Below are positions 1 through 64,000 of a stretch of 64,000 bases of DNA, in pieces. Position numbers and translations under genes: made by a program. The DNA is from Candidatus Bathyarchaeota archaeon (GTDB lineage Archaea; Thermoproteota; Bathyarchaeia; Bathyarchaeales; Bathycorpusculaceae): NCBI GenBank assembly GCA_029881805.1, contig JAOULW010000002.1, positions 124,001-188,000 on the forward strand, in the 5' to 3' direction. Under the pieces are notes generated by a model. The model was not told the origin of the DNA. It worked only from the letters and a program-made list of their open reading frames with translations, and ran no database searches. Each line of letters starts with the position of its first letter. Position 1 is the stretch's first letter.

Positions 1-344
1 TTGTCAGTAGCCTTAAAAACAACCTCTCGATAATCGCCAGGCGTCACTTTAGCCATGCCAAGAAGATAGAAAAGCGGCACGCCTGTCCAATTATAGGTAA
101 TACCATACCCACCTGTTCCACCGCCCACACATTCCAGCCTAGTTACTTCCGACACTAAAGGGAAATTCCACAGTTCGGCGTATGTCAGGTTAATCGGATT
201 TTCTACTAATCCTTCTATTTGAAACCATTCAGGACCGCTCGTGGATTGAACCTCTTCGATTTGATAATAACCCATCAAGAATAAAGGAAAAACCAGTGCT
301 GCACATAGCACTGTTGATATGAGCAGAATTGAACTTTTGATTAA
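1..344 (-). CDS. Molybdopterin-dependent oxidoreductase (sulfite-oxidase fold), 3'-truncated by window edge
   Basis: The reverse strand from about 344 down to base 1 encodes a hydrophobic N-terminal segment (SSILLISTVLCAALVFPLF) followed by an Oxidored_molyb-type domain. Recognisable pieces are LTYAELWNFP, a cysteine in RLECVGGG that is the expected Mo ligand, and YNWTGVPLFYLLGMA, which resembles the cofactor-binding stretch of sulfite oxidase/YedY-like proteins. It is probably anchored on the outside of the membrane. A TTTAAATA box lies at 386-395. No ATG/GTG/TTG lies in frame between the upstream TAA (about 393) and the hydrophobic segment, so the start is unresolved and may be CTG or an isoleucine codon. 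The C-terminus lies outside the window. The substrate cannot be told. Domain recognition is good and the boundaries are poor. Confidence 0.7.
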
Positions 345-670
345 ACATCCCTCGCTAAGCTTTGAAGAGAAACTTCCATCAGACGCTATTTAAAGATACC
401 GAGAGACATACATGCTACGAGTTTTCTCTTCACCAAGCTTGAAACAATGGTCAGGCAATTGGAGCGTTTGGTTTTGCGTTAATAACTCGATCTCTTCCGT
501 CTTCTGTATCAGTTATTCATTAAAATGAAAGATATCTTGTATGTTTGAAATAATATTTCTGAATGTACGCTGGGCATAAGTATTTTCATGCTCTGTATTC
601 TGTGCTCTGCGATGTGCAGTATTAGACGAGTTTCTGTCCCCTAAGCATTTTCTTTCCAGTCTTCGCAGTC
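345..670. other. Intergenic region without a recognised gene
   Basis: AT-rich sequence between two reverse-strand genes. Apart from the BoxA at 386-395 I see no ORF, tRNA-like segment or long repeat. Confidence 0.5.
386..395 (-). promoter_or_regulatory. TATA box (BoxA) for the molybdopterin oxidoreductase
   Basis: On the reverse strand the sequence reads CTTTAAATAG, a good archaeal TTTAWATA BoxA. It lies 40-50 nt upstream of the likely coding start, so the leader should be short. Confidence 0.5.
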
Positions 671-1411
671 TTATGCTCTGCTAGTTTGAAAATTTCTGTA
701 AAGTTCCAAGATATCGCTAAAAATGAAATCCGGTTGCTGCTTGCTCTCATACAAGTCATCAAGTGAATAGAATTGAGAAGAAATGAATATTGTTTTCATG
801 CCGACCTTTTTTGCGCCTTTTATGTCTTCTAGAGGGCTGTCGCCTACGTAAATCGTTTCTTTCGCGTTTACTCCAAGTTTCCTTAAGGTCTCCTGAAAGA
901 TTTTTGTGTTAGGCTTGCGCCAGCCAGCATCCTCCGAGACTTGAACAACACTGAAAAATTGGCTTATGCTCAGCTTTCTGAGAGAGGCGTAGATTACTGG
1001 AGCATATGTAAAGTTTGAAACTAGACCTAACTTATGATTTTTTGAAAGCTCTCTTAGCATCTTTTTTACGTGTGGTCTGAGCTCAAGTGAATTCAAATAG
1101 TCTTCAAAGAACATGTTAACTGCAGTTTTTATCCGTGTGTCTTCCGGGGTTGTTTTGAATCCGAGCATGTTTAAGGCCTCGGAAATCCAGACGGCGTTTG
1201 TCACCTCGACTAGTTTTTCGTAGCGTATGATTCTGTACTTCTCATGTGCCTGATCGTAAGCTTCTGAAAAGCTTTCAATGTCAACATTGAAGCCTGCGTC
1301 TACAATAGCCCTATACAACTTCATTTTCGAGATTCCCAGATTGTAGTTCTTAACGTTCGCTAGCGTACCTATGAAATCGAATATTACAGCTTTTGCAGGC
1401 AACAAGTACAT
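671..1411 (-). CDS. HAD-superfamily hydrolase
   Basis: 246 aa. All HAD landmarks are visible: motif I VIFDFIGTLAN near residue 9, motif II LVSNFT, the motif III lysine in WRKPNTKIF, and motif IV YVGDSPLEDIKGAKK followed by GMKTIFI. A helical cap lies between motifs I and II, as in phosphatase/dehalogenase (GmhB/YjjG-like) members. The motif I signature is DFIGT instead of DxDGT, so the +2 acid/base aspartate is isoleucine. This is unusual for phosphatases and may change the reaction or reduce activity. It is a single gene, tail-to-head with the molybdopterin oxidoreductase. Substrate unknown. Confidence 0.85.
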   Translation of the reverse strand: MYLLPAKAVIFDFIGTLANVKNYNLGISKMKLYRAIVDAGFNVDIESFSEAYDQAHEKYRIIRYEKLVEVTNAVWISEALNMLGFKTTPEDTRIKTAVNMFFEDYLNSLELRPHVKKMLRELSKNHKLGLVSNFTYAPVIYASLRKLSISQFFSVVQVSEDAGWRKPNTKIFQETLRKLGVNAKETIYVGDSPLEDIKGAKKVGMKTIFISSQFYSLDDLYESKQQPDFIFSDILELYRNFQTSRA

Positions 1412-1511
1412 GCACTCATTTTTTGGTTATTTCTGATTCATTTTTGCAATTTTGATTTGTGCATAATAAGACTTACGTACGTGTTCAAATACTTGGAATA
1501 TTTGAACGTTC

Positions 1512-1895
1512 ATGTCTTTCCGAGATTATTTGCATGAAAAGGCTGAAGAGTCAAGGCATAATGAGACCCGGGCGTATCTAATATTCTTAGCTGGAGCCAT
1601 ATTTTTTGTGGGTGGCATAATTGAGACTCTAAGCTTGACCAGTAGTCCGGAATGGTTGCTTTTCATCCCCTACTTCGCTGAGTCGCATGCAGGAGCTGTC
1701 TTGGGCCTAGTGCTGGTGATAAGTGGAGTTTCTCTGATGGTTTTTGGAATTGCTTCTGGGATTCGCCGTTCTCGTGATAGAAGCTGGTACATGCAGGAAC
1801 TAGGGAAGGCAAATTCCGTAGAAGAGACTTTGATGGTTAACAAAGTGACGAAAAATACGCGCAAAAGAAAAAGCAAACAAGCTAAGGAAGCTTAA
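1512..1895 (+). CDS. Small membrane protein with two transmembrane helices
   Basis: 127 aa. A charged N-terminus (SFRDYLHEKAEESRHNETR) is followed by two hydrophobic spans at about residues 22-44 and 60-83, and a basic tail (TRKRKSKQAKEA). The first TM carries small residues (LAGAIFFVGG). I recognise no family. It is divergent from the HAD gene with about 100 bp between them, and the ATG start is taken because it directly precedes the charged N-terminus. Confidence 0.6.
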   Translation: MSFRDYLHEKAEESRHNETRAYLIFLAGAIFFVGGIIETLSLTSSPEWLLFIPYFAESHAGAVLGLVLVISGVSLMVFGIASGIRRSRDRSWYMQELGKANSVEETLMVNKVTKNTRKRKSKQAKEA

Positions 1896-1985
1896 TTACA
1901 CATCAGATAAAGTAGCAATCAAAGTCACTTTGAGAATATGTTTTAGCACGCGGGCATCTTTTATTAGGTGAATACTTAACATTAA

Positions 1986-2711
1986 TTATTGGATCCTTAG
2001 GGCTATTTCTCCTACTTTCTCGGCAAATATCGTTTTTGAGAGTCTGTGTGCGCTCCCTATTGATTCTTCTATTCTTGCGTCATATGGGATTTCTCCCAAA
2101 AACTTCACATCCAACTTCCTAGTTTGCTGTCGTATTGTGTCTGATTTGTGCGTTTTCATGTTTTCAATAACGCCTATCACGGGAATTTTCAACTCCTTCA
2201 AAAGGCTTACCAGTTTTCGAACTGTTTCGAAGGCCAGCTGTGAAGGCGTCGTCACAATGAGAAATTCGATGTCCTTAACCAACCGAATTAGGTCAAGAGT
2301 TGCGTCTCCTATGCCAGGTGGCATGTCAATGATGAGAAAATCCAGTTTCGCCCATCTTGTAATTGATAGCAATTCAATCAAGACGTTTGAAACATCTGCG
2401 CCTCTGAGCGGAGTCGCATATTCGCCAGAATAATAAATTATTGACATGTATTTCATGCCATGCGCCATTGGCGGAACAATACCCCTGTCCTCCTTCGGCT
2501 GCAGATCAGCGATGCCTAAGATTACGTGCGTGGAGGGACTCGTGAAATCCAAATCAAACAGTCCAACGGTGTAACCCATTTTTGTGAGCTTTAAAGCCAG
2601 CGTTGCTGCCGCGAGGCTTTTGCCCACTCCTCCTTTACCGCTTGAAACAGCAACAATTCTGCTAACCTCACGAATTCTCTCATCTATTATGCTTAATCGC
2701 GGATCAACCAT
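1986..2711 (-). CDS. hypB: Mrp/MinD-type HypB (mmHypB) nickel-insertion ATPase
   Basis: 241 aa P-loop protein of the Mrp/MinD (SIMIBI) class. It has a deviant Walker A SSGKGGVGKS at about residues 23-32, a LFDLDFTSPSTHVILG segment, and Walker B DFLIIDMPPGIGD. The EDRGIVPP..HG.KYMSI stretch and the ITRWAKLDFL region resemble, as I remember it, the Mrp/MinD-type HypB described from Thermococcus, which powers HypA in Ni delivery. The gene overlaps hypA by 8 bp, so both are co-translated. It lacks the CxxC expected of a Mrp/Nbp35 Fe-S scaffold, which supports the HypB-like reading. No hydrogenase is in the window; the CooS homologue at 37.8 kb is another possible nickel client. Confidence 0.8.
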   Translation of the reverse strand: MVDPRLSIIDERIREVSRIVAVSSGKGGVGKSLAAATLALKLTKMGYTVGLFDLDFTSPSTHVILGIADLQPKEDRGIVPPMAHGMKYMSIIYYSGEYATPLRGADVSNVLIELLSITRWAKLDFLIIDMPPGIGDATLDLIRLVKDIEFLIVTTPSQLAFETVRKLVSLLKELKIPVIGVIENMKTHKSDTIRQQTRKLDVKFLGEIPYDARIEESIGSAHRLSKTIFAEKVGEIALRIQ

Positions 2712-3114
2712 CCTCTCGTTTCACTCCTCTAATGCTTTCAAGCCAGACTCCGCGTCCCGATAATACTTCAAAGTCAGGGCTGCCGCATTTTGGACACTTG
2801 ATGTAAGTGTGGGCTATTTCTGGAACAAAATGTATGGCTTCGGCAGTGACCTTATCCAAATTTCCTGTTGCGAGAATCCATTTGTGCTCACACACTCTGC
2901 ATTTTATCTCAGCTTTCGAAAGTCCAATGCTGAATCTTGCATTTTCCAATTTTGCTGATTTAAGTTGTGATAAGGCAAATTCCAGTATATCTAGCTCTAT
3001 CTGTTGCAGTTCCCCCACTTTTATCTTGACTTCTGTAACTTCGCTCAGTCCTTCTTTTTCAGCAATTTCAGAAGCCGCAGCAATCACTGCTTCAGCCAAA
3101 GCCCACTCATGCAT
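2704..3114 (-). CDS. hypA: HypA, nickel metallochaperone
   Basis: 136 aa starting with MHEWALAEAV; the MHE N-terminus is the Ni-binding motif of HypA and fixes the start at 3114 even though the frame is open further upstream. It has the GELQQIELDILEFAL helix and a zinc finger with CRVC and CPKC pairs. HypA passes Ni to [NiFe]-enzyme large subunits. The stop overlaps the start of the Mrp/MinD-type ATPase, an arrangement known for HypA-mmHypB pairs. Confidence 0.92.
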   Translation of the reverse strand: MHEWALAEAVIAAASEIAEKEGLSEVTEVKIKVGELQQIELDILEFALSQLKSAKLENARFSIGLSKAEIKCRVCEHKWILATGNLDKVTAEAIHFVPEIAHTYIKCPKCGSPDFEVLSGRGVWLESIRGVKREDG

Positions 3115-3253
3115 AAAAAAGCCTACGTCGAAGCACCATTTAAAAATATTGCAGAAGCTGGCGGAGAAGCGAGGGTTCACAAGCTGATATGTACACACTT
3201 GCTCGAAGAAGAATTTAAGTTCCAGAAACATAGATCAATTATTTGTGGAGAAA

Positions 3254-5182
3254 ATGAATAAAAGCATTCATTCAACTCTGCTGATTGTAATCTTGATAGG
3301 ATTTGCAATTTGCTATTTGAGAGTTCAGCCGAAATCTTGCAATAGTGTTCCCATGCGCGCAAAAGAATTTGCCTATTCCTACCTTGTTAATTCCTACAAT
3401 TCTACACTGGGCCTGTGTTATGAATACCCTGATTCCAATGTTTATTGGGTGACTAATGACAACGTATTGGCTTCATACGCTCTACAACAGTGGAACAGAG
3501 AAATAGCAGATAACATTACAGAAACGATTGAGCGAATTGCAAATGAATATGGTTTATTGACATCTCAAGCAGGAGTCCCTTTGAACTGCAGAGCAGAAAT
3601 TCTTCTTGGCTATGACGTAGAGCTTCTATTTAATATGACTGAAAACATAACTCTGAATGAATCTTATTGCGGTTCTGTTCTCAAAACAGATATCGCCACA
3701 AACGATATTGTAACAAGTTTTGAAGACTATGCTGATTTGCTCTGTTATGCCTCTCTGGTGGAAGGGAGAAATGAAAACTACTCAGGAGCAGATTACTATT
3801 ATGGAAAAGTTGAGGAAATGTGGGATGGAAAAGGCTTCAAAGATGCAATCTTCTATAACACAAGCTACTATGCGACGTACAAACTAGGCTTATTTTACCT
3901 TGTGAACAAAATGTCAAATAAAGGGTCATTCTGGTTTGAAAAGCAATTGGTTGAAAGAATGTGGCAATGCCAAGATTCTAACGGAGGCTTCAAAACAGAT
4001 TACTACGAAAACGGCAGCTTCCCTATAGAGTGCAAAACGAACACGGAGACAACATCGATAATTCTATTGAGCGAAATTCCATGTCCATCTCCGGCATACG
4101 AAGAAAAAATGGAAGTGGGTGCGTACTATTACATTTGGTGGGGAATACCGTTCAACAATCACTGGGATCACGGCACCAAATATACTCCTTTCGTAGGCAA
4201 GTACAACTCGAGCGACTCATTGACGGCGGATCGACACATTTTATGGGCAATCCAGCACCGGATAGATTTCTTCGCCGTCTCATGGTTAGGTGAAGGAGAA
4301 TGGCTAGATTGGGATTACGATTATATTGATCAGAATCTGAAAAATGGACTTTTAAAAGCAGGACATATAAGTAGTTTTAAATTCTGTCTGCTCTATGAGT
4401 CAGAAATTGTTCTAAATGACGCTCTAAATGCTACTCTTAACCCTGATCAGAACTTCACGAAAATATTCATTGAAGATATGACATACGCAACTCAGGAATA
4501 TTTCAATAATCCAAGCTATTTGAAAATCGATGAGAAACCAGTCGTATTCATTTACAATTTGCCATACATTTACGGTCAACTAGGCACTACAGAGGCGCAG
4601 AATCTTTTTGACGCCCTGAGACAGCGACTAGATGTTTATTTAGTCGGAGATGTAGGCAGCAATTGCACCTCTCCACATGATGTAAATTCGGCTTTACTGT
4701 ATTCAATGAATGCTACTACAAATTACTTTTTTGCTCATACAAATGTTTCAGAGGGATGGTCAAACATAACGGAATATGCCAAAAAATACTATCCTGAATG
4801 GCGTTACTTAATGAATTCAAACGGAATCAAATTCATTCCAAACGTTTATGGCGGATATGATAACACCGAATATTGCAGATGGAAAAATGATTCTTCACAA
4901 CCAACAGTGCTCCCCTTTAATGAGACCATGTTCGAAGAAATGTTGACTACAGCATTAGGTTATGCAGACAACGATTTGCAGATGGTTATGATAACTTCAT
5001 GGAACGAGTGGCTTGAATCCACAGCAATCGAACCCTCCATGGAGTTCGGAGAATTATTTCTTCATACAATTTACGATGTCATTCCAGAGTTTCCGTCATT
5101 CCTTATTCTGCCATTGTGTGTGTTTCTCACTATACTTGCCGTTGCGTATTCAAAGAAAAGATTGAAAATAATGAAGCCCTAA
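3254..5182 (+). CDS. Secreted two-domain glycosidase: six-hairpin-like N-domain plus GH99/WbsX-like domain with PEF C-terminal anchor
   Basis: About 642 aa. ATG 3254 follows GGAG, although GTG 3245 is also possible. The N-terminal signal/TM segment (STLLIVILIGFAICYL) shows export. Residues about 30-285 contain alpha-toroid-like repeats (SNVYWVTNDN, DSNGGFKTDY), suggesting a glycosidase or unsaturated-glycoside fold. From about residue 290 it resembles GH99-like/WbsX domains: VGAYYYIWWG, DFFAVSWLGEGEWLDWD, and near the end MITSWNEWLESTAIEPS. The tail VIPEFPSFLIL plus a TM and basic residues (KKRLK) is a PEF-type sorting or anchor signal. The role is probably polysaccharide or glycoprotein processing at the cell surface; the substrate is unknown. 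Confidence 0.75.
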   Translation: MNKSIHSTLLIVILIGFAICYLRVQPKSCNSVPMRAKEFAYSYLVNSYNSTLGLCYEYPDSNVYWVTNDNVLASYALQQWNREIADNITETIERIANEYGLLTSQAGVPLNCRAEILLGYDVELLFNMTENITLNESYCGSVLKTDIATNDIVTSFEDYADLLCYASLVEGRNENYSGADYYYGKVEEMWDGKGFKDAIFYNTSYYATYKLGLFYLVNKMSNKGSFWFEKQLVERMWQCQDSNGGFKTDYYENGSFPIECKTNTETTSIILLSEIPCPSPAYEEKMEVGAYYYIWWGIPFNNHWDHGTKYTPFVGKYNSSDSLTADRHILWAIQHRIDFFAVSWLGEGEWLDWDYDYIDQNLKNGLLKAGHISSFKFCLLYESEIVLNDALNATLNPDQNFTKIFIEDMTYATQEYFNNPSYLKIDEKPVVFIYNLPYIYGQLGTTEAQNLFDALRQRLDVYLVGDVGSNCTSPHDVNSALLYSMNATTNYFFAHTNVSEGWSNITEYAKKYYPEWRYLMNSNGIKFIPNVYGGYDNTEYCRWKNDSSQPTVLPFNETMFEEMLTTALGYADNDLQMVMITSWNEWLESTAIEPSMEFGELFLHTIYDVIPEFPSFLILPLCVFLTILAVAYSKKRLKIMKP

Positions 5183-5236
5183 CTATCAAATCAAGAAACA
5201 ATTATTATAAATAAACTGAATGCATTATCTTGGCTT

Positions 5237-5512
5237 ATGCCACAGAAGGTTCATTGTGCCCATATTCTTGTCAAAACAGAACAGGAAGCCAAGGAGATTT
5301 TAGAACGCCTGAAGAAAGGCGCAAAGTTTGCAAACATAGCCAGAGAAGTTTCGCTGTGTCCGTCCGGAAAGCGTGGAGGAGACCTCGGAACCTTTGGAAG
5401 AGGAAAAATGGTGAAGGAATTTGAAACCGCGGCATTCACACTCAAGAAAGGAGAAACCTCGCCCATAGTGAAGACCAAGTTTGGCAATCATATAATAAAG
5501 CGGCTGGAATAA
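5237..5512 (+). CDS. Parvulin-type peptidyl-prolyl cis-trans isomerase
   Basis: 91 aa single-domain parvulin: CAHILVKTEQEAKEI at the N-terminus, ANIAREVSLCPSGKRGGDLG in the middle, and the C-terminal FGNHIIKRLE with the catalytic-site histidine. It has no signal peptide, so it is cytosolic like the stand-alone archaeal parvulins. It follows the secreted glycosidase by 54 bp on the same strand and probably has its own promoter (TTATTATAAATAAAC around 5201-5215). Confidence 0.92.
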   Translation: MPQKVHCAHILVKTEQEAKEILERLKKGAKFANIAREVSLCPSGKRGGDLGTFGRGKMVKEFETAAFTLKKGETSPIVKTKFGNHIIKRLE

Positions 5513-5551
5513 GCAACAAACAGCAATCATTCACTTAGTGTCTAATAGTGG

Positions 5552-5998
5552 TTACGTTGTTCCTTGCTCTACCTTGTATGATTGAGCGCAATGGATACAG
5601 CAAAAGTTCATTTCTTTTCCTCTTATTCTTTCTTTATGTCCGCCTTCAAAGACCTTGCATCCGCAATGGGCGCATATTTCAAGACTCGGTTCAATGGCGA
5701 CTGAAACAAGAGCCGAATAACGCTTAAACAGCTGCTTACAGAGCTCTTTTCCTTCCTTGGTCAATTCGAAAACTTTCTTCTTTTTGGCGCCAACTGGCTT
5801 CGAATACTGTTCTACAAAGCCTTTCTGTTCAAGTTGCCTAAGGAAGGGATAAACTAAGCTTGGGCTTATCTCCTTTCCTATCCTTTTCCTGAATTTGCTG
5901 ATTATGCTGTAGCCATGGCATGATCCTTCATATAGAATGGTGAGTATATAGAAGCGCGAAAAGTCTGAAACGATGTTATCCATTTCTGTTGAAGGCAT
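5552..5998 (-). CDS. PadR-family regulator fused to a TRASH/YHS-like metal-sensing domain
   Basis: 148 aa. Residues about 5-95 are a PadR winged helix (FYILTILYEGSCHGYSII, PSLVYPFLRQLEQKGFVEQ, ELTKEGKELC). Residues about 108-145 hold CAHCGCKVFEGGHK and MNFCCIHCAQSYK, a TRASH-like zinc-ribbon arrangement proposed to bind heavy metals. PadR normally ends in a dimerisation helix, so the metal domain looks like a sensory replacement. The gene is divergent from a YHS-domain gene, and the 300-bp intergenic space carries an inverted repeat beside its own start (6011-6031). The family suggests a metal- or redox-responsive repressor; the inducer is inferred. Confidence 0.85.
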   Translation of the reverse strand: MPSTEMDNIVSDFSRFYILTILYEGSCHGYSIISKFRKRIGKEISPSLVYPFLRQLEQKGFVEQYSKPVGAKKKKVFELTKEGKELCKQLFKRYSALVSVAIEPSLEICAHCGCKVFEGGHKERIRGKEMNFCCIHCAQSYKVEQGTT

Positions 5999-6010
5999 AG
6001 CTCATCCCAG

Positions 6011-6031
6011 ATATATCTTCAAACGATATAT
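6011..6031. promoter_or_regulatory. Inverted repeat, candidate PadR-TRASH operator
   Basis: ATATATC (6011-6017) and GATATAT (6025-6031) are a perfect 7-bp inverted repeat with a 7-nt spacer, ending 13 bp upstream of the padR-like start at 5998. Several further GATAT units follow (6046-6070). Its position over the promoter fits autoregulation; this is inferred. Confidence 0.5.
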
Positions 6032-6094
6032 TTATATTCTACAAAGATATAGATAGTCATAGGAGATATAAATGCTTTGCCACTTGTGGCATCC

Positions 6095-6205
6095 ACGAAA
6101 AATAGGGGCAGAAAGGCTGCTACAGAGAAGCATTCTCATTCTTGAGAAAACACTCTCCTTTCTCCTCCCCTTCCGAAAAGACCTCTGTAGCAGTCCTGCA
6201 AATAA
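6095..6205 (+). ncRNA. Candidate structured RNA or leader between padR-TRASH and the YHS gene
   Basis: A TATA-like ATATAAAT lies at 6066-6073. Downstream, CTGCTACAGAG (6117-6127) pairs perfectly with CTCTGTAGCAG (6183-6193). An outer GCAG/CTGC extension and an inner TTCTCA/TGAGAA hairpin (6133-6148) add to it. A pyrimidine-rich loop (about 6151-6173) separates the arms. No ORF explains this. It could be an independent small RNA or the 5' leader of the YHS gene; family unknown. Confidence 0.4.
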
Positions 6206-6302
6206 TGCAAACTATATGAGTTAGCGATAAGCAGAAAAAGCTAGGAAGAGCCAACGTTCGCTCATCTTACATAAAGGCGTAGATAGGAGGTGAAAAGAGA
6301 AT

Positions 6303-6485
6303 ATGGCTAAAGATCCGATTTGCGGTATGGAAGTAGACGAGAAAACAGCCAAGTTCAAGTTAGATTACATGGGGAAAATCTACTATTTCTGCAACCAAGC
6401 TTGCAAAACAACGTTCGAGAAGAACCCAGCGAAATATGTCAGTGAGCAGTCTGGGCATTCAACTAGTTCTTGCTGTTGCTGCTAG
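6303..6485 (+). CDS. YHS-domain metal-binding protein
   Basis: 60 aa: KDPICGMEVDEKTAKFK, then YYFCNQACKTTFEKNPAKYV, and a C-terminal SSCCCC tail. This is a complete YHS domain, the metal-binding module often attached to copper or heavy-metal ATPases. The four terminal cysteines add an extra metal site. The start is supported by a strong GGAGGTGA at 6286-6293. Divergence from the PadR-TRASH regulator suggests it belongs to that metal response, as a small chaperone or buffer. Confidence 0.9.
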   Translation: MAKDPICGMEVDEKTAKFKLDYMGKIYYFCNQACKTTFEKNPAKYVSEQSGHSTSSCCCC

Positions 6486-6537
6486 TAAACAATTAAGCGT
6501 GCATCGATTTTTCAGAAAAATTCTTTCGGGCGATGAC

Positions 6538-7389
6538 CTAAATTCGAGTTTGAACTTTCCTTAAGGTTTTTTCAACTTCTTCCCGTATTATGTAGCCTGC
6601 GATGTGAAGTATCGGTTCCTTTGCCTCTGGGTCTACATTCATTGTTGCAGTGCATGGATAGCTATGGTGAGCCTTTGCTATTGCGTCATAGAGAATTTCC
6701 TTCTCTGTTTTAACGCCGATTAGTTTTTTTGCAACATACCATGTTGAGCCGCACGGGGCACTTCGTTTAACGATTGAAGACTCTATGACTTCGCGTTTTC
6801 CTCTTCGTGCAGTTGAAAGTTCTAATGATGGTCTTCCGATTTTGAGCTCAGTTACTAGTCTTGAAATTGTCGGTTTGTCTTTTGCTGGCTCAAGCGAGCA
6901 GAAAGGCTTCGGAAATGCGTTTTCCAAGCCCAATTCTCGGCATTTCTCTTCTATCTGCTTTCTCAGCCCAGAAGGGACTTCGTTAAAATCTTCGATGGGA
7001 ACAATCAGTCCTTTCATCCCGACTTTTTGCATGTGATGCGGCAACTCCAATAGTAAGTCTTTATGCAGCCCGCTAGAGACACATAAATCGGCTTTCGGAA
7101 TTTTCTTGGGCATGTATTTCTCGGGGTTGTCAATAAAAGCTGGTAGTTCAGACGAGTTTGGTAGTTCCATTGCCGCTCGAATGTTGCGGACGAAGCTGTA
7201 AACATTGTATTTGCATGAATCGCAATAGAGACCGCAGGACTTACAGAAACTGAGGTCGTTTATCAGATTCCTTATTACGCGTTCTGCAAATTCTCCGCTG
7301 TAAACAAAGACTAACGTTAATGCTTCTTTGCCACTAGCCGAGTTCAAACATAACGCCCGATTGGAATATTGATTTCTAATGAGTTGCAA
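6538..7389 (-). CDS. DUF166 family protein
   Basis: 283 aa. The CKSCGLYCDSCKYNVY cluster near residue 50 and the C-terminal APCGSTWYVAKKLIG..AHHSYPCTATM..E..LHIAGYIIREEV are characteristic of archaeal DUF166 proteins. These are sometimes annotated as thymidylate synthase-like, which I would not adopt. The conserved cysteines suggest a metal or Fe-S site. The start overlaps the end of the PDO gene by 14 bp, so the two are an operon; a TTG at residue 15 is an alternative start. Confidence 0.8.
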   Translation of the reverse strand: MQLIRNQYSNRALCLNSASGKEALTLVFVYSGEFAERVIRNLINDLSFCKSCGLYCDSCKYNVYSFVRNIRAAMELPNSSELPAFIDNPEKYMPKKIPKADLCVSSGLHKDLLLELPHHMQKVGMKGLIVPIEDFNEVPSGLRKQIEEKCRELGLENAFPKPFCSLEPAKDKPTISRLVTELKIGRPSLELSTARRGKREVIESSIVKRSAPCGSTWYVAKKLIGVKTEKEILYDAIAKAHHSYPCTATMNVDPEAKEPILHIAGYIIREEVEKTLRKVQTRI

Positions 7390-8020
7390 GCAAAACGTGT
7401 TCTATGAACAGATCTTCTGGAAGCGCCCCAACAAATTCTATCTTCTCGTTTATGACTGTCTTTGGAACACCCATAACACCGTATTTAAGGGCTATGTGCG
7501 GAAACTCGCTTCCGTCAATGACGTCAGCCTTGACCAAGTCGCTTTCTATGGCAAGTTTGTGGGCGGTTCCAGCTGCCATAGGACAGTGTGGGCATGTTAG
7601 AGTCACAAAAACCTGGATGTGAGCTGGAGTTTTGATTTCCTTGAGCATTTCCCTTGCCTTGTCTGAAATATTCGTTTTTCCTGTGGAAACGTTCACAATC
7701 GCCTCTGTAAAGGTTTGAAACTCGTAGCCGAACGGTATCCCGTAAAACCTTATTCCGTAATCTTTCTCGCCAACAACAGCTATGGCAGGAACCTTGTCGA
7801 CTCCGTACTCCTTTGCCTTGTCAGAATTCGCCACAAAATCATAAATCTCAATTTTGATCTTGTCACTTAATGTAGCCAATTCCTGAATTAACTGTCTGGT
7901 TTCCGCGCAAAACTTGCACTCTATTTCCTGCGTGAACATTACAATTTTTACTGGTTTCTCCATTTTTTCTTCGAGTTCACTTTTCAAATGCTCCTTGTGC
8001 TCATCAGGTATCAAACCCAT
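7376..8020 (-). CDS. Protein disulfide oxidoreductase (glutaredoxin-like PDO)
   Basis: 214 aa with start ATG 8020 (MGLIPDEHKEHL). It has two thioredoxin folds, each with an intact active site: CKFC at 35-38 and CPHC at 143-146, with cis-proline stretches VPAIAV and VPKTVI. This is the archaeal PDO architecture, which forms or isomerises intracellular disulfides and can be reduced by thioredoxin reductase-like or FDR systems. The frame is open to 8161, but that region holds the TATATAAAG promoter element (about 8090-8098) and so is not coding. It is in an operon with the DUF166 gene. Confidence 0.9.
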   Translation of the reverse strand: MGLIPDEHKEHLKSELEEKMEKPVKIVMFTQEIECKFCAETRQLIQELATLSDKIKIEIYDFVANSDKAKEYGVDKVPAIAVVGEKDYGIRFYGIPFGYEFQTFTEAIVNVSTGKTNISDKAREMLKEIKTPAHIQVFVTLTCPHCPMAAGTAHKLAIESDLVKADVIDGSEFPHIALKYGVMGVPKTVINEKIEFVGALPEDLFIEHVLLATH

Positions 8021-8140
8021 ACTGTTCGCATCTCCCAGTACAACTTGCTCTTTCAATTTTTCTTGAATTATTGCTGAGTAAACCTTCTTTATATATCCTA
8101 TGGAGAATAAGACAATAACAGTCAGAAGGAGATGCACGAC

Positions 8141-9436
8141 ATGACTGCTCACAACGTTCACCGCTTGCCCGGCATGGTATTAATCGATCACGAATTCAAT
8201 GTGCCACTGGATTACGCGCGACCCGATGAAAAGACAATTACTGTATTCGCTCGAGAGGCGGTTGCCAAAGACAAGGAAAATCATGACCTACCGTGGCTTG
8301 TCTTCTTTCAAGGCGGTCCTGGTTTTGGTGCCTTACGCCCAGAAGACAAAAGCGGTTGGTTGAAAAGGGCGCTGAAAGAATATCGGGTGTTGCTACTCGA
8401 CCAAAGGGGCACAGGTCGCAGCACACCGATCAACTACCAGACATTAGCGCGCTTTGAAACGCTGAATGAACAAGCTGATTACTTGAAGAACTTCCGTGCT
8501 GATTCGATCGTGCGCGATGCTGAATTGATACGCCGCAAGTTGATTGGAGAGAAAAATCGCTGGAGTGTGCTGGGGCAAAGCTACGGTGGGTTCTGCGTAA
8601 CTCATTATTTGTCCGCTGCGCCAGATGGTTTGAAAGAAGCAATAATAACTGGTGGCTTGCCGCCACTGAATCGCTCACCAGACGACGTGTATCGCGCTAC
8701 TTATCGAAGTGTGATCCACAAGAATCGACTTTACTATGAACGCTACCCTGATGATGTCGAACGCGTCCACGGAATAGTCGATTATTTAGCATCTCATGAA
8801 GTAGATCTGCCGGGCGGTGATCGACTATCACAGCGCCGTTTTCAACAACTCGGTGTCGCGTTCGGGTTTAGCACTGGTTTCGAAAAGGTTCATTATTTAC
8901 TTGAAGACGCTTTTCTGGGCGGCTCGGTTGATCGAGAGATTAGCTATAGTTTCCTGCGCGGTTTTGAAAACGCCTTTGCGTTTGAGACCAACCCGATATA
9001 CGCGATTTTGCACGAGTCAATATATTGCGAAGGAGTGGCCTCTAACTGGTCGGCTGAACGTGTTCGATCGGAGTTTCCTGAATTTCAGATCACACCCGAT
9101 AAGCCCGTGTTCCTCACTGGCGAGATGGTGTACCCATGGATGTTTGACGAATACAAGTATTTGCGCCCGTTGAAGAAAGCCGCAGAGATCTTGGCGACAT
9201 ATGGTGGTTGGTCGCATCTGTATGACAAGTCAGTACTGCAATCAAACACGGTTCCATGCGTTGCGGTCATTTACTATAACGACATGTATGTTGAGCGAAC
9301 TCTTTCTGAGGAGACAGCGCGGAACATTCGAGGCATAAAGTTGTGGGTGACAAACGAATACGAGCATGACGGCTTGCGCTCAAAGGGTGAGAAGGTACTG
9401 GAGCGTCTACTGAGCATGTTGCATGGAGAAATTTAA
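8141..9436 (+). CDS. Proline iminopeptidase-like alpha/beta hydrolase (S33)
   Basis: 431 aa from ATG 8141, which sits 9 nt after AAGGAG; ATG 8132 overlaps that site. It has the oxyanion motif FFQGGPGFG, LLLDQRGTGRS, the nucleophile elbow GQSYGGF, and a C-terminal EYEHDGLRSKG with the likely catalytic histidine. Length and motifs match bacterial S33 aminopeptidases that remove N-terminal proline. Arginine codons are mostly CGN here whereas neighbours favour AGA/AGG, so horizontal acquisition from bacteria is likely. It is divergent from PDO and cytosolic. Confidence 0.85.
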   Translation: MTAHNVHRLPGMVLIDHEFNVPLDYARPDEKTITVFAREAVAKDKENHDLPWLVFFQGGPGFGALRPEDKSGWLKRALKEYRVLLLDQRGTGRSTPINYQTLARFETLNEQADYLKNFRADSIVRDAELIRRKLIGEKNRWSVLGQSYGGFCVTHYLSAAPDGLKEAIITGGLPPLNRSPDDVYRATYRSVIHKNRLYYERYPDDVERVHGIVDYLASHEVDLPGGDRLSQRRFQQLGVAFGFSTGFEKVHYLLEDAFLGGSVDREISYSFLRGFENAFAFETNPIYAILHESIYCEGVASNWSAERVRSEFPEFQITPDKPVFLTGEMVYPWMFDEYKYLRPLKKAAEILATYGGWSHLYDKSVLQSNTVPCVAVIYYNDMYVERTLSEETARNIRGIKLWVTNEYEHDGLRSKGEKVLERLLSMLHGEI

Positions 9437-9474
9437 TAGCAGAGCTTCTATTGATTTAAGGGAGGCGAAGAGAT

Positions 9475-9891
9475 TTGGCAAAACTTCTCTCTAATGCAAA
9501 ATTGATTGAGGGCTTCAGAATAGATGTTGACGATGGAAGAGCGCATGCTTTATGCTTAGACTTAGAGCCTGACGCTGGAACTGATATGGGGCCGTCGGCT
9601 CTTGAACTATGCATAATGAGTCATGCAGGATGCTATGCAATAATTTTTGTCTGGACAGCTAACAAAATGAGAATTTCGTTAAGAGATTTGAAGGTTAAGG
9701 TGGAAGCCATTATATCTGAAGAAATAGGAACTGTTACTCAGGAGAAATTCGACATTATCGTAAAGGCTGATGCGCCTAAGGATAGAATCCAAAGGATCCA
9801 CGATGTGACACTGCGAAACTGCCCTGTTGGAAAGCTTTTTGAAAAAGCAGGGGTCAAGATAAGCTACAACTTGCGAATAGAGAGTGAATAG
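9475..9891 (+). CDS. OsmC/Ohr-family protein
   Basis: 138 aa. The two redox cysteines of the family are present in SHAGCYA (about residue 53) and RNCPVGKLFE (about residue 119), around the central helix. OsmC/Ohr enzymes reduce organic hydroperoxides using thiols. TTG start at 9475 behind GGGAGG. It may be co-transcribed with the S33 peptidase (38-bp gap). Confidence 0.85.
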   Translation: MAKLLSNAKLIEGFRIDVDDGRAHALCLDLEPDAGTDMGPSALELCIMSHAGCYAIIFVWTANKMRISLRDLKVKVEAIISEEIGTVTQEKFDIIVKADAPKDRIQRIHDVTLRNCPVGKLFEKAGVKISYNLRIESE

Positions 9892-9921
9892 TCTCCTAGA
9901 TTTTTCTTGAATTCTGAGGAG

Positions 9922-12015
9922 TTACCCGGGGAATGGGCATGTTTTTGTTGGACATCCACCTGCATATTCTGATTCTGCTGAGACAAATTTTCCCTCTTTA
10001 GCCTTGACTTCTCCTATATAGAGGACCTGTTCTGGCCTGCTTCCGTACCGAAAAATTGTCACTCCTTTGCACTTCAGTTTCCAGGCTAAATCATAAACTT
10101 TTTTGACGTCGTCGACGCTTGCATTAGAAGGCATATTAACGGTTTTTGAAACTGCATTGTCAGTGTATTTCTGGAAGGCAGCCTGCATTTTCACGTGCCA
10201 TTCCGGCGCAATGTCTAAGGCTGTGACGAAAAGCTTTTTCGCGTCTTCTGGGACCGCCGCGATCTTTTGAACGGAACCTGTCCTTGCTATTTCTTCGAGG
10301 ATTTCAGCGCTGTAGAACCCTCTTTTTTTGGCCATCGTCTCGAACAAGGGGTTGGTTTCGAAGAGTCTTGTTCCGCTCAGAACGTTTCTTATGAACGATA
10401 TTGCGAATATAGGTTCAATCCCTGAAGAGCAGCCGGCTATTATGCTTATGCTTCCGGTCGGCGCTATCGTCGTCACTGTTGCGTTTCTCATGAATTTGTG
10501 CTTGTCTTTCCAGATGCTCTTTTCAAAGTTTGGGAAGGATCCGCGTTCTTCGCCGATCTCTATTGATTTCTTGTGGGCTTCTTCTTGGATGAATTTCATC
10601 AGCTTCTCGGCCAACGTCAAAGCTTCCTCAGAGTCGTAGCGGATGCCAAGTTTTATGAGCATGTCTGCAAAACCCATGACGCCTAGACCGATTTTTCTGT
10701 TGGCTCTGGTTATCGCTTCTGTCTCTTTCAAAGGATATTCGTTTGCGTCTACAACGTTGTCAAGAAAGTGAACGCTGTTTCTGACGGTTTCTTTTAGTCT
10801 TTCCCAGTTTATTTTTCCGTTTTCGACCATCCTTGAAAGGTTTATTGAACCCAGATTGCAGGATTCGAAGGGAAGCAGTGGCTGTTCTCCGCACGGGTTT
10901 GTTGACTCTATCCTTCCTAGCGCAGGGGTCGAGTTGTGTCTGTTGATTTCGTCAATGAAAACGACTCCGGGGTCTCCGCTTTCCCAAGCAGATGTTGCAA
11001 TCAAGTCCCAAATTTCTTTGGCTCCAAGTTTTCCAGTTTTTTCTTTGTTCCTTGGGTTGATCAGCCAATATTCCCCATCTTCTTCTAGAGTTTTCATAAA
11101 ATCGTCAGTAATGGCCACAGAGATGTTAAAGTTTGAAAGGAATCCGGACTTTTGCTTTGAAGTTATGAACTCACCAATGTCAGGGTGATCAACTCTCAAA
11201 ATTCCCATCATGGCGCCTCTTCTTTTTCCTCCAGCCTTTATGATTTCGGTGGCTGTGTCGAAGACGCGCATGAAACTCACTGGACCCGATGCTACTCCCT
11301 TGGTTGACATGACGATGTCTCCTTTTGGTCTTAGTCCAGAAAAGTCGAAGCCTACTCCACCTCCGCTTTTTTCGATCAAAGCCGTGTTTTTCACTGCTCC
11401 GAAAATTCCTTCCAACGAGTCCTCAACGGGTAAGACGAAACATGCGGATAGTTGACCTAGTTTGGTTCCTGCGTTGAAAAGGGTTGGAGAGTTAGGGACA
11501 AATTCAAGTCTTGTCATCATTTTGTAGAAAGTTTTTTCGCATTCCTCTGAGGCCTCGCCGTAATTCTTGTCGATTCTGGCTATGGCTTTTGCAATTCTGG
11601 TAAACATTTTAGCGGGTGTTTCTATGATTCTTTCCATTTCATCCTTCAAAAGGTACCTTCTGTTCAGAACTTCCATGGCGTTCACGGTTAGTTTTGGCTC
11701 TACTATTCCAAGCTTTCCTCTTAGTTCCCTTATTTCCTCTTTCTTCTTCCTGAAAGCCTCATACTCAAATGCGACTTTTTCGGAGCCTCTCTTCTTCAAA
11801 ACTTCTATAACGGCGTCCTGAGCGTCTTCAACAGAGGGAATTTTACCTTCAAGTCTTTCCTCTAATAGTCTAACCACGTCTCTCGTTACGCGTTCAGCTT
11901 TCTCTCCATTCCCAAGCTCAACTGCAATGAAAGCTTTGTGAATGGCATTTCTAATTCGGCCAGAGTCAAAATCGACAATTCTTCCGTCTCTTTTCCTTAT
12001 TTGCGTGATTGGCAT
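9922..12015 (-). CDS. nrdJ: Adenosylcobalamin-dependent (class II) ribonucleotide reductase
   Basis: 697 aa. N-terminal ATP-cone (ITQIRKRDGRIVDFDSGRIRNAI), then the catalytic barrel with LEFVPNSPTLFNAGTKLGQL, SACFVLPVEDS, EKSGGGVGFDFSGLRPKGD, the finger loop NPCGEQPLLPFESCNLGS and APTGSIS. The C-terminal GGCPTKTCPFPG supplies the cysteine pair that re-reduces the active site. It makes deoxyribonucleotides without oxygen, using B12. Single gene with an ATG start; the size fits compact archaeal NrdJ. Confidence 0.95.
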   Translation of the reverse strand: MPITQIRKRDGRIVDFDSGRIRNAIHKAFIAVELGNGEKAERVTRDVVRLLEERLEGKIPSVEDAQDAVIEVLKKRGSEKVAFEYEAFRKKKEEIRELRGKLGIVEPKLTVNAMEVLNRRYLLKDEMERIIETPAKMFTRIAKAIARIDKNYGEASEECEKTFYKMMTRLEFVPNSPTLFNAGTKLGQLSACFVLPVEDSLEGIFGAVKNTALIEKSGGGVGFDFSGLRPKGDIVMSTKGVASGPVSFMRVFDTATEIIKAGGKRRGAMMGILRVDHPDIGEFITSKQKSGFLSNFNISVAITDDFMKTLEEDGEYWLINPRNKEKTGKLGAKEIWDLIATSAWESGDPGVVFIDEINRHNSTPALGRIESTNPCGEQPLLPFESCNLGSINLSRMVENGKINWERLKETVRNSVHFLDNVVDANEYPLKETEAITRANRKIGLGVMGFADMLIKLGIRYDSEEALTLAEKLMKFIQEEAHKKSIEIGEERGSFPNFEKSIWKDKHKFMRNATVTTIAPTGSISIIAGCSSGIEPIFAISFIRNVLSGTRLFETNPLFETMAKKRGFYSAEILEEIARTGSVQKIAAVPEDAKKLFVTALDIAPEWHVKMQAAFQKYTDNAVSKTVNMPSNASVDDVKKVYDLAWKLKCKGVTIFRYGSRPEQVLYIGEVKAKEGKFVSAESEYAGGCPTKTCPFPG

Positions 12016-12127
12016 AGATACTCAATCGAGTTATTGCCTTTGAATACGATATAAACTTTTGAAAACTAGCATAGACCACTTGGCTAGTCATATTCGCAAT
12101 GCTTTATACTGGCTCTGATTTGTTTCT

Positions 12128-12289
12128 TTATGCCTTTTTTATGAATTGATCTTTTGGGACCCCGCAAACTGGGCAAACCCAGTCTTCTGGCAATGCTTCG
12201 AAGGGAGTTCCCGGGTTTATGCCGTGCTCTGGGTCTCCTACTTCCGGATCGTATATGTAGCTGCAGACGGTGCATTCCCATTTATCCAT
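12128..12289 (-). CDS. Rubredoxin
   Basis: 53 aa (start ATG 12289, stop 12128): [19 protein letters not shown], then [17 protein letters not shown]. Both CxxC iron-binding knuckles and the YxYDP and PEDW signatures of rubredoxin are present. It is a one-electron carrier, probably serving oxidant-reducing enzymes such as flavodiiron or rubrerythrin-type proteins. A TTTAAATA-type promoter lies about 12331-12341 on the same strand. Confidence 0.97.
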
Positions 12290-12479
12290 GTGCAAGCCCT
12301 CTTTCGGTTGAAAAGTTTTATCGACCCAGCTTATTTAAAGTCTACCACAGTCTGGTGCCCCTGCGTGACGTGGAAGATTTCGTTAGAAAGCTAGGGAAAA
12401 ACTGCGCGTGTCATGGATAAGGGCTATGGATTCTTGGTGGAATTAGTTGTGAAAAACAGATGATGAAGTGGGAGAGAAT

Positions 12480-13223
12480 TCACTGACTTCTGAGTTTGGT
12501 GAGTTGTTCGTTCAATATGGACTCCATTCTGTTCAAATGGACATTGATGATTCTGTGGCCGTGTTTTGCTGAAGCGTGTTCTCGGGGGTCTTTTCCTATG
12601 ATGCCTATTGGGCGTTTTTTGTCTTTTGGCAGGTTTTTCATGTGGACGAGGTCGGGATGCAGTGCCATCATGATTGATGTTTCGTTTGCTGCGGCGTGAT
12701 CGTATTGAAATTCCGTGGATTCTTCCCTTTCGTGCTTGTTTCGCCATATTGTCAGTATGGCGAGGTCATACTTTTTCCCTAGTGATTTACTGTTCTTGAC
12801 GAAATGGTTTGTTGAAGGGCCATGTCCGTGGGCGACCACGATCTTGAACCCTGCTCGGCGGAGCTGCTTGAGCACTGCTTCAACTAGGTCTGAGAATAGT
12901 TGGTTTGGCACCCAGTATGCGCTTCCTTTGAGCTGTTGGGGTGGGTTTGGGACGTGCTTGGTTAGGTCCATGCCGTAATACTCGGCTCCGTTGACTTCCT
13001 TCATGTTGTCTGGTCCGATGAAAAGCGGTGGCAGAACTATGCCGCCGACGCGTTTCGCGAGTTGTATGAAAAAGCTTTGGCTTTGGAGGAAATCGCTTCC
13101 CAACGGTAGATGTGGCCCGTGCCACTCGAGAGTTCCCAGGGGAAGATACGCTATTGGCGTAGCTTTGATGCGGGACTCGAAGTCAGCTGGCGTCAATTTC
13201 TCGTAAAGCGTTTCTTCAGCCAT
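12480..13223 (-). CDS. Creatininase-family amidohydrolase
   Basis: 247 aa. Metal-site motifs of the creatininase fold are visible: AYLPLGTLEWHGPHLPLGSD (Glu, His and Asp ligands), VVAHGHGPS (His ligands) and DHAAANETSIMMAL (Glu). The family includes creatininase, FAPy deformylase and mycofactocin MftE, so the substrate is open. The usual NGHGGN is AHGHGP here. Single gene; the start precedes the LYEKLTPADF region. Confidence 0.85.
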   Translation of the reverse strand: MAEETLYEKLTPADFESRIKATPIAYLPLGTLEWHGPHLPLGSDFLQSQSFFIQLAKRVGGIVLPPLFIGPDNMKEVNGAEYYGMDLTKHVPNPPQQLKGSAYWVPNQLFSDLVEAVLKQLRRAGFKIVVAHGHGPSTNHFVKNSKSLGKKYDLAILTIWRNKHEREESTEFQYDHAAANETSIMMALHPDLVHMKNLPKDKKRPIGIIGKDPREHASAKHGHRIINVHLNRMESILNEQLTKLRSQ

Positions 13224-13517
13224 CTAGTATCAACTCCTGTGACATTACAATATTGGCTCAATCCTTGGTTCACGCCCTTCGCTTTTAGTCCTTGGGAGTT
13301 ATTGTTCAAATAGCTTTCCGTTGATTCATGAACCTGCCGCAGAATCTTGCCTGACCCTAGCTTATCTAGACCCTTACCCCCTAGGTTTTTTTGAGCAAGA
13401 AAACTTGCTCACACGCTGCGAACTACGATTTTGTTTCAGATTTAATACACAGCTAGAAACCTAAGTAAACATGTACTTTCTTCAAAAAGGGCTGACGTGT
13501 TGGTTGTAACGCCATCA

Positions 13518-13560
13518 GAACTGGAAACATCTCCCGCAACTTCCATTTTCTCTTTCAGAG
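13518..13560 (-). repeat. tRNA-3'-like repeat, copy 1 (core only)
   Basis: Read on the reverse strand it gives GAAAGAGAAAATGGAAGTTG, then CGGGAGATGTTTCC. This matches the core of the dispersed element (purine tract, GTTGCGGG, GAyATCTCC). The T-loop half has decayed. Confidence 0.55.
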
Positions 13561-13770
13561 ATTTATGGCATTTCATTCAACATTTACTCAGGTTAATGCC
13601 TGACTTCTGCACCTGACATTTCTACACTTTGTCAATTGCAGCAGATGTTGATTGCCTGAAATCGCCGCTGACTGCTTCCTAGTATTCTTTTCCACACTTT
13701 AAGATGGTCTTGTCTCGGCGGTGCAGAACATTCTCAGACCTTTGATGGCTTCTCCTTCTCGGGGGTGCTT

Positions 13771-13787
13771 CGCCAAATCATTTGGCG
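13771..13787. repeat. Perfect palindrome CGCCAAAT-C-ATTTGGCG
   Basis: 8-bp arms around a single base, in non-coding DNA about 60 bp upstream of the DUF998-like gene. It could be an operator or a cruciform relic. Confidence 0.4.
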
Positions 13788-13848
13788 AGGAAGTCAAGGA
13801 ACACGATTCGCACAAGTTTTATCTGTCCTTGAAGCAAAATAACAATAT

Positions 13849-14472
13849 ATGGCACCTCCCGATGGAAAAATGGCGGGGATTCTCTTTTTCATCGCAGTCA
13901 CACAGTTCACCTTGTGTTTTATCGTTGCGGAAGCGCTATATCCTGGCTATAGCGTTTCTGACAATTACATAAGCGACCTTGGCATCGGACCTTCCTCAAT
14001 GATCTTCAACCCTTCCATCTTCCTTCTGGGGCTTTTATCAATCATCGGAGCGTACTTCCTGCCGCACACCATTAATTTTAGAGCTTTGACCGTGCTACTC
14101 GTCTTAATGGCAATTGGAGCCATGGGTGTTGGCGTCTTCACGAAAGACTTTGCCACAATTCACGGTGCCGTATCTTTAATGGCTTTTGTGTTCGGCGGGC
14201 TGTCGGCCATAGCCTCGTTCAAAGTGTTGAAGATGCCTTTGTCTGTGATCAGCGTGATACTGGGTTTGATGACGCTTGGAGCGTTGGCTCTCTTCACAGG
14301 TGGTCTCTTAACAAGTGGCCTCTCCTCAAGCATCGAGGCGCCAGCCAGCGATTTCTTCTTGGGTATAGGTCCTGGAGGAATGGAACGAATGATCGTCTAT
14401 CCAATGCTCATTTGGCTCGCTGGATTCAGTGGACACCTAATTGCGCTGTCGGAGATAAGCACCCAGAAATAA
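13849..14472 (+). CDS. DUF998-type integral membrane protein
   Basis: 207 aa with about six hydrophobic spans. The first-loop signature AEALYPGYSVSDNYISDLG and the SxxIFNxxIFLLGLL region match DUF998 membrane proteins; the YxxxxNYISDLG motif is typical. The later part has FTKDFATIHGAVSLMAFVFGG. Function unknown. The start may be the ATG seven codons in (13870, MAGILFF). Confidence 0.8.
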   Translation: MAPPDGKMAGILFFIAVTQFTLCFIVAEALYPGYSVSDNYISDLGIGPSSMIFNPSIFLLGLLSIIGAYFLPHTINFRALTVLLVLMAIGAMGVGVFTKDFATIHGAVSLMAFVFGGLSAIASFKVLKMPLSVISVILGLMTLGALALFTGGLLTSGLSSSIEAPASDFFLGIGPGGMERMIVYPMLIWLAGFSGHLIALSEISTQK

Positions 14473-14568
14473 CCGCAGCATGCATGCAATATGTCTGCGA
14501 CCTAAACGATGTAAAGTGCTTCAGAAAGCGCAAGTTAGATATGAAAAACTAACCGTAATCCTTAGTTC

Positions 14569-14616
14569 TACCCTGAAGTGGAGATATCTCCCGCAAACCT
14601 CCCTTTTTCTGTTCTT
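14569..14616 (-). repeat. tRNA-3'-like repeat, copy 2 (core only)
   Basis: On the reverse strand the core reads GTTTGCGGGAGATATCTCC, preceded by AACAGAAAAAGGGAG. Its centre is the perfect palindrome GGAGATATCTCC. No T-arm-like half follows. It lies between two convergent genes. Confidence 0.7.
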
Positions 14617-14683
14617 TAGTCTCGAAGAAATGCGCATGCCGTTTTATTGGTATGGAGGTTCAAGTTGAAAATGGTTTTTGGAT

Positions 14684-16156
14684 CTATCTAAGCGAGTATT
14701 TTTCTCCGGCTTTCTTCACTATGTTCACCAGGAAGTCGAAGTCTTGTTTTTTGCTTCGGTGGTTGACACAGCAGGCGCGCAGCATATATTTGCCTTTGAT
14801 TGTTGTGTCGGAAATCATCCAGAATGACCTTTGGTTGAGTTCGCTGCAGATCTTCTCGTTCAGTTTCTCTAGCTCTGGTTCAGTGAGGCCTTTTGGCTTG
14901 TAGCGGAAGCATACGACGTTGGAGACTACTGGAGCAGTAATCTCCATTTCAGGTTCCTTCCTGATTAGTTCAGTCAGATAGTTTATTTGGTCAATGTTCT
15001 GCTGGATTAGGTTGCTGTATTTGTTCTTGCCGTAGGCTCTGAGGAGCATGTACGCTTTGAGGCTGGTGAAGTTTCTGGATAGTGGAAGAGCTAGGTTGTG
15101 AGGGTCGGTTGTTTGATCTTCGAGTTTATCAAGTGACGATTTAAGGTATTTCGCTTCATGACCGTAGACAAAGGTGCTGTAGTGAGCGAGTCGGTCTTTG
15201 ACGAGTGTGCATCCAATACTGTACGGCATGTACATCCACTTGTGGAGATCTACGGCTAGAGAGTCTGCGCGTTCCATGCCGTCTGCGAGGTGTCTATGTG
15301 TCTTGGAGATTTTTACCCAGGCTCCAAAAGCGCCGTCCACGTGGAACCACATGTTTTCTTTCTTCGCCAAATCAGCTAAAGCGTTAAGATCGTCAAAGGC
15401 GCCGCTGTTCACAGTTCCAGCGCATCCGATTACGCAGAATGGATGGTTGTTTCGTTTTCTGTCATCTTCAATTGCTTTCTTTAATGCTTCGAGCCTTATT
15501 CTGCAGTTGTCGTCCGTTGGAATCCATCTTAGGGCTTCGTTTCCGAGGCCGAGAATCTCGACTGAACGCTCAAGACAGTGGTGAGTCTCATCGCTGCAGT
15601 AGAGGGCCATTCTTCGAGTGAGTCCTTGGACGCCTTTTGCTTTCATGTCAACGTCGGCTTTCGCGTTTCGGGCTACGGCTAATCCTGTGAAGTTAGCTTC
15701 TGAGCCGCCGCTTACGAGTACTCCGCCAGCTTCTTTTGGGAAGCCAAGCATCTCTTTGATCCAGTTGATTACTTGCTTGTGGACATATGCTTCTGCGAAA
15801 AAGGTTTCTTGGGCACCGTTCATACCAGTTCTTAGCATCTCGGTGAGCATTCCATAGGGGGAGCCTGTTCCGCCAACTACCCCCCAAAAACGTGGCCGCG
15901 TGATTGGAAGCGTGTAAGGCAGAATGCTTTGCTTGAATACCTGGTAAACCTTCTCTTCCCCTTCGCCTTCTTGTGTTAGAGGAACGCAAATCTCTTCTAT
16001 GGCTTTCTGGGTTGGAGCACCTGATGGTTCCGATCTGATATTCTGTAGGTATGTCAACATGTCGTCAAGCATTCGGTGACCGAGGGCCCTCATCTTTCCC
16101 CAATCTTCAGGGTCGAGCGTCTCCTCGCATAAACCGTCTTTTGCTTCTCGCTTCAT
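14684..16156 (-). CDS. Group II PLP-dependent amino-acid decarboxylase
   Basis: 490 aa. The PLP lysine is in VDLHKWMYMPY, with the cofactor aspartate in FHVDGAFGAWV, the GGSEANFTGL phosphate-binding loop and the DETHHCLERSVEILGLG region. The N-terminal LDPEDWGKMRALGHRMLDDM helix is typical of aromatic-L-amino-acid/tyrosine/tryptophan decarboxylases of this group. It releases CO2 from an amino acid to give an amine; the substrate cannot be decided by eye. It is longer than archaeal MfnA (about 380-400 aa), so it is probably not MfnA. Single gene. Confidence 0.88.
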   Translation of the reverse strand: MKREAKDGLCEETLDPEDWGKMRALGHRMLDDMLTYLQNIRSEPSGAPTQKAIEEICVPLTQEGEGEEKVYQVFKQSILPYTLPITRPRFWGVVGGTGSPYGMLTEMLRTGMNGAQETFFAEAYVHKQVINWIKEMLGFPKEAGGVLVSGGSEANFTGLAVARNAKADVDMKAKGVQGLTRRMALYCSDETHHCLERSVEILGLGNEALRWIPTDDNCRIRLEALKKAIEDDRKRNNHPFCVIGCAGTVNSGAFDDLNALADLAKKENMWFHVDGAFGAWVKISKTHRHLADGMERADSLAVDLHKWMYMPYSIGCTLVKDRLAHYSTFVYGHEAKYLKSSLDKLEDQTTDPHNLALPLSRNFTSLKAYMLLRAYGKNKYSNLIQQNIDQINYLTELIRKEPEMEITAPVVSNVVCFRYKPKGLTEPELEKLNEKICSELNQRSFWMISDTTIKGKYMLRACCVNHRSKKQDFDFLVNIVKKAGEKYSLR

Positions 16157-16457
16157 ACTTGCCGACCTCGCTGTTCACGGTGAACTAGAATCATTTCGCT
16201 AAAATAGCTTGTGTAGACGACAACGCAGATGTATGGCGAAAAGCTGAGGGAGAGATTGCAGCAGCAATTAGAACATGCCATCCTTTATTTTCTAAATCTC
16301 ACTCCATGTAAGCTCTCATTTCGCTACAATCGAACGCGTCTTCCTGGAAGTGTTCAATCCATTATAAGACTCATGATAATTGTAAAAGAATTAATAGAAT
16401 TTGGAAGGAACATCAGTATTAGACGTTAACCATGAAAAAAGGAAGGAAGATAACTTT
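16157..16457. other. Intergenic, no gene recognised
   Basis: About 300 bp. The short open frame at 16229-16429 has no recognisable motif or ribosome binding site and I do not call it. Confidence 0.4.
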
Positions 16458-18416
16458 TTAGCATTTTGGTGTTTTGCGCAGTCTTTGTTTGTAGATGGCT
16501 ATGGCAACAGTAGGCACTATGAGTATAAGTAGCATTGATGTCCATGTTGGAAACTCTGGGATTATTACTATTTCAAGTGTTGAATGTTGGTAACTGAAGT
16601 ATATCCATCTGTTGTCTCCATCATCATACAGAGTGTAGTTTACGTAGTATGGTTCTGCGCCATTAATAGTGACATTGTACGTTTCGTTCATCAAAGCATG
16701 AGGAATGCGAATCCTACAGAAACCGTGTGTTTGAATGGTCGTCGTGTTGTAGACATGCATTATTATTGTGCTGTTGAACTCGAAATATTCAAAGTCCTCA
16801 ATGGTGGAGTTAGAAATAATGTCTATGAATATTCCCAGAGAGGTGTTAAAACAGTAGTACATGCCCATTAGCGGATGGCGGTCTGTGTTATTTGCATCTA
16901 TAATGTGCTCTGTATCTCCAATTCCATCATGATCTAAGTCGACACCCGTGTAGTTGCTCCAGTAGTTCCCGCCAGAAGGATAACCATCATCCCAGTTATT
17001 CGCATAACTTAGCTCGACGACGACCTGATTTGTGTTGTTGATCAGGTTGTTATGTTGAAATGTGTTATTTGAAGAAGATTCTAGGTAGACGCCACTATAC
17101 ACGTTATCTATTATGTTGTTTGCAGAAACGATGTTAAAGTCTGAACTCGCGGAGTTGAACCCAACGTTATTGTTTTTTATGTTGTTTCCAGATACGGTGT
17201 TATTGTTTGAATACGCAGGGTTAACGCCCCACCACTTGTTTGCTGTTATGTTGTTTCCGTTTACGATATTGTTTCCTGAATTGTCGAGAATTATGCCACT
17301 CTGATTGTTTGTTGTTATGCTATTTCCAGAAACGGTGATGTTAGAGGAATACCAGAGATAGATGCCATTCAGATTTTCGCTGATGTTATTCTCATAAATG
17401 GTGGAGTCCGAAGACGAATCAATACGGATGCCGCTATTTGCATTTTCTGTTATGTTGTTTCCAAAAAAGCTGTTTAACGAACAGGCGTACACATAGATGC
17501 CAACATCTGCTGTACTGTTGGTCAGGTTATTCCCAAAGATACTATTGTTGTCAGAGGAATGGAGAAGACTAATGTGTTCGTTTGGGCTGTCCTTTATATT
17601 GTTGCCTGAAATGACATTATTCGGAGACCCATTCAGATAGATGCCTGCTACATTGATTGTTCCTTTTATGTTGTTTCCAGAAATCGTGTTACCGGCACAG
17701 TTGTTGATGAGATAGATACCGTAGTCATCGCTGTCCGTAATATTGTTGCCCATGATAATGTTGCCGGAAGATCCATCCAGATAGATACCTGCCTCACTGC
17801 TTGCTGTTATGTTGTTTTCATGAATCACGTTTTCAGCAGAACCATACCTAAGCCAAAGGCCTCTGTAATTATGCGTCATGCTGTTGTCCAAGATTGTGTT
17901 GCTGGAAGAAGCATAAAGCTGGATGGCTTCAGCACCATCTGTTATCGTGTTACCTGATATTGTGTTTTCGGAAGAGTTCCCAAGATAAATATTGCCTTCA
18001 TTGAATGTTATGTTGTTGTCGGAAATGATGTTCAGAGTAGACGACTGGAGATAGATGCCATATCCAAAACCCACAATGTTTACGTTTCTGATTGTCACAT
18101 TAGTCAAGTCTGTTAAGTTGAATCCGATTTCAGTATAAGGTCCAGTAAGCGTGTACCCGTCCCCGTTAATTATTATGTTGCTCCTCTCAACTACTATGGA
18201 ATCGTTAATGTCATCTGTGAACGTGTAAGTAACATTCTTTTCATTTGTAATTTTGTCCGTGCCCTCAACCAAACCATTAGCCCTAATGTAAATAGTTCCA
18301 GCCGCATAGGCAAGCATATTCACTTTGAAAAATGCCGATCCAATGGCTCCTAGAAAAAGCATCACGAATCCTATGGTCAAGACCTTTCTAAACAAGCTGT
18401 TCATCTTTCTACTCAC
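16458..18416 (-). CDS. Secreted parallel beta-helix (NosD/PbH1) surface protein with PEF C-terminal anchor
   Basis: 652 aa. N-terminal signal peptide (VLTIGFVMLFLGAIGSAFF), then TIYIRANGLVEG and about 17 degenerate turns of roughly 22-24 residues built on N-x-I-S-G-N-N-I (for example NTISGNNIKG, NVISGNNIKDS), the right-handed beta-helix of NosD/CASH proteins. After about residue 475 comes a GGNYWSNYTGVDLDHDGIGD segment, common at the end of such repeats, then a beta-sandwich tail. It finishes with VIIPEFPTWTSM, a TM and a basic end, the same PEF-type anchor as the glycosidase at 3.2 kb. Likely polysaccharide binding or cell-surface structure. Confidence 0.88.
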   Translation of the reverse strand: MSRKMNSLFRKVLTIGFVMLFLGAIGSAFFKVNMLAYAAGTIYIRANGLVEGTDKITNEKNVTYTFTDDINDSIVVERSNIIINGDGYTLTGPYTEIGFNLTDLTNVTIRNVNIVGFGYGIYLQSSTLNIISDNNITFNEGNIYLGNSSENTISGNTITDGAEAIQLYASSSNTILDNSMTHNYRGLWLRYGSAENVIHENNITASSEAGIYLDGSSGNIIMGNNITDSDDYGIYLINNCAGNTISGNNIKGTINVAGIYLNGSPNNVISGNNIKDSPNEHISLLHSSDNNSIFGNNLTNSTADVGIYVYACSLNSFFGNNITENANSGIRIDSSSDSTIYENNISENLNGIYLWYSSNITVSGNSITTNNQSGIILDNSGNNIVNGNNITANKWWGVNPAYSNNNTVSGNNIKNNNVGFNSASSDFNIVSANNIIDNVYSGVYLESSSNNTFQHNNLINNTNQVVVELSYANNWDDGYPSGGNYWSNYTGVDLDHDGIGDTEHIIDANNTDRHPLMGMYYCFNTSLGIFIDIISNSTIEDFEYFEFNSTIIMHVYNTTTIQTHGFCRIRIPHALMNETYNVTINGAEPYYVNYTLYDDGDNRWIYFSYQHSTLEIVIIPEFPTWTSMLLILIVPTVAIAIYKQRLRKTPKC

Positions 18417-19024
18417 ATCTCAATCTGGAATCTAGACCATTAATGCATAGGACTAGATAAGGTTTCATGGCACGCAGCAAAGATTCAGAAACAAAAACTC
18501 AGAGGAAATTCTCAAACCAGCATGATTCGATCAGAGTAGCCACAATTTGGTAGGTCTAGAAAAGTGGAGGATAATGAGCGACTTTTGAACGAGATTCCAA
18601 AGCCATCTTGGTTGCGACGTTAGAATTTAATTATTGGCTCAATCTTCAAATATTTTTCAGAGAGGAAAAGAATCGTGTTTTAACCGCGATATTCTATACC
18701 GACGTTTGAATCTGCCCCCGGCCACCATTGACCCTTGGTCGGGGCACTGTTCAAACTCTCGGCTCAGTGATTGTGCGGGGGATCAGGTTTAGATTTCAGT
18801 TTAAATTCTCAGAGCTTCGAGCACATTCACTCCCAAGTGTCAACCGAAAAAGGTATCAACGTATGCTTCGGCTTCCAGATTTGTGCTTATTCGTTTCTAA
18901 ATCTTAGTCCTCCTTGATGAATATCATCATCGGACACAAGCATTTTGCTTCCACTGTATGATGCACAGTTTCTTATAGAAAGCCTTTTATTGCGTTTTTC
19001 CGCGTCTGTTTCTCGGGGGTTGAA
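18417..19024. other. Non-coding region with a duplicated short segment
   Basis: About 600 bp without an ORF. The string AACCGCGATATTC (about 18682-18694) recurs at about 20106-20118 beside a T-loop-like AGGGATTTGAACC. A GTGCGGGGGAT at about 18773 resembles the minus half of the repeats at 45.0 and 48.6 kb. These look like decayed relatives of the tRNA-like repeat family. Confidence 0.35.
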
Positions 19025-20065
19025 CTGGTATCAAAACTCGTTGCTAAATGTGGCATAGATTGTAGTGCTTGTCCTTGGGGGCCTTACCCGCGGAAGGGCA
19101 TGACTGCCGAGGAATTTGAACGGCATAGGAACAATGCCAAGAGGATACTAGGATACATGCCGATTAAGACGCCATGCCTGATATGCCAAACTCCAGACTC
19201 AAAAATCCCGAAAGGATCGAAGCTGCCTAATCGAAAATGTCTGATACGCAAATGCGTAGACAAAACTGGAGTGGCAAACTGTGCTTATTGTTCTCGATTT
19301 CCATGTGATACGGTGAAAGCAACGGGTGGCGTTTGGAACCGTGAGAATATAGAGGAGAAGCTTGGTGCACCGATTTCTGAAGAGGAGTATCACGCGTTTG
19401 TCGAACCTTTCGAGGGGATAAGTCGTTTAGAGGGCATTCGTGCTTCGCTGAAGCCGGAAGAGATTGTGGAACCTGCCAAAGTTTCAACATCTGAGACAAG
19501 AATCGATGACTTTCCAGAGAATCTACCCTTCTCCAAAGAAGAGACAGCATCGTTTAAGGCAGTTCATAAGTTGTTGGCAACCATAAAACGTTCTTCTTTA
19601 GGACTACGGGATACTGACACATTCGCTCAACAGCACAGACTTGAAAACCGAAGGGCGCATGTTTTGAGGTTCTTGTGGATACTCGGACGTTACGGCAAAT
19701 TCGAGAAAGAGAAGAGTGCCCATCTCGTGGTTGACGCCAGAACCTATGAAGCCAACAGAGGCAGCGAGAAGACGCTGGCGATTTGGTCTTTTGTGAAAGA
19801 TTCTGTTTTCAAGGTTTTATCCGAATTTGGAGTTTGTTGCGAACGTATTGCATTGAAAGGAGTGAAGGAGGAAGACTTGGCGACTGGCACAGGATATCTG
19901 CGAAGCAAGGGTTGGGTCATGAAAATGTCGTTTGAGGAAAAGGTTGGCGGCACGGCTACTCTCAAGGCATTACAGACTTACACACGAAGATTAGACGAAA
20001 AACATGGCAAAAAAGCATGTCAACACTTCTCAGACGCAGACATGAAAATTTTGTTCGAAAAATGA
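19025..20065 (+). CDS. DUF3795-type zinc protein
   Basis: 346 aa if begun at 19025. The conserved N-terminus AKCGIDCSACPWGPYPRKG lies upstream of the first ATG (19100), so the gene must start earlier. No ATG/GTG/TTG is in frame nearby; CTG at 19025 follows GGGGGTTGAA. The cysteines CGxDCxxC, PCLICQ, RKCLIRKC and NCAYCSRFPC match DUF3795 zinc-binding proteins. The C-terminal two thirds (residues about 150-346) have no family I know. Function unknown. Confidence 0.7.
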   Translation: MVSKLVAKCGIDCSACPWGPYPRKGMTAEEFERHRNNAKRILGYMPIKTPCLICQTPDSKIPKGSKLPNRKCLIRKCVDKTGVANCAYCSRFPCDTVKATGGVWNRENIEEKLGAPISEEEYHAFVEPFEGISRLEGIRASLKPEEIVEPAKVSTSETRIDDFPENLPFSKEETASFKAVHKLLATIKRSSLGLRDTDTFAQQHRLENRRAHVLRFLWILGRYGKFEKEKSAHLVVDARTYEANRGSEKTLAIWSFVKDSVFKVLSEFGVCCERIALKGVKEEDLATGTGYLRSKGWVMKMSFEEKVGGTATLKALQTYTRRLDEKHGKKACQHFSDADMKILFEK

Positions 20066-20372
20066 TCTAAGAAAATGAAAACGTCAATGCAAGGAAGGGA
20101 TTTGAACCGCGATATTCCAACCGATATTCTCCTCTAGTTAGATCGTCATCTTAGTTAGTATGAAGTGAGAAATTTAAGCGAGACAAGTCATGTATACCGG
20201 GCTATCAGCAAACGCAAGTTAGGTAACATTTGAAACTCTCGTTCTAGTTATGTTTGCGTGGGGGATGGCGTCTGAACTCATTTTCCATTGAAGGCACTGT
20301 TTGTTGAGTCTGAATCAGTATTCCAAGTTGGCAAGAGATAATTGCGTATGCATCAGTTTAGGGTTATGAGGC
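20066..20372. other. Intergenic with a degenerate T-loop-like segment
   Basis: A reverse-strand GGTTCAAATCCC at about 20101-20112 resembles a tRNA T-loop but no cloverleaf can be drawn around it. Otherwise nothing is seen. Confidence 0.35.
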
Positions 20373-20939
20373 ATGCGAATGGAAATGCTGCAGAATAGAG
20401 AATTCACGATTGATCAACGGCTCTTGTCGGTTAGAAACACCTACGTGGTCAAGGATAAGTTAGGGGAGCAATTGGGTTTCATTAAGCAGGAGTTTGTGAG
20501 TTGGGGTGCCCATTTCTGGTTTGAAGATAACTCGGGGATTCATGTAGGTGAGGTTGATGGTAAAGTTTTGACAGTTCATCACGAGTACGAAATCAAAGAC
20601 AAGGATGGGCAGTTAAAGGCGAAAATCAAGAAAAAGATTTTGAAACTGTTTGGCAGCGAATGGTGGATGGAAGATGCTGGTGGTCATGAAATAGCCAGAA
20701 TAAAGGGTAACGTAGTTCGCCATACATATGACATTGTTGCGCCAGACAAGAGTGTTATCGCAAGGGTTCATCTTAACTGGGCAGCTGTCCGAGACGAGTA
20801 CTGTGTCGAAATAGTCAGGCAAGATTTTGACCCTCTGCTAGTGTTGAGTTACGCGGTTGCAATGGATCATGTCGAACACTCAGGAAGAAGCCAAGTTGGG
20901 ACAGGGGTAAGAACTTTAGTTAAGCTTTTTGGAAGATAA
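20373..20939 (+). CDS. LURP-one-related (tubby C-terminal-like) protein
   Basis: 188 aa. The repeating beta-strand pattern (FTIDQRLLSVRNTYVVKD, HHEYEIKDKDGQLKAKI, RHTYDIVAPDKSVIARV) matches the LURP-one/YxjI beta-barrel related to tubby and scramblase C-terminal domains. No signal peptide. Probable lipid- or membrane-associated role, inferred from the fold only. ATGs at codons 1, 3 and 4 compete as starts. Confidence 0.8.
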   Translation: MRMEMLQNREFTIDQRLLSVRNTYVVKDKLGEQLGFIKQEFVSWGAHFWFEDNSGIHVGEVDGKVLTVHHEYEIKDKDGQLKAKIKKKILKLFGSEWWMEDAGGHEIARIKGNVVRHTYDIVAPDKSVIARVHLNWAAVRDEYCVEIVRQDFDPLLVLSYAVAMDHVEHSGRSQVGTGVRTLVKLFGR

Positions 20940-21265
20940 GATACTCGCTTGTCGATATGCTTAAGCAGACTGTTTAGCCGATCAATTCTCGAACTCTCGT
21001 CTTAACAGCTAAAAGCAGGTAAATCTAGCTGTTTCAACCAAAAACGGATCTTTTTTTCATTCATGGGCGATATATTTTTCAGAGGAGTTTGAACGAGTTT
21101 TTGAAGTTGTTCCGGGCTACCAACAACCCCTAGCCAGGTCAATGTTTAAGCTCTTGGTCAGTGACAGTGTGGGGTGCTAGGTTCACGCCGTCGTTTGAAA
21201 CTGTCAGGTCTTATTTCAAAGTGCACTTATTCAGATGCTTCTAGTTGTCTCTTTGTTCGGTGCTG
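20940..21265. other. Intergenic, nothing recognised
   Basis: Convergent intergenic space of about 330 bp with no ORF, hairpin or repeat that I can support. Confidence 0.4.
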
Positions 21266-21751
21266 CTAAAGCTTCAATCTCAGTTCTGTCTGGTGAGGTT
21301 CCGCAAATCCTGCTTTTCTGTAGATGTTAATGCCATCTTCAGACGAGCGAAGATGCAGATACTTGAGCCCTAAGGATTTAGCCTCGTCAATTAACTCGTT
21401 TAACAATCGAGTGCATATTCCTTTTCTTCTTGCTTCTGGTATCGTATAGAAGTTTAGGAGGTAGCCGAGTTTTCCAGTTTCAACTCCTCCGTATCTTGCG
21501 GGTATTTGCCACACGACCATTCCACCTGTGCCGATGATTTTTGCTTCATACTCCGCCATCCAAGCTATAAACTCCTTAGAAGGAATTGCCTTCACAAAAT
21601 AGTCTTGAAGAGACTTTCTTATGACTGCAGTTTCAGCGTCTTCTGGATGATTGTAAAGCTCATTCAAGAATCGAACCCTTAAATCAACCAGAGTTGAAAC
21701 GTCATCGATTCCGGCACGACGGTAAATTACCTTCTCTTTTTCAATTGTCAT
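21266..21751 (-). CDS. GNAT-family N-acetyltransferase
   Basis: 161 aa. The acetyl-CoA-binding motif A is YLLNFYTIPEARRKGICTRLLNELIDEAKSLG (R-R-K-G-I-C-T), followed by LHLRSSEDGINIYRKAGFAEP. The N-terminal VIYRRAGIDDVSTLVDLR is the usual beta1-alpha1. The acceptor is unknown. ATG start preceded by GGAGG. Confidence 0.85.
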   Translation of the reverse strand: MTIEKEKVIYRRAGIDDVSTLVDLRVRFLNELYNHPEDAETAVIRKSLQDYFVKAIPSKEFIAWMAEYEAKIIGTGGMVVWQIPARYGGVETGKLGYLLNFYTIPEARRKGICTRLLNELIDEAKSLGLKYLHLRSSEDGINIYRKAGFAEPHQTELRLKL

Positions 21752-21856
21752 CGTTTACCTCCTTAATTATTGAATATTTTGCCTCGACGCAATAATAACG
21801 ATGTCGCAGTTATTCTTAATGCAAGTTGGCAGTCTTAAACGCTCAATTAAGATGAA

Positions 21857-21923
21857 GTGCGGGGGTGGGATTCGAACCAGCGACCAGTGGAGATATCACC
21901 CGCAACTCCCCCTTTTTCTGTAG
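21857..21923 (-). repeat. tRNA-3'-like repeat, copy 3 (complete)
   Basis: Reverse strand: GAAAAAGGGGGAGTTGCGGG, TGATATCTCC, ten bases, then GGTTCGAATCCCACCCCCGC and AC. Core, spacing and T-loop-like half are all present. GCGGGTG can pair with the 3' end with one mismatch. No D-arm or anticodon arm can be drawn, so it is not a tRNA gene. Confidence 0.75.
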
Positions 21924-21977
21924 AGAACCGCGAAGCTCAATCTATTTAAGGGCGGTCGCCAATTGTGCATGCGCAAG

Positions 21978-22451
21978 TCAAGCTTTAAGTTGGATTGCTA
22001 TTTTCTTTCCGAACTCTTTGCATTTGGGCAGTTCTCCTTCCATGATTGGGCCTTTCATCCCTTGAACCTTTATTGATAACCCAGAAGCAATCTGCTTTAG
22101 TGCTGGAACCTTTTCGTTTATTGTTTTCTCCATTTTCTTCACGGCTCTTTCGAAGAAATAGTCACTTTTCTTCCCAAGGTATGTGTCAAAAACAGCGTAT
22201 AGTTTTCCCTCCAAGTGGAGTTTTCCAAGCCTTTCGATAAACTCCTTTATCCCCTTAGTTGGTCCGCCATAATGGTTTGGAGAGCCTATCAAAATCGCAT
22301 CGTAGTCAGTTATTTTGTTAGGATCAACATCCGTAAGTTCCTTGATAACTGTCTCTATTCCTTCACTTTTGCTCATTCCCTCTGTGATTGTTTCTGCCAC
22401 AGGCTTGGTGTTGCCATACTTTGACTCATAAACGACGATGACCTTCGCCAC
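21978..22451 (-). CDS. Flavodoxin-like protein
   Basis: 157 aa from GTG 22451 (MAKVIVVYESKYGNTKPVAE). The FMN phosphate loop ESKYGNT and the flavin-stacking region DAILIGSPNHYGGPTKGIKEFIERL are clear. It is of the short NAD(P)H:quinone-oxidoreductase/flavodoxin type found in anaerobic archaea. The frame extends three to four codons further upstream (TTG 22463, GTG 22460), but GTG 22451 gives the canonical N-terminus. Probably an electron carrier or small flavin reductase. Confidence 0.85.
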   Translation of the reverse strand: MAKVIVVYESKYGNTKPVAETITEGMSKSEGIETVIKELTDVDPNKITDYDAILIGSPNHYGGPTKGIKEFIERLGKLHLEGKLYAVFDTYLGKKSDYFFERAVKKMEKTINEKVPALKQIASGLSIKVQGMKGPIMEGELPKCKEFGKKIAIQLKA

Positions 22452-22525
22452 AACGATCACCAATCATCGCATCCACTGCTTATACTCTTATGATTTGTGG
22501 AAGTATCTGTCCCAAGGTGTACTGG

Positions 22526-22578
22526 GGTAGGTCGCTGGGATTTGAACCCCGGACAAAAGGAGACATCATGCGCGCCAC
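22526..22578 (-). repeat. tRNA-3'-like repeat, copy 4
   Basis: Reverse strand: GCGCGCATGATGTCTCC, ten bases, GGTTCAAATCCCAGCGACC. The core is degenerate on its 5' side, but spacing and T-loop-like part are conserved. The ACCTAC end differs from the other copies. Confidence 0.6.
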
Positions 22579-22615
22579 ACATAGTGCAAATATGAATATA
22601 GAGACTTTGTTTCAG

Positions 22616-23569
22616 CTACAAGTCTGTAACTTGTGGGATGATTTTCTCTCCGACGATTTTGATTGGTTCGATCTCGTGGACATTGGGCATGTTGAATATG
22701 ACGTGTTGGATGCCCGTCATGGCTAGTAGGCGGCAAAGTTCGATTACTTGGGTCGTGTTCATGGCGTCTGGAGCAAGTTTTATGTACGTTGTTAGGGTTT
22801 TTTCGATGTCGTTATAGGGTCGTCCGACTTCATTGCAGTGGCGTTTCAAAACTGCAAGTTTTCCAAGAATCCATGCGCGGACCATTTCTCGGCGGTCTTC
22901 AGTGTCTTCTTTGTAGAGGACACCGGCTTCTTTCAGTGTTGTTCCTATCACGAAGTTGCTGGCATCCGCATACTCTGCCACAAGTCTTAATGTTCTTTTC
23001 TCTCCTTCGCCACCGATCAAAATGGGCGGATGAGGCTTGCTCAGTGGTTGAGGGTTGTTGATGGGTTCTGCGAGGTGATGGTATTTTCCGTTGTACGGTG
23101 TCACGTCGCCTCGCCACATCTGCTTCGCAATTTGCAACGTTTCTTCTAGTCGCTCAAAACGCTCTCTTAAAGACGGAAAGGCAAAGCCTAGTCCTTTGGC
23201 TTCGCGTTCAAACCATCCTGCGCCGATGCCGAAGTATGTGCGACCGCCTGAAAGAACGTCAATCGTCGAAACCGTTTTTATTAGCAAGCCTGGTTCTCGG
23301 AAGAAGTTGCAAGTTACCATTAATCCGACTTTGATCCTCGTAGTCAAGGCAGCCATATAGGCGATTGTGCTGTAACCTTCCAGCATTGTTGCCTCAACTG
23401 GTCCATGAATCGTGCCGTACTGAGTCCCTAGCTGAAAAAGATGGTCCATAGTCCATATGCTGTAAAATCCGTTTTCGTCAGCAGTTTTAGCGATTTCTCC
23501 AAGTCTTTCGCCTATGTTGTCAGGACTTCCTTCCCAGTCAAATTTTCCTATGTGCAATCCAACGCGCAT
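22616..23569 (-). CDS. LLM-class (F420-dependent) oxidoreductase
   Basis: 317 aa from ATG 23569 (MRVGLHIGKFDWEGSP), preceded by GGTGGG. The luciferase-like TIM barrel shows FYSIWTMDHLFQLG, TTRIKVGLMVTCNFFREPGLLIKTVSTIDVLSGGR, FGIGAGWFEREAKGLGF, RFERLEETLQI and HPPILIGGEGEKRTLRLVAEYAD. These are hallmarks of F420-dependent LLM enzymes; in an archaeon F420 is the likely cofactor. The substrate is unknown. Confidence 0.88.
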   Translation of the reverse strand: MRVGLHIGKFDWEGSPDNIGERLGEIAKTADENGFYSIWTMDHLFQLGTQYGTIHGPVEATMLEGYSTIAYMAALTTRIKVGLMVTCNFFREPGLLIKTVSTIDVLSGGRTYFGIGAGWFEREAKGLGFAFPSLRERFERLEETLQIAKQMWRGDVTPYNGKYHHLAEPINNPQPLSKPHPPILIGGEGEKRTLRLVAEYADASNFVIGTTLKEAGVLYKEDTEDRREMVRAWILGKLAVLKRHCNEVGRPYNDIEKTLTTYIKLAPDAMNTTQVIELCRLLAMTGIQHVIFNMPNVHEIEPIKIVGEKIIPQVTDL

Positions 23570-23635
23570 AATCTTACCCACCAAAATCTTAGTTTGTCTA
23601 TATATAAACCTGCAACTATTGAAACACTCCGCTGA

Positions 23636-23710
23636 GCTGAGCAGTGGGATTCGAATCCTTGCCACGTGGAGGTATCACCCGATTCACTGCCCCGCAAAGT
23701 CCCATTGCCC
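23636..23710 (-). repeat. tRNA-3'-like repeat, copy 5, with paired ends
   Basis: Reverse strand: GACTTTGCGGGGCAGTGAAT, CGGGTGATACCTCC, eight bases, GGATTCGAATCCCACTGCTC. GGGCAGTG pairs with CACTGCTC over eight positions (one G-T), forming an acceptor-like stem around the T-loop-like hairpin. It lies between divergent genes, outside the LLM coding start. Confidence 0.65.
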
Positions 23711-23846
23711 TACGAGTCTTCTGAGTCCAGAGCTTTATTTTTATGGTAGAAAAAATAATCAACAGTGAGATGGATATTTTGAGTACATATTTTGAATTCA
23801 TATAATATTTTAACTGTAGTTGAAAATTGTTCGACTAGGTCTGTAG

Positions 23847-24530
23847 ATGGAAAGAATTCAAGAATCCTTCGAAGTTAAACTCGCTGTCGATTGGAGTGAC
23901 ATGAAAGGCTGGATCATTAGGCGAATTGGAGAAATGTTCCACGATTGTCCGTATTACTTCTTCACTGAAAGAGACATACACTCCCTTCTCTGCGACATCG
24001 CAAATGAGGAATTGAGACTAAGCGGAGTCACGGAAGCAAAAACTAGCGATGGATATCTAGTGAATCTTGTGCATCATGAATACCCGACTCCTTTTAGATG
24101 CGATATGAGCGAATATGGCTTTGCGAAGAAAGACCAGCCGCCATATGAAAGAGGGCATTATGATCTGGTTATTCTCAATCCAGCATTTGTCCGCGGAAAC
24201 AATCTTGAGGTCGTCTGTGCAAAAGACTTTGAGGTGTTTGAGGCTGGAATGCAGCATGTAGGCGCAAGTCCATTAATCTGGGTCTGCGAAGTCATGTTCT
24301 TCCCAAGAGTGAAAGCGATACCTGGCAATGCTATTCTTCAAATCGGACAAGACGCAATGAAAGTAGCAGAGACCCTGAAACATAAGGTTGGTTCAGACAC
24401 GCTCTTCTGTGAACTGGGAGCTGTTCTCGTCTTCACAAATCATGCTGCTGAAAAAGCTGCGGATCTGAAAACTGATGTTTCATTGATCGAAGAGAGACTT
24501 GGAATCGAAGCCACCTTATTTTCAGCCTAG
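23847..24530 (+). CDS. Hypothetical protein, possibly nuclease-like fold
   Basis: 227 aa. The stretch RGHYDLVILNPAF followed about 45 residues later by LIWVCEVMFF is reminiscent of PD-(D/E)xK cores (D...ExK), but the lysine is missing, so I do not assign it. Histidines cluster in VHHEYPTPFRCDM. ATG start; single gene facing away from the LLM gene. No family recognised. Confidence 0.5.
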   Translation: MERIQESFEVKLAVDWSDMKGWIIRRIGEMFHDCPYYFFTERDIHSLLCDIANEELRLSGVTEAKTSDGYLVNLVHHEYPTPFRCDMSEYGFAKKDQPPYERGHYDLVILNPAFVRGNNLEVVCAKDFEVFEAGMQHVGASPLIWVCEVMFFPRVKAIPGNAILQIGQDAMKVAETLKHKVGSDTLFCELGAVLVFTNHAAEKAADLKTDVSLIEERLGIEATLFSA

Positions 24531-24701
24531 ATGAAACAAGGATTACACCTTGAGGCTATCTACGTACTGCGAAGTAAATAGCGCGAGCCCGAAGAAGTGC
24601 AGGAATCATTGGGCTTATAGATGCCTTTCTTCTTTTTGTTTTGCATTTTTGGTACAAGTAAAACTCGGTTTTTGGTGACTAGATAATCGTGTACGCAATT
24701 C

Positions 24702-26159
24702 TTACGCATTTAGGATTTTTGGGCCGAAAGGGCAAGAAGCATCTGGTCCCAGCCAATCTCCATAGGCAATAAATGCTGTGTATCTACAGCCGCCGCACAG
24801 ACCACTGTATATGCAGATTTTGCAGGGACCTTTTAGCGCTTTTCGGTTTCTGACGTAATTTAGCAGTTCATTATGAGTCCAGATTTCTTCTAGGCATTGT
24901 TCGAGAAGGTTGCCCAGTTTTATTGGGGCAGGAACGCAAGGAAGCAAGTCTCCTGAAGCCGTGAGCCCTGCGTATGTTAAGCCAACCGAGCATCCGCCGA
25001 AGCCTGTTGCAAGCTTTCGCACAATCTTAGAAACATCAAGTCCAAATTTCTCTTGAAACATCCTTTCGTATCCTGACAAGGCTTCACTTACCGTGAAAAC
25101 TCTGCCTTTTGAACGTTCGTGGCCAAGGCGAGCGTAGTAGGTCATTCCTCGAGCGTAACACTGCATACCGCATCCTTCTGTTACGCTCTTGTAGAACTTG
25201 TTATGTAACATTTCCAAAGCCTTAATTTTCTCTCTAGGCGTCACGTCAAGGTGATAGGCCTCTACTCCGCGACCAGCGGGTATGAGCCGGTTTAGATAGA
25301 ACCTCGTGGCTCCAAGCTTTTCGGCTAAATCCATGGTTTCTTCTAATTCGTTGATGTTTCTTGAGTGCAGAGTCATCGTAGTTGCCAACTCGTCAAAGCC
25401 TACGGCAGCACAGTTTTTGATTCCCTTGATTGTCGCTTCAAAGCTTCCAGGTTTGTTTCTTAGGAAGTCATGGTTTTCAGCGTTTGCTCCGTCCAAACCT
25501 ATCTCTACTCTTCTTACACCCGCTTTAGCCAGTTTTTTCGCTATTTGAGGAGTCATGAGGGTTCCGTTAGATGCAATCGTACACACCATGCCGTTGTCTG
25601 TTGCTCTTTTAACTGCGTCAAAAAGGTCCTTGCGCAATAATGGTTCGCCTCCTGAAAAAGTTAGTATAGCTACCCCTGCGTTGCTCATGTTGTCTATTAC
25701 CTTGAAGGCTTGAGAAGTCGTTAATTCCGAACCAGAAGATGTAGGCGAGGAGTCTTGATGGCAGTGCAGGCAGTTGAGGTTGCATTTGTTAGTGAAGTTC
25801 CAGACGATGGTTATTGGAGCACCCGTGGGCTGTGGATACCTTATTCCGAAATTGGCAATTCCTTTGACGACACTGAGCATGCATTTACGGATAAGTGAGT
25901 CGGTCAGCAACCGTTTCGTTGTGTCTTCATCAACTCCGAAGCTGAAGAATAACAAGCGAATCAAAGGCGTTAGAGCTGATGATGCTAATAAGCAGCCTTC
26001 ACAAGTAAAGTGCAGACTTGCCGAATATGCCTCAAAGACTGAAAGCAATCGTTCTTGTCCGCATTTCTCGCATTTGCTTGCCAAGAAATGAGCTAGAGCT
26101 TTCCAAAGAGGGTTGAAGAATAGGGTTAAAGAGTGGTCACCGTCAGATATTTTAGTCAT
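24702..26159 (-). CDS. Radical SAM/SPASM-domain protein
   Basis: 485 aa. Residues about 30-65 contain a cysteine pair region (CEKCGQERL..FTCEGC). From about residue 120 a radical SAM domain follows: WNFTNKCNLNCLHCHQDSS (CxxxCxxC cluster), FSGGEPLLRKDLF and VEIGLDGANAENHD. The C-terminal SPASM part has CSVGLTYAGLTASGDLLPCVPAP and GPCKICIYSGLCGGCRYTAF, with cysteines for auxiliary Fe-S clusters. Relatives include AhbC/AhbD/NirJ heme enzymes and peptide-modifying enzymes; I cannot choose. Divergent from SOD. Confidence 0.85.
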   Translation of the reverse strand: MTKISDGDHSLTLFFNPLWKALAHFLASKCEKCGQERLLSVFEAYSASLHFTCEGCLLASSALTPLIRLLFFSFGVDEDTTKRLLTDSLIRKCMLSVVKGIANFGIRYPQPTGAPITIVWNFTNKCNLNCLHCHQDSSPTSSGSELTTSQAFKVIDNMSNAGVAILTFSGGEPLLRKDLFDAVKRATDNGMVCTIASNGTLMTPQIAKKLAKAGVRRVEIGLDGANAENHDFLRNKPGSFEATIKGIKNCAAVGFDELATTMTLHSRNINELEETMDLAEKLGATRFYLNRLIPAGRGVEAYHLDVTPREKIKALEMLHNKFYKSVTEGCGMQCYARGMTYYARLGHERSKGRVFTVSEALSGYERMFQEKFGLDVSKIVRKLATGFGGCSVGLTYAGLTASGDLLPCVPAPIKLGNLLEQCLEEIWTHNELLNYVRNRKALKGPCKICIYSGLCGGCRYTAFIAYGDWLGPDASCPFGPKILNA

Positions 26160-26242
26160 TGCTTATGCAAACCATTTTTGCTTCTTACAATCTAAAGTTC
26201 TTTAAAAGGCTTCAGTTAATGCATGCGCAAATCGTGCAAAAG

Positions 26243-26372
26243 AGCATGAGGTGGGATTTGAACCTTCCACTCTCTGGAGAAAGCCGTTATGAAATCAGAA
26301 TCAAGATTCAAAAGCGGGATAACGGAAATCTAATTTCGGTCTTCTCCCGCAAACCTCCTTTTTTCTGCTTCC
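26243..26372 (-). repeat. tRNA-3'-like repeat, copy 6, interrupted by a stem-bearing insert
   Basis: Reverse strand: GCAGAAAAAAGGAGGTTTGC, GGGAGA, an insert of about 60 nt, TTCTCC, eleven bases, GGTTCAAATCCCACCTC. The insert contains CCGTTAT (26284-26290) pairing with ATAACGG (26319-26325) and sits exactly at the centre of the GGAGA/TCTCC core. It fills most of the intergenic space between the radical SAM gene and SOD. Confidence 0.6.
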
Positions 26373-26460
26373 TGTTTGACGCACGCTCGTCTGTGGCTGG
26401 TCTACAGAAACATTTTAAATTGTTACGCATTCATATTTATCAGTCGAAAAGGCGATAATT

Positions 26461-27078
26461 ATGGAGCAAAACAAATTTTATGTTCTGCCAAAACTGTCAT
26501 ACGACTACAAAGACCTGGCACCTCACATGTCTGAAGAACAATTAACGATACATCACAGCAAACACCACCAAGCATACGTCAACGGAGCAAACGCAATTCT
26601 CCAGAAGCTGGACAAAGCACGAAAAGAAAACGCGGACATAGACGTCAAATCCACCTTAAAGGATCTATCATGGAACATAGGCGGACACCTATTACATTCA
26701 TTATTCTGGGGAAACCTGGCGCCCCCGAGCAAAGGCGGCGGAAAACCTGCCGGAGTCTTAGGCGACGCTTTAGCCAAGGAATTTGGAAGTTTCGAAAGGT
26801 TCCAAAAAGAATTCTCTCAAGCTGCTGCAAGCGTAGAAGGCTCCGGTTGGGGTGCACTGTCTTATTGCAGACAAACGAACAGGCCGATAATAATGCAGAT
26901 AGAAAAGCACAACACCAACGTTTATCCCATGTTCAGAATTCTGATGGTCATCGACGTCTTCGAGCATGCATACTACATTGACTACAAGAATAACAGGGGC
27001 AAATTTATCGAAGCATTCTGGAACATAGTTAACTGGAACGCAGTAAACAATAGACTAGAAGAACTGTTGAAGCACTAG
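26461..27078 (+). CDS. sod: Fe/Mn superoxide dismutase
   Basis: 205 aa, complete. Metal ligands are visible: His31 in [13 protein letters not shown], a histidine in [13 protein letters not shown], and Asp and His in [13 protein letters not shown]. The N-terminal [18 protein letters not shown] is canonical. It converts superoxide to O2 and H2O2 in the cytosol. It lies beside the Zn-ferredoxin, glutaredoxin and FDR genes, so it is part of an oxidant-defence neighbourhood. Confidence 0.97.
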
Positions 27079-27190
27079 GTCCAATTTCTCCTTTTTTGTT
27101 GTTCGAAGTCCAAATTAACTAAAGAACTCAGTCTTCACGCTTATGTAATTGAAAAAGTAGAGGAGATTATTTACTAAAACCAAGGTTCAA

Positions 27191-27517
27191 TTAGGGAGGC
27201 GTTATTTTAATCGCTTGAGCAGGGCATTGAGCTTCACAGGCAAGGCATTGAATGCAGTCTTTTTCTCGCGCTGGATCCGATTTCTTTTCTGAAGCTGGAT
27301 GCCCAGGCGTATCAGCCCAATCAAAAACAGTCACAGGGCAAATATCCATGCACACGCCGTCTCCAGTGCAAATGTCCCAGTCAACCGCCACGATAGTTCC
27401 GTGTATTCCAAGTTTTTCAGGTGGCTCAACCGGCCCCCAAACATCATGATCGTTATGTTTACTGGCAACTTTTCTATTTTTTTGGAAATCTTGATCTATT
27501 GGCAAGCATTTCACCAT
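27191..27517 (-). CDS. Zinc-containing dicluster ferredoxin
   Basis: 108 aa. The N-terminal extension has a His-rich SKHNDHDVWGPVEPPEKLGI segment corresponding to the Zn-binding N-domain of Sulfolobus-type ferredoxin. Two [4Fe-4S] motifs follow: CTGDGVCMDICP and CIQCLACEAQCP, with DTPGHPASEKKSDP between. In the first motif CxxDGxCxxxCP leaves room for a 3Fe or 4Fe cluster. It is the likely electron carrier for 2-oxoacid oxidoreductases and for the nearby FDR. Confidence 0.93.
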   Translation of the reverse strand: MVKCLPIDQDFQKNRKVASKHNDHDVWGPVEPPEKLGIHGTIVAVDWDICTGDGVCMDICPVTVFDWADTPGHPASEKKSDPAREKDCIQCLACEAQCPAQAIKITPP

Positions 27518-27645
27518 CTAGTCGATAAGAGAACTCCAAATATTAGTTTTTCCTTATTTAAGCCTGCTCGAACAGACTTCTGGTAACAAAAGAAACTTAA
27601 CATTATTATTCAACTAAAGCCTTATACGAAAATCATAAGCTGAAG

Positions 27646-27945
27646 ATGGCACGTGAAAAAATGAAAATTGTGAAGGTTCCAGGCAAAAACAACAAGCATA
27701 CGATCCTCTTGTACGCACTTAGCACATGCGCTTGGTGCAAAATGGCAAAGCAATTTCTGAAGGACAAGAATCTTGAATTTGAGTATGTTGACGTTGATTT
27801 GTGTAATGACGAAGACAAGGAAGAAATACGAAAACACATCTTAAGCAAGGGCGGAGTCCTCAGCTACCCCACAATGATCATAGACGACAAGATTTTGATC
27901 ACTGGCTTTCGCAAGGACAAATTGCAGGAGATTTTAGAGATTTGA
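27646..27945 (+). CDS. Glutaredoxin-like protein
   Basis: 99 aa: ILLYALSTCAWCKMAKQFL (CAWC active site), FEYVDVDLCNDEDKEE and LSYPTMIIDDKILITGF (cis-Pro and GF end). Thioredoxin-fold, NrdH/glutaredoxin class. Its TGA overlaps the TTG start of the next gene, giving translational coupling with the FDR, which makes it the probable electron acceptor of that enzyme. Confidence 0.9.
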   Translation: MAREKMKIVKVPGKNNKHTILLYALSTCAWCKMAKQFLKDKNLEFEYVDVDLCNDEDKEEIRKHILSKGGVLSYPTMIIDDKILITGFRKDKLQEILEI

Positions 27946-28487
27946 TAACCGTAGAAACGGTGCAGCAAAGGGCAGAAGCCGATGCTAAAACCTATGGGTA
28001 CGACTTAAATCCAAATCCCGATTTTCTGAGAGACCTTCTTGAAGGGCTAAAGAAGAATGAAGAACGTTACGGTTATCCTTCCTGCCCCTGCAGACTTGCT
28101 TCTGGAAATTTCGAGGTTGACAGAGACATAATGTGTCCATGCGATTATCGGGACCCAGATGTTGCAGAATTTGGAGCCTGCTACTGCGCGCTTTACGTTA
28201 GGAAAGACGTGTTCGAAGGCAAAACACCACTGCAGCCAGTTCCTGAACGAAGATCCCTAGAAAAACAGGCTAGAGCATACGGAACGACTACAGAAGTTTC
28301 CGCAGAAAACAAGGTCGAATCAGTTGCTACAGCCGCCGAAGCTTCCGAGATCAAAATGAAATTGTGGTATTGCAAACAGTGCGGCTATGTTGTCTTTCGA
28401 GAAGAGCCACCGTACATTTGCCCAATATGCAAAGCAAAAAGAGAGCTGTTTGCGGAATTAAGAATACGCATAGACGCCATAGGCTAA
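27942..28487 (+). CDS. Ferredoxin:disulfide reductase (FTR catalytic domain fused to rubredoxin-like domain)
   Basis: 181 aa. Residues 1-100 are the FTR catalytic chain: C48-P-C50, C65-P-C67 and C80-Y-C82, the CPC..CPC..CxC set that holds the [4Fe-4S] cluster and redox-active disulfide. After a linker, residues about 140-165 form a rubredoxin-like knuckle pair (WYCKQCGYVV, YICPICKAKR). The fusion matches the FDR described from Methanosarcina. It should reduce disulfides on the coupled glutaredoxin using ferredoxin electrons. TTG start within the TTGA overlap. Confidence 0.93.
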   Translation: MITVETVQQRAEADAKTYGYDLNPNPDFLRDLLEGLKKNEERYGYPSCPCRLASGNFEVDRDIMCPCDYRDPDVAEFGACYCALYVRKDVFEGKTPLQPVPERRSLEKQARAYGTTTEVSAENKVESVATAAEASEIKMKLWYCKQCGYVVFREEPPYICPICKAKRELFAELRIRIDAIG

Positions 28488-28497
28488 CTAGACTTCT

Positions 28498-28647
28498 TCA
28501 CTTTGTCACTGCTATCTCGATTTTTTTCCAGTCCTTCTTTATTCCACGTAAAGAAGTCACTGCCCCCGCAACTGTTCCGGCAAGAATCTTGACGACGAAC
28601 TCGTTAAGGTCTACCTCTTTACCATCAACGAGAAGCTTTACATCCAA
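28498..28647 (-). CDS. Small conserved archaeal protein (49 aa)
   Basis: A short reverse-strand gene: TTG start at 28647 preceded by GAGGTGA, stop TGA at 28498. The product begins MDVKLLVDGKEVDLNEFVVK and ends KKDWKKIEIAVTK, a two-strand/one-helix composition (DGKEVDLNEFV, ILAGTVAGAVTSL). It resembles short archaeal proteins with a D-G-K-x-V-x-L-N-E-F signature. Function unknown. It is convergent with FDR and divergent from nth. Confidence 0.75.
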   Translation of the reverse strand: MDVKLLVDGKEVDLNEFVVKILAGTVAGAVTSLRGIKKDWKKIEIAVTK

Positions 28648-28695
28648 CAGAATCACCTCAAAACATATTTTTCTCTATGAGCGTAAAAGCTTTCT

Positions 28696-29376
28696 GTGAA
28701 GAGCGTCACCGCTTTGAAAAAGAGAAATTCAAATACGTATCTCGACGACAAAACCCGAACACTAAAAATAACTGACCTGCTGGAAAAAGAGCATCCAGAC
28801 GCAAAAATAGCCTTAGAATACCCAAATACCTTGGAACTGTTAATAGCCACAATTCTTTCTGCACAATGCACAGACGAAAGAGTCAACAAAGTCACAAAGA
28901 CGCTGTTCAAAAAATACAAAAAAGCAGAAGACTACGCAAATGCGGACCTCAAAGAGCTCGAACAGGACATAAAACCCACAGGCTTCTACAGAAACAAAGC
29001 CAAAAACATCAAGAAATGCTGCCAAATGCTGATTGAAAAATACAACTCTCAAGTTCCTAAAACAATGAAAGAAATGCTAGAATTACCCGGCGTCGGCAGA
29101 AAAACCGCTAACATCGTACTAGCTAACGCTTACAATGTCGTAGAAGGAATCGCAGTGGACACCCATGTTCACAGACTAGCCAAAAGACTAGGGCTTACTA
29201 ATAATGAAGACCAAGACAAAATAGAGGCTGATCTAATGAAAATAGTTCCGAGAGAAAAGTGGATGCGATTCGCGGACTTGCTGATATTTCACGGGAGAAG
29301 AATATGCAATGCGAAGAAGCCGAAGTGCGAAATATGCGTATTGAAATCTCTCTGCCCCTCCGCATTCACTTTCTGA
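28696..29376 (+). CDS. nth: Endonuclease III (DNA glycosylase/AP lyase)
   Basis: 226 aa. HhH-GPD fold: IATILSAQCTDERVNKVT, the helix-hairpin-helix with catalytic lysine LPGVGRKTANIVLANAY, the catalytic aspartate in VDTHVHRLAKRLGL, and a C-terminal Fe-S loop CNAKKPKCEICVLKSLCPS (C-x6-C-x2-C-x5-C). It removes oxidised pyrimidines. GTG start. Confidence 0.96.
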   Translation: MKSVTALKKRNSNTYLDDKTRTLKITDLLEKEHPDAKIALEYPNTLELLIATILSAQCTDERVNKVTKTLFKKYKKAEDYANADLKELEQDIKPTGFYRNKAKNIKKCCQMLIEKYNSQVPKTMKEMLELPGVGRKTANIVLANAYNVVEGIAVDTHVHRLAKRLGLTNNEDQDKIEADLMKIVPREKWMRFADLLIFHGRRICNAKKPKCEICVLKSLCPSAFTF

Positions 29377-29431
29377 TCAATCAGTAAACGTTAACTTAAT
29401 AAATTCAACAATTCCAGAACTATATTATAGG

Positions 29432-30289
29432 TTGAAACTAATGGCAACTAAATTTTTGAAGAAAATTCTCGTTCCAATAGACGGGTCTGTCTCCAGTCTT
29501 ATGGCTGAAGAAACAGCGGCGGTAATTGCCAAAAAAACCGGTGCGTCTGTAACTGTTTTACATGCAACTCAAGAATTGAAAATGGGGTATCGCCTTCCCA
29601 AAAGTGTGGAAAACGAGATTCTAAGCCACATAGAACAAGAAGCGGAAAAAACAGTGAACGACACCCGAGCTCTGTTCAAAGAAGAGAAAATCAAGGTGGA
29701 CACAAAAACAATCGGAAGAAGCGACCCAGCAAACAGCATCCTAGAACTCTCAAGCAATTACGATATGACAATTATGGGCGCTCACGGAGAAAACGAAAAG
29801 GACCCTTATGCACTTGGAAGCATAACTAAGAAAGTCATACACCACGCAGATTATCCTGTATTGGTCACCAAGAAAGTCAGCCCTATTTCCAATTTGCTCA
29901 TATGCATCGACGGTTCCCCAAATTCATCCAAAGCCTTAGATTACGCTTTAAGACTCGCTGACAAAATGGATTCAAAGATTACGGTGCTCAATGTTCAAGA
30001 ACAAAAAATACACAAAAAGGCGCCAAAAGCCGTCGAAGAACTCGGACACAAAATTCTCGCGAAGTCTCTGACTGCTGTTGGAAAAAAGAAAGTGAAAGTT
30101 GACACGAAACTGAAAATTGGCGTCCCATCAGACAGCATAGTTGAAGTCGCAACGAAAGGAAAATACGACCTGATTGTTTTAGGAAGCAGAGGCTTGGGAA
30201 CAGTTGACCGATTCCTGCTTGGAAGCGTAAGCGACGACGTAAGCCACAAGGCAAAATGCTCAGTTCTAATCGTTCCGACGAAAAAGTAG
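29432..30289 (+). CDS. Tandem universal stress protein (UspA family)
   Basis: 285 aa with two USP domains: about 5-147 (KILVPIDGSVSS ... HADYPVLVTKK) and 148-285 (NLLICIDGSPNSSKALDYAL ... SVLIVPTKK). The second half has a full ATP-binding G-SRG-LG(9x)GS motif (LGSRGLGTVDRFLLGSV); the first is weaker (MGAHGENEKDPYALGS). Likely ATP-binding stress protein. The start may be the ATG at codon 4 (MATKFLKK). Confidence 0.92.
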   Translation: MKLMATKFLKKILVPIDGSVSSLMAEETAAVIAKKTGASVTVLHATQELKMGYRLPKSVENEILSHIEQEAEKTVNDTRALFKEEKIKVDTKTIGRSDPANSILELSSNYDMTIMGAHGENEKDPYALGSITKKVIHHADYPVLVTKKVSPISNLLICIDGSPNSSKALDYALRLADKMDSKITVLNVQEQKIHKKAPKAVEELGHKILAKSLTAVGKKKVKVDTKLKIGVPSDSIVEVATKGKYDLIVLGSRGLGTVDRFLLGSVSDDVSHKAKCSVLIVPTKK

Positions 30290-30343
30290 CAACGCAAATG
30301 ATTGATAAACATACAGCTTAAATCAGATTAGCATAATTCAATC

Positions 30344-30925
30344 ATGAGGAGTACGCTAATCATGGATGAAAAACAAATAACCATTATCGGGTTTGCAGGT
30401 AGCCTACGAAAAGATTCCTACAACAAAGCCCTATTGCGAGCCGCTGCCAAGCTGCTGCCAAAGAACACAAAACTTGAAATATTCGACCTCGAAGGAATTC
30501 CGCCATTCAATCAGGACTTAGAGGAAACAATGCCTGAAAAAGTCAAAAAATTCAAAACCAAAATCAGGGCAGCAGACGCAATATTGATCGCTACTCCAGA
30601 GTACAATTATTCGATGCCTGGTGTCCTCAAAAACGCTATGGATTGGGCATCAAGACCTTACGGGAACAATTCTTTTGAAGGCAAGCCCGTGGCAATCATG
30701 GGCGCGTCGCCTGGAATACTAGGTAGCGCAAGGGCGCAATATCATCTACGGCAGGTTCTAGTTGCTCTTAACATGCACGCACTCAACAGGCACGAAGTTA
30801 TTGTGTCAGCTGCAGATGATAGAATTGATGAGAACGGCAACGTGAGTGATGAAGTAACTAAGAAAAAAATAAGAGAATTACTGAGAAATTTGGTTGACTG
30901 GACAAGAAAATTAATGGAAAAGTAA
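30344..30925 (+). CDS. NADPH-dependent FMN reductase
   Basis: 193 aa flavodoxin-like FMN_red: FAGSLRKDSYNKALLRAA (phosphate loop), LIATPEYNYSMPGVLKNAMDWASRP (flavin-binding signature), VAIMGASPGILGSARAQYHLRQVL. It resembles ArsH/YieF/chromate-reductase type proteins that provide reduced flavin or reduce quinones. The likely start is the ATG at codon 7 (MDEKQITIIGF). Confidence 0.9.
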   Translation: MRSTLIMDEKQITIIGFAGSLRKDSYNKALLRAAAKLLPKNTKLEIFDLEGIPPFNQDLEETMPEKVKKFKTKIRAADAILIATPEYNYSMPGVLKNAMDWASRPYGNNSFEGKPVAIMGASPGILGSARAQYHLRQVLVALNMHALNRHEVIVSAADDRIDENGNVSDEVTKKKIRELLRNLVDWTRKLMEK

Positions 30926-30948
30926 CTGTTCTAGTAAACAAGATTGGT

Positions 30949-31332
30949 TCACACAATGTAGCTTCTTAAATCCGTGCTCTGCTTGAGGCATGTTCTGTAT
31001 CGCCCAAGCATCTCGTCAAGTGTCTTTCTTAAATCGTCTTCCGACATGAACCCAACGACTTGTCCCACGGCTCTTCCACTGCAGAAGAACATCATCGTGG
31101 GCGTGCTCATGACACCCAGATTGGTCGCCGTTTCTTGATTGGCTTGATTCTCCAGAATATTCAATTTTGCGAATCTAATTTTACCAGAATATCCCTCTGC
31201 CACAGAATCAAATATTGGGCTAAGTCTCATACACCAAGGGCACCGTTCATGCCAGAAATAAACAACCGTCAAAATGTCAGACTGCGAAACCTCTTTTTCC
31301 CAATTACTAATGTCTACTTCGAAAACGCCCAT
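30949..31332 (-). CDS. Thioredoxin
   Basis: 127 aa thioredoxin fold with active site C31-P-W-C34 (VVYFWHERCPWCMRLSP), FAKLNILENQ and cis-Pro STPTMMFFCSG. CPWC replaces CGPC, as in several archaeal thioredoxins. Cytosolic. It could accept electrons from FDR or a thioredoxin reductase outside the window. Confidence 0.92.
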   Translation of the reverse strand: MGVFEVDISNWEKEVSQSDILTVVYFWHERCPWCMRLSPIFDSVAEGYSGKIRFAKLNILENQANQETATNLGVMSTPTMMFFCSGRAVGQVVGFMSEDDLRKTLDEMLGRYRTCLKQSTDLRSYIV

Positions 31333-31392
31333 GTCAAATCACACATTGACTATGTAGTAAGCAAAGCATTAAAAACACACGCTTTTTTTGCT

Positions 31393-31980
31393 TCATCTTT
31401 TCCTTATTCGCTGAACAAAGTAGGCCAAAATGATTAAACAAGCGGCTATTGCCGACACACTTGAAAAAGTCACAATTGCTAAATTATCGGTTTCTAGGAT
31501 GAAGGCTACCGAAACCGCTGCAAGAAAAACGCCAAAATACAGACTTGCGTTGCTGCTCAAAAATTCAGTGAATTCTGTGCGAATAGTCTTGGAGTATTTA
31601 TTCAGCAAAATAACCATGGATGCAAAAGTTAAGAACATAATCACGAACGTGTAGGTTATTTCTGCCCAATAACTCTCACTTTCAAGAGTGAGCAAAAGCC
31701 CTATCTCGTCTACTATTAGGCCGCCTCCAGCTCCAAAAAGAATTGCCGCAACGCGGTTGACTCGCTCATTTTCAACGCTGATGCCAAGCCAGCCACTTAT
31801 GGCGAGCATTACTAAGCCGTACCAAAAATGATGAATATGATAGCCGCTGAATTTCCAGAAAACCGCGGGGTAAATGCTCGTAAAGATTCTTGCAACCGCA
31901 AAGGAGGCTACAAAAGAAATCAAAGCCAGTATCGAAAGGTTAGGCTTGGTCTTAAGCTTTTCTTCTTCAGGCATTTGCAA
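31393..31980 (-). CDS. Integral membrane protein with HIHH motif
   Basis: 195 aa, about five TM helices. Notable charged or His residues lie within or next to the membrane: SGYHIHHFWYGL and FGAGGGLIVDEIGLLLT. The His cluster plus DE pair may form a metal or catalytic site, but I know no named family. Short basic tail (QRIRKR). Confidence 0.65.
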   Translation of the reverse strand: MQMPEEEKLKTKPNLSILALISFVASFAVARIFTSIYPAVFWKFSGYHIHHFWYGLVMLAISGWLGISVENERVNRVAAILFGAGGGLIVDEIGLLLTLESESYWAEITYTFVIMFLTFASMVILLNKYSKTIRTEFTEFLSSNASLYFGVFLAAVSVAFILETDNLAIVTFSSVSAIAACLIILAYFVQRIRKR

Positions 31981-32078
31981 CGCGCTCCTAATGTTTTGAC
32001 TGAGTCTGGAAATGTCAAAGCTTTATTTATTATTTAGACCGGCACATTTACAAATTTAAGCTAAGTCTCTTTAGTAAG

Positions 32079-33023
32079 TTAAGGCGTCTCGCTTAGCGTA
32101 ACTTCAAAGAAGTGCTCTCTGCCTCTACGGAGAACAATTACTCTCACTCCATCTCCAGCTTTCCTTTTGTGAATTTCCTCCAGCAAGTCCTCAATGCGAT
32201 GAATTTCTACGTTGTCTAAGCTGAAAATTATGTCGCCCGCCGCTATTCCAGCATCTTCCGCAGGGCTTCCTCCCGCTATCTTTGTGACTAAAACTCCGCG
32301 TTTGATAGGCAGATTATAGTAATTGGCTATTTCTTCTGTCAAGCTTAGACCTATTATTCCCAGCCACGGTCTTGTGGAGACACCATCCGTAATCATTTCG
32401 CGTGTACAGGTCTTTGCCGAGTCTATCGGAATGGCGAACCCTATTCCATGGGCAAACGGTATGATAGCAGTGTTTATCGCCACGACTCTTCCATCCAGAT
32501 CTACAAGAGGGCCTCCGCTGTTTCCAGGGTTAATGGCCGCGTCGGTCTGAACAAGATTTTCTATTAAGCCTCTCTGCGATTCTATTGTTCTGTTTATTGC
32601 GCTTATTACTCCAGAGGTTATTGTTGGGCCGCCTGCCAAGCCAAAGGGGTTTCCAATCGCGTAGACTCTTTGCCCAACTCTTAACTTGTCTGAATTCCCA
32701 AGTTCCGCGCCTTGAAGGTCCTTTCCTCCGACTTTCACAACTGCTGTATCATGCAAGGCACATGAGCCGATTAAGCTTCCTTCTAAAACTTCACCATTCC
32801 ACAACGTAACGGTTATTTTCTTCGCTCCTCGAACCACATGATTATTGGTTAATATGAAACCTTTCGAGTCGATTACTGTACCGGAGCCCATTCCTCCAAC
32901 TGGGACTGCTTGATAGAATATGTTATGAACTAATTTCACAGTGCTTATGTTAACAACACTTCTAGTGACCTTTTCCAAAATGTCAAGAACATTTTTTTCA
33001 TCAAACGAAGACAAAACTCTCAC
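32079..33023 (-). CDS. HtrA/DegP-like serine protease with PDZ domain
   Basis: 314 aa. Trypsin-like triad: His in LTNNHVVRGAKK, Asp in LHDTAVVKV, Ser in NPGNSGGPLVDL. A C-terminal PDZ domain follows (RPWLGIIGLSL ... GGSPAEDAGIAAGDIIFSLD). No signal peptide or TM segment is visible, so it is probably cytosolic protein quality control. ATG start. Confidence 0.93.
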   Translation of the reverse strand: MRVLSSFDEKNVLDILEKVTRSVVNISTVKLVHNIFYQAVPVGGMGSGTVIDSKGFILTNNHVVRGAKKITVTLWNGEVLEGSLIGSCALHDTAVVKVGGKDLQGAELGNSDKLRVGQRVYAIGNPFGLAGGPTITSGVISAINRTIESQRGLIENLVQTDAAINPGNSGGPLVDLDGRVVAINTAIIPFAHGIGFAIPIDSAKTCTREMITDGVSTRPWLGIIGLSLTEEIANYYNLPIKRGVLVTKIAGGSPAEDAGIAAGDIIFSLDNVEIHRIEDLLEEIHKRKAGDGVRVIVLRRGREHFFEVTLSETP

Positions 33024-33085
33024 CTTAAACCATAGTTGATGTTGATTTTAATAAATTTTAATCAATTCTCGTCAAAAGCATGTTT

Positions 33086-33496
33086 TCATTTTTTCTTTCT
33101 TGAATTAAGGTGAGCAAGGCATAGGTCACATTCTCCTATTTCGACAGTTGGATCGGCTTTGTGGCAGAATTTGCACATCAAAGCCTTATTACGAATAATT
33201 GTACAAGCTTGGCAGAAAAGCTTCAAAAAATCTGTCCTCTCGTATTTCTTGTTAATGAGTAAGGCTATCATGTCTTCTACTGGAGTTTGTATTTCTTGCA
33301 CGTATTCAATTTTTATGACGTACCCTCTGGTTTCTGTGGTGTATTTGCTAACTGCAGATTGAGATAATCCGAGAATTTCGGCCACTTGATTCTGTTTCAT
33401 GTTGTATTTTTCTACGAGTTCTTTGGCTAACAAGGCCCTTACTGCTGGAACTACCGATCTCACGGCAACCTCGCATGGAATTATCAATTCTCTCAC
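33086..33496 (-). CDS. HTH regulator with zinc-ribbon C-terminus (COG2522-like)
   Basis: 136 aa. MRELIIPCEVAVRSVVPAVRALLAKELVEKYN is followed by a helix-turn-helix (MKQNQVAEILGLSQSAVSKYT), then a C-terminal CQACTIIRNKALMCKFCHKADP and GECDLCLAHL with CxxC pairs. This matches archaeal COG2522-type predicted regulators. A TATATA box lies about 30 nt upstream (33524-33530), suggesting a leaderless transcript. The array of palindromic sites immediately upstream is probably bound by this protein or by its divergent neighbour. Confidence 0.85.
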   Translation of the reverse strand: MRELIIPCEVAVRSVVPAVRALLAKELVEKYNMKQNQVAEILGLSQSAVSKYTTETRGYVIKIEYVQEIQTPVEDMIALLINKKYERTDFLKLFCQACTIIRNKALMCKFCHKADPTVEIGECDLCLAHLNSRKKK

Positions 33497-33531
33497 CGTC
33501 TATTCTAATTTCTAAGGAAACGTATATAAGG

Positions 33532-33565
33532 ATGACGTATGTCATATAATTATGACGTATGTCAT
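33532..33565. promoter_or_regulatory. Two tandem palindromic operators between divergent regulator genes
   Basis: ATGACGTATGTCAT occurs at 33532-33545 and 33552-33565, exactly 20 bp apart, about two helical turns, so two dimers would sit on the same face of DNA. ATGAC/GTCAT are the inverted arms. A third, reversed half-site (ATGACATACGT) lies at 33623-33633. They flank the shared TATATA element (33524-33530). Confidence 0.75.
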
Positions 33566-33622
33566 GAAGAACGCCTTCAAACCTGATTTTAGACCGAACC
33601 TTCCTTTCTCCCCTTTTCCGTC

Positions 33623-34693
33623 ATGACATACGTTGAAAGAGAGGTGCCTGACCACATGGAAATCGAATACGAATCAAGTGTGAAAGAAGGGGCAGAAGAA
33701 CCTTTAGGTTCATCAGAGATTTTGGAACGATGGGCTAACGCATGCAGTGACTGCAATCCACTCACGCCTGTTACATGTATGACAAAATGCGACATCTGGA
33801 AGTCGAAGAACGAACTCAGGAAACTGTACGAAAAGATGAAGAACCCAGCTTTCATGGTAAATCTGCTAAACACATTGAAAAATAAAAGACGACGACAAAT
33901 ACTTAAGATAATTTCTAGAGGGCGATACTCGACAAGTAGGCTTCAACAAGAACTGAGGAAATTAGGCTACTACCACAGCCAAAAGACAATAACTGAAGAA
34001 TACGTGTATCCTTTAGTCGACGTGGGGCTAGTTGACGAAAGTCAGAACAAGTATTACGCAACAGCATTTGGTCGCAAACTCGGTGCAATGATAGAGACCA
34101 TCCACAACCTTGAGAATATTTTACCGCCTCATTCCGAGTGCTATGAGGAGATAATGCTTTACACACTTCAAAGCGAGCCTAAAACCTTCGAAGATTTGAA
34201 AGGCATAATCCAGACTAAAAGTGTTTCACGAGTTCTGAGCCGGTTACAAAGAGCCGGACTAATAGAGACAACAAAAGAAAAAGACTATGTGTTCTATTTT
34301 AGAACGAAAAGAGACCCAAAAAAGGCGAAGTTTTCTCCAACCGAAAGAAAAGTATATGAAAACATTTCGCTCGAAGGAGTTTCAGCACGGAAACTGTCAG
34401 AAAACGCCAAAATCTCGCTAAGAAGAACATACAAATACTTGAGAAAATTGAAAGGAAAGAAACTGGTTTTCGCCCGAAAAAGTCCGAAACTTTACACGTT
34501 AACTACCAAAGGCATCGAATTATCCGTTGCATTGCTGAGAATACGCCGATTAGTATCGGAAACCCTAAGGACAGCTCTAGAGCTTGTTGGAGACACGGAG
34601 GCTCAAGAAGCGTTGATATCGGGCACTTCTCAAGTGATACACATTAGGAAAGAGAAAGAAGCCGTACCTGTAACGATTGTAGAACGCTTTTAA
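33623..34693 (+). CDS. Multi-domain winged-helix transcriptional regulator
   Basis: 356 aa (ATG 33656, MEIEYESSV, is an alternative start). Residues about 38-57 have a cysteine cluster, CSDCNPLTPVTCMTKCDIW. Three winged-helix-like units follow: NTLKNKRRRQILKIISRGRYSTSRLQQEL, a second around LQSEPKTFEDLKGIIQTKSVSRVLSRL, and a third around SPTERKVYENISLEGVSARKLSENAKISLRRTYKYL. The third operator site overlaps ATG 33623, which suggests feedback control or a downstream true start. The regulated process is unknown. Confidence 0.8.
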   Translation: MTYVEREVPDHMEIEYESSVKEGAEEPLGSSEILERWANACSDCNPLTPVTCMTKCDIWKSKNELRKLYEKMKNPAFMVNLLNTLKNKRRRQILKIISRGRYSTSRLQQELRKLGYYHSQKTITEEYVYPLVDVGLVDESQNKYYATAFGRKLGAMIETIHNLENILPPHSECYEEIMLYTLQSEPKTFEDLKGIIQTKSVSRVLSRLQRAGLIETTKEKDYVFYFRTKRDPKKAKFSPTERKVYENISLEGVSARKLSENAKISLRRTYKYLRKLKGKKLVFARKSPKLYTLTTKGIELSVALLRIRRLVSETLRTALELVGDTEAQEALISGTSQVIHIRKEKEAVPVTIVERF

Positions 34694-34789
34694 GGAAATC
34701 GACCTATTCCTTTCGATGTTTTTTCAGCTCCAACGACAAAAACAGTAAGAAAGCGAAGCACGCTCTTAGCAAGCTGAGTCTAACTCAAG

Positions 34790-35227
34790 TCATGGATTGA
34801 TCTTGTATACATTTTTGACTATCGTCTCAAGTATTTTATGATGCTTCCTTTCGTCATCTGCAATGTGCTGCAATAATAATTTTAGGCCCTCATCTTTTGT
34901 ATGTTTCATCTCTTCTTCGACATGAGCCAAAACATCAGTCTCCATTTTCACGTGAGTCTCAAGTTCTCTCTTCACTACAAAAGGATCTACATAACTTTCG
35001 ATTTTATGTTTCCAAAGTGCCTGAGATGGAGAAATTCCCTTGAGCGTCTTGAGAATCCCTGTTAAAATGCCCTCATGTTTCTGTGAATCTAGTCGCATTT
35101 CAAGCAAAAGCAGTTTTGCAGCAGCGTTGCCGACTCTCTTTTCCATTTCAGTAATACGGTCAACATGCGTTTTTTCTATTTTGATCTGTTGTTTTAAGAG
35201 CTGAATCAATTTTTCTCTCTGTTCCAT
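34790..35227 (-). CDS. Ferritin-like (four-helix, ExxH) protein 1
   Basis: 145 aa all-helical. Candidate metal ligands are in EKTHVDRITEME, MRLDSQKHEGIL, KMETDVLAHVEEEM and IADDERKHHKIL. The D/E-ER-KHH-x-I/L motif is the typical second half of ferritin-like/rubrerythrin-type di-iron sites. No rubredoxin tail. A paralogue lies at 36830-37309. It may handle iron or peroxide; inferred. Confidence 0.75.
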   Translation of the reverse strand: MEQREKLIQLLKQQIKIEKTHVDRITEMEKRVGNAAAKLLLLEMRLDSQKHEGILTGILKTLKGISPSQALWKHKIESYVDPFVVKRELETHVKMETDVLAHVEEEMKHTKDEGLKLLLQHIADDERKHHKILETIVKNVYKINP

Positions 35228-35357
35228 CTAGACCCGCTCCAACCTAGCTTTTACGGAATATATAATCTAATCTATTAAAGTTTTTTATTTTAAGGAATTG
35301 CTATAAAAGTGAAAATAAGGAATAGGAAACGCAATTTGCTAAGGGTTCTCTAAGGGT

Positions 35358-35546
35358 GCTAAGCCGATATTTCTATGGCTTGAGATGGACATTTCACCTA
35401 GCATGTCCTACATACAATAAAGTCCTCTTCATTCACAACACGGGGCTTCTTCATTTTTCGTTCAGAAAAACAGGAAAAGGCCAAGTTTCCACACAGATTT
35501 TATCATGGTCGATGCACTTGGCATAGTTGACTACTATTTTAGTCAT
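35358..35546 (-). pseudogene. Dicluster ferredoxin pseudogene
   Basis: The reverse strand begins MTKIVVNYAKCIDHDKICVE and runs through TWPFPVF to a TGA; a frame shift then continues with KKPRVVNEEDFIVCRTC, an in-frame TAG, and VKCPSQAIEIS. This is a small 2[4Fe-4S] ferredoxin with a frameshift, a nonsense codon, and two cluster cysteines lost (CP to WP, DC to DF). Multiple independent lesions make it clearly decayed. Confidence 0.8.
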
Positions 35547-35641
35547 GGCTTTTCTCCTCGTCGGATAGACTTCCAGAATAAATTAAACCTTTCTTTCCTC
35601 AATGACCTAATTCCGTAGTTGACTTGTAATCATAATTTCGC

Positions 35642-36571
35642 TCAGCCATAGCCGAATAACAGAAGCCACAGGTTAAGGTATAACCCTGCTCCGAGCGTAG
35701 AGATCAAAATCAGAGATGCAATAGTCTCTTTGTAGAAATTATAGCGTTCACTAAGAACTATGTTTGAGATTGCGACAGGCACAGCGTGCATAACCAGCAG
35801 TATAGCTCTTTGAGAGCCGCCCAAACCAAACAACATGATTGTTAGTATGGCTAATGTAGGCAGAAATAACATTCTCAACAGACTCAACTTGAAGGCTGTT
35901 GCCAAGTTGGTATATTTCCTTCCATAAAAGAAGACCCCAAGCATAAAAATCGCCACCGTTGAGGTGGTGCCTCCCAACATGCGCAAAGAAGCTGTTACGG
36001 GGTAAGGAATTTCTATTCCAACAACCGAGAAGACAACACCCAACAGGATTGATATTATCAATGGGTTTCTGGAAAGCCTTTTCGTAACGCGTTTTATTCC
36101 TTCCCACACAGTGGATTTTTCAAGTTTGTACAATTCCAAGACTGTAATGGAAATTGGCACGCTGATAATGGAAATGGACGCCGCAGAAAGTGTTGCCAAT
36201 TCAATCTCTGCTGGAAAAGCAAACATTATGAAGGGTAGGCCAAAGAAGGCTAAGCTGCCAAAAACTGTGCTTATGATAAGCAGATAGAAGGTGTTTCTCG
36301 AGAATCTAGATAAGAGGTAAAGAATAGTGTAAACAACTAACACCAAGAAGATGGGTATTATTCCTACGAGAATGAACGTGAGATTCTGTGCAGTGAAATC
36401 AATTTCAGCCAAATCAACAAAAAACAACGCTGGCAACGCGAAAAAATACACGTAAGCACTTAATACTCGTTCATCGCCAGATTTTAAAATTCCGATTTTT
36501 CTTGAAAGAAAGCCGATTCCTATTAGAAGAAGAATCGGAACGATCGTCCTTATAGCTATATTGTTATCCAT
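35642..36571 (-). CDS. AEC-family (auxin efflux carrier-like) transporter
   Basis: 309 aa with about 10 TM helices in two inverted bundles. N-terminal IVPILLLIGIGFLSRKIGILKSGDERVLSAYVYFFALPALFF is the AEC start; the second half has RNPLIISILLGVVFSVVGIEIPYPVTASLRMLG. Bacterial and archaeal AEC proteins export or import organic acids or are malonate/malate permease-like; the substrate is unknown. A palindrome lies about 130-147 bp upstream of its start. Confidence 0.88.
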   Translation of the reverse strand: MDNNIAIRTIVPILLLIGIGFLSRKIGILKSGDERVLSAYVYFFALPALFFVDLAEIDFTAQNLTFILVGIIPIFLVLVVYTILYLLSRFSRNTFYLLIISTVFGSLAFFGLPFIMFAFPAEIELATLSAASISIISVPISITVLELYKLEKSTVWEGIKRVTKRLSRNPLIISILLGVVFSVVGIEIPYPVTASLRMLGGTTSTVAIFMLGVFFYGRKYTNLATAFKLSLLRMLFLPTLAILTIMLFGLGGSQRAILLVMHAVPVAISNIVLSERYNFYKETIASLILISTLGAGLYLNLWLLLFGYG

Positions 36572-36700
36572 TTCTTTTCTCCTTTAACTATTCTTTGGGC
36601 TTTCTATTGATGACGATTCTCTGGTTTTGGGAGATTTTTCCTTTGGTTCTTCTTGAATCTGATGCATGCTATTTCAGACTCTATCAGCTTTATGCGAGAC

Positions 36701-36718
36701 GGTTCATTTGAATGAACC
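36701..36718. promoter_or_regulatory. 18-bp perfect palindrome
   Basis: GGTTCATTTGAATGAACC, 8-bp arms around TG, lies between the AEC transporter start and the second ferritin-like gene. Candidate operator for a dimeric regulator of the transporter. Confidence 0.5.
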
Positions 36719-36829
36719 TATAAGTCATTAACTAGACAGAAGAAAATCCTTAGGTATTTGCCATTTCTGGTCTATGTATCAACTGTTTTCTAGGATACAT
36801 GATGATCTAGCGATTGAAAGTGTGTGGGA

Positions 36830-37309
36830 CTATCCTCCGGGAGCCCCGTGGAACGGAACGTTTTTCCAGAGAAGTTCCCACCAGTCCTCTTCTGTTATGG
36901 TTTCTCCTCTGACAATAATATCTAATACCATTTTCAGTAATTGATGGTGTCTTTTTTCATCCTCCAAGATTGCATTTAAGAGAAGCTTAACTTTCTCGTT
37001 TTCAACGGTGGGCAACACTTTGCTGATTTTTTGGATGAGCTCCGCTTCCAAGCGTATGTGCTTTTCCACCTGTGCCTTTTGCTTGTCGAGGTTTTCCTGC
37101 GAAAGGGCTCGGGACACGCCTGTTAGCAATTCAGTGGCTGCAGCATACATTTCTGCATGCTTAATAGAATCCAAGGATATTCCTTTCAGAACTCCCTTGA
37201 CAGGTGGGTTTTTTATGTCAACTAGAGCGTTATTCAATGAGTCCACAATTTCATTTTCAACTTCTATCTGTGCCTTAAGAAAATTTGTCAATTCGCCTTT
37301 TGATTTCAT
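36830..37309 (-). CDS. Ferritin-like (four-helix, ExxH) protein 2
   Basis: 159 aa, paralogous to the protein at 34790-35227: IEVENEIVDSLNNAL, SLDSIKHAEMYAAAT, HIRLEAELIQKI and LEDEKRHHQLLKMVL provide Glu/His pairs in four helices. It has a C-terminal extension (TEEDWWELLWKNVPFHGAPGG). Probable di-iron ferritin-like protein; oxidase, peroxidase or storage role not decidable. Confidence 0.75.
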   Translation of the reverse strand: MKSKGELTNFLKAQIEVENEIVDSLNNALVDIKNPPVKGVLKGISLDSIKHAEMYAAATELLTGVSRALSQENLDKQKAQVEKHIRLEAELIQKISKVLPTVENEKVKLLLNAILEDEKRHHQLLKMVLDIIVRGETITEEDWWELLWKNVPFHGAPGG

Positions 37310-37333
37310 GGGCTCACCTCACTCTAGAACATG

Positions 37334-37555
37334 CTAAGCTGTGTGCATAAGTCTTTCGGCATTTCCTTTTACGAATTCTGCGCATTTTTCCAGTCCAGCT
37401 GAGTCAGGCTCATGCCTAATTATTAATGGCGGTTCAGTCACTTACATTCCAAACTTGTTTCTCATGATTTCAATAACCAATCTTGGGGCTTCGCCACTCC
37501 ACCCGTAAGAACCAAAGGCTGCACCAACCTTGACTTTCAAGTCGATGTTTTTTAC
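37334..37555 (-). pseudogene. Remnant of an FprA-type flavoprotein (C-terminal flavodoxin domain)
   Basis: The reverse strand reads VKVGAAFGSYGWSGEAPRLV, then EIMRNKFGM, an in-frame TAA, VTEPPLIIRHEPDSAGLEKC and AEFVKGNAERL. GAAFGSYGWSGEA is the flavodoxin end of A-type flavoproteins (F420H2 oxidase or NO/O2 reductase). The N-terminal di-iron domain is absent, so this is a decayed 3' fragment. A further orphan reverse-strand segment (37590-37736, KYRAPAYERQRYEVIATN..) has no start and I cannot identify it. Confidence 0.7.
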
Positions 37556-37797
37556 AGCTGCTTTCTACTAGAAATAATAAGTTCCAAAACTATTTATCTT
37601 CTTTTTCTTGGCTCGCCAGGTCTCGCGTCTTTTTCTCGAATCTTTTCGCTTTCTTTTTAATTGCTTCAATGTTTCTTCTGAGGTTAGTAGCTATTACTTC
37701 GTAACGCTGTCTTTCGTAAGCTGGCGCACGGTACTTCTATCTAAATAGACCGTGTAGCATAGCATTTATTATCATTCTTGTCGTAATTGAGAGATGG

Positions 37798-39708
37798 TTG
37801 ATAGGCGTGGAAGAAGATAGAATATCTTATCACGAATCTGTTCGAAGAATCTATGGAAAAATTAAGAAAGACGGCATGACCAACATCTGGGATCGTTACG
37901 AAGCGCAAGGATTCGGAGGAAATCCTGACCAAAGATGTCCTTTCTGCATGAGCGGAGCCAGATGTGACCTCTGCTCTAATGGTCCGTGCCGTGCAGATGC
38001 GTCAAAGGACAAGAGAGGAGTCTGTGGGATCACCGCTGATGGCATGGCAATGAGGATGATGTTGCTCAGAAACGTCATGGGCGCGTCCACGTACCACTAC
38101 CACACGGATCAGACAGTCAAAACCCTCCGGGCCACTGCAAAAGGGCAGACGCCTTTCGGAATAAGGGAAACTGACAAATTAAGAAGTCTAGCCATGCGAC
38201 TTGGAATAGATGCGTCAGGATTGGACAATGACATCGCCATTAGACTATGTGATTTTGCGGAAGTAGACTTCAACAGGAAGTACTATGAGCCGAGTCAGAT
38301 CGTGGAAGCCTTGGCTCCACAAGAACGCAAAGAGGTATGGCGTAGGCTAGGTATTTTTCCAGGCGGGATTTACAGTGAAATGATGTTGTCTACGAGTTCA
38401 TGCCTTACAAACGTTGATGGTTACTACGTGAGTCTAGCTCTGAAAGCAATGCGTCTGAGTATAGCGATGGCATACCAAAGCCAGATCATCAACGAATACT
38501 GTCAGGACATAATGTATGGCATAGCAAGACCGCACAAGATGCGCGTAGATCTAGGTGTGTTAGATCCGGATTATGTAAACGTGTTGCCAAACGGTCATGA
38601 GCCGTTTCTGGGGTTTGCCATGGTTCAACTAGCTAGGAAGCCCGAATGGCAAGAGAAAGCAAAGGCTGCGGGAGCAAAAGGTTTGCGTGTCATTGCCAAC
38701 ATTGAAACAGGCCAAGAAATGATTCAGCGATGGGAGATGGATGACATCTTTTATGGTTTCACTGGAAACTGGATTGCGCAAGAGGCGATATTGGCTAGCG
38801 GATGCGTCGACCTTTTCGTGGCTGACATGAATTGTTCAATGCCAATTGACCCTTTGTACGCTCAGAAATACAAGTTCAAGCTTGTGCCTGTGAGCGAACT
38901 TGTTGCTTTTGAAGGCATTGAAGATCGAGTCAATTATCAGCCTGAGAAAGCCGGTGAACAGGCTGCGCAACTGCTGCAAATGGCTATTGACAACTTCAAG
39001 GCTCGTAGGGCGTCAGTGAAGCCAATGACTGGACTGCCTTTGAAAGATGCTGTGGTCGGGTTCTCCTCTGAAAGCATTCTTGCTGCTCTCGGGGGCACAC
39101 TTGATCCCCTATTGGAAGCCATAAAGAATGGCACATTGCGCGGAGTCGTAGGTCTTGTTTCATGTACAACTTTGAGAGATTTCGGTCAAGATGTGCACAG
39201 CGTGAACGTGGCTAAGGAGCTTATCAAGAGAGATGTTCTTGTCCTCTCATTGGGATGCGGCAACGGCGCGATGCAGGTTGCCGGTCTTTGCAATTTGGAA
39301 GCCAAAGAACTTGCAGGTTCAGGTTTGAAAAGCATATGTGAAAAGTTGAACATTCCTCCTGTTCTGAGCTATGGCACATGCACAGACACGGGACGACTTG
39401 CTGATCTGCTAAAGGCTATCTCCGATGCGCTCGGCGTGCCAATACCAGATTTACCTGTAGCTGCTGTGGCACCTGAATATATGGAACAAAAGGCAACAAT
39501 AGATGCCGTGTTTGCTCTGGCCTTGGGACTCTACACTTATGTCAATCCTGTGCCCACTGTCACAGGAGCGCCAAATCTGTTAAGACTACTCACGCAAGAC
39601 TGCAAACAGGTTACTTCTGGCTTGCTGAGTGTGGAAAAAGATGTGGTTAAGGCTGTAGATGCAATCTTGAATCACATCGAAGAAAAAAGGAAAAAGATTG
39701 GCATTTAA
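37798..39708 (+). CDS. cooS: Ni-CODH family protein (CooS-like) with altered C-cluster ligand set
   Basis: 636 aa, full family length. Cluster B cysteines are present (ARCDLCSNGPCRA and GVCGI). The D-cluster region has a CPFC (CxxC) spacing instead of the Cx7C form. C-cluster ligands: His in NGHEPFLG, Cys in ADMNCSMP, Cys in VSCTTLRDF, Cys in LGCGNGAMQ and Cys in YGTCTDTGR are present. Where typical enzymes have CCTGNE, this has IETGQE, so the cysteine equivalent to Cys295 is Glu. TTG start, or GTG 37807. No cooC or cooF neighbours. CO oxidation is therefore uncertain. Confidence 0.88.
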   Translation: MIGVEEDRISYHESVRRIYGKIKKDGMTNIWDRYEAQGFGGNPDQRCPFCMSGARCDLCSNGPCRADASKDKRGVCGITADGMAMRMMLLRNVMGASTYHYHTDQTVKTLRATAKGQTPFGIRETDKLRSLAMRLGIDASGLDNDIAIRLCDFAEVDFNRKYYEPSQIVEALAPQERKEVWRRLGIFPGGIYSEMMLSTSSCLTNVDGYYVSLALKAMRLSIAMAYQSQIINEYCQDIMYGIARPHKMRVDLGVLDPDYVNVLPNGHEPFLGFAMVQLARKPEWQEKAKAAGAKGLRVIANIETGQEMIQRWEMDDIFYGFTGNWIAQEAILASGCVDLFVADMNCSMPIDPLYAQKYKFKLVPVSELVAFEGIEDRVNYQPEKAGEQAAQLLQMAIDNFKARRASVKPMTGLPLKDAVVGFSSESILAALGGTLDPLLEAIKNGTLRGVVGLVSCTTLRDFGQDVHSVNVAKELIKRDVLVLSLGCGNGAMQVAGLCNLEAKELAGSGLKSICEKLNIPPVLSYGTCTDTGRLADLLKAISDALGVPIPDLPVAAVAPEYMEQKATIDAVFALALGLYTYVNPVPTVTGAPNLLRLLTQDCKQVTSGLLSVEKDVVKAVDAILNHIEEKRKKIGI

Positions 39709-39864
39709 AGAAAATGAGGAGCTGAAGTGGAGGAAAGCCTGAACCGATACCAGATACCGACCCATCCACAGTCTTCTATAAACCCTTTTGTTGCTTGTGC
39801 AATGTTTGCTTTTTCCGAAGAATTATAAACCAGTGATCTTATTGTAGCCTGAGGTATGTAAACC

Positions 39865-40248
39865 ATGGTAGATCATACGATCGCGCATTTCGAGATTCCT
39901 GCTAACGACGTAGAGCAACTCAGGAAATTCTACACTGAACTATTCGGATGGAAGATTGAACGGTGGCCTGGACCTTCGGAGTATTGGACGATCAGTACTG
40001 TCCCAGTTGACGAAAAAGGCGAGCCAATCAGGCCAGGCGTCAATGGAGGAATGATGAAGAAACAAAACCCACAGCACAAACCAACCAACTATATTCTCGT
40101 CGAATCCGTAGATGAATACGCCAAGAAGATTGAAGACCTAGGCGGGAAGGTTGTTGTTCCGAAGACGCGAGTTCCAGGGATATGTTGGTGGGCTCTAGCC
40201 GTTGACCCAGAAGGCAATCAATTCGCCATAATGGAAAGCATAACATAG
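39865..40248 (+). CDS. VOC-superfamily (glyoxalase-like) protein
   Basis: 127 aa: TIAHFEIPANDVEQLRKFYTELFGWKIERW and WWALAVDPEGNQFAIMES are paired beta-alpha-beta-beta-beta VOC motifs. Similar small proteins are annotated as glyoxalase/bleomycin-resistance-like. The substrate is unknown; ATG start. Confidence 0.9.
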   Translation: MVDHTIAHFEIPANDVEQLRKFYTELFGWKIERWPGPSEYWTISTVPVDEKGEPIRPGVNGGMMKKQNPQHKPTNYILVESVDEYAKKIEDLGGKVVVPKTRVPGICWWALAVDPEGNQFAIMESIT

Positions 40249-40378
40249 TTGCCTATAGAGCACGTGCACCGTGTGGAACCCTCTCCCACACCTCTCATTT
40301 TTCACAATATTTAATCCTGAAAACCTGAGGATCTTGAAAATTAGCCCGATCGAGACGTTTGGTTTTTTCTTCCTACTT

Positions 40379-40717
40379 TCACATTGTAAGGTAGCCATGG
40401 CTTCTTAACCATTCAGTTTGATTCTTCCTGTACCGCCAGAAAATGTCTCCGCGCTTATCCGACTGGAATTCCCAAGGAGAAACCAAGACAACGTCTCCAT
40501 TTCTTATCCAAACCCGCCTCTTCAACTTGCCTCGAACCCTACATAGTCGCTCTTTGCCGTCTTGGCACTTCACCAAAATTCTGTCAAAACCCAGCATTTT
40601 AATGGCCACACCGAGCACATCATTTCCAGCTGGCAACACCATGTTTTCGAGTGATTCTTCGCTGATGACTTTCCTTTTACCCAATTTTCCACCTCCAGGT
40701 AGCGGAAACAAGCGCAT
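40379..40717 (-). CDS. Translation initiation factor aIF-1A
   Basis: 112 aa OB-fold: LGVAIKMLGFDRILVKCQDG, ERLCRVRGKLKRRVWIRNGD and VVLVSPWEFQSDKRGDIFWRY. Archaeal/eukaryotic eIF1A signature, acting in the ribosomal A site during start selection. The N-terminal basic tail (GGGKLGKRKVI) is usual. Confidence 0.95.
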   Translation of the reverse strand: MRLFPLPGGGKLGKRKVISEESLENMVLPAGNDVLGVAIKMLGFDRILVKCQDGKERLCRVRGKLKRRVWIRNGDVVLVSPWEFQSDKRGDIFWRYRKNQTEWLRSHGYLTM

Positions 40718-40943
40718 TAGTCAGAACAATCAGAGAAAAAGTGAATACGGTCGAACTTTTCCTCTAAATAATCCTAACTGTTGCAAATGGATACGTCGCC
40801 AAGTATATTAATCCAGTGCTTTTGTGCGCGAGATTTGCACTGGGGCAAGCTGAAGGTATAAAGTATAGTGTACGCCTAGTCCGCATGACTTTTGCTTGCT
40901 CCTTAATAATACTGCCGAAAGGAGTGTGGAGATTACCTGTGTG

Positions 40944-42380
40944 TCAGCTTACGGGAAGCCCAAAATGCTCCTCGACAGTGTGATGATACCGTTCGAGCGT
41001 CATAAGTGAACGGAAGGCCCTCGCCACGACTTCAGGTAGCGCGGGATGAATATGCATTGCGGTCGTAAGTGGTCGCGCGCTCTGCTCAGCTGTGTACATG
41101 AGGTTTATTATTTCTTGTATGAGAACGGAGGCGCTAGGTCCGATTATGTGTGCGCCTAGGATCTTGTATGTACTCTTCTCCACTATGACCTTCACGAAGT
41201 AGTCTTTGACGCCCATTGCCATTCCCTTGGCGGTGTCTTCGTATCTTTGGATTCCTATGAGGACATTTTCTTTGCCGTACTTGTCTATTGCCTCTTTCTC
41301 TCTCAATCCGACACTTGCTATTTCTGGGTGGGTGAAGACAGCATGTGGCACAGCGTGATAGTCGACCTTGACATTTCTCTTTTCGATTGCATTGTAGTAG
41401 ACGATCATAGCCTCATAGTTTGCAACATGTTTGAACAAGTGCTTGCCGTTTGCATCACCAAGCGCCCAGATGTTAGGCTGTGACGTTTCCAAAAATTCAT
41501 TGACAAGAATCCATCCTTTTTCATCCGTTTTGATTCCAGCTTTTTCCGGGTGCAGTATGTCCGTGTTTGGACCTCTTCCTGATGCGACAAGCATTTCGTG
41601 GGCAATGACTTCTATTTCTTTTCCTGTTTCTCTGTTGACCGCAATTACCTTTTTCTTGTCATTTGCAGTGTTTTCTGCCCTGCGTACTTCGTGGTTGGTG
41701 ATAATTGTCATGTGCTTCTGCAACTCCCTCTTAGCTAAAGCGGACACTTCAGGCTCTTCTTCCGGAATGAACTGGGGGTTTCTGCCGACTATGGTGACCT
41801 TAGATCCCATTGCCGCAAGGAAGTGTCCGTATTCAGCGGCGATGTACCCTCCTCCGATTATAGCGACGCTCTTAGGCAGATGATCCAGCTTCAAGATTGT
41901 GTCGCTAGTGTGATAGGCGATTTTTTCTAGTCCCTCTATTTTTGGTGTTGTAGGTTTCGATCCCGTGCAGAGGAAAATCATCTTGGACTTTATGGTTTCG
42001 TTGCCAACTTTCAACGTGTATGGAGCAACAAATTCGGCTACGGCAGTGTAGTAGTCCAAGTTCTCTGAATGAGAGAGTCCTTGCCGTATCTTGTCTATGT
42101 CCTCGTGAATCAGAGTTTTCATTCTATCCATTATCTTTTGGAAATCTACGTTCTTTAACTCGACGGATATTCCGAACTCTTTGGCTCTTTCAATCGTCCT
42201 CACTAATTCTGCAGGATAGAGAAGTATTTTTGACGGAATACAGCCGCGAGTTAGGCAAATGCCTCCCGGCTCATCTTTATCTATCACTGCAGCTTTCATG
42301 CTGGGATTATCTTCAAGCAAAGCGCTTGCTATTTCCATCGCTGAGCCAGTGCCAATGACTATAAAATCATACTCCTTCAA
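40944..42380 (-). CDS. Pyridine nucleotide-disulfide oxidoreductase (dihydrolipoamide dehydrogenase/mercuric reductase-like)
   Basis: About 478 aa from TTG 42380 (MKEYDFIVIGTGSAMEIA); the frame is open to 42407. FAD Rossmann motif VIGTGSA, redox disulfide GGICLTRGCIPSK, second Rossmann VAIIGGGYIAAEYGHFLA, FAD site NIWALGDANGKHLF, and C-terminal base HIHPALPEV. No lipoyl or E2 genes are nearby, so it may be a generic disulfide or metal-ion reductase. The first glycine motif is GTGSAM instead of GxGxxG, a feature of archaeal Lpd/MerA-like proteins. Confidence 0.88.
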   Translation of the reverse strand: MKEYDFIVIGTGSAMEIASALLEDNPSMKAAVIDKDEPGGICLTRGCIPSKILLYPAELVRTIERAKEFGISVELKNVDFQKIMDRMKTLIHEDIDKIRQGLSHSENLDYYTAVAEFVAPYTLKVGNETIKSKMIFLCTGSKPTTPKIEGLEKIAYHTSDTILKLDHLPKSVAIIGGGYIAAEYGHFLAAMGSKVTIVGRNPQFIPEEEPEVSALAKRELQKHMTIITNHEVRRAENTANDKKKVIAVNRETGKEIEVIAHEMLVASGRGPNTDILHPEKAGIKTDEKGWILVNEFLETSQPNIWALGDANGKHLFKHVANYEAMIVYYNAIEKRNVKVDYHAVPHAVFTHPEIASVGLREKEAIDKYGKENVLIGIQRYEDTAKGMAMGVKDYFVKVIVEKSTYKILGAHIIGPSASVLIQEIINLMYTAEQSARPLTTAMHIHPALPEVVARAFRSLMTLERYHHTVEEHFGLPVS

Positions 42381-42407
42381 ACCAAACACCACAAAGTCAG
42401 AAATCAT

Positions 42408-42919
42408 AGGTATTAATACGTATTAAGCCTTAGCACGCGTCAAATATTGAAACCCTAATCATAGGCAAATCTAGTGTCAAGCCAAGACCAGCTTGTGCTA
42501 CTAGATTGCCCTGAGAATCAAATACATCGCGTCGGCTGTCGAGACCGCGATCATAAAATACGAGGCGCCTTTTGTTTCCATCAGCATAAGGTTTCACGTT
42601 GCAACGTACAGGATAGAACCAGAAGTAGTGGCAACAGACAAGAACAACTGCGTCTTGTAATCAAGGAAATGCAAACGATTAAGATGAGTAGTTTTCGTCA
42701 GCAACCTTTTGACTGTCATTACGGCCGGAATGTTCCAATTCCTGCTCGTCTTCATCATCTGAAAAACATAATGATTTGAGGTTTTTTCGCGATAAAATCT
42801 TTTTGGCGCGCGCTGATTGAAGGAGTCTTCAAATACGTCTGCGATCACAATGGAAACCAGATTTTTCGAAATCGCAAGTGACCCCTATAAACTATTTTTT
42901 ATGGTATTGGGTGCATCTC
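42408..42919. other. Region without a confident gene
   Basis: About 500 bp. Two overlapping reverse-strand frames (around 42420-42610 and 42594-42848) stay open but show no family motif and no ribosome binding site; they may be relics of a decayed gene beside the tRNA pair. Confidence 0.35.
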
Positions 42920-42997
42920 TGGCGGGCGGGGTGGGATTTGAACCCACGACCGCCGACTTAGGAGGCCGGTGCTCTGTCCGTACTGAGCTACCCGCCC
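42920..42997 (-). tRNA. tRNA-Arg(CCT)
   Basis: Reverse strand: acceptor GGGCGGG pairs with CCCGCCC; D-stem GCTC/GAGC; anticodon stem CCGGC/GTCGG around loop CTCCTAA (anticodon CCT); T-arm GTGGGTTCAAATCCCAC; discriminator G and an encoded CCA (42920-42922). All arms are intact and there is no intron. Confidence 0.95.
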
Positions 42998-43097
42998 ACT
43001 CCGTTAGTAGCTAGATAAACTTGAATTTTAACTTAAATGTATCTTCAGGCAAAAAACTTAAACTACGAGAGACGTTTTCAAACACTAAGAGCGAACG

Positions 43098-43214
43098 GCG
43101 GGGGTACCCGAGCCAGGTCTAAATAGGCGGCCAGACAAACTAAGCCTAAGACAAGGGGGAGGACTTAAGATCCTCTGGCGTAGGCCTCCGTGGGTTCAAG
43201 TCCCACCCCCCGCA
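43098..43214 (+). tRNA. tRNA-Leu(TAA) with a D-loop intron
   Basis: Acceptor GCGGGGG (43098-43104) pairs with CCCCCGC (43207-43213), discriminator A, no CCA. T-arm GTGGGTTCAAGTCCCAC; long variable arm GGC-GTAG-GCC typical of Leu; anticodon arm GAGGA-CTTAAGA-TCCTC (anticodon TAA). D-stem CCC/GGG is separated by an extra stretch after the usual GAGCCAGGTC. GTCT-AAA-TAGGC pairs with GCCTA-AGAC, with AAG following: a relaxed bulge-helix-bulge. An intron of about 32 nt is predicted, roughly 43123-43154 (boundaries uncertain by a base or two). Confidence 0.88.
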
Positions 43215-43261
43215 CTACCATGTTGAAATTGCCGGGGGGTCTGTCCGGGCGATGTTAGCGT

Positions 43262-43456
43262 TTAATATTTGCTTTTTCGGAAGATTTTGTGATAGTTAAA
43301 GTCGCAGACGTATTCGAAGCCTGCTTCCACTAAGGCGCAGGCGTCTTTTTCGTTTTTGGCTACTTTTGAAACGTATTCCTGCTGGTCCTTGAACAAAGCT
43401 TCTGCCAGATGTACGTAGATGAGGGTGTTTTTGATGTTCTTGTGCCCAAGAGACAC
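43262..43456 (-). pseudogene. C-terminal remnant of an archaeal tyrosine recombinase (integrase)
   Basis: 64 codons: SLGHKNIKNTLIYVHLAEAL, then AKNEKDACALVEAGFEYVCD and IFRKSKY. LGHKNIKNTLIY contains the catalytic-region histidine and the tyrosine nucleophile, and the AGFEYV..KIFRKRK tail is typical of archaeal XerA-like/SSV-type integrase ends. The catalytic core (R-K-HxxR) is missing upstream, so the gene is truncated. It sits 48 bp from the 3' end of tRNA-Leu, the classical attachment site position. Confidence 0.75.
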
Positions 43457-43832
43457 CGCAAAAAAGAGACAGCGATAACACTATAGAACCTTATAAGATA
43501 GAAATTTGTCCTAAACTCGAAATTAACCCTAATTATGCTATCTATCTCACATGCTTTCTATTATTCACGTTTAGTCTATCCATATTCTACCCTGTCATGA
43601 GTTCTCCTGTAATTCTCAGAATGCTCCGCTTTATTGCTGCCAAAAGCCGCCATGTGTAGTTCAGGGTCCTAAATAGACAAGAAACAGCATGTACAGAAGC
43701 GGCATCGGCAAAATTTCAAGTTAGCTTCTTATGCTTCTCTCTCTTTGGTGATTATCCCTCTTGCCACTGAAGAAGATAGCATTATTTATATATAGTTTCA
43801 ATAATCTCGTAATACCATTTGGTGATTAAAAT
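43457..43832. other. Intergenic between integrase remnant and small basic protein
   Basis: No ORF is seen. A TTTATATATAG box around 43786-43796 probably drives the 42-aa gene that follows. Confidence 0.4.
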
Positions 43833-43961
43833 ATGCCTAAAAGCAAGAAAGACAAAGTTGCAGGCCTAGAAAAGCATAGGCAATTGCAAAGAGAAAAGGA
43901 AATGAAAAGGAAACAGAAAAAGCAAGTTTCGCTTCCTGCAAAACACGCTAAAAAGAAATAG
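43833..43961 (+). CDS. Lysine-rich small protein (42 aa)
   Basis: ATG 43833 to TAG 43961, with GGTGAT upstream and a TATA box about 40 nt away. The product is MPKSKKDKVAGLEKHRQLQR followed by EKEMKRKQKKQVSLPAKHAK and KK, about 40% Lys/Arg, a likely single basic helix. It could be a nucleic-acid-binding microprotein of the integrated element. No homologue recognised. Confidence 0.6.
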   Translation: MPKSKKDKVAGLEKHRQLQREKEMKRKQKKQVSLPAKHAKKK

Positions 43962-44022
43962 GCAACAAAAAGACAAGCAAAGACCAAATTCTTTTTCAAC
44001 CAACACGAACCAGGGTTAGCTG

Positions 44023-44088
44023 TTACTGCCATTCGTCTCCTTCTTCGTCCCAACCTTCGTCATCTTCAACGTCCTCTTCCTCAAACAT
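44023..44088 (-). CDS. Acidic microprotein (21 aa)
   Basis: ATG 44088 to TAA 44023: MFEEEDVEDDEGWDEEGDEW then Q, more than half Asp/Glu. A GGGAGGTG lies about 10 nt upstream. It is convergent with the basic 42-aa gene. Short enough that chance cannot be excluded; the ribosome binding site and composition are the only support. Confidence 0.4.
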   Translation of the reverse strand: MFEEEDVEDDEGWDEEGDEWQ

Positions 44089-44240
44089 TCATGAGCACCT
44101 CCCAAAAAGTGCTTAGGCGTAGGCTGCACTAAATCCTTTCTAAATTAGAGTATCGAATTATAAATGAGACACACATTATCCAGTAACTCTGTGAACAACA
44201 CTTTTAAGTCATTTGTCACCAGTTAAAAAAGCAATTCTGA

Positions 44241-44777
44241 GTGGTTGAAACCATGAAAATGAGAATGATAAAACTACCCCCTGATTTCCTTACAGAAACA
44301 TTGCAAGGAAAAGCAGTACCTTTCACCTCCAACCTGCCAGACGATATTGAACTTTTAGACATTAAGTACGACTTGTTTTCCAAGCAAGTATCAGCAATCA
44401 TAAGAAGCGACAGTTTTGAAGACGTTGCAGAATCCTATCCAATTCCAGAATTCCATGTAATCTACACAACAAACCCCAAAGCCGAATCTAAACCCACAAC
44501 AAGCACCAAACCTGAATCTAAGCCCACAGAGAAAACGCCGATTCAGCCAAGTCAAGACACAAGTGCAGTAGAAAAAGAATTCAGCCCAGAGCAGCACGAG
44601 TTGCTAAGTTTCACCGTAGACGGAGAATACGTCATAGTCAAGCCAAACCAATACTTGAAGACTGAGTGGAATGAAATTAACGATATTGTAAGAAGTTTAG
44701 GCGGTAAATGGGTGAAAGGCGACAGCTTCAGCTATTGGGCAATTCCACTGCAACAGAGCCAACAAAATGAGTTTTAA
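44241..44777 (+). CDS. Hypothetical element-associated protein
   Basis: 178 aa: N-terminal KMRMIKLPPDFLTETLQGK, a Pro/Thr/Lys-rich linker (residues about 80-112, TTSTKPESKPTEKTP), and a C-terminal domain ending IVRSLGGKWVKGDSFSYWAI. The C-terminus resembles small domains of viral or plasmid proteins but I cannot name it. It lies between tRNA-Leu and the first direct repeat. Confidence 0.55.
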   Translation: MVETMKMRMIKLPPDFLTETLQGKAVPFTSNLPDDIELLDIKYDLFSKQVSAIIRSDSFEDVAESYPIPEFHVIYTTNPKAESKPTTSTKPESKPTEKTPIQPSQDTSAVEKEFSPEQHELLSFTVDGEYVIVKPNQYLKTEWNEINDIVRSLGGKWVKGDSFSYWAIPLQQSQQNEF

Positions 44778-44853
44778 CTAAGAAAGAAATTTGCCCATCA
44801 TAAATAACCCTCGCCCGAATTAACCAGAAAATACGACATGGTTCCAAAAAAAT

Positions 44854-44918
44854 AGAAAAAGGGGGTTTTGCGGGAGACATCTCCACTATGGGGAGGGTTC
44901 GAGTCCCACCCCCCGCAC
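44854..44918 (+). repeat. tRNA-3'-like repeat, copy 7 (complete)
   Basis: GAAAAAGGGGGTTTTGCGGG, AGACATCTCC, eleven bases, GGTTCGAGTCCCACCCCCC, GCAC. The last 24 bases (GGGTTCGAGTCCCACCCCCC plus GCAC) match the 3' end of the tRNA-Leu at 43.1 kb with one mismatch. GCGGGAG pairs with CCCCCGC (6 of 7) around the T-arm-like hairpin. Its 3' end merges into the 123-bp repeat. Confidence 0.8.
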
Positions 44919-45026
44919 TTGAAATCAAAGCCCATTATGAGCTTTTTAAGCCAAACAAACTCAATTTAGGACGTTGTGGAAGCCTTGTGCGGGGGTTAAG
45001 AATTGAACACCCGTTTACCGGTAAAA
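44904..45026. repeat. 123-bp dispersed direct repeat, copy 1
   Basis: It runs from TCCCACCCCCCGCAC to the palindrome TTTACCGGTAAA (45014-45025) and is identical to 48486-48608 except at three positions. It holds two facing tRNA-3'-like ends (CCCCCCGCAC at 44909-44918, GTGCGGGGG at 44987-44995). Confidence 0.9.
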
Positions 45027-45411
45027 TCGCTTGATTTAGGTGTTTTCGGGATAGCTTCACTCGTTCAAACATCAATATCCACTCTCGCTTTGTAGACAAA
45101 CTCTTGCAAGAAAGCAATAAGAACAGTAAACTTCACTAGCATTTTTCGCTATGTAAACAAGCGTTTGGGAAGTTTTTTCATTCCTAATCACGGGTCATAA
45201 TATAAGCGGGCTATCGAGACCGTGCTAAGGGAATAAACACGTGTTCCATAAAGGTGCTTTTATTCGAGCTTATCTTAAACTAGACCAAACTGTAGGCTCT
45301 GCTAAAAGGTTCTGATTGGGACTCTTAAATTTATCTATTTCAACATCTTTCTCCATGGCTTCCTTGCAGACTGTGTTGAAAAAGGTAGCGCTAGCGTAAA
45401 AAGAAGTATTT

Positions 45412-48210
45412 CTATTCTCGTTTTGTGTTCTTATGATCGCTGGTCAGGTAATGCTGTAGTTTATTTCCTTTTTCACCAATTCTTGGTATTGTTATGGTGA
45501 ATTGGGCGCCTTCGCCCTCCTTGCCCGTTTCCTGAATGTTCCAACCATAGCCGTCACACATCTTCCTTATCAAGTGTAACCCATACCCAGTGCCTCTTCC
45601 ATAGCCTTCTTGAAAAAGCTTCTTCTTTTCTGTTTCAGCTATGCCTACGCCATCGTCCTCATAAACCAATTTAAGCTTATCCTTGTCTATCTCTTCATAG
45701 TACACGGTAACCGTCTTTATCTTTTCACCGTACTTCAACGAGTTGCCGACAAGATTGTAGAACAACTGTCTCAGCAACGAATCCGCTAAAACCGTCAGTC
45801 CACGACAGTTGTTAATCACCTTTACACCCTTCAAATCTGAAAAGAGCGAAACCGCCTCGTCAACCATTTTCTCCACATCCGTATATCGCAATTCTTCAAC
45901 GCCTAACATTTCGTAAGCCTTGGCAAAATCGAAAATCCCTATCATCTGTGCAACAGCCAATTCCATCTCTTTCAAATTATTCAGAACTTCATCGTAGCCA
46001 GCCAACTTCTTTTTCGCTAAGTAAACATTACCCGTAATAACACTGAGCTTGTTTCGAGCATCATGCCTAGTCAATCCACCGACGACACGCAACTTCTCAT
46101 TCGTCTTCGCCAGCTTTTCTGATGCCTGTCTCAATTCCTCTTCGGCTTTCTTCAACTGAGAAATATCCTTGTAGACTGCTATATGACCTGTAACTTGATT
46201 TTCGGCGATTATAGGAGCACAAGAAAAAGCAACGGGAACTAAACTTACGTCTTTCCTCTTTCTAATTGTGTCTTCATGATAGATCTCCCCTTTGCTTGCT
46301 CTTTCATCGAAGGCAACCGCTTCTTCCATCTTGTCTTTTGGCACTATAACATCGTTGATGTGTTTGCCCTTAATCTCATCTAAAGAGTAACCGAAAAGCC
46401 TTATGAAACGTGGGTTGATGTTCAAAATGTGAAAGCTCGAATCCAGGTGCACTGCTGCCTCAGGATTGTTCATAAATAACCGTTCAAACTTCTCTTGACT
46501 CTCTCGAATTTCCCGCGCGTGCATCTCCAAGTTTTTAGCGTACTCCAAGTTGCTCATCGCAGTTGCAGCATGCGACGCCAAGATTTCGAGTAGCTCTTGA
46601 TCTTTTTCGTCGAAAGCATCCAATTCCTTGCTATTTACTCCAATAACTCCGAGGACTTTATTTCCAATCTTGACAGGTACGTCGAGTCCGGAACGAATGC
46701 CAGGCATGAATTTGACCCAAGCATCTTCCTTCTCCGCGTCCGGAACAATGATCGATCGGCCGGTTTTCGCCACCTTAACACTTACACTTCTTTTAATCCA
46801 GTCAAGTGGTAGCCTAATCGAAAAGGATCCTGGATATCCACGATGATCCACAAGGCGAAGCATGTCTTTATCCACAACCATAAAAAATGCAATCTCAAAT
46901 CCCAATGTTTTCTCCACGGCATCCATGGTCAGCCGGTATATTTCCTCCATACTCTTCGCCAGGTTCAATTTCCAACTATGAATGTTCAACCCAGAAACCT
47001 TTTCCTCATAACGTTTCCTTTCTTTTTCCGCCCTCTTTCGTTCTGTGATATCTCTTACAGTCAGTTGGAAGCCGACTGGAAACCCAAACTTCTTGATTAA
47101 TCTACCCTCTACTTCCGCCCACATCCACTCTCCATCTTTGCGCTTGAACCGACCCTCTAAAATGCGACCGGGTTTTCCCATTAATCTATCTTTCATCCGC
47201 TTCGTGAGTAACTTCGATGTTTCATTGGACATTATACCGAACTTGAAACCGTTCTTCCCGACGATCTCCTTACGCGAATAGCCTGTGCCTTCTTCAAATC
47301 TTCTGTTAACATAAGTGATTTTTCCCTTGAGATCGGTATTGCATATACCAATGGGAGCTTCTTCCATCAAAGTCCCAAAACTTTCCTCAGATTTCTGCAG
47401 CATTTCCTCTGCTTTCTTGCGTTCGGTGATGTCGATAAAGCTCTCTATGAGATACTTGCGACCTCTCCGTATTATCGTTGTAACTGTCTTGAGAATCGGG
47501 ATCCTCTGTCCATCCGCTCTCAACAGCATCCGCTCTGATTTGTCTATGGTCTGGCCCAAGTCAGTGATTGGACATTTTCCCTTTTCAGCGGGACAGATAA
47601 ATCTGTGGCATATTTTTCCGATAACATCTCTGGAAGCGCCTATCGTTTCTAGAGCATGGAAATTTGCATCGACAATCTTGTGCGTTTTCTCATCTATGAC
47701 TAATAGTCCAGTAAGCATAGAATCTAATATTGCTCTCAGATAGCTTTCATTTGTTCTCAGGGCTTCCTTTGCTTCTTTGCTTTCCACGATCTGGCATACA
47801 CCATGCGCCAATTCGCCATAAACTGTTTCGGGACTGCCAATCTTGCTGAAATACCCATCAGCGCCAAGATTCAATGCTTTGATTACTATTTCCTCTCTGC
47901 CCTTTCCTGTAAACATGATAAACGGTATATTGTTGCCACTGTCTCGCAATTCTTTCAGAAAATTAATTCCGTCTTTTCCAGGCATGACATAGTCACTAAC
48001 GACTGCGTCGTACGTTTCCTTCATCATCTTGTCCATAGCCTCTTCGACAGAAGATGCTGTATCAACTTGAAATGGTCCTTGCATCTCTAAGCATCGTTTA
48101 GCTATCTTCAACAAGCCGAGTTCATCATCAACATGCAAGACACGAATCGGCGTTTTCCTGTTCAAATCAACCGTGACTTCGACAGAAGACTCCATAACAT
48201 GTTCAGTCAT
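45412..48210 (-). CDS. Hybrid sensor: receiver-PAS-PAS-GAF-PAS-histidine kinase
   Basis: 932 aa. Receiver domain at about 18-135 (phospho-acceptor Asp in VVSDYVMPGKDG, FIMFTGKGREE), PAS domains at about 150-270, 275-395 and 575-700, GAF at about 410-560 (LTMDAVEKTLGFEIAFFMV). The H-box is LTRHDARNKLSVITGNVYLA and the ATPase domain has FYNLVGNSLKYG, EDDGVGIAETEK and GYGRGTGYGLHLIRKMC. No TM segment is seen, so it is a soluble sensor. The receiver-first layout is common in archaeal kinases. It is flanked on both sides by the 123-bp repeat. Confidence 0.9.
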   Translation of the reverse strand: MTEHVMESSVEVTVDLNRKTPIRVLHVDDELGLLKIAKRCLEMQGPFQVDTASSVEEAMDKMMKETYDAVVSDYVMPGKDGINFLKELRDSGNNIPFIMFTGKGREEIVIKALNLGADGYFSKIGSPETVYGELAHGVCQIVESKEAKEALRTNESYLRAILDSMLTGLLVIDEKTHKIVDANFHALETIGASRDVIGKICHRFICPAEKGKCPITDLGQTIDKSERMLLRADGQRIPILKTVTTIIRRGRKYLIESFIDITERKKAEEMLQKSEESFGTLMEEAPIGICNTDLKGKITYVNRRFEEGTGYSRKEIVGKNGFKFGIMSNETSKLLTKRMKDRLMGKPGRILEGRFKRKDGEWMWAEVEGRLIKKFGFPVGFQLTVRDITERKRAEKERKRYEEKVSGLNIHSWKLNLAKSMEEIYRLTMDAVEKTLGFEIAFFMVVDKDMLRLVDHRGYPGSFSIRLPLDWIKRSVSVKVAKTGRSIIVPDAEKEDAWVKFMPGIRSGLDVPVKIGNKVLGVIGVNSKELDAFDEKDQELLEILASHAATAMSNLEYAKNLEMHAREIRESQEKFERLFMNNPEAAVHLDSSFHILNINPRFIRLFGYSLDEIKGKHINDVIVPKDKMEEAVAFDERASKGEIYHEDTIRKRKDVSLVPVAFSCAPIIAENQVTGHIAVYKDISQLKKAEEELRQASEKLAKTNEKLRVVGGLTRHDARNKLSVITGNVYLAKKKLAGYDEVLNNLKEMELAVAQMIGIFDFAKAYEMLGVEELRYTDVEKMVDEAVSLFSDLKGVKVINNCRGLTVLADSLLRQLFYNLVGNSLKYGEKIKTVTVYYEEIDKDKLKLVYEDDGVGIAETEKKKLFQEGYGRGTGYGLHLIRKMCDGYGWNIQETGKEGEGAQFTITIPRIGEKGNKLQHYLTSDHKNTKRE

Positions 48211-48805
48211 CTAATCCACTTCTGTAATTCAGGTACCTGAAAGCCAGCATTCGCACAAGCAGTTCTACTTTGATAAAACAATTATGAAGCCACAATCAAT
48301 ACTCGAGATCGAACAAGGAAATCATGGTAAGCGGCATAACAGAATGGACTTGAATTCAGTTGGGTATGATCCTTTCTTGCCTACTTTTGAATGATTCTGG
48401 CCATTGAATGGTCTCTAGTCTCACAAGGGATTCAAACTCTCCGATCGTTCTTTTGGCGCATTTTACCGGTAAATTTGGATGGGGATCCCACCCCCCGCAC
48501 TTGAAATCAAAGCCTATTATGAGCTTTTTAAGCCGAACAAACTCAATTTAGGACGTTGTGGAAGCCTTGTGCGGGGGTTAAGAATTGAACACCCGTTTGC
48601 CGGTAAAAGTGCTCTTCAAACTGTCGGTTCAAACTTTTTCTGGGTACGTCATTTTGCGAGTGAAAATTGGCTTGATTGCGGTTGAAACGACTAGGTGTTG
48701 CTAGCATTTTAGTTATTGACCCGAGAGTTCGACGTCTTTCACGGTCATGTTATAGAACGCGGAAATTTTATTTCAAACATCTGCGAACACGAAATATGGC
48801 AAGCT
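48211..48805. other. Non-coding region holding the second direct repeat
   Basis: Besides the 123-bp repeat copy it has an extra TTTACCGGTAAA palindrome at 48462-48473. The open frame upstream of 48806 lacks motifs and I do not count it as part of the methyltransferase. Confidence 0.5.
48486..48608. repeat. 123-bp dispersed direct repeat, copy 2
   Basis: Same length as 44904-45026 with three substitutions. It ends in TTTGCCGGTAAA (48596-48607) and is preceded 12 bp upstream by a perfect TTTACCGGTAAA (48462-48473). Confidence 0.9.
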
Positions 48806-49468
48806 ATGACTCAATTTGATGAAGCACTGCGTAGATACTACGATGAGCAGGCAAATGTATATGATGACATGTACATGAGAAGTGATCTTGAGTGGAGAAG
48901 GGAACTTGAAGCTGTAACTGATGCGATGGCAAAGGCATTATCTGGTCGCAGGCTCTTAGAGGTTGCTTGTGGCACGGGCTTCTGGACTGAGATTGTTGCC
49001 AAGGTTGCTAGGGACATCGTTGCGATTGATATCTCTGAAAAAATGCTTACAATAGCCCGAAAGAGAAAAGTGCGAAGCGCTAACGTAGAGTACCGCCGCG
49101 GCGATGCATATGCGTTGGCAGAAGTTTCCGACGAATTCAACGCTGGGCTGGCTAACTTCTGGTTCTCCCATGTTCCAAAAGCGAGGATCGATGAATTTCT
49201 GCATGGTTTTCATAAAAAACTGGGAAAGACCGCTGTGGTGTTCATGGCTGATAATGTCTACGTACCCGGAATCGGAGGGCAGCTGGTTACAAAGGTAGGA
49301 ATTGAGGATACGTTTAAGTTGCGTAAGGCATCAGACGGATCGGAGTATGAGGTACTCAAGAATTATTATAGCAGTGATACTTTAAGGCGCCTCTTGTCGC
49401 CCAAAACGTCAGACCTGAAAGTTCATGAGGCGAAGTATTTCTGGTGGGTTCAATACATGGTTCCTTAA
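48806..49468 (+). CDS. SAM-dependent methyltransferase (class I)
   Basis: 220 aa from ATG 48806 (MTQFDEALRRYYDEQANVYD). SAM motif I is LLEVACGTGFWTEIVA, followed by DIVAIDISEKMLTIARKR, YRRGDAY and NAGLANFWFSHVP. It belongs to the Methyltransf_11/25 type. The acceptor is unknown; the frame is open upstream but lacks family similarity there. Confidence 0.88.
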   Translation: MTQFDEALRRYYDEQANVYDDMYMRSDLEWRRELEAVTDAMAKALSGRRLLEVACGTGFWTEIVAKVARDIVAIDISEKMLTIARKRKVRSANVEYRRGDAYALAEVSDEFNAGLANFWFSHVPKARIDEFLHGFHKKLGKTAVVFMADNVYVPGIGGQLVTKVGIEDTFKLRKASDGSEYEVLKNYYSSDTLRRLLSPKTSDLKVHEAKYFWWVQYMVP

Positions 49469-49481
49469 AGTAGCGCGCGTG

Positions 49482-50207
49482 CTACGTTGTCTCAGCACTT
49501 GCGAATACCCAAGTCACTTTTTCATAATTCGATTTTATTCTGCGGATGCGATCTTCAGGCCACGTTTCATCCCAACTCAGTCCCAAGTCTTCATTCGCCA
49601 GAATGACTGATATTTCGGTGCGCCAAGGTCTTTTTTCGATGATCGAGACTATGCTACAGATTCTCTTGGGTGCGCTGCAGTCACTGCATTTTCCAGTCTG
49701 CGCACATGGAGTTGCAAATCCTTTGGTTCTTGCATGAAAAGGTGCAATGACATTCTTGATTCGACACAGAGCTTCGTCAACATCTTTCACAATTTTATTT
49801 TTGCCTGCGATTATGAAAACCCTTCTTGGACCAAAAATCATAGAAGCAACCCTATTTCCAACAGCATCTATGTTGACAAGTTTTCCGTCCCTTGTAACAG
49901 AGTTGGTTCCACACACGAGCACATCGCAGGAAAAGATTTGCCTTGAGATGTTATCACGAACCATAGTCTTTTCACGATCAGTAGTCAACTCCTTTGAGAA
50001 TGGGTTCAAGACCCTGAATCCTTTCTTTTCGAACTCTTCTACAATCTCGAGTTGGCGGACTGTGGCCGAGTCTCCAACGCCTACAATTACATCCTTTGAA
50101 ATTGAACTGAAAACAATCTGCTTCACTGCATCCCTGTTTTCTGCAAATTTAGCTTCAAAATTGTTTGCCAGAAGATTCTTCAATGTTTCTTCCATTTGAG
50201 CGTCCAA
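49482..50207 (-). CDS. LUD-domain protein (LutC/YkgG-like)
   Basis: 241 aa. VIVGVGDSATVRQLEIVEEFEKKGFRV, DVLVCGTNSVTRDGKLVNIDAVGNRVASMIFGPRRVFIIAGKNKIV are classical LUD (DUF162) motifs. The C-terminal CAQTGKCSDCSAPKRICSI cysteine cluster is usual in the stand-alone anaerobe-type LUD proteins. The family acts in lactate utilisation complexes, but no LutA/LutB is here, so the role is open. It forms an operon with the next upstream gene (15-bp gap). Confidence 0.88.
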   Translation of the reverse strand: MDAQMEETLKNLLANNFEAKFAENRDAVKQIVFSSISKDVIVGVGDSATVRQLEIVEEFEKKGFRVLNPFSKELTTDREKTMVRDNISRQIFSCDVLVCGTNSVTRDGKLVNIDAVGNRVASMIFGPRRVFIIAGKNKIVKDVDEALCRIKNVIAPFHARTKGFATPCAQTGKCSDCSAPKRICSIVSIIEKRPWRTEISVILANEDLGLSWDETWPEDRIRRIKSNYEKVTWVFASAETT

Positions 50208-50222
50208 CGCAACACACCACAG

Positions 50223-50678
50223 TCAACATTGTATAACCAATCGACAACCTTCGTCTAGTTTTTCTATGTTGCTCTTAAACCCGAGCAGTTTGTAGGCATG
50301 AGGATAGATGATAGAGCAAATGTGATCGCAGAAGTAATCAGAGGGTAAATCTTCACGGTATTTATTACTCATCGATCTGATTGGACACTTCTCCACGACG
50401 CCGACGTATCCATCAACGTCCAATTTCTCGGTTTTTCTTCCTACCCATACTTTTTCTATTTTAGCCTCAGATTCAAGAAATTCTTGTTTAGATTTTGCGA
50501 CTAGGCTTTTTCTGTCTGGCGAAGCAGCGGTTTCTGCCCAGAACCTTGCAAACCTTTCAAGCTCATTTATGCCATAGTTTTTCGCAAGATAATGAGTGAT
50601 CAATAGGTAAGCTCCAAACTCAAAAGACTTTCTCAGTTTAAGCTCTTCTCCTGTTGAGACTATTATTTCCTTGTTCAT
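50223..50678 (-). CDS. Hypothetical protein paired with the LUD gene
   Basis: 151 aa, mixed alpha/beta: SFEFGAYLLITHYLAKNYG at the N-terminus, then VEKCPIRSMSNKYREDLPSD and YFCDHICSIIYPHAYKLLGF. Cysteines and histidines cluster in the second half. It resembles L-2-amino-thiazoline-4-carboxylate hydrolase-like/DUF proteins of anaerobes, but I am not confident. Transcribed ahead of the LUD gene. Confidence 0.6.
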   Translation of the reverse strand: MNKEIIVSTGEELKLRKSFEFGAYLLITHYLAKNYGINELERFARFWAETAASPDRKSLVAKSKQEFLESEAKIEKVWVGRKTEKLDVDGYVGVVEKCPIRSMSNKYREDLPSDYFCDHICSIIYPHAYKLLGFKSNIEKLDEGCRLVIQC

Positions 50679-50766
50679 TCGTCACACAAGAAAGAATAAT
50701 AGCAGTAAGTCGTATCAAAAGATTTTGTGAGGCTAGGGCACTCCGACTGTAATTTGGAGGGATGCT

Positions 50767-50958
50767 GTGAAGAGGTTGTATGTTTGTGGAAGCTTTGGGT
50801 TCACGCGTGAGATAGAGAAGTTGGAACGTGAGCTCAAGGAGGAGAGCATCGAGTATCAGATATCAAAGAAAATGAACACTCGCGGGATTTTGGGATGTCT
50901 GAACAAAATCGGAAAGACAATCAAGCAAGACTTTCTTATTTGGTTGAAGTGCAATTAA
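50767..50958 (+). pseudogene. Truncated nucleoside 2-deoxyribosyltransferase-like fragment
   Basis: 63 codons: MKRLYVCGSFGFTREIEKLE, then IEYQISKKMNTRGILGCLNKI. The VCGSF start and the spacing resemble the first half of small nucleoside-deoxyribosyltransferase-like proteins; the expected NPxGYxG part is replaced by an unrelated tail. GTG start behind GGAGGG looks functional, so it may still be translated. Confidence 0.5.
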
Positions 50959-51148
50959 TGAACAAATCAGGCTATAGTCATATGACGGCTGAAGCTTTAA
51001 GCGGTAGCTTTTGCTTTTTTTCTGAGGAGGCTTCGTCATCGTTTCGACGTTGTGAGGCATAATCTAAGCTGGTGATAAGGAAAAATGGAGCAAAATGGAA
51101 TTGCCGAAACGATTATGCCAGATTAGTTGAAGGCTACATATCGTTAGT

Positions 51149-52150
51149 TTGGTGAGTGTGAACATATTGTTGGAAGATGAATTTAGAAAGCGTCTACAAG
51201 GACGCAAAATGAGCACAAAGGACATCGACTTCGCCGTGGGCGCAATCGGGGAATTTGAAGGATATCTTGCGAACAAGAGCGTATCGCTTGAATCCGCGGA
51301 CTTGGAAACACTCAAGGACTATGTCTCGTTGCTTATCCAACAGGGCAAGAACTCCTGGGAAAGACTTGTCGCGATTGCCCGCTATTGCAACTTGGCAAAG
51401 AAGAACGATTACTACGTTTATTTCACATCAATCCTAGGCGCGAGAAACGTGTTACCCGATATAGGCGAGAGGTTGGCGGCTATTGCAGGGGAGGAAATTC
51501 GATGCAGAGTCTATCAAGGTTTCAAGTTGCCCCCGCTAGGCTTACCTCAAGAGAACTATCCGAGACTGACCCAAGGAGTCATGGATAGGATGGAAACTGA
51601 GCTGCCCAGTGAAACAGTCAAGAAGGTTCTCACATGGAACTACCACAAAGTCCCCGTTGAAGCCTTCAAAGAGAGGAAGGAAAGATTCGAGAAAGCAGCC
51701 AGCATCGATGAATATCTGAAGGACGAGCACAAAAGGTTCATAGAGGAACTTGAGAAATTCGTAAAAAATGGGGAGATATGGTACGAGCAAGAGATTACTC
51801 CAGAGGTTGTCGAGTTCGTGAGAGACAACCAGGAAATCTGCACGGGTGTCAGGTATGATGATAGAATCTACGTGACCAAAATACCCTACGTGCCAATGCA
51901 GTACCTGAATGAGAAGGATCCAACCATGAAGAGATACTACGCCTGCCACTGTCCACTCGCGAGGTCTGCGATACGCGAAGGAAAACCCAAAATCTCGTCG
52001 ATGTTCTGCTACTGTAGCGGCGGCTTCGAGAAAGTACACTTCGATGTGATATTCGGCGAACCAGTTGAAGCAGAGCTGCTCGAAAGTGCCCTCCAAGGAA
52101 ATATGCGGTGCCGCTTCGCCAACAAGATTCCGAGAGATAAAATGAAATAG
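51149..52150 (+). CDS. Hypothetical protein with C-terminal Cys/His motif
   Basis: 333 aa (TTG 51149; GTG 51152 and 51158 are also possible). The helical N-terminus (FRKRLQGRKMSTKDIDFAVGAIGEFEGYL) is followed by WNYHKVPVEAFKERKE and a C-terminal YYACHCPLARSAIREGKP with SSMFCYCSGGFEKVHFDVIFGEPVEAELLES. CHC and CYC pairs suggest metal binding. Similar proteins occur in methanogens and Bathyarchaeia (DUF6144-like, from memory). Cotranscribed with the flavin reductase-like gene 11 bp downstream. Confidence 0.6.
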   Translation: MVSVNILLEDEFRKRLQGRKMSTKDIDFAVGAIGEFEGYLANKSVSLESADLETLKDYVSLLIQQGKNSWERLVAIARYCNLAKKNDYYVYFTSILGARNVLPDIGERLAAIAGEEIRCRVYQGFKLPPLGLPQENYPRLTQGVMDRMETELPSETVKKVLTWNYHKVPVEAFKERKERFEKAASIDEYLKDEHKRFIEELEKFVKNGEIWYEQEITPEVVEFVRDNQEICTGVRYDDRIYVTKIPYVPMQYLNEKDPTMKRYYACHCPLARSAIREGKPKISSMFCYCSGGFEKVHFDVIFGEPVEAELLESALQGNMRCRFANKIPRDKMK

Positions 52151-52161
52151 GCACAGGTGTT

Positions 52162-52794
52162 GTGAGTGCAATGAAAGTTTCGCTGCTTGCGCTTGAAGGA
52201 TTATCACCTTCTCAACTTTTGAATTGGAAAAGAGAAATGCAGCTGATTGTAAGGCCAGTCGTCGTTATATCAACGGTCGACAGAGAAGGAAATCCGAACG
52301 CTGCGCTGAAAACGAATTTCATGATTCTCAAAGCTTTGGAGGCTGTAGCGTTTCATTGCTTTCCATTTCATGATACTTATGAGAACATCGTCGACACTGG
52401 CGAATTTGTTGTGAACTTGCCATCTGAGGAGATCGCTGAGAAAGTCATGGTTACAGCCGTGGATTTCCCTCCTAAAGTCAACGAGATAGAGAAGGCTGGA
52501 TTAACCGCCATTCCCTCTGAAAAGGTGAAACCCCCGAGAATAGCAGAATGCAAATTGCACATGGAGTGCAAACTGAAATGGTATAAAGACACAATCATAG
52601 TCGGGGAAGTTGTTGCAGCATCTGCAGATGAAGAACTAATCCAAGGTGGATATGAAGAAAGACAGCGCAGATTGAGGCAAATGCTGTTTCTTGGAGACTG
52701 GAAATACGGAAAAATCGGTCAAGTAAGTGAACTGCCACATAAAACATATGATACTTATGTGAAGCACAATCCTTTCAGAACAGGCAAACCCTGA
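52162..52794 (+). CDS. Flavin reductase-like (FMN-binding split barrel) protein
   Basis: 210 aa. RPVVVISTVDREGNPNAALKTNFMILKA, TYENIVDTGEFVVNLPSEEIAEKVM and IVGEVVAASADEELIQGG are conserved split-barrel motifs of the flavin reductase/Flavoredoxin family. Probably binds FMN and transfers electrons. GTG start; operon with the preceding Cys/His protein. Confidence 0.88.
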   Translation: MSAMKVSLLALEGLSPSQLLNWKREMQLIVRPVVVISTVDREGNPNAALKTNFMILKALEAVAFHCFPFHDTYENIVDTGEFVVNLPSEEIAEKVMVTAVDFPPKVNEIEKAGLTAIPSEKVKPPRIAECKLHMECKLKWYKDTIIVGEVVAASADEELIQGGYEERQRRLRQMLFLGDWKYGKIGQVSELPHKTYDTYVKHNPFRTGKP

Positions 52795-52911
52795 AGACAT
52801 GCACAGCCACACGAAACAGTGCGTTTTCTCTTTGAGCACAATCTATGGTATTGTAGAGACAATCTACAGGTATCTGAGGCATCAGAATCCTGCAAAATTG
52901 TAATGCACGCA

Positions 52912-52984
52912 TGAAAAAAGAGAAGCTGCAGAAGACTGTGGAGGCATCTCCGCGTAGTGGGTTCGAGTCCTACTCTCCACACCA
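52912..52984 (+). repeat. tRNA-3'-like repeat, copy 8: acceptor plus T-arm minihelix with encoded CCA
   Basis: GTGGAGG (52938-52944) pairs over seven positions with TCTCCAC (52974-52980; one G-T). Between them lie a 12-nt linker and a five-pair T-arm GTGGG-TTCGAGT-CCTAC (52957-52973). It ends with A and CCA (52981-52984). No D-arm or anticodon arm exists. It is preceded by GAAAAAAGAGAAGC like the other copies. Confidence 0.75.
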
Positions 52985-53161
52985 CTATGTTGAAAAATAG
53001 CGTGTTAATCAAAACTGGAAGCAGAAGCATCGTGACTCGTTCTGGTGCTTGACCGGTCGTATGAACAGAGCGAGAATTGGATGAGTCTTCAGATCCTAAG
53101 CCTTGATTCAATCAAGATTGAAGGATGATTTCTATGACAAGAACGTATTTAAGTATTCTAT

Positions 53162-54244
53162 ATGCTCTCAATGTCCAAGAAAGGGTCTATCTTGACTTCG
53201 AAAGTGGCTATAGTTGAGTCTAATGATGATGATGCAAAGGCTCTTAGTCGAACCATCCAACAGATTGGCGGAATAGATGAGTTAAACACTTCTGAGACGT
53301 CAGTGGTGGTAAAGGTTGGAGTTTTCAGCCATAGAGCAACCAATCACACGTCAGTTGATCTTGTTAAAGCCATCGTAGACAGTTTTTACAGGGCTCCCAA
53401 GGTTCTCTTGGCGGAATCAGACAATTACCAAGGAAACGGCTTGGAAAGGCTTCAGCTATGGAAGAAGGTCTTCACGGAAAAAGTGACGCCTGTAAATCTT
53501 TCAGACGAGAAAAACACTCGAAGAGTTACTTTAGCTGGTCAAGAAATGAACCTGTCAGATGTACTCTTCAAACCCAATGTGCTGGTTAGCACACACATAT
53601 TACGTAGCTTTGAGCGAGGAAGTATACTGAAAAATCTGTTCGGTTGCGTTCCGTCTCCAAAAAAAGCGAAGTATCACAAAATCCTTTCCGTGCTCTTGGC
53701 AGACATTTATGAGGCGATAGGCGGAATAGATCTTGCAGTGCTTGATGGGACGTTCTTCTGGCGCGGTGCAGGCGACCTTCCTATCCGAATGAACACGCTT
53801 CTAGTGGGCAAAGACGCAGTGGCTGTCGAAGCAGTCGGAGGTGCGCTTGCAGGTCTGAAGCTCGAAAAGATGCCAGTGCTTCAGGAATTTGTGAGGCGAG
53901 GGCTCGGAGAAGGCGACTTGAGGAACATCGAGGTCGTAGGAGCCTCACTTAAGACTCTCAAGCCAAAATTCAAGCTAGCTGCCAAACAACATAGGAAGAA
54001 ATGGCGTGAGCGCGGGGGCGCACCTAAAATGTGGGCTCCAGCGATCGATGGTTTAATAGAGGAAGGTTTCTTTAAGCTGCCGAACAAGAGAACGCGAGAG
54101 GACATTAGAAAAGCATTGAAGGCAAAATCAGTTCCCGTTGAAGGCAACATGAATCTGGTTGTAGCCACTTTGACACGCAGGGTCAAGAAGGGCATGTTGG
54201 AAGCAAAAAAGGAACCAGAAGGATGGATCTATTGGACAGAATAG
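53162..54244 (+). CDS. DUF362-domain protein with C-terminal winged-helix-like extension
   Basis: 360 aa. VVVKVGVFSHRATNHTSVDLVKAIVD, VLLAESDNYQ, HILRSFERGSILKNLFGCVPSPKKAKYHK and LAVLDGTFFWRGAGDLPIRMNTLLVGKDAVAVEAVGG are DUF362 signatures. The usual ferredoxin half is absent; instead residues about 275-360 look like a helical/winged-helix unit (KRTREDIRKALKAKSVPVEG, NLVVATLTRRVKKGMLEAKK). ATG start. Function of DUF362 is unknown. Confidence 0.82.
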   Translation: MLSMSKKGSILTSKVAIVESNDDDAKALSRTIQQIGGIDELNTSETSVVVKVGVFSHRATNHTSVDLVKAIVDSFYRAPKVLLAESDNYQGNGLERLQLWKKVFTEKVTPVNLSDEKNTRRVTLAGQEMNLSDVLFKPNVLVSTHILRSFERGSILKNLFGCVPSPKKAKYHKILSVLLADIYEAIGGIDLAVLDGTFFWRGAGDLPIRMNTLLVGKDAVAVEAVGGALAGLKLEKMPVLQEFVRRGLGEGDLRNIEVVGASLKTLKPKFKLAAKQHRKKWRERGGAPKMWAPAIDGLIEEGFFKLPNKRTREDIRKALKAKSVPVEGNMNLVVATLTRRVKKGMLEAKKEPEGWIYWTE

Positions 54245-54271
54245 CTTGTGTACGCTAAGAACTACATAGAA

Positions 54272-54335
54272 GAAAAAAGGAAGTTTGCGGGTGACGTGTC
54301 CGGTCATAGTGGGCTTCGAGTCCTGCCCCTGACAC
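54272..54335 (+). repeat. tRNA-3'-like repeat, copy 9
   Basis: GAAAAAAGGAAGTTTGCGGG, TGACGTGTCC, ten bases, GGCTTCGAGTCCTGCCCCTG, ACAC. GTGTC pairs with GACAC at the 3' end. It sits in the short gap between the DUF362 and GNAT genes; a T-run (from 54336) follows. Confidence 0.65.
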
Positions 54336-54408
54336 TTTTTTTAGTGGCTCTCACTACAATTGTAACATGGACGTACCACTACATTGAAATCTGGGGGAGG
54401 TTTCATTC

Positions 54409-54999
54409 TTGAATCATGCGGAACAAGGAACTCGAAACATGAAGCGAGACATTTCAGATAGAATTACGATAATTGAACTTGCCAAAGACGATCCTTCTCT
54501 GCCCACTTTAAACTCTCATTACGTGACAACAGGCTACTATGATCTCTCAATCGTTCACGAGCTGGAAGCTTGGAAAATAAATCTGACTCTGAAACCACTT
54601 GAGAAACCTTTGGAAAAAAAGTATACTGGAACCTTTTTCGAAAAACACATTGAGGAACCAAGAGTCTTCGCTGCAGTCTTAAACGGAAACCAAGTTGGTT
54701 GGATAGAGCTTGGATATGAAAAATGGAATAATAGAATGCGAATTTGGGAGTTTTTGGTTAAAGAAGAGTTTCGAAGAATGGGCATTGGAAGTCTGTTAAT
54801 GCATTTTGCCGCCAATATAGCTAGGGAAAAAGGTGCAAGAATGTTAGTCTTGGAGACACAGTCCTGCAATGTTCCTGCAATAGCCTTCTATCTGAAAGAA
54901 GGTTTCAACCTGATAGGGTTTGATAGCGCCGCCTATTCTAATGAACACATCAAGAAGAAAGAGGTCAGGCTGGATCTAGGTCTAGCGTTGGAGCAATAA
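54409..54999 (+). CDS. GNAT-family N-acetyltransferase
   Basis: 196 aa. Acetyl-CoA motif A is FLVKEEFRRMGIGSLLMHFAANIAREKGARMLVLET, with CNVPAIAFYLKEGFNLIGFD. The N-terminal half (YYDLSIVHELEAWKINLTLK) is unusual. TTG 54409 follows GGGGGAGG; ATG 54439 is an alternative. Substrate unknown. Confidence 0.88.
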   Translation: MNHAEQGTRNMKRDISDRITIIELAKDDPSLPTLNSHYVTTGYYDLSIVHELEAWKINLTLKPLEKPLEKKYTGTFFEKHIEEPRVFAAVLNGNQVGWIELGYEKWNNRMRIWEFLVKEEFRRMGIGSLLMHFAANIAREKGARMLVLETQSCNVPAIAFYLKEGFNLIGFDSAAYSNEHIKKKEVRLDLGLALEQ

Positions 55000-55052
55000 C
55001 CACGTGCCCAAAAAGGGGATTTGTGCACGAGATGTCAATACGTCCATGTGGG

Positions 55053-55625
55053 TCAGCTATCACTCTCAAGTTTTTGGGTTTTGGTTGAAGATTGAGCCAT
55101 TCTCTGGCGAGCTTGAGTAATAATGGATTCGATAAACGATGTTTTGGCATCCGTGTATCCAACACGATTAGAACCATACTTTATAGCCAGTTTCTTCTTC
55201 AATTCGTAGTATTGCTGAGCTGCTTCAGAATGAGTCCGAATGAAATCGCGAAAAAGCAAATGTTTTTCCCAATGACCACTCTTGAATTTCACTAAGTGCA
55301 AATGGTAATTTTCGAGCTTCGCCGTTTCACTTTCGTGAACTTTGCTCAAACAGTAGTACCAGTCTGGCTCCTCAGGTTGAGGAGTCAATTCTTTATAGTC
55401 GATATCTTGTAACAGCGGAATGCACTCCTCTGCGTCAGTAAACTCAGAAACACCTGCCATAATGTCGATAATGGGTTTCCCTCCTAGACTAGGCACTGCA
55501 GTAGTGCCAATATGTTCAATGGCAACCACTTTATGTCCGATGGCCTCAAGGACACGACGTTTCTCTTCTTCATACAATATTGGCCACCGAGAATCATATT
55601 CTACAATTATGACAGGGCGTGCCAT
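55053..55625 (-). CDS. GrpB/UPF0157 nucleotidyltransferase-fold protein
   Basis: 190 aa from ATG 55625 (MARPVIIVEYDSRWPILYEE). IEHIGTTAVPSLGGKPIIDIMAGV carries the GS/T..D.D metal motif of the family. YHLHLVKFKSGHWEKHLLFRDFIRTHSEAAQQYYELKKKLA is typical of GrpB. It may transfer nucleotides to CoA-pathway or other acceptors; unproven. Confidence 0.88.
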   Translation of the reverse strand: MARPVIIVEYDSRWPILYEEEKRRVLEAIGHKVVAIEHIGTTAVPSLGGKPIIDIMAGVSEFTDAEECIPLLQDIDYKELTPQPEEPDWYYCLSKVHESETAKLENYHLHLVKFKSGHWEKHLLFRDFIRTHSEAAQQYYELKKKLAIKYGSNRVGYTDAKTSFIESIITQARQRMAQSSTKTQKLESDS

Positions 55626-55819
55626 GTTGCCTTTCTCCAAGCGATTCAGAACTGTTTTGAATTGTTTCTCTTTTAAATATTAATTGGATAAGTTGATTTT
55701 GTTTACATGCGATAATGTCTCTGGGGTTTGTCCAGCTAAAACTGGTCATTTACAGCTAGGTCACGCTAATTATCACGAGGCAAGTGCTATTCTTGTCCAA
55801 CGCTAAACTGAAATAGCGA

Positions 55820-56188
55820 TCAAACTGCTCCTTCATCGATATCTTCAGGATGTTTCAATCTAATCCTTTTCTCAGCAATTGCAGCCGCTTCCTCAAGAAT
55901 TTTCAATGCGTCTTCTTTTACGGCTTTAGAAAAGTCGATCTCTATCAGACTTTTCGGAATATGTTCCTCCAAGCTAATGTAAACTTCAGGTGGACTAAGC
56001 TTCTCGTGCAGAAAACGGTGAATCTTGTCTTTGATAACCATTCGATCAATTACTTTCTTCATATACTTTGAAGAGTGACCTAATCTCTGCACACCGAAAT
56101 TGATGAGATCCTGTTCTCTTGTGTTTCCATAACGGACCAGATACGAAACAATTTCCTTCTCCAAGCTCATTAAATAACTCCACTTCAT
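55820..56188 (-). CDS. Hypothetical winged-helix-like protein
   Basis: 122 aa (or from the ATG at codon 7, MSLEKEIVSYLV). The first 65 residues look like a winged helix (EIVSYLVRYGNTREQDLINFGVQ, KYMKKVIDRMVIKDKIHRF); the rest is helical and acidic (KEDALKILEEAAAIAEKRIRL). No family named; possible small DNA-binding protein. Confidence 0.55.
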   Translation of the reverse strand: MKWSYLMSLEKEIVSYLVRYGNTREQDLINFGVQRLGHSSKYMKKVIDRMVIKDKIHRFLHEKLSPPEVYISLEEHIPKSLIEIDFSKAVKEDALKILEEAAAIAEKRIRLKHPEDIDEGAV

Positions 56189-56370
56189 TTACAACTACAC
56201 TTCTGTCACAACTATAATTTAAGAATTGAAGCACGCATAAAAATGGGCTCAGCAGTTCTTTTATGTCATATTTAAAGCCATATAGAGAAAAGTTATAGTG
56301 GAAAGTTCCATAACGTTTTATACGCGCGTTCTGCCAATTTCAGTCGGGAGAACAAAAGGAGAATAAGAAA

Positions 56371-57597
56371 GTGAAAAGAAAAGCGTTGTTGAAAGCTCTT
56401 CTTTTGATAGGCATTTTGGTTCTGCCTTTTGCAATCAGAGCCCAAAATGGGCATGTAGACGCTGGCCCAGACCAGACAGTTTATGTGGGTCAAGAAGTCG
56501 CCTTCAATGGTAGCGTCTCTGTTGATCACAGTTTAATAGTTTCTATCGAATGGGGCTTCGGTGATGGGAGTCCGCCTGCTAATGGTTCGGATCCAGCCAT
56601 ACTAAAAACAACCACTCACATTTACGCAGCGGCTGCAGTTTTCGTCGCTACCCTCTCAGTAGAGGTTGGCCTACCATATAATGCGACTGAAACTGACACC
56701 GTTACAATAACAGTGCTTCAGAATCTGCCACCCGTGGCTGATGCGGGACCAGATCAGCTTGTAGAGCAGACAATTCCAGCTGGGGCAGAAGTCACGCTTG
56801 ATGCTTCAGGGTCTTATGATCCTTACGGTGACCTGTTAACCTATGAATGGACATGGATTGGCGGTTCTGCAACTGGGGTAAACCCAACAGAAACTTTTCC
56901 GCGAGGAACAACAACTGTGACTCTCACAGTCAATGATGGTCAATTTACAGATACAGACACAGTCAATATTACCGTCCAAGACACTACACCTCCAACTGTA
57001 AATGCTGGTGATGACGTAACTGTTGAGCAAGAGTCCCATGAAGGAACGGAAGTCGCCCTTAATGGTTATGCAACAGATGCTGCCGACATTGAACTTGACT
57101 ACTTGTGGACCGAAAATGGTGTTATACTTGGCACCGAAGCGAATTTAACATATGTATTCAGCTTGGGCACGCATGTGGTGACATTTAGTGCCACCGATGA
57201 CTCTGGAAACACAGGCAGCGACACGGTCGTAGTCACCGTAGTGGACACCACACCACCTGAAATAACGGTGTCAGTCAACCCTGAAACATTATGGCCGCCA
57301 AACCACAAATATGTTGAAGTAACCGCTACCGTGACAGCCTTTGACATTTGTGACGCTTCACCAACAATTACGTTAGTATCCGTTACGAGTAATGAACCAG
57401 ATAATGACAAAGGCATCGGTGACGGCAATACAATCAACGACATCGTAATTTTAGATGGCTTCACCTTTAAACTTAGAACGGAAAGAGCTGGAACTGGCTC
57501 AGGTCGCATTTACACAATAACATATCAAGCTACTGACAAATCTGGAAACACTGCGCTAGCATTCGCAATAGTCACAGTTCCTCACGATATGCAGTGA
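56371..57597 (+). CDS. Secreted PKD-domain protein
   Basis: 408 aa. The signal peptide KRKALLKALLLIGILVLPFA is followed by three PKD-like units, each opening with xAGPDQ or xAGDD (HVDAGPDQTVYVG, VADAGPDQLVEQ, VNAGDDVTVEQ), and a closing immunoglobulin-like part around ETLWPPNHKYVEVTATV. Soluble extracellular or surface-associated; no C-terminal anchor. GTG start with AAAAGGAG upstream. Confidence 0.88.
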   Translation: MKRKALLKALLLIGILVLPFAIRAQNGHVDAGPDQTVYVGQEVAFNGSVSVDHSLIVSIEWGFGDGSPPANGSDPAILKTTTHIYAAAAVFVATLSVEVGLPYNATETDTVTITVLQNLPPVADAGPDQLVEQTIPAGAEVTLDASGSYDPYGDLLTYEWTWIGGSATGVNPTETFPRGTTTVTLTVNDGQFTDTDTVNITVQDTTPPTVNAGDDVTVEQESHEGTEVALNGYATDAADIELDYLWTENGVILGTEANLTYVFSLGTHVVTFSATDDSGNTGSDTVVVTVVDTTPPEITVSVNPETLWPPNHKYVEVTATVTAFDICDASPTITLVSVTSNEPDNDKGIGDGNTINDIVILDGFTFKLRTERAGTGSGRIYTITYQATDKSGNTALAFAIVTVPHDMQ

Positions 57598-57679
57598 ACA
57601 CGATTCCAACACCTTAGCGCGGTAAACCGCAACAGCTACGCTATAGCGATGCTCAGAAATTAAAAACCAATAAGCGCGC

Positions 57680-57709
57680 GCGTCAACAATCCGAGACTGC
57701 GTCAACAAT
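57680..57709. repeat. Short tandem GCGTCAACAAT repeat within a CG-rich segment
   Basis: GCGTCAACAAT occurs at 57680-57690 and 57699-57709, flanked by GCGCGCGC (57674 on) and CGTCGCGCG (57711 on). It lies between convergent genes and may form part of a terminator or a protein site. Confidence 0.4.
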
Positions 57710-57805
57710 GCGTCGCGCGTTATTCCTTTGATCAGGTCATGTGAATCTCTTAGTTTACAACTCATCCAAAGTGCCTTTTCAATCGGTGCATCCTCGCATG
57801 GTGAT

Positions 57806-58549
57806 TCAGAACAGCAAGCGGTATTGCATATTTTCTTTTTCAAGCGCATTGCCAATTTCAATTTTCTTTTGGGTAAAGTAATCTTCAGTTCTCGCGTATT
57901 CCAGTTTGTGCTTTCTGTACACCCAGTCCGCGTTGTGATAGTTCATTTTGTCGACTAGCACATAATCCACTTTTCCAGCTATTTTCGCCGGTAAATCGTC
58001 AGCTTTTGGAAGCATTGGCGCTATCATCGCGAAAGTTCGAATGCCTAGCGAGTGAAGTTTCTCTAATGTTTCAATTCTTTCTTCAATTGATGATACATTT
58101 GGTTCAAAAATCTTCCTGACGTCATCATCGGCCGTGGTTATCGTAAATCCAACTTCAACGTCTTTAATTTTTCTTAGGAGGTCCACGTCTCTGAGAACGA
58201 GGGGGGATTTGGTCTGAACGGTTACGGGCCAGTTATGTTTAGACAGTATTTCTAGGCATCGTCTTGTAATTTCGTATTTCTTCTCAAGTAACTGGTAAGG
58301 ATCACATACTCCACTTATCCAGACTCTGCCAACTTTTTTCCTATTTATTTCGTTCTGCAACAAATATGCGGCATTAATTTTCACATCAACAAACTCGCCC
58401 CATCGTTCTTTGTGTCCAGTGAATCTCTTCATAAAACGTGCATAACAATAGACGCAACTATGCTCGCATCCAATGTAAGGATTGATAGTGTAATCAAAAA
58501 CTTTCGATTTCGACAAGATCGTTCTTGCGTAAACTTCTTTGATGATCAT
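57806..58549 (-). CDS. SPL-family radical SAM protein
   Basis: 247 aa. CEHSCVYCYARFMKRF holds the CxxxCxxC cluster. INPYIGC at its left, VWISGVCDPYQLLEKKYEITRRCLEIL and VGFTITTADDDVRKIFEPN are signatures of the spore-photoproduct-lyase-like (Rv2578c-type) radical SAM family. Function in archaea unknown. ATG start. Confidence 0.88.
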   Translation of the reverse strand: MIIKEVYARTILSKSKVFDYTINPYIGCEHSCVYCYARFMKRFTGHKERWGEFVDVKINAAYLLQNEINRKKVGRVWISGVCDPYQLLEKKYEITRRCLEILSKHNWPVTVQTKSPLVLRDVDLLRKIKDVEVGFTITTADDDVRKIFEPNVSSIEERIETLEKLHSLGIRTFAMIAPMLPKADDLPAKIAGKVDYVLVDKMNYHNADWVYRKHKLEYARTEDYFTQKKIEIGNALEKENMQYRLLF

Positions 58550-58758
58550 TTCAGCTTCAACTGTATTGTTGGCTCAACCAGATTCGTACCTTTCACAATG
58601 GCAACTTTACTCATTTTGAAACACTTATCAAATCAAATGGAGTAATTAATATACGTAGCGTGGACTAACTGAAGCTTTCACGATCTCTATGTAACACTGC
58701 CACCAACCGCAAAAAAAGGCAGACAACGCTCGTTTGTTGACAATGTGTTTTTTGCAAA

Positions 58759-59793
58759 CTAAAGATTGCAAAGAGCACCCGTCAGTCTTCGATACTCCTT
58801 TATGAAAGATTTGCGCATCTGCACTTTTTGTGTTTCTGAGAGAAAGGACGAGTCAAGAGCATTAAGACTCAACATGAAGAGTTCAGGGATGCCGAAGTTT
58901 AGTTGTTGATGAAGTTGTAGATACTCGTTGTTCATGTTTGTGTTGAACATTGAGGGGTCGTCAGTGTTTACGGTTACCCTAATGCCTTTGTCAAAAAAGG
59001 TTCTTATTGGATGCTCTTGCAGAGATGGAACTGCTCCGGTTCTTAAATTGCTGGTAGGGCACATCTCAATCGTGACGTCTCGCTTAAGAAGATAATCGAC
59101 AAGCTCTGAGTCTCGACTTGCAGTCACTCCATGGCCTATGCGCTCAACGTTCAGATGATTTATTGCGTCCCATACGCTTTCAGGCCCAGCAGCCTCACCA
59201 GCATGTGCGACTAGATGGAGACCCATTTCTTTAGCTCTCTGATAAACACACGCAAAAGGCTTCGGAGGAAACTTTTCCTCACTACCTCCTATATCTATGG
59301 AGACAATATTGTCATTCTTGTTCTCTATCCAATCTAGGACCTGCACTCCAACGTCTGGTCCATAATTCCGAACCAAGTCGATTCTAAGATTGCATTCAAT
59401 GCCAAAATCTTGATGTGCTTGTCGCACGCCTTCATTGATAGCGTCAAGCATCAACGCATAATCAAGACCCTGTCTCACATGATCGGGCGCGGAAAAGCTT
59501 GCCTCTACATATCTTACGTTGCATCGCGCGTCGTCTTCCAGCATCTCATATGTAATACGTTCAAATTGATCCTCTCGTGTGATGCACCTAAAAACTGTCT
59601 TATAGATGTTGATGAAATGGGGGAAATCACGGTATTGAAAGAATCGACGAATATCCGCAACTGTTTTGAAGGATTTATGTGATTTTCCTTCTTCGTCTAA
59701 AAGCCAAAGTAATGTCTCTGGCCTTGTCGCACCGACAATGTGAATGTGCTGCTCAACCTTTGGAAGAGCTCTTATTAACCCTTCAATATCCAC
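58759..59793 (-). CDS. add: Adenosine deaminase
   Basis: 344 aa. Metal and catalytic sites: HIH in KVEQHIHIVGATRPETL, HAGEAAGPESVWDAIN (His and catalytic Glu), ERIGHGVTASRDSELVDYL and TVNTDDPSMF (Asp pair). The first motif is HIHIVGA instead of HxHLxG, so substrate scope (adenosine or a modified purine) is not certain. Single gene, ATG start. Confidence 0.88.
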   Translation of the reverse strand: MDIEGLIRALPKVEQHIHIVGATRPETLLWLLDEEGKSHKSFKTVADIRRFFQYRDFPHFINIYKTVFRCITREDQFERITYEMLEDDARCNVRYVEASFSAPDHVRQGLDYALMLDAINEGVRQAHQDFGIECNLRIDLVRNYGPDVGVQVLDWIENKNDNIVSIDIGGSEEKFPPKPFACVYQRAKEMGLHLVAHAGEAAGPESVWDAINHLNVERIGHGVTASRDSELVDYLLKRDVTIEMCPTSNLRTGAVPSLQEHPIRTFFDKGIRVTVNTDDPSMFNTNMNNEYLQLHQQLNFGIPELFMLSLNALDSSFLSETQKVQMRKSFIKEYRRLTGALCNL

Positions 59794-60031
59794 TAAGCTA
59801 CATCTCAGTCAAGTATATGCCTACTGACTGCTATAAGAGACATACCTTCTAACATGTGCTATTACAAGCACTTATTGAAAGAACAGGTTCATGGAAGTCT
59901 TTGGTCAAATCGAAATCTGAACCCACTAGAAACCTTCACTTTTCTCAACGGTAGTGTTGAACCTATTAGAGGAGATTGTCCTATATTGTTTTAGGAATTT
60001 GAATGTAGTTTTGAAGCGGTTCTTCATGTTT

Positions 60032-60634
60032 TCACTTTGCGAATCGGTCGTTTTTCCACACGTCTGCTGTGTCACTGTATCCTCGTTTTTCCCAATATCC
60101 CAGCTCTTTTTTTGACATGAAAGTTATTTTCGTGATCCACATTGCGCTTTTGTACGCATATTTATCTGGAACAACTAATCTTAGTGGAAACCCTAGTCCT
60201 TCTTCGAGCTGTTTTCCGTTCAGTTCATAAGCCAAAAGCACGTTCTCTCTTGAAAGCTCTTCTAGTGAAAGGGAAGTTGTGTATCCATCTGCGCATTCAA
60301 ACATAACAAATTTAGCTGTCTCTTTTGGTTTGACCAAGTCCGCTAGGTGTTTGAAAAGGACTCCTTCCCATCTGCAACCTAGAACGCTCCAACCTTCAAC
60401 GCAGTGAAAATCGCTCACAGACTCTGTTTTCGGGAATTTTATAATGTCCACCCAACTCAATCTTAACGGATTCTCAACCTCTCCATCCGCCTCTAGAACG
60501 TATGTTTTCAGGTCAATCTTTGGTATAGAACTTGTTATGGCTGGATGGTCCTTTCCCCATCTCAAAAGTCGGTGAGTAGAAACTTGACCAGGAGGCAAAC
60601 CTTTACGATTAGATTTTCGAGTCTTCGTTGGCAT
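60032..60634 (-). CDS. Molybdopterin-dependent oxidoreductase (sulfite-oxidase fold), cytosolic
   Basis: 200 aa Oxidored_molyb protein: LSWVDIIKFPKTESVSDFHCVEGWSVLGCRWEGVLFKHL with the conserved Cys (Mo ligand), VMFECADGYTTSLSLEEL, and LEEGLGFPLRLVVPDKYAYKSAMWITKITF. No signal peptide or TM, unlike the relative at 1-344. Probable single-domain reductase; substrate and partner unknown. Confidence 0.88.
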   Translation of the reverse strand: MPTKTRKSNRKGLPPGQVSTHRLLRWGKDHPAITSSIPKIDLKTYVLEADGEVENPLRLSWVDIIKFPKTESVSDFHCVEGWSVLGCRWEGVLFKHLADLVKPKETAKFVMFECADGYTTSLSLEELSRENVLLAYELNGKQLEEGLGFPLRLVVPDKYAYKSAMWITKITFMSKKELGYWEKRGYSDTADVWKNDRFAK

Positions 60635-60722
60635 ACTTGTTCAAATAACAGCTACATCGCCCCTAAAAATAAGACTTGCTAGAAAGAAATTAAACAGATA
60701 AGGTTCTAATTCCCATTTACGA

Positions 60723-61580
60723 TTGTTTACTCTTTGCGAACAGTTTTTAGCTGTCTTAATCCCTTTGTCACACTGCTCAAAATCTAATGGCGAAAAATAT
60801 TTGAACATAACAAAGGTGACATCGCAACCCCTCCTGAGAGCTTGTAGAAAGTTCTTGGCGCGCAATCCTATTGCAAACGTCTTGCCTTTAGGCGACATTT
60901 ATTCACCTCTTCTTCAAGTAAGCGACATCTACAGTGCCACAAGTAATAACCATGTAATTGGTGTGAGCGCCGTTTACCATGGGTTTTCAACACCAAGTAT
61001 AGTTTTTGGGGTCGCCGAGCCCAAGATTAAGCAGGCTCTGTTGAAAAAAGCGATAAACGAAATTCCAAACGATTTCATTTCACTTTGTCAACCGCATGAA
61101 ACGAATTTATTCAAGGAACACGCGACTATTAGGGATTCTCATTTTGAACAGCAAATGATTGCATATCCTCCAAAACACATTAGATGTAATAACATAAACG
61201 CAACAAAAATCAGCAAGAACGAATTTGAATTATTGAACAAGTTCTACGTTGAACATCACGCTAAGGCGTGGGCTCCAATACAGTTTAGAGCTGGACCATA
61301 TTATTGCGTTAAATATAATGGTAAGATAGTCAGTGTTGCTGGCGTGCATTTGGCTACGCCTCAAATTGTCCAGCTCGGCAACATACTTACAGACGAGGCT
61401 TATCGGAATCGAGGCTTCGCCACAGCATGCACAAATGAGCTAGCAGCAAATCTAGCCGCAAAAGGCAAAATAATAAGCCTATTCGTAGGAATAGACAATG
61501 TCCCCGCCATTCGAATTTACAAGAAATTAGGCTTTTCAAAAGCACGCAATATCGCCTTTCTAGTTATGAAGAGGAACTAG
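60723..61580 (+). CDS. GNAT-family acetyltransferase (FR47-like)
   Basis: 285 aa. The acyltransferase core is in the C-terminal half: VAGVHLATPQIVQLGNILTDEAYRNRGFATACTNELAANLAAKGKIISLFVGIDN and AIRIYKKLGF. The N-terminal half has a degenerate GNAT fold, a doubled architecture seen in FR47-like proteins. The true start may be a little inside the frame. Upstream of the RNase P subunit gene by 3 bp of non-coding. Confidence 0.8.
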   Translation: MFTLCEQFLAVLIPLSHCSKSNGEKYLNITKVTSQPLLRACRKFLARNPIANVLPLGDIYSPLLQVSDIYSATSNNHVIGVSAVYHGFSTPSIVFGVAEPKIKQALLKKAINEIPNDFISLCQPHETNLFKEHATIRDSHFEQQMIAYPPKHIRCNNINATKISKNEFELLNKFYVEHHAKAWAPIQFRAGPYYCVKYNGKIVSVAGVHLATPQIVQLGNILTDEAYRNRGFATACTNELAANLAAKGKIISLFVGIDNVPAIRIYKKLGFSKARNIAFLVMKRN

Positions 61581-61655
61581 CCTTTGAGATTCTCTGGTGA
61601 AAAAGCTAAGTTCAAGGCTATACATATTCAAACTAGTTGGGTGCAGTGCAACAGA

Positions 61656-61970
61656 ATGGATTCATCCACAAAGCACATGGCAATGCAACGTATTCAAACG
61701 CTTTTCCATTTGGCAAAGAAGACTCTTCGTGAAGACCCCGAGTTGGCGCAACGTTATGCAAGAATAGCCAGGAGAATAGCCATGTCAGCTAGAGTTCGTC
61801 TACCCAAGGAGTATAGACGCCAGGTTTGTCGATATTGTAAAAGCTTTATTTTACCCGGTGTGAATTGTCGTGTGCGGATAAAGCAGCGGAGAGAACCGCA
61901 TGCGGTAATTACCTGTCTAAATTGCGGTAAGCAAATGCGGACAGTGCTGAAGAAAAAGACGGAGAAATGA
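61656..61970 (+). CDS. rnp4: RNase P protein subunit RPR2 (Rpp21/Rnp4)
   Basis: 104 aa from ATG 61656 (MDSSTKHMAMQRIQTLFHLA). LREDPELAQRYARIARRIAMSARVRLPKEY, CRYCKSFILPGVNCRVRI and ITCLNCGKQMR give the helix and the CxxC zinc ribbon of Rpr2. It belongs to the archaeal RNase P complex that processes pre-tRNA 5' ends. The frame is open to 61584 but without family similarity. Confidence 0.92.
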   Translation: MDSSTKHMAMQRIQTLFHLAKKTLREDPELAQRYARIARRIAMSARVRLPKEYRRQVCRYCKSFILPGVNCRVRIKQRREPHAVITCLNCGKQMRTVLKKKTEK

Positions 61971-61973
61971 AAA

Positions 61974-62255
61974 CTGGATAAACTAACTGCGGGAACGAGA
62001 CGGGGCATCAAACGCAGACTGAGCGGAGAAAAACCAACCATATTGATTGGCAAAATCGGAGTTTCGCAAGAACTGTTGAAGGAAATTGAGAGACAATTAG
62101 AAAAGAAGAAAACGGTCAAAATCAAGATTCTGAAGAGTGCTTTGGAAAGAGACAAAGCCAAAGAGATTGCTTCAAGAATCGCTGAGCAAACAGACGCACT
62201 TTTGGTGGAAGTCAGAGGTCACACGTTCATGCTTTATAAGCGTCGCAAAAAGTGA
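61974..62255 (+). CDS. YhbY/CRM-domain RNA-binding protein, start codon probably CTG
   Basis: About 93 aa if begun at CTG 61974, 9 nt after GGAG: LDKLTAGTRRGIKRRLSGEK, then TILIGKIGVSQELLKEIERQ and HTFMLYKRRKK. The RRxLSGEKPTxxIGKxGV part is the start of the YhbY/CRM fold and lies before the first standard start (TTG 62043). Such proteins associate with pre-ribosomes; this fits the ribosome/RNase P operon. Start inferred. Confidence 0.75.
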   Translation: MDKLTAGTRRGIKRRLSGEKPTILIGKIGVSQELLKEIERQLEKKKTVKIKILKSALERDKAKEIASRIAEQTDALLVEVRGHTFMLYKRRKK

Positions 62256-62313
62256 AAGCCTTTATATTTGGCTTCATGATTTACTGAAGGAAAAGCTAAG
62301 AGGAAAAGAAGTC

Positions 62314-62781
62314 TTGATAACCCCTTATGATGTCTCAGCATCCAGATTCATCGAAAGGTTAGCTAAGTACCTGAAAGAAAATGTGGATGAGGTGACTCCT
62401 CCCACATGGGCTAATATCGTAAAAACTGGTGCCCATGTTGAGAAGACGCCGCAAAATCCGGAATGGTGGTATATTCGATGTGCTTCACTGTTGCGGAAGA
62501 TCTATGTTCACGGACCAGTTGGAATAGAAAAACTAAGGGCTCAGTACGGAGGGCGGAAAGACTACGGTGTCAAACCTGGGCATGTGGCCAAAGCTGGTGG
62601 GGCAATACTACGAAAAGCCTTGCAACAGCTGGAAGCCGCTGGTTTGGTTGAAAAATTTGAAACGCGCGGAAGAAGAGTAACGCGAGAAGGACGGAAGCTT
62701 TTGCAGGAGTTGGCAGGAGACCTCCAGAAGGAGTCGGTTAAAGAGGTTCAAGGATTGGAAAAGCGTCAGAAAGGCGGTTGA
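62314..62781 (+). CDS. rps19e: Ribosomal protein eS19
   Basis: 155 aa from TTG 62314 (LITPYDVSASRFIERLAKYL). VTPPTWANIVKTGAHVEKTPQNPEWWYIRCASLLRKIYVHGPVGIEKLR and GRKDYGVKPGHVAKAGGAILRKALQQLE are highly conserved eS19 blocks. The C-terminus is slightly extended and charged. The longer open frame overlaps the YhbY gene and is not coding. Confidence 0.95.
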   Translation: MITPYDVSASRFIERLAKYLKENVDEVTPPTWANIVKTGAHVEKTPQNPEWWYIRCASLLRKIYVHGPVGIEKLRAQYGGRKDYGVKPGHVAKAGGAILRKALQQLEAAGLVEKFETRGRRVTREGRKLLQELAGDLQKESVKEVQGLEKRQKGG

Positions 62782-62782
62782 G

Positions 62783-63112
62783 TTGTCTGAGAATGACTTA
62801 GAAGAACTTCGCAGAAGAAAACTTTCGGCGTTGCAGCGACAGATGGCTGAAGAGCAGAGAAGAGCGCAAAGGGAGCAGCAAGTGGAGTTGCAGAAGCAGG
62901 CCTTACTTAGAAATATATTGACCCCTGAAGCCAGACAAAGGTTGGCAAACCTGAAAATGGTTAAACCAGAGTTCACGGATCAGTTAGAGTTGCAACTTAT
63001 TCAATTGGCGCAACAAGGGAAACTGTCGATACCGCTAGCGGATGATCAGCTGAAGCAGATACTTATCCAACTGCAATCACGAAAACGGGAAACAAGGATA
63101 AGAAGGGTATAG
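62783..63112 (+). CDS. PDCD5-like DNA/ribosome-associated protein
   Basis: 109 aa. A charged N-terminal helix ([20 protein letters not shown]) precedes [37 protein letters not shown], the PDCD5/TFAR19 core. TTG start; the eS19 stop is one base upstream. This gene order (eS19-PDCD5-eL39-eL31-aIF6) is typical of archaea. Confidence 0.95.
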
Positions 63113-63114
63113 AT

Positions 63115-63270
63115 ATGGCTAGAAACAAGCCGGCAGCAAAAAAACGCAGACTAGCAAAGGCAGGGAAGCAGAGACAAGCCGTACCGACTTGGGTTATGGG
63201 AAAAACAGCTGGAAAATTCAGGGCACATCCAAAAAGAAGGCACTGGCGAACTAGAAAAATAAAGGCGTAG
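63115..63270 (+). CDS. rpl39e: Ribosomal protein eL39
   Basis: 51 aa: [20 protein letters not shown] and [20 protein letters not shown], then RTRKIKA. Short, very basic, with the conserved KxRLAKAxKQNR-like and W-x-x-x-R-T pattern of L39e. ATG two bases after the PDCD5 stop. Confidence 0.95.
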
Positions 63271-63283
63271 GAGGGACCGCTTT

Positions 63284-63829
63284 ATGGGAGAAAAAAGCGA
63301 GAAAGAAGAACAGAAAACTGAGGAAGAGTCGGAAGAGTCAGAGGAGACTGTGGAAGAGGCAGAAATTCAAGAAACAGCTGAGGGAGTTTTGGAGGAGAAA
63401 GAAGAGGAAGAAGAGGAACTAGAGGAAGAGGCAGTTGTAAGTGAAACTGAAGCTGTAGAGGCAGAAGAAGCACCCACTCCCGTTGAAGAAGCGAAACCGC
63501 CATCGCGGGAAGAGAAGACAGAAGAAGAAATAGTTGAAGAAAGAATCTACACGATTCCGCTTGGTAAAGTGTGGATTAGGCCGCCCAACAAAAGGGCGCC
63601 AAGAGCGATGCGGATGATTAAGAGCTTTATAACTAAGCACATGAAGTTAGAAGTGCGGAGGGAGAGAGAAGAGGAAGAGATGGAAGAGCCTAAAAGACTC
63701 ATTATTAGCAACGAAGTGAATATGAGGGTATGGAGCAGAGGCATAGAGAAGCCTCCGCGAAAAATCAGAGTGAGGGCTGCAAAGGATAAAGAGGGCAACG
63801 TCACTGTTTATCTGGCTGAAGGAGACTGA
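63284..63829 (+). CDS. rpl31e: Ribosomal protein eL31 with long acidic N-terminal extension
   Basis: 181 aa. The eL31 core begins near residue 84 (EERIYTIPLGKVWIRPPNKRAPRAMRMIKSFITKHM) and has LIISNEVNMRVWSRGIEKPPRKIRVRA. The first about 83 residues are almost entirely Glu-rich (EEEEEELEEEA), low complexity and disordered. Normal eL31 is about 85-100 aa. The extension and core are one continuous frame starting at ATG 63284 with GGAGG upstream. Confidence 0.95.
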   Translation: MGEKSEKEEQKTEEESEESEETVEEAEIQETAEGVLEEKEEEEEELEEEAVVSETEAVEAEEAPTPVEEAKPPSREEKTEEEIVEERIYTIPLGKVWIRPPNKRAPRAMRMIKSFITKHMKLEVRREREEEEMEEPKRLIISNEVNMRVWSRGIEKPPRKIRVRAAKDKEGNVTVYLAEGD

Positions 63830-63831
63830 TT

Positions 63832-64000
63832 TTGACTATTTACCTGTCCGATCTTTTTGGAAGTGCAAGTCTGGGCGTATATTCGCTGGTTACGGATAGA
63901 ATAGTTGTAGTTCCAAAATTGGTTCCTCGTCAAAAAGCCGAAAGGTTGGCAGAATGGCTGAGAGTCAAGTTAATCCACACGATGATTGGAGGTTCGGTCC
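63832..64000 (+). CDS. Translation initiation factor aIF-6, 3'-truncated by window edge
   Basis: TTG 63832: MTIYLSDLFGSASLGVYSLV, then TDRIVVVPKLVPRQKAERLA and HTMIGGS. The pentein-fold N-terminal repeat of eIF6/aIF6 (anti-association factor on the large subunit) is clear. It follows eL31 by two bases; the gene continues beyond the window. Confidence 0.88.
   Translation, partial: MTIYLSDLFGSASLGVYSLVTDRIVVVPKLVPRQKAERLAEWLRVKLIHTMIGGSV

Follow-up and report, generated by a model that had tools for sequence, protein, structure and literature searches.

The gene of interest, an open reading frame at 37798..39708 (+) of the window (the whole 64,000-nucleotide stretch of a Candidatus Bathyarchaeota contig that was analysed), very probably encodes a CooS-V-type homodimeric enzyme of structural group D-1 (clade D), built on the carbon monoxide dehydrogenase (CODH) scaffold and with CooS-V-like hybrid-cluster chemistry. 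The gene, its ligand set, its clade, its closest fold match, and the absence of a hybrid cluster protein (HCP) from the genome are established here; that the cluster shares the chemistry of CooS-V is proposed by analogy. The protein is a further, well-conserved member of a group that has already been described: D-1 was defined by Inoue et al. 2019 (PMC6344411) through a type III D-cluster, the ligand series H-E-C-C-C-C, a Tyr, a Lys, and an extra HCP Glu, and its non-CODH, HCP-like nature was predicted in the same work.

The reading frame starts with TTG, encodes 636 aa, and is intact, with no internal stops. Homology-based annotation names the product an anaerobic CODH catalytic subunit; its score with TIGR01702, the model for the CODH catalytic subunit, is 730 bits (cut-off 478), and it matches PF03063 in a Pfam scan. 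Against the HCP model TIGR01703 it scores only 33.1 bits, below the family cut-off of 360.8, and membership of HCP was rejected on this ground. The top PDB match by sequence is 7b7q (CooS-V from C. hydrogenoformans; E 1.3e-211). The structural modelling proposed in the initial annotation leads to the same place: the AlphaFold model (mean pLDDT 88, pTM 0.90) has 7b9a/7b7q as its top fold match (TM 0.96, rmsd 1.5 Å, 51% identity), with the true CODHs, at 30–36% identity to the window protein, ranking behind.

Alignment with CooS-V and with true CODHs bears out the exchange on which the initial annotation was centred, a Glu at the C-cluster Cys295 position. The motif IETGQE (residues 302–307; 38701..38718) stands where Ni-CODH has CCTGNE, and Glu303 (38704–38706), the equivalent of CooS-V Glu295, aligns with the second Cys of CCTGNE. 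The remaining C-cluster ligands are present, as had been claimed, and are supported by both the alignment and the relatives: His267 (38596..38598; His259 of CooS-V, reported in the CooS-V paper as a hybrid-cluster ligand in the reduced state), Cys346 (with Asn345 at 38830..38835; Asn337-Cys338 of CooS-V), Cys456 (39163..39165; Cys449), Cys487 (39256..39258; Cys480), and Cys528 (39379..39381; Cys521, the persulfide carrier in oxidised CooS-V). The cysteines of the other two clusters are spaced C47-x2-C50-x5-C56 and then C56-x2-C59-x4-C64-x11-C76. Cys47 and Cys50 (37936..37947) form a type III D-cluster, so that the CxxC spacing read earlier was correct; an equivalent pair is found in CooS-V, and the two are expected to hold the subunit-bridging [2Fe-2S]. 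Cys56, Cys59, Cys64, and Cys76 (37963..38025) are those of the [4Fe-4S] B-cluster.

Two further features had gone unrecorded in the initial annotation. The first is a second HCP-like Glu, Glu563 (39484..39486), which by alignment and relatives corresponds to Glu556 of CooS-V and to the Glu of the HCP cluster (Glu494 in D. vulgaris) and lies two residues ahead of the retained acid-base Lys565; both Glu ligands of the HCP hybrid cluster thus have counterparts in the window protein, Glu303 and Glu563. The second is the loss of the catalytic His: by alignment, Tyr99 (38092..38094) stands where CODH has its acid-base catalyst, His93, and Tyr is a listed D-1 trait. Indeed, the traits that Inoue's Table 2 lists for D-1 are all present (a type III D-cluster, H-E-C-C-C-C, a Tyr, and a Lys), and the active site agrees with CooS-V at each of its eight positions (H, E, N, C, C, C, C, E). 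Two features of active Ni-CODHs, Cys295 and His93, are missing, with Glu303 and Tyr99 in their places.

A contig scan found 444 stretches encoding relatives; the best 80 of these were analysed, 79 of them readable. The best 80 are 75–83% identical to the window protein and belong to archaea (Bathyarchaeota, Asgard lineages, ANME-1, Methanosarcinaceae, Thermoplasmata, Hadarchaeota, Archaeoglobus) and to bacteria-side groups (WOR-3, Chloroflexota, Actinomycetota, deltaproteobacterial groups), a spread among phyla that, with identities this high, speaks for horizontal transfer. The eight active-site positions are invariant in all 79 readable relatives: Glu303, Glu563, Asn345, His267, and the four cluster cysteines. 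The six D- and B-cluster cysteines are equally invariant. One of the scan patterns contained Glu563, and the invariance of that residue is therefore partly due to selection; Glu303 was in no pattern, and its presence in 79/79 relatives shows that it is not due to chance.

The initial annotation had called for placement in a tree. A maximum-likelihood analysis of 62 proteins groups the window protein with CooS-V and all other Glu-bearing rows in a single clade (support 100/100), outside of which the canonical CODHs fall. Within it, the window protein sits in a Bathyarchaeota subclade (99/95), whose rows are fewer than apparent, some genomes being listed twice (L051 = G384; L055 = G402). A second D-1 group, about 54% identical and from another family (f16) of the same phylum, carries the complete ligand set. 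The earlier suggestion that the active site may be intermediate between CODH and HCP stands for the active site only; tree and fold place the protein firmly within the CooS scaffold.

A separate CooS-like group, also from the window's family and phylum (L024, L026, L027, L183–L187), keeps Cys at position 295. Its active site reads H-C-N-C-C-C-C-E (the N and the E being equivalent to Asn337 and Glu556) and has the catalytic His replaced by Tyr and the catalytic Lys by Gln; in the 62-protein tree it forms a long branch outside both D-1 and the canonical CODHs. Tyr plus Gln is a trait listed by Inoue for clade C (PMC6344411).

The window genome (2.2 Mb, estimated to be 100% complete) was found to contain no further CooS and no HCP. 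The search for ACS subunits and a canonical CODH, also suggested at the outset, was positive: a cdhA-B-C-D-E cluster, complete and accompanied by CooC-like ATPases, lies on contig C24 at about 241 kb (names read from translations), the same contig as the window gene and about 78 kb from it, and a second CdhA lies apart from the ACS genes on contig C4 (20000–36000, L037). In the 295 region, both CdhA proteins keep CysCys. Other genes of the genome thus provide for CO chemistry, namely those of the canonical CODH/ACS and the second CdhA. The latter adjoins a NiFe-hydrogenase large-subunit-like gene, Mrp-type ATPases, and Mrp/NifX-like proteins (again read from translations).

Around the window gene itself, a Pfam scan of nine neighbours gave ferritin/rubrerythrin-like proteins, a membrane transporter, a glyoxalase-like protein, an archaeal eIF-1A, and a pyridine nucleotide-disulphide oxidoreductase. 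As initially stated for cooC and cooF, neither lies among these nine, nor do ACS genes; such neighbours are usual for Ni-CODH, though not strictly required. No conserved operon was found for the gene. The glyoxalase-like ORF lies 157 bp downstream; in none of the eight Bathyarchaeota-type loci compared, which include some genomes twice, does it recur close to the gene. The ferritin/rubrerythrin-like proteins are encoded upstream on the opposite strand, at 34790–35227 (-) and 36830–37309 (-); only one relative genome (L055, L192) has a homologue of the former (49% identity) close to the gene, at a distance of ~1.8 kb. Scans for promoters and terminators around the gene gave results at chance level, using sigma-70 patterns that are not applicable to archaea.

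Could the protein nevertheless be a functional Ni-CODH that oxidises CO? Five C-cluster ligands and the acid-base Lys565 are retained, and the initial annotation had suggested that a nearby Cys (Cys336, in ASGCVDLF; 38803..38805) compensates for Cys295. Moreover, genetic work in M. acetivorans (Rother 2007, as cited in PMC6344411) suggests indirectly that CO oxidation may involve a D-1 protein. Cys336 is indeed a Cys in 67 of the 79 close relatives, but is Ser in six and Ala in six, all 12 of which carry Glu303; Ala is likewise the residue of most members of the second D-1 group and of CooS-V, which still assembles its cluster. Cys336 is thus not a conserved ligand, the compensation idea is not supported, and its candidacy as a required ligand was rejected. 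Added to this are the change of the catalytic His93 to Tyr99 and the inactivity of CooS-V with CO (Jeoung 2022, PMC9311411); in CODH-II, the C295E exchange abolishes both Ni and CO oxidation, according to work cited in PMC9311411. We consider CO oxidation by a Cys336-dependent Ni-CODH very improbable. That Glu303 itself might be an error of sequencing or assembly, or the mark of a decaying gene, has a negligible probability: no points in its support were found, the ORF is intact, close relatives are 75–85% identical over their full length, and all 79 that are readable carry the Glu. Sequencing error, which had been named as something that would overturn the initial reading, was accordingly rejected.

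A more serious alternative is that the protein is a redox or NO sensor, or another regulatory protein, in which a morphing cluster acts as a switch rather than as the site of turnover. Turnover by CooS-V is very slow, regulatory or redox-sensing roles have been suggested for clade D (PMC13056359), Rrf2 regulators adjoin the gene in WOR-3 relatives, and an ArsR-like regulator does so in one Bathyarchaeota relative. The window protein, however, keeps the whole B/D electron-transfer chain and has no sensor output domain, while in some relatives an electron carrier is encoded near the gene, as expected of an enzyme. A sensor is therefore unlikely, and an enzyme of the CooS-V type remains our preferred reading.

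The activity of such an enzyme would probably be other than CO oxidation, as the initial annotation had supposed from the HCP-like active site; this view finds support here and was already present in Inoue 2019 and Jeoung 2022. In CooS-V (PDB 7B7Q), Jeoung et al. (PMC9311411) describe a redox-morphing Fe/S/O cluster that contains no Ni and neither oxidises CO nor reduces CO2, and attribute this to the Cys295-to-Glu exchange, the mark of a subclade. By analogy, electrons would enter the window protein at the interface [2Fe-2S] (Cys47/Cys50), pass to the [4Fe-4S] B-cluster, and end at an Fe/S/O hybrid cluster that lacks nickel and has as its ligands His267, Glu303, Cys346, Cys456, Cys487, Cys528, and Glu563. 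Reduction may then convert the oxidised, oxo-bridged cluster to an open [4Fe-3S] form and open a gas channel. As cluster and channel would both open on reduction, the protein may be a low-potential reductase of a small oxidant. It probably does not oxidise CO, a task that would fall to the genome's Cdh complex. Hydroxylamine is the only substrate demonstrated for CooS-V, and its reduction is very slow (kcat 0.13/s; PMC9311411). We infer a possible role in nitrosative or oxidative stress, against which count that same slow turnover and the fact that NO reduction was undetected (PMC9311411). The assignment to the CooS-V type is itself tempered by an identity to CooS-V of only about 51%.

Clade D genes are mostly solitary (64%) or near regulators (PMC13056359), and those of the relatives, in agreement with this, are often solitary. 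In 18 of the best 80 loci (of 444), though, a FrdX-like ferredoxin is encoded within about 2.5 kb. These proteins, 240–320 aa long, combine a dicluster ferredoxin at the N-terminus with a conserved domain at the C-terminus; the 18 loci cover about eight groups at phylum level, and the ferredoxin is encoded upstream of the gene in some and downstream in others. A ferredoxin-like gene, frdX, has been reported in operons with hcp (Rodionov et al. 2005, PMC1274295). Four genomes of the window's phylum encode a member of the FrdX-like family no more than about 3 kb away from an HCP gene, and family and HCP occur together in 22 genomes, versus 39 × 30 / 300 = 4 expected if independent, an excess that shared ancestry inflates. 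There is no FrdX-like neighbour beside the window gene and no full-length homologue in its genome, so the association supports the class rather than the window gene directly. The recurrent neighbour is a modest new point beside an HCP-like reading that is already published. It raises the tentative, and somewhat doubtful, idea that CooS-V-type proteins, widely distributed by horizontal transfer, serve as a low-potential counterpart of HCP and use HCP's FrdX-like ferredoxin as donor in many lineages, and that the window protein stands in for HCP with another carrier in a genome that has neither.

Two other neighbours recur among the relatives. A small cupin-like protein, for which an NCBIfam search with one sequence gave no family, adjoins the CooS-V gene in L052, L054, L085, L093, L111, L114, L117, and L121, often accompanied by the FrdX-like ferredoxin. 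In Methanolobus and related genomes (L092, L098, L118, L120), a His-rich P-type ATPase-like protein, probably metal-transporting, starts 24–49 bp downstream on the same strand.

These results bear on how genomes are read. D-1 members are routinely annotated as CO dehydrogenases, and the window protein scores far above the TIGR01702 cut-off even though two CODH-defining residues are missing; CO metabolism may thus be over-predicted from genomes. The ferredoxin that recurs beside the relatives' genes is a testable lead on electron donor and substrate.

Among known systems, CdhA, the alpha subunit of the archaeal CODH/ACS, belongs to the same superfamily and has two copies in the window genome, but is about 780 aa long, with an extra FeS domain, the canonical CysCys motif, and one copy in the ACS operon. 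The Ni-CODH CooS proteins (clades E/F, e.g., ChCODH-II and ChCODH-IV) share with the window protein the scaffold, the B-cluster, five of six C-cluster ligands, and Lys565; they differ in that the window protein has Glu303 for Cys295, Tyr99 for His93, and Glu563 for His/Ser, is about 31–36% identical to them, and is encoded without cooC/cooF neighbours. HCP (hydroxylamine reductase, TIGR01703) has equivalent Fe/S/O cluster ligands, including two Glu, whereas the window protein has a CODH-type fold with an interface D-cluster and groups by sequence with CooS proteins. From CooS-V, the window protein differs in its separate D-1 subclade (of which no characterised member was found), its extra Cys336, and its archaeal host; the two share about 51% identity over their full length, both Glu, the whole ligand set, the type III D-cluster, the His93-to-Tyr exchange, and a gene without CODH accessory genes beside it.
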